Shown piece by piece: positions 1 through 8,172 of a stretch of 8,172 bases of DNA. The notes beneath the pieces were generated by a model. That model saw nothing but the letters and a program-made list of their open reading frames with translations, was not told the origin of the DNA and made no database searches. The stretch comes from a bacterium (lineage in GTDB: Bacteria > JAJVIF01 > JAGGVT01), in NCBI GenBank assembly GCA_021157815.1, contig JAGGVT010000183.1, forward strand, positions 1 through 8,172, read 5' to 3'. The translations under genes and the position numbers were made by a program. Numbering within the stretch: the first letter of the stretch is position 1; each line of letters starts with the position of its first letter.

Positions 1-1023
1 GGATTGTCGCTCAAACATATCAGCCAGATTATCAATGCTGAAGCTCGAATTTTGCCTGAGACGGCTTTGCTTTTTGAGAATGTGCTTGGGGTGTCAGCAG
101 AACTCTGGAATAATCTGGAGGCTAATTATCGATTGTGGCTGGCAAGTCTTGAGGAAAGGGAGAAAATGAGGAAGCAGGTTGAGTGGACAAAAATGTTTCC
201 TGTTACTCAACTTGTGAAATGGGGATTGATGGAAAAACCTGAAAATCCTGTTGATAAAGTGAAAAAACTCCATGAGTTTTTTGGTGTTGGGAGTCTTGAT
301 GCGTGGAAGGCTCAATTTAACAGTACTTTAAACTCATATCAACCGCATCATGCCCGTAAATTCTCCAGTTCGGATGAATCGATAGCAACATGGTTGAGGA
401 TTGGGGAAAAGATTGCTGACGATATTGAGTGCGGACCTTATGATAGAGCTTTGTTTAACAAAGCAGTGCGCGAAATTCGTGAACTGACAGTTTTATCACA
501 TGATGAATTTATCCCGCTAATGAAAGATAAATGCGCTAATTCAGGTGTCGCTTTGGTGTTTGTACCAGAGCTGCCAAAGTCCCGATTAAGCGGTGCGGCT
601 CGATGGTTGACCAGTAATAAAGCTCTTATTATGTTAAGCCTTCGATATAAACGCAATGATCATTTCTGGTTTACATTTTTTCATGAAGCGTGCCATATTC
701 TCAAACACGGAAAGAAACTCCTTTGTATATCGGAAAGATATGAGAAAGGCAGTATTCAACCTGTAATTGATAATCCTAATGAGATTGAAGCAAATAAATG
801 GGCTGGCAGCATTTTAATTCCTGATGCACATTATAAGAAGTTTTTAAAAAAATTGGACTTCAGAGAGGAAGCAGTGATTATTGCTTTTGCTGAAGAAATA
901 AATATTGCTCCGGGGATTGTTGTTGGAAGATTGCAGCATGACGGCATGATACCCTACAGTTGGCACAACGATTTGCGAGATAAATATGAAATCAGGTTTC
1001 AACGGGAGAGACTAGCTCCATAA
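1..1023 (+). CDS. HigA-type HTH / ImmA-IrrE family zinc metallopeptidase, 5'-truncated
   Basis: The gene enters from the left edge. The reading frame is open from base 1, and the visible protein begins inside a helix-turn-helix (LSLKHISQIIN, then PETALLFENVLGVSAELW), so TTG at 4 is not the real start. This pattern is that of HigA-type antitoxins. Residues about 120-339 form an ImmA/IrrE peptidase domain. Its zinc site is HEACH (residues 227-231 counted from base 4, preceded by FF and followed by ILKHG), with a downstream NEIEANKWA segment at 259-267 that probably supplies the third ligand. Known relatives are cytoplasmic regulators. Some cleave phage-type repressors, and HTH-fused forms act as antitoxins or autoregulators. 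A HigB-like toxin would be expected just upstream, outside the window. The gene ends with TAA and converges on the pilin gene. Domain calls are firm; the toxin partner is inference. Confidence 0.88.
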   Translation, partial: GLSLKHISQIINAEARILPETALLFENVLGVSAELWNNLEANYRLWLASLEEREKMRKQVEWTKMFPVTQLVKWGLMEKPENPVDKVKKLHEFFGVGSLDAWKAQFNSTLNSYQPHHARKFSSSDESIATWLRIGEKIADDIECGPYDRALFNKAVREIRELTVLSHDEFIPLMKDKCANSGVALVFVPELPKSRLSGAARWLTSNKALIMLSLRYKRNDHFWFTFFHEACHILKHGKKLLCISERYEKGSIQPVIDNPNEIEANKWAGSILIPDAHYKKFLKKLDFREEAVIIAFAEEINIAPGIVVGRLQHDGMIPYSWHNDLRDKYEIRFQRERLAP

Positions 1024-1044
1024 TCCCGTGAGTGTCGGCAAGGA

Positions 1045-1187
1045 TGGGGCTGTTGAAAAACGCTAATGTAGGGGCGAACCTTGTGTTCACCCAGAAGGTT
1101 AGGCATAAATACAGGGCGACCCACTAGTGGGAGAACACAAGGTTCGCCCCTACGGTTTGCGCCAAAAGGTGTTTTTCAACAGCCCCA
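1045..1187. repeat. MITE-like palindromic element (TGGGGCTGTTGAAAAAC ends)
   Basis: There are two nested pairs of inverted arms. The outer arms (1045-1061 and 1171-1187) match perfectly over 17 bp. The inner arms (1068-1088 and 1133-1153) match perfectly over 21 bp and carry the motif GTAGGGGCGAACC. The loop contains a perfect 12-bp palindrome, CCCACTAGTGGG (1120-1131). It has no coding capacity that resembles a transposase, so a non-autonomous element is the best reading. It sits between two convergent genes and, if transcribed, would fold into a long hairpin that could end transcription from both sides. That role is inference. Confidence 0.8.
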
Positions 1188-1212
1188 AGGGTGCCGAATC
1201 TCACAGCGGCAA
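1188..1212. repeat. Right-hand remnant of the palindromic family also found at 5682-5786
   Basis: The bases AAGGGTGCCGAATCTCAC resemble the right arm of the 5682-5786 element (AAGGGTGCCGAAACTCCC). On the other side of the 1045-1187 element, GTGAGTGTCGGCA (1028-1040) resembles the complement of the same arm (GGGAGTTTCGGCA). The two flanks thus look like halves of one degenerate copy, split by the later insertion of the 1045-1187 element. A short CACAGC/GCTGTG stem lies at about 1203-1224, right at the end of the pilin frame. Confidence 0.5.
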
Positions 1213-1223
1213 GGACAGCTGTG

Positions 1224-1643
1224 CTATTTGATTCTGTACCATCCCGGGTCTTTGATGTTGGTTCGAATTGTCAGATATTCGGGTGGGAAAAGGAAATTCC
1301 CTCGGGAACGATAGAAAAATTCACCGGGCCAGTATGCGCTTAGCGTCTTTCTGTCAGGAGTATGTTTGCTCACATTATCGGCTAAAGGATCAGTCGGCCA
1401 TTGAGGTATCCCGCCCAAAGCATAAAACGGATTTCCCGGCAGTTTGGGATTGATCATAGCAACGTTGTGTTCCAAGGCGTCATCAGTGAAACAGTTTTTA
1501 ACGCGTGAAAGTTGATAGGGAGATTTCCACAAATACATGGGGTCGGTAAGAATATTACCCATTATTGTCCCATTGTAACCGAATCCTGGATCACCATCAC
1601 CTGGTTTGCTTTCAGGACCGCCTGTCCATCGAACAACTGTTTT
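1224..1643 (-). pseudogene. C-terminal part of the pilin-like protein in the -1 frame
   Basis: An ATG at 1562 overlaps the upstream stop (TAATG) and opens a 112-residue frame that has no signal sequence. The same frame is open well upstream of that ATG. From about 1643 it reads ...RWTGGPESKPGDGDPGFGYN... into MGNILTDPMYLWKSPY, and later contains NPFYALGGIPQWP, AYWPGEFFYRSRGN and a final DPGWYRIK. This Gly/Asp/Pro-rich, aromatic-rich stretch looks like the C-terminal domain of the same pilin. A periplasmic domain starting on its own ATG without a leader makes little sense. Losing one base, for instance in the A-run on the minus strand at 1640-1643, would explain the arrangement; repaired, the protein would be about 270 residues. 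Translational coupling of two separate proteins is the alternative. Confidence 0.6.
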
Positions 1644-2035
1644 AAGTCCCTGGCCTGAATTGGAAATGGATTGTAGGGGTAATGAGAGAGGTAGTTAAAT
1701 GCAATTAAAGGGTCCAGAGGCGGACGGGCAGTATCTTCGTTTTCACCATTGAATGGTTCGTGTTCCCACATCGTAAGGCATCCGTAATCCTTTTGCGATA
1801 ACCGTCCCCTTTTGTCTCCACCCCAGATCATTTTTGGATACAGGCCGTTACGGTCATTCGCGTATCGTGCCAGCGCCATCTGGATGGTGTGAATGTTATC
1901 CTTTACCTCTTTCTCCTTTGACGTGTATCTTGCCAGTGTAAATGCGGGCATGACAGCTGCGGTAATCATGCTCATGATTACAACTGCGATTGACAGTTCA
2001 ACTAATGTAAAACCCTCTTCAATCTTTTTTCTCAT
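1562..2035 (-). CDS. Type IV prepilin / type II secretion pseudopilin-like protein, N-terminal part of a frameshifted gene
   Basis: This is a prepilin-like protein. It has an 8-residue basic leader, MRKKIEEG, then the class III signal GFTLVELSI, with Phe at +1 and Glu at +5 of the mature protein. A hydrophobic helix follows to about residue 32, and then a soluble domain (KDNIHTIQMALARYANDRNG, later DPLIAFNYLSHYPYNPF). A prepilin peptidase would cleave after Gly8, and the mature protein would assemble in the inner membrane into a pilus or pseudopilus. The frame stops at residue 157, while the neighbouring -1 frame carries what looks like the rest of the protein (see 1224-1643). Residues after about 131 in this frame are probably out of frame. 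A promoter lies about 50 bp upstream; the Shine-Dalgarno is weak. No other secretion gene is nearby, so it is an isolated pilin-like gene. Confidence 0.8.
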   Translation of the reverse strand: MRKKIEEGFTLVELSIAVVIMSMITAAVMPAFTLARYTSKEKEVKDNIHTIQMALARYANDRNGLYPKMIWGGDKRGRLSQKDYGCLTMWEHEPFNGENEDTARPPLDPLIAFNYLSHYPYNPFPIQARDLKQLFDGQAVLKANQVMVIQDSVTMGQ

Positions 2036-2081
2036 TTTTTACAATCCAATTTCGATTACAGATTCCCATTGTCGATGCCCT

Positions 2082-2110
2082 ATATTAACAACTGGAAATG
2101 CGCTTGTAAA
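2082..2110 (-). promoter_or_regulatory. Putative sigma-70-type promoter of the pilin-like gene
   Basis: On the minus strand TTTACA (2105-2110) and TAATAT (2082-2087) are separated by exactly 17 bp. Transcription would start near 2075, giving a leader of about 40 bases before the ATG at 2035. This is consensus matching by eye only. It separates the pilin from the hepT gene upstream. Confidence 0.4.
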
Positions 2111-2262
2111 GCATACAGTGTGTTTAACGGTTCGGTATGTTATGGGAATGCGTATTTTAGAAAGCGAGAGTTGGTTAGGCAGGCTTTATATTTAGTTTGA
2201 TCTGTATGTGAAGATATATATCGAATGCCTTGTATCTAAAAATTCGGATTGTTCGACCTGTT

Positions 2263-2313
2263 TCATGATAGTAAAGTTTCAATTTCTTCCAGAAGCACTG
2301 GCAAATCCTTTTA
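2263..2313 (-). pseudogene. In-frame remnant of the HepT C-terminus beyond a premature TAA
   Basis: After the TAA codon at 2311-2313 the same frame stays open for 15 codons (KDLPVLLEEIETLLS) and ends at TGA 2263-2265. In HepT relatives as I recall them, the WDII/WDVV segment is followed by a residue such as Gln, then a short linker and DLP plus a leucine-rich helix. TAA thus sits where one residue is expected, and a single C-to-T change of CAA would produce it. Confidence 0.7.
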
Positions 2314-2598
2314 TACTACATCCCATACAATCTTATCATCCACAAATGCATAACCATGCACCAGGATATTTCGAAAGGCGATTATTCGTTTGTAATTGCT
2401 TATGCGCATGACAATATCCGGATTCAACCGATGAAGTTTGGTCATTGCTTCGCCTATAATCTCAAATTGCCTTTCCACGCCGGATTTCAATAAATCATCA
2501 TGCATGTAGTTGTCAAAGGTCTTTCCTTCAGTAAAACGCCTGACTCGATCAGCAGCTTTTCTAATGTCCTCAAGGTGTTTTTTAGATTCAATTTCCAT
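2311..2598 (-). CDS. hepT: HepT-like (DUF86) toxin of an MntA/HepT system, truncated by an in-frame stop
   Basis: This is a small all-helical HepT/HEPN-superfamily protein. The open frame gives 95 residues from ATG at 2598, which overlaps the mntA end by 11 bases, so the two are probably translationally coupled. Longer upstream starts would run deep into mntA. The signature RNILVHGY at residues 76-83 supplies the RX4HXY motif: Arg76 and His81 are the RNase-type residues, and Tyr83 matches the tyrosine that MntA antitoxins AMPylate in studied systems. The frame halts at TAA (2311-2313) right after KIVWDVV. The next in-frame codons, down to TGA at 2263, read KDLPVLLEEIETLLS, the usual C-terminal helix of this family. 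Full length would be 111 residues, normal for HepT. The toxin has therefore probably lost its last helix by a nonsense mutation. Confidence 0.85.
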   Translation of the reverse strand: MEIESKKHLEDIRKAADRVRRFTEGKTFDNYMHDDLLKSGVERQFEIIGEAMTKLHRLNPDIVMRISNYKRIIAFRNILVHGYAFVDDKIVWDVV

Positions 2599-2896
2599 AA
2601 AGCAGAACTCGGTTTTGGTTGATTGATTCAAGGAAATACGGATTATCGATTGCACTTATCATAACCAGATCAATCGATCTATTGAAAAGAGCTTCAAGAG
2701 ATTCAAGCAAACCGAAGTAGGCATCGGCGTATTCACCAAACTCAAGAGGATGAAATTCAACAAGGAAATCAAAATCACTTTCGTCTGAATCGAAATCACT
2801 GGTAGCTGCGGAACCAAACAATTCCAATCGACTAACATGATATTGTTTACACAAATTCAGAATATTTCCGTGTTCCTTTTTTAATGCTTGAATCAT
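2588..2896 (-). CDS. mntA: MntA-like minimal nucleotidyltransferase (antitoxin)
   Basis: This 102-residue protein has a minimal nucleotidyltransferase fold. The active site is visible: LFGSAATSDFDSDESDFDFL contains Gly28-Ser29 followed by the Asp41/Asp43 pair, and Asp76 in RSIDLVM is the third acidic residue. The GS-to-DXD spacing is 11 residues rather than the textbook 10, as I recall for members with the AATXXFDXXXSDXDFLVEF pattern. In characterised pairs such an enzyme transfers AMP groups from ATP to a tyrosine of HepT and so neutralises it. The catalytic set is intact, so the antitoxin may still be functional although its toxin seems truncated. The ATG at 2896 has no evident Shine-Dalgarno. 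The gene lies 43 bases after the small membrane protein gene on the same strand and might share its transcript. Confidence 0.88.
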   Translation of the reverse strand: MIQALKKEHGNILNLCKQYHVSRLELFGSAATSDFDSDESDFDFLVEFHPLEFGEYADAYFGLLESLEALFNRSIDLVMISAIDNPYFLESINQNRVLLYGN

Positions 2897-2939
2897 AATT
2901 TGCTATTGCTATCAAAGGATATTATCAATAATAGACCTT

Positions 2940-3194
2940 CTATATAAGTATATCACGCAGTTGTAGTGAGTAGCCAACTTCCAAAACCAATCCCACCTTC
3001 TGGTATTCAACTGTTTTACGCCAGGGGACATAGTTGCCGAGGAAAAAACTAAGCGCGAAGACAATAATTGCAATTAGCGCAATTATCGCGAGAATCAGAA
3101 ACAGGGGATGTCGATATCGCAGCTTGTCCTCAGGCTCGATAAGTTCATCGTATAGATCCTCTTCCTTATCGCGAATTTCGTCCAGCTCATCCAT
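2940..3194 (-). CDS. Small single-pass membrane protein of unknown function
   Basis: I do not recognise the family. The 84-residue protein has an acidic, probably helical N-terminus (MDELDEIRDKEEDLYDELIE), a basic KLRYRHP patch, and one strongly hydrophobic segment at about residues 30-53 (LFLILAIIALIAIIVF). A tail of about 30 residues (GNYVPWRKTVEYQKVGLVLE and onward) follows. The charge pattern suggests N-terminus in the cytoplasm and tail outside. I chose ATG at 3194 because AGAGGT lies 5 bases upstream. The frame continues upstream to 3269, but only through the palindromic insertion, so those residues are unlikely to be native. It follows prs on the same strand and was probably almost contiguous with it before the insertion. 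The tail is short and could be a truncated domain, but I see no continuation. Confidence 0.6.
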   Translation of the reverse strand: MDELDEIRDKEEDLYDELIEPEDKLRYRHPLFLILAIIALIAIIVFALSFFLGNYVPWRKTVEYQKVGLVLEVGYSLQLRDILI

Positions 3195-3196
3195 AC

Positions 3197-3327
3197 AAGA
3201 CCTCTGAAAAAAGCTCATTCTATTGTAGCCCGGCTTCTCATTAGCCGGGAAAACACGGGTAATATCCACGCAATACCCCGGTTAATGAGAAACCGGGCTA
3301 CCAATTATTTCCTTTTTTCAGAGGTCT
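3197..3327. mobile_element. MITE-like palindromic insertion with flanking CCATAC direct repeats
   Basis: The outer inverted arms AGACCTCTGAAAAAAG (3198-3213) and CTTTTTTCAGAGGTCT (3312-3327) are perfect over 16 bp. Inner arms at 3225-3249 and 3277-3301 (GTAGCCCGG...CCGGGCTAC) match over 25 bp with two mismatches. The direct repeat CCATAC occurs at 3191-3196 and 3328-3333, immediately outside, and fits a 6-bp target-site duplication (7 bp if the shared T is counted). No transposase is encoded, so the element would be non-autonomous. It separates prs from the small membrane protein gene. Confidence 0.75.
3200..3205 (-). promoter_or_regulatory. Shine-Dalgarno AGAGGT supplied by the end of the insertion
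   Basis: On the minus strand AGAGGT is 5 bases before the ATG at 3194 of the small membrane protein. The site lies within the terminal inverted repeat of the 3197-3327 element. The presumed original site, GGTGA (3340-3344), is now on the far side of the insertion, 8 bases before the duplicated ATG at 3329-3331. Confidence 0.5.
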
Positions 3328-3346
3328 CCATACGTTAATTCACCAA

Positions 3347-4309
3347 CTATTTATCATCACTTTCATCTTCCGGGTCCAGAAAAACATGTGAGACTGATGC
3401 GCCTGTGTGTATGTTCTTAATCGCGTCACCAAGAATCTGCCCCACGCTTAAAACAGTCAGGTTGTCGATTGGCGGGTCGAGATTTACCGGTATCGTGTTG
3501 GTTACGATTATCTCCTTGAACGCTGATTTCTTCAGGTTTTCTTGTATTCCGTCTCCGAAAACAGGATGAGTAACAGCGGCATATATCTCTATTGCGCCTT
3601 TATCTTTAAGCGCAATCGATGCATCTTTCATGGTGCCGCCGCTGGCTATCTCATCATCGAAGATAATTACAGTTTTATCTTTGACATCGCCGAAAACGTT
3701 AAAGATTGTTACTTTCCCATTTTGTCGGCGTTTATCGAGAATTGCCAATGGGCATTTCAACCTGTGGGCGTAGCCGCGTGTTCTGTTTGCCCCGCCAACA
3801 TCCGGTGATACCGCGACTATATTCTCCAATCCCATTTGCTTGATATGGTCGGAAACTAATTTTCTCGCGAGCAGCTGATCGACAGGGCCATCGAAGAATC
3901 CCTGAATCGCTTCCGCGTGAAGGTCCATTGTGAGGATACGAGATACGCCTGCAGTTTTAACAAGTTTGCCGACAAGCGCGGCGGTTATCGGGATTCGAGG
4001 ATGGTCTTTCTTTTCACTGCGAGCGTAGGCGTAATATGGCATAACGAGCGTGATTCGCTTTGCACTCGCGCGCATAAGCGCGTCGGTCATTATCAACGCT
4101 TCCATGAAATTGTGATCAACGGGACGGCACGATGTCTGCACGAGGAAGACATCTTTCTCGCGGACGTTTTCCTTGATTTGGACAAACGTATTGTCGTTTT
4201 CGAAATACGTGAATTCGATTTCACCAAGAGGAATTCCGAGATAATCGACGATTTCCTGCGCAAGGTCAATTGAGGCGCTGCCTGCAAACACTTTTAAATT
4301 TTCGTTCAC
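3347..4309 (-). CDS. prs: Ribose-phosphate pyrophosphokinase (PRPP synthetase)
   Basis: This enzyme transfers pyrophosphate from ATP to ribose 5-phosphate to make PRPP for purine, pyrimidine, NAD, histidine and tryptophan synthesis in the cytoplasm. The 320-residue length is typical of class I enzymes. Visible landmarks are KVFAGSASIDLAQ at the N-terminus, VQIKENVREKDVF, DLHAEAIQGFFD with His131, VAVSPDVGG with Asp170, LDKRR (192-195) of the catalytic loop, and the PRPP loop IIFDDEIASGGT (218-226). Several positions depart from the E. coli pattern. The usual FSDGE is FENDN (36-40), YARQDRK is YARSEKK (95-101), and DDMIDTGGT is DDEIASGGT. It therefore belongs to a divergent branch. The start is GTG at 4309 with a strong GGAGGA four bases upstream; a longer frame is not needed. 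An M24 peptidase gene lies 101 bases upstream on the same strand. The assignment is secure; the effect of the substitutions is unknown. Confidence 0.95.
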   Translation of the reverse strand: MNENLKVFAGSASIDLAQEIVDYLGIPLGEIEFTYFENDNTFVQIKENVREKDVFLVQTSCRPVDHNFMEALIMTDALMRASAKRITLVMPYYAYARSEKKDHPRIPITAALVGKLVKTAGVSRILTMDLHAEAIQGFFDGPVDQLLARKLVSDHIKQMGLENIVAVSPDVGGANRTRGYAHRLKCPLAILDKRRQNGKVTIFNVFGDVKDKTVIIFDDEIASGGTMKDASIALKDKGAIEIYAAVTHPVFGDGIQENLKKSAFKEIIVTNTIPVNLDPPIDNLTVLSVGQILGDAIKNIHTGASVSHVFLDPEDESDDK

Positions 4310-4347
4310 GTCTCCTCCAAACTGAAAGTCTGGATGATTAAGATGTT

Positions 4348-4376
4348 AAAATAACGCAAAGACAATTTCATTGCAA
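4348..4376 (-). promoter_or_regulatory. Putative sigma-70-type promoter of prs
   Basis: On the minus strand TTGCAA (4371-4376) and TATTTT (4348-4353) are 17 bp apart and lie between the M24 gene and the prs start. The -10 match is imperfect. If real, prs has its own promoter besides any readthrough from the M24 gene. Confidence 0.3.
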
Positions 4377-4410
4377 CCTGCAGAAGCTAATAATCTGGGA
4401 AATCTGGAAA

Positions 4411-5598
4411 TTACTTAACAATTTCAAGGTTCATGTTAAATCCTGTCAGATTTTTCGCTCCCTTTTGTGTAATCAAATATGTATTTTCAACACCGACTCC
4501 ACCAATGCGAGGGCTGATAATCTTTGGCTCGACCGCCATTGTATTCCCCGCTACAAACGGCATTTTATACGGCTTCGCGATAACGGGAATCTCATCGACC
4601 TCAAGCCCGATCCCGTGCGCGACAAATTTAACCTGGTTTTCTCCGGACGCCATGAAACTTTTCTCATACCCCATGTTCTTTGCCGTCTCAATAATATCCG
4701 CATAAATCTCAGATGGTATCTCTCCCGGCTTGAGTCTTTTCACAATTTCCCGATTAAGTTTAAGGCAATCCTCATGTTGTTGGAGAAATTTGCCATTGAG
4801 TCCGCCAAGTGCGTACGCTCTAGTGCAGTCCACGAGATAGCCTCCCACTCCGGCGACAATATCAGCTAGAATCGGAACTCCTTTTTTTAGTCTGGTGTTT
4901 CCGCCAATCTGCGGAGCCGCTGGGTACATTCCACGCACTCCGACAGGCCCGTTGAAATGAACCGGTGTCGCGGATGATGCTCCAAATGATAGATGGGCGG
5001 CGTACAGTTCCATTCCAAACGCGCGCATGCGAATTACACCCTGATGTTTATTCCGTCGCATAAAATATTCTATCCGCGCTGAAATCTCTGTCTCGGTTAC
5101 GCCCTCCTCAAGCATGTTTGGAATTTCAGCGAATGTCTTTTTCAAAATAGCCGCCGCTTTTTTCATCATGCCGATTTCAAATTCAGATTTAATCGAGCGT
5201 TGCAGACGGACATTTAACGAGATGTCTCCAATCTCGCATGGCAGAATCGATGCCAGTTTGGCGTATAATTTCGCGGGGATGACATCCATTTCCAGCCCGA
5301 TTCGCTTTGGGAGGCGATACTTGTTCTGTTTGAGAACATCGCCTACTTTAACGGGATTTGAAATAGGGACAATATTTTCAATCGGAGATTCCCTTTTCGC
5401 CCGGTCAATGTTCTTAACCACCATAAACAGCGGTTTGCCAGTGGTCGGAACATACAACGCGCCGTTTTGCAGTGTTCCGGTATAGTAGAAAAGATCAACG
5501 TTCTGATAAATCAGCGCCGCGCCGAATCCCGATTTCTTCAATGATTTACGAAGGTTTTCAATGCGGGAGAATATCTCTTTTTCAAGTGTAAGTGTCAT
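4411..5598 (-). CDS. M24 family metallopeptidase (Xaa-Pro peptidase / aminopeptidase P-like)
   Basis: This 395-residue two-domain pita-bread enzyme has a creatinase-type N-terminal domain (about 1-135) and a catalytic M24 domain (about 140-395). All five dimetal ligands can be placed: Asp246 (ILADIVAG), Asp257 (YLVDCTRAY), His328 (FVAHGIGLEVDEIP), Glu357 (MAVEPKI) and Glu371 (GVGVENTYLI). An extra His at 214 (TPVHFNGP) is where substrate-binding histidines occur in this family. Such enzymes usually remove an N-terminal residue before proline or split Xaa-Pro dipeptides. Some members have other substrates, so the exact activity is open. No signal peptide is seen, so it is probably cytoplasmic. 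ATG at 5598 has GAGGT 5 bases upstream (5604-5608). It lies upstream of prs and diverges from the AMIN protein gene. Confidence 0.92.
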   Translation of the reverse strand: MTLTLEKEIFSRIENLRKSLKKSGFGAALIYQNVDLFYYTGTLQNGALYVPTTGKPLFMVVKNIDRAKRESPIENIVPISNPVKVGDVLKQNKYRLPKRIGLEMDVIPAKLYAKLASILPCEIGDISLNVRLQRSIKSEFEIGMMKKAAAILKKTFAEIPNMLEEGVTETEISARIEYFMRRNKHQGVIRMRAFGMELYAAHLSFGASSATPVHFNGPVGVRGMYPAAPQIGGNTRLKKGVPILADIVAGVGGYLVDCTRAYALGGLNGKFLQQHEDCLKLNREIVKRLKPGEIPSEIYADIIETAKNMGYEKSFMASGENQVKFVAHGIGLEVDEIPVIAKPYKMPFVAGNTMAVEPKIISPRIGGVGVENTYLITQKGAKNLTGFNMNLEIVK

Positions 5599-5681
5599 TC
5601 AGTACCTCACTGCTTATTAAATAATGCTGTCAATAGAATATTCTAAATCCTGAGAGGAATAATATCCAGCGTGATTTTACC

Positions 5682-5786
5682 CCGGGAGCTTTGGCACCCT
5701 TGCCGGATGGGGGCGAAGCCCCTCCAGTTTTTTTAACAGGAGTGCTGAGGCACTCAGGTTTCCGGCAAGGGTGCCGAAACTCCCGG
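5682..5786. repeat. Cruciform-like palindromic repeat with two internal hairpins
   Basis: Arms at 5682-5707 and 5761-5786 pair over 26 bases with two mismatches; the core motif is GGCACCCTTGCCGG. Between them lie two small hairpins: GGGGC-GAA-GCCCC (5710-5722) and GAGTGC-TGAG-GCACTC (5740-5755). Seven Ts (5728-5734) follow the first. The result is a three-way or four-way folding unit. A degenerate relative flanks the element at 1045-1187, so this is a dispersed family. It lies between two divergent genes, where a terminator is not needed. Confidence 0.75.
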
Positions 5787-6164
5787 CAAAGGAAAATTTT
5801 ATACCAAATTTATGAACATATTACCGATACTTAATAGTGCACATTATTGTGCCTGTTCCTGCTTTGTTTTCCTCATTATTAATTGTTGGTATCCGGGACA
5901 ATTTTCCCCTTTGCCGGTTTTCAAGGGACGGCAACTCGTCCAGACAGCCAAACTGATGTTAAACACGTCATAATCCATGAATTGAACGATAAAGGTACTA
6001 TTATTGTAATTTGGGTAACTCGAATATAAAAATCCCAACTTGACTTGCATTTTGGGTATATTTTGTTAAGCTTTAAGAGTAATTAAGAAATATAAGATCT
6101 AATTCAGATATAGTAGCCATAGTAAATCTCGTAACCACAAAATATAGTAGTTTATCAACCATCT
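5787..6164. other. Intergenic stretch with no recognisable gene
   Basis: This AT-rich stretch separates the palindromic repeat from the AMIN protein gene. A 68-codon minus-strand frame (5844-6050) resembles nothing and is probably chance. TTGACT at 6040-6045 could be a -35 box for the AMIN gene, but I find no good -10 at proper spacing. The word ATATAGTAG occurs twice near 6110 and 6145. Nothing else stands out. Confidence 0.5.
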
Positions 6165-6170
6165 GGAGAG
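6165..6170 (+). promoter_or_regulatory. Shine-Dalgarno GGAGAG deciding the AMIN protein start
   Basis: GGAGAG lies 8 bases before ATG 6179. The next in-frame ATG (6209) would give a neater signal peptide (MKTILISSLVLI) but lacks any such site, so the first ATG is preferred. Confidence 0.6.
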
Positions 6171-6178
6171 CTGGCTAA

Positions 6179-8017
6179 ATGGGTATCCAAAATTTCCGAC
6201 TATTCTGTATGAAAACCATCCTCATTAGTTCACTGGTTCTTATCACCTTGACACAGATTTCATCAGTGCAGGCTGATTCATCGGAATCGACTGTAACCAA
6301 CATCAAAATCAACCATGGGGATAATTCTCAGGTTGAGATAGCAATCAGTGGAACAGGAAAATTTTCGACAGGTGAGCCGAAATTCTATTCCAATCCGCCA
6401 CGGCTGGTTTATGATTTCGAATCGGCGGTGTTGACGTTCAATAATGGGCGAACGTTCAATGTTGATATCAATCGAAACAACCTTGAGATGGTTACAATCG
6501 CGCAATTTCAGACAAATCCTGATGTTGTTCGCATAGTGTTTCGGTTTAACGATGGTGATGAAAAATCGTGCATAAACGCCGTGAAAGCGTCAACCGACAG
6601 CAATAACAGGTTGACTTTCAATTATCAACCATATAAATCATCTCAGCAATCCAAGCCTGCAAAGCCTGAGCCGATTCAGGATAAACAGGTCGATTATGGC
6701 TTAATCACTGTGTTGAAGCATAAAATGGTTAGTAAAAACTGTGATCATTTCATACTGGAAGCGTCAAAAGCGTTGTTTCCATCCACAGCGAAAAAGGATT
6801 CCAATTGCATAAATCTAACATTCGACAATCAACAGTTTGCTTTTCCAATAGAGACTCAATTCAAAAACTCATATTCAGTGCCGATTAACGGAGCGCTTGT
6901 TGAGAAGGTGCAGATGTTTAATCGTGCTTCTGGTGAAGTTCTCATGAAATTGAGATTGAAGGAAACAATTCCAGCATCACAGGTCGATTACAAACTTGTT
7001 AGCATGGGTGATAATGAACTGAGGGTTGAAGTGACAAGAACCTTTAAGACTACTGCTGCCACTGGGATTGAAGATAAAAAAGAAGAATCCAAACCGGATG
7101 TTTCCCGAATTGAGAAAAAACAGAAAATAGAACGGGTGCGAAAGCCTGATACTGTAAAAATTGTTCACAGGGCGATTATCAAAGGAATCAGATATATTCC
7201 AATTGAAAACGGCGAAAGGTTTATTTTTGATGTTGAGGGTGAATTCAAACCGGAGATTACACGGTTGAATTATCCGTCTCGCTTGTCAATTCAATTCCCC
7301 GAAACATCTGTAATCCTGCCGAAAGCCGCGGTTGATAAATACAGGATGCAGATAGATGGCGCTCTCGTTAAGGAAATGAGAGTGTTTATCAAGGATGACA
7401 GTGAATACCCCGGCTCGGTTATCCAGTTTTATTATGACATGAAGCCAACTGACTCTTTAATTTACAAACTATATGAGACCGATACTCCGGGAATCTATCA
7501 CATTGATGTTTTCTCTGTAATCGATGAGGAACATTCCACTGTTCCTGACATGAGTGAGATTCCGCAGAGATCAATCCCGGATATTCAACCGGCTCAGCCT
7601 GAGGAAATTGCCCAGACAACAGATGGCAACAAGCTTGTTTCATTCAAAACCGATGGCCAGCCCGAAGCGGTTCAGGCATCCGGCACTGGCGCATTGCCTG
7701 TTCATCAGCCAACAGTTGTACCCCAAAAGGAACCTCTTGTGGAAATACCATCTGCATGTACCAAGCCGGTTGAACCGCTGGATAAAACAGCAACTGAGAG
7801 GACATCGCCGATTAAACCTGAAGAGACAGAGCAAACGTTTTTCAGTGCAATCAATTTCCCGATAACTAAGATGTTTACACCGGATACATCACTTGAAAAT
7901 GTGGATTCTATTCCGCTGATAGTGATTGTTCTATTCAACAAAGAGAAGAATTCAACTCATCTTTATATTCTCACAAGCACGAATGGCAAGCTGCAGTGGC
8001 AGCATTTGAAGACGTAA
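6179..8017 (+). CDS. Secreted AMIN-domain protein with three AMIN-like modules
   Basis: The 612-residue protein is predicted to be exported. It has a signal peptide with hydrophobic core ILISSLVLITL and likely cleavage after VQA (32). Module 1 (about 37-150) is a recognisable AMIN domain: beta-rich, with SNPPRLVYDFES and later VTIAQFQTNPDVVRIVFRF. Modules 2 (about 175-290) and 3 (about 328-447) are more divergent but share a GALVEKVQMF / GALVKEMRVF element and the beta-strand rhythm. A Lys/Glu-rich linker (about 295-328) and a long Pro/Thr/Glu-rich tail (about 450-550) follow. AMIN domains target amidases, secretins and other proteins to the periplasm and bind envelope structures; no catalytic or secretin domain is present. 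The last 35 or so residues (from about 576, IPLIVIVLFNKEK...) change character, and the -1 frame there looks more protein-like, so the C-terminus may be frameshifted. The stop is 4 bases before a minisatellite. Confidence 0.75.
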   Translation: MGIQNFRLFCMKTILISSLVLITLTQISSVQADSSESTVTNIKINHGDNSQVEIAISGTGKFSTGEPKFYSNPPRLVYDFESAVLTFNNGRTFNVDINRNNLEMVTIAQFQTNPDVVRIVFRFNDGDEKSCINAVKASTDSNNRLTFNYQPYKSSQQSKPAKPEPIQDKQVDYGLITVLKHKMVSKNCDHFILEASKALFPSTAKKDSNCINLTFDNQQFAFPIETQFKNSYSVPINGALVEKVQMFNRASGEVLMKLRLKETIPASQVDYKLVSMGDNELRVEVTRTFKTTAATGIEDKKEESKPDVSRIEKKQKIERVRKPDTVKIVHRAIIKGIRYIPIENGERFIFDVEGEFKPEITRLNYPSRLSIQFPETSVILPKAAVDKYRMQIDGALVKEMRVFIKDDSEYPGSVIQFYYDMKPTDSLIYKLYETDTPGIYHIDVFSVIDEEHSTVPDMSEIPQRSIPDIQPAQPEEIAQTTDGNKLVSFKTDGQPEAVQASGTGALPVHQPTVVPQKEPLVEIPSACTKPVEPLDKTATERTSPIKPEETEQTFFSAINFPITKMFTPDTSLENVDSIPLIVIVLFNKEKNSTHLYILTSTNGKLQWQHLKT

Positions 8018-8021
8018 AGCG

Positions 8022-8172
8022 GTTAGCAAGTTAGCAGGTTAGTAGGTTAGCAGGTTAGCAGGTTAGCAAGTTAGCAGGTTAGCAGGTTAGCAAGTTAGCA
8101 GGTTAGTAGGTTAGCAAGTTAGCAGGTTAGTAGGTTAGCAGGTTAGCAAGTTAGCAGGTTAGCAAGTTAGCA
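8022..8172. repeat. 8-bp tandem repeat array (GTTAGCAG), continuing past the window edge
   Basis: There are eighteen complete 8-bp units plus seven bases of a nineteenth, all starting GTTAG and ending in one of three triplets: CAG (9 units), CAA (6) or TAG (3). Unit order is A-G-T-G-G-A-G-G-A-G-T-A-G-T-G-A-G-A, where A is CAA, G is CAG and T is TAG. There is no spacer. Every frame meets a stop within 24 bases on both strands, so it is non-coding. It starts directly after the AMIN gene; the right boundary is outside the window. Confidence 0.95.

Follow-up and report, generated by a model that had tools for sequence, protein, structure and literature searches.

The window, which is the whole stretch of 8,172 nucleotides analysed here, carries prs and a small gene on the minus strand, and a palindromic element lies between them. 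The features at this junction are as follows.

3347..4309, minus strand: prs, ribose-phosphate diphosphokinase (NF002320, 363.8 bits, cut-off 297)
2940..3194, minus strand: small gene (84 codons), product predicted from its hydrophobic stretch to be a membrane protein (MDELDEIRDKEEDLYDEL...) and assigned to no known family
3197..3328, no strand assigned: MITE-like element of 132 bp with ends A/GAGACCTCTG...CAGAGGTCTC, boundaries set by alignment with other genomic copies
3192..3196, no strand assigned: target-site duplication CATAC on the small-gene side (GTATG on the minus strand), carrying the present ATG at 3194-3192
3329..3333, no strand assigned: target-site duplication CATAC on the prs side (GTATG on the minus strand), carrying the ancestral ATG at 3331-3329
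3198..3213, no strand assigned: terminal inverted repeat arm 1, the 3' arm in a minus-strand transcript, complementary to 3312-3327 at 16/16 positions
3312..3327, no strand assigned: terminal inverted repeat arm 2, the 5' arm in a minus-strand transcript, covered by the mini-ORF
3340..3344, minus strand: ancestral Shine-Dalgarno-like GGTGA, read from the sequence, now before the mini-ORF
3305..3331, minus strand: mini-ORF METSEKRK (codons 3331-3308, stop TAA 3307-3305)
3200..3205, minus strand: AGAGGT contributed by the end of the element, with 5 nt between it and the present ATG

We found that 3197-3328 is a MITE-like insertion that doubled a start codon. The element is short, contains no gene and is bounded by terminal inverted repeats; its left terminal base is A, where other copies have G. 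Comparison of the copies also showed that the C at position 3328 is the terminal base of the element and hence lies outside the duplication. The duplication is thus CATAC, of 5 bp, and not the CCATAC, of 6-7 bp, of the preliminary description. The empty site reconstructed with a 5-bp or a 6-bp duplication has the same sequence because base 3191 is also C. On the minus strand this restored junction reads prs stop TAG (3349-3347)-TT-GGTGA-ATTAACGT (8 nt)-ATG-GATGAG. Apart from the boundary, the bases and coordinates quoted in the preliminary description were confirmed when the sequence was read again, as was its proposal that a palindromic insertion separated an old ribosome-binding site from its gene. 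It had also correctly seen that the start codon is present twice and that the old GGTGA now faces the METSEKRK frame with its stop at 3305-3307.

The restored junction contains an in-frame TAA (3337-3335) two codons before the ATG; therefore, the small gene could not have started any earlier than at this ATG. Because its codon score exceeds that of 95% of real-gene windows and that of all off-frame controls, the 84-codon frame is very probably a real gene. Among 59 genomes searched, the 84-amino-acid protein matched only its own, the other 58 yielding no homolog, and it gave no match in Pfam or NCBIfam. The three genomes of the same class lack the small gene, unrelated genes follow prs wherever its downstream flank was read, and no relative showed an empty site. 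The small gene is itself followed directly by a HepT/MntA-like type VII toxin-antitoxin pair (2311-2896, minus strand), with Pfam matches (HepT-like, NTP_transf_2) above the cut-off and NCBIfam matches below it.

Both candidate ribosome-binding sites have a better predicted pairing energy than the genome median. Against an assumed standard anti-Shine-Dalgarno sequence, not one read from the genome's own 16S end, predicted duplex energies were -8.0 kcal/mol for GGTGA and -7.0 kcal/mol for AGAGGT, compared with -5.1 as the median of 73 starts in the genome. The genome makes use of Shine-Dalgarno-like motifs: such a 4-mer was present at 33 of these 73 starts and in 15/73 when a control window was scored. 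Neither a sigma-70-type promoter nor a terminator was found in 3000-3600.

Folding of the element transcript gave -77.5 kcal/mol (z -11.2). In the free transcript AGAGGU is predicted to lie in a 17-bp terminal stem with an unpaired probability of 0.0, and the mini-ORF covers exactly the arm opposite to it. The earlier proposal that AGAGGT serves the present ATG is thus borne out in its spacing, which at 5 nt is good, but not in the service itself, since the motif is fully paired in the predicted stem. When pairing was forbidden on the 5' arm, some of the six AGAGGU bases reached 0.5-0.87 unpaired and others took new partners; when a ribosome was placed at the stop of the mini-ORF in the model, the majority of them were still paired with other partners. 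Because the mini-ORF lies over the opposite arm, its translation could open the AGAGGU stem, but folding predicts partial release only.

We propose the following course of events. A non-autonomous element entered the 15-nt gap that separates prs from the small gene, probably through a transposase acting on the GAGACCTCTG ends and leaving a 5-bp duplication. The start codon was doubled because the staggered cut fell on GTATG. The upstream ATG copy retained GGTGA and now opens an 8-codon frame ending in the element; the downstream copy would be the start of the gene, and the outward element end places AGAGGT 5 nt ahead of it. In a read-through prs transcript, the long hairpin of the element would bury AGAGGU, and ribosomes moving from GGTGA through METSEKRK would traverse the opposite arm and help to expose it. 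The small gene would thereby be translationally coupled to the mini-ORF. The insertion, the duplication and the geometry are shown by the sequence, whereas the use of AGAGGT, its masking and the coupling are suggested by the motif positions and the modelled folds. We consider the account as a whole (an insertion, a doubled start and a relocated start behind AGAGGT that may be coupled to the mini-ORF) to be likely.

The main rival is silencing: by splitting the unit formed by prs and the small gene, the insertion would have shut off the latter, with AGAGGU hidden by the hairpin, the ribosomes taken by the mini-ORF, and the frame open only as the event is recent. The complete pairing of AGAGGU predicted for the free transcript speaks for such silencing, and the perfect 5-bp duplication together with the nearly perfect terminal repeats suggests a young insertion. 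However, the 84-codon frame is intact with a strong coding signal, and AGAGGT stands at a good spacing by position. We regard silencing as possible but clearly less probable. The most economical reading is that the insertion was tolerated and the start relocated, perhaps with coupling to the mini-ORF.

It is more doubtful that translation starts inside the element, at the ATG 3218-3216 or the GTG 3269-3267, so that the element donated coding sequence and not only a ribosome-binding site. From 3269 onwards the frame runs open across the element and on into the gene, and a start at 3218-3216 would add 8 residues. There is also a precedent in MITEAba12, copies of which give the first four residues, MQQS (PMC6382973). 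Nevertheless, the ATG inside the element has a weak Shine-Dalgarno energy (-4.8 kcal/mol).

The insertion belongs to a new, multi-copy element family. BLAST identified 73 matches to the element in its own 3.2-Mb draft genome (221 contigs, 91% complete), and the 14-mer end AGACCTCTGAAAAA occurs there 54 times with at most one mismatch, compared to once for the reversed control. The copies share their ends at unrelated sites and leave a duplication of fixed length. At the family boundary, 7 of 20 paired copies have exact 5/5 duplications (CATAC, CTGAT, ATCTA, AGCTT, CTATC, TTTGG and ATATT), compared to 0/380 mismatched cross pairs; repeats longer than 5 bp matched in none of the 20. The preliminary description had proposed a search for further copies with these ends and 6-7 bp duplications; there are indeed many with the same ends, but the exact duplications among them are of 5 bp.

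No match to the element was found in any but its own genome in a BLAST search across 385 genomes, and the exact 20-mer end was absent from an 84,980-species collection, which may omit the genome itself. A prs query of genome contigs returned no relative, and Rfam gave no match. A partner transposase with GAGACCTCTG ends was not found among the DUF772 and DDE_Tnp_1 elements of the 91%-complete genome. The DUF772/DDE_Tnp_1 insertion sequences were rejected as partners because their ends differ: C90 has GGGGCTGTTGAAAAAG, C56 holds a degenerate relative, and C155 has GGTACCGTTGCAAAAG. Inspection by eye of the ORFs next to nine copies, mainly single-ended ones, showed no recognisable transposase. 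Separately, we note that C90:4771-5765 (L106) and C56 (L107) hold a degenerate DUF772/DDE_Tnp_1 insertion sequence, and that the C90 ends faintly resemble the MITE ends.

These data bear on two further readings. REP units at gene 3' ends are known to stabilise upstream mRNA, and the fold of the palindrome is very stable. On the first of these readings the palindrome would be a long-standing hairpin that regulates the prs unit or stabilises its mRNA (a REP/BIME function), and the CATAC repeat would have arisen by chance. This is very improbable, as six other sites have the same ends with 5-bp duplications of different sequence and three genomes of the same class lack the element. Least credible of all is an assembly artefact in which a many-copy repeat joined two unrelated contigs: the draft is in 221 contigs and the element is in many copies, but this copy differs by about 8% from its nearest relative, the 5-bp duplication is exact on both flanks, and the joined flanks give a well-formed gene junction.

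Additionally, we identified a second copy that abuts a start codon. At C175:8149-8300 (L126/L146), a family copy with a different core adjoins the start of a 248-codon gene (AGAGGTCTAA-ATG); it ends in ...TTTAGAGGTCTA, followed by AATGAATAATTC as the start of the 248-codon frame. An in-frame TAA stands directly before this ATG and excludes a start within the element in this case, which counts against an in-element start. On the upstream side, AAGAGGTTCGAGC-ATG-TAT-TTA-TCA-ATG-A (AAGAGG...ATG) runs into the element and stops as MYLSMRF. The duplication is plausibly AATGA, given a slippage loss of one GA of GAGAGA, and the insertion is probably the same kind of start-codon event. The arms of the C175 copy have diverged, and in the predicted fold AGAGGU is largely free save for its last two bases. 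The protein matched only its own genome among 97 genomes searched.

A third start-adjacent insertion was not found; the start-adjacent AGAGGTCTC at C167:4351 was rejected, having no element upstream. Of all intergenic positions, about 2.9% fall within the 0-10 nt preceding a start on either strand, or about 1.5% per outward end. We rejected an enrichment of insertions at starts, with two seen versus about one expected among 69 ends, and start-adjacent insertions show no targeting. The case at prs thus resembles a chance intergenic insertion that was tolerated, not a targeted mechanism.

The interior of the element (3225-3301) is an inverted pair of GTAG plus hairpin (GTAGCCCGGYTTCTCATTARCCGGG), consisting of two REP units, which the preliminary description had overlooked.

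3225..3249, plus strand: REP unit GTAGCCCGGCTTCTCATTAGCCGGG, GTAG plus a 7-bp hairpin, hairpin folded
3277..3301, minus strand: second REP unit, inverted, GTAGCCCGGTTTCTCATTAACCGGG, a REP consensus match, hairpin folded

Both units match the consensus exactly, and with at most three mismatches the consensus was found 98 times in the genome and never for the reversed control. The locus thus shows the tag, the hairpin, the inverted pair and the high copy number of REP/BIME sequences. Two GTAG-hairpin variants preserve the stem through a compensatory C-G/T-A change. Such units also occur without the outer ends: in the DNA fetched, a non-random sample, 27 GTAG units have a GAGACCTCTG end 26-28 bp outside them, whereas 40 have none at this distance.

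The genome encodes nine Y1-transposases, two of which are flanked by arrays of closely similar GTAACCCGG hairpins. What flanks the RAYT loci L066 and L067 is the related GTAACCCGG sequence; the exact GTAGCCCGG...CTCATTA type is not seen there. Other cores within GAGACCTCTG ends, likewise missed by the preliminary description, are GTAACCCGG units and the TTCCGGGCTTGACCCGGAATCC type, giving at least three core types overall. The core of the copy at C94:3448 is 100% identical over 28 nt to the array next to RAYT L066, and at C113 (17493-17832) a stretch of 45 nt is identical to the palindrome beside RAYT L068. As a separate observation, a palindrome of about 200 bp containing GAGCGAAGCGAAGGATCT splits REP cores at C35:15754, C38:22065, C62:3432, C146:28997 and C217:16271, making three nested layers.

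A fixed 5-bp duplication indicates a DDE-type transposase, and RAYT/IS200-type enzymes are not known to leave target duplications. Because of this, we infer that the composite was moved by a DDE-type transposase acting on the ends. A far-reaching extension can be formulated: one end set would repeatedly carry the REP hairpins of several resident RAYTs, as a two-transposase composite, and the ends would act as a portable, hairpin-locked ribosome-binding site, unlocked by the displaced-start peptide when the element lands on a start codon. We offer this as speculation that is rather unlikely to hold in full.

Correia/NEMIS, RUP, ERIC and Nezha are likewise short palindromic elements with terminal repeats that adjoin genes. 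Three of them, NEMIS, ERIC and Nezha, have been classed as MITEs (PMC3733652). Closer to the present case is MITEAba12 of Acinetobacter, a non-autonomous element of about 113 bp that has terminal inverted repeats and makes target duplications; several of its copies also adjoin gene starts and change the 5' end of the gene next to them (PMC6382973). MITEAba12 leaves 9-bp duplications, shares its ends with ISAba12 and contributes the MQQS codons and promoters (PMC6382973), whereas the present element leaves 5 bp, has no partner insertion sequence that we could find, provides a Shine-Dalgarno-like AGAGGT from its end and owes the start codon to the duplication.

The inverted GTAG-hairpin pair and the resident Y1-transposases resemble GTAG-type REP/BIME sequences and their RAYT (TnpA-REP) enzymes (PMC3733652, PMC2817692). 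However, REP units lack terminal repeats at their borders, and no target duplication is known for them, whereas here the pair sits 26-28 bp inside duplicating ends. REP units combined with unrelated terminal repeats have been described as the TIRtron/TIR repeats of RAYT-like genes (PMC3733652). In contrast to these, none of the nine Y1-transposase loci is bounded by GAGACCTCTG in the flanks examined, and the 5-bp duplication points to a DDE-type enzyme. In limited searches of the open-licence literature, we found no report of a MITE whose duplication doubles a start codon while its end provides a Shine-Dalgarno motif, nor of one end set around several RAYT-type cores.

Our analysis indicates that a mobile palindrome can shift a translation start without destroying the gene, with the duplication giving a second start codon and the terminal repeat a Shine-Dalgarno-like motif. 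The shared ends around RAYT-type cores also raise the testable question of whether two kinds of transposase act on one element. Further, if the hairpin lock and the mini-ORF work as proposed, a single transposition event would make a translationally coupled leader.
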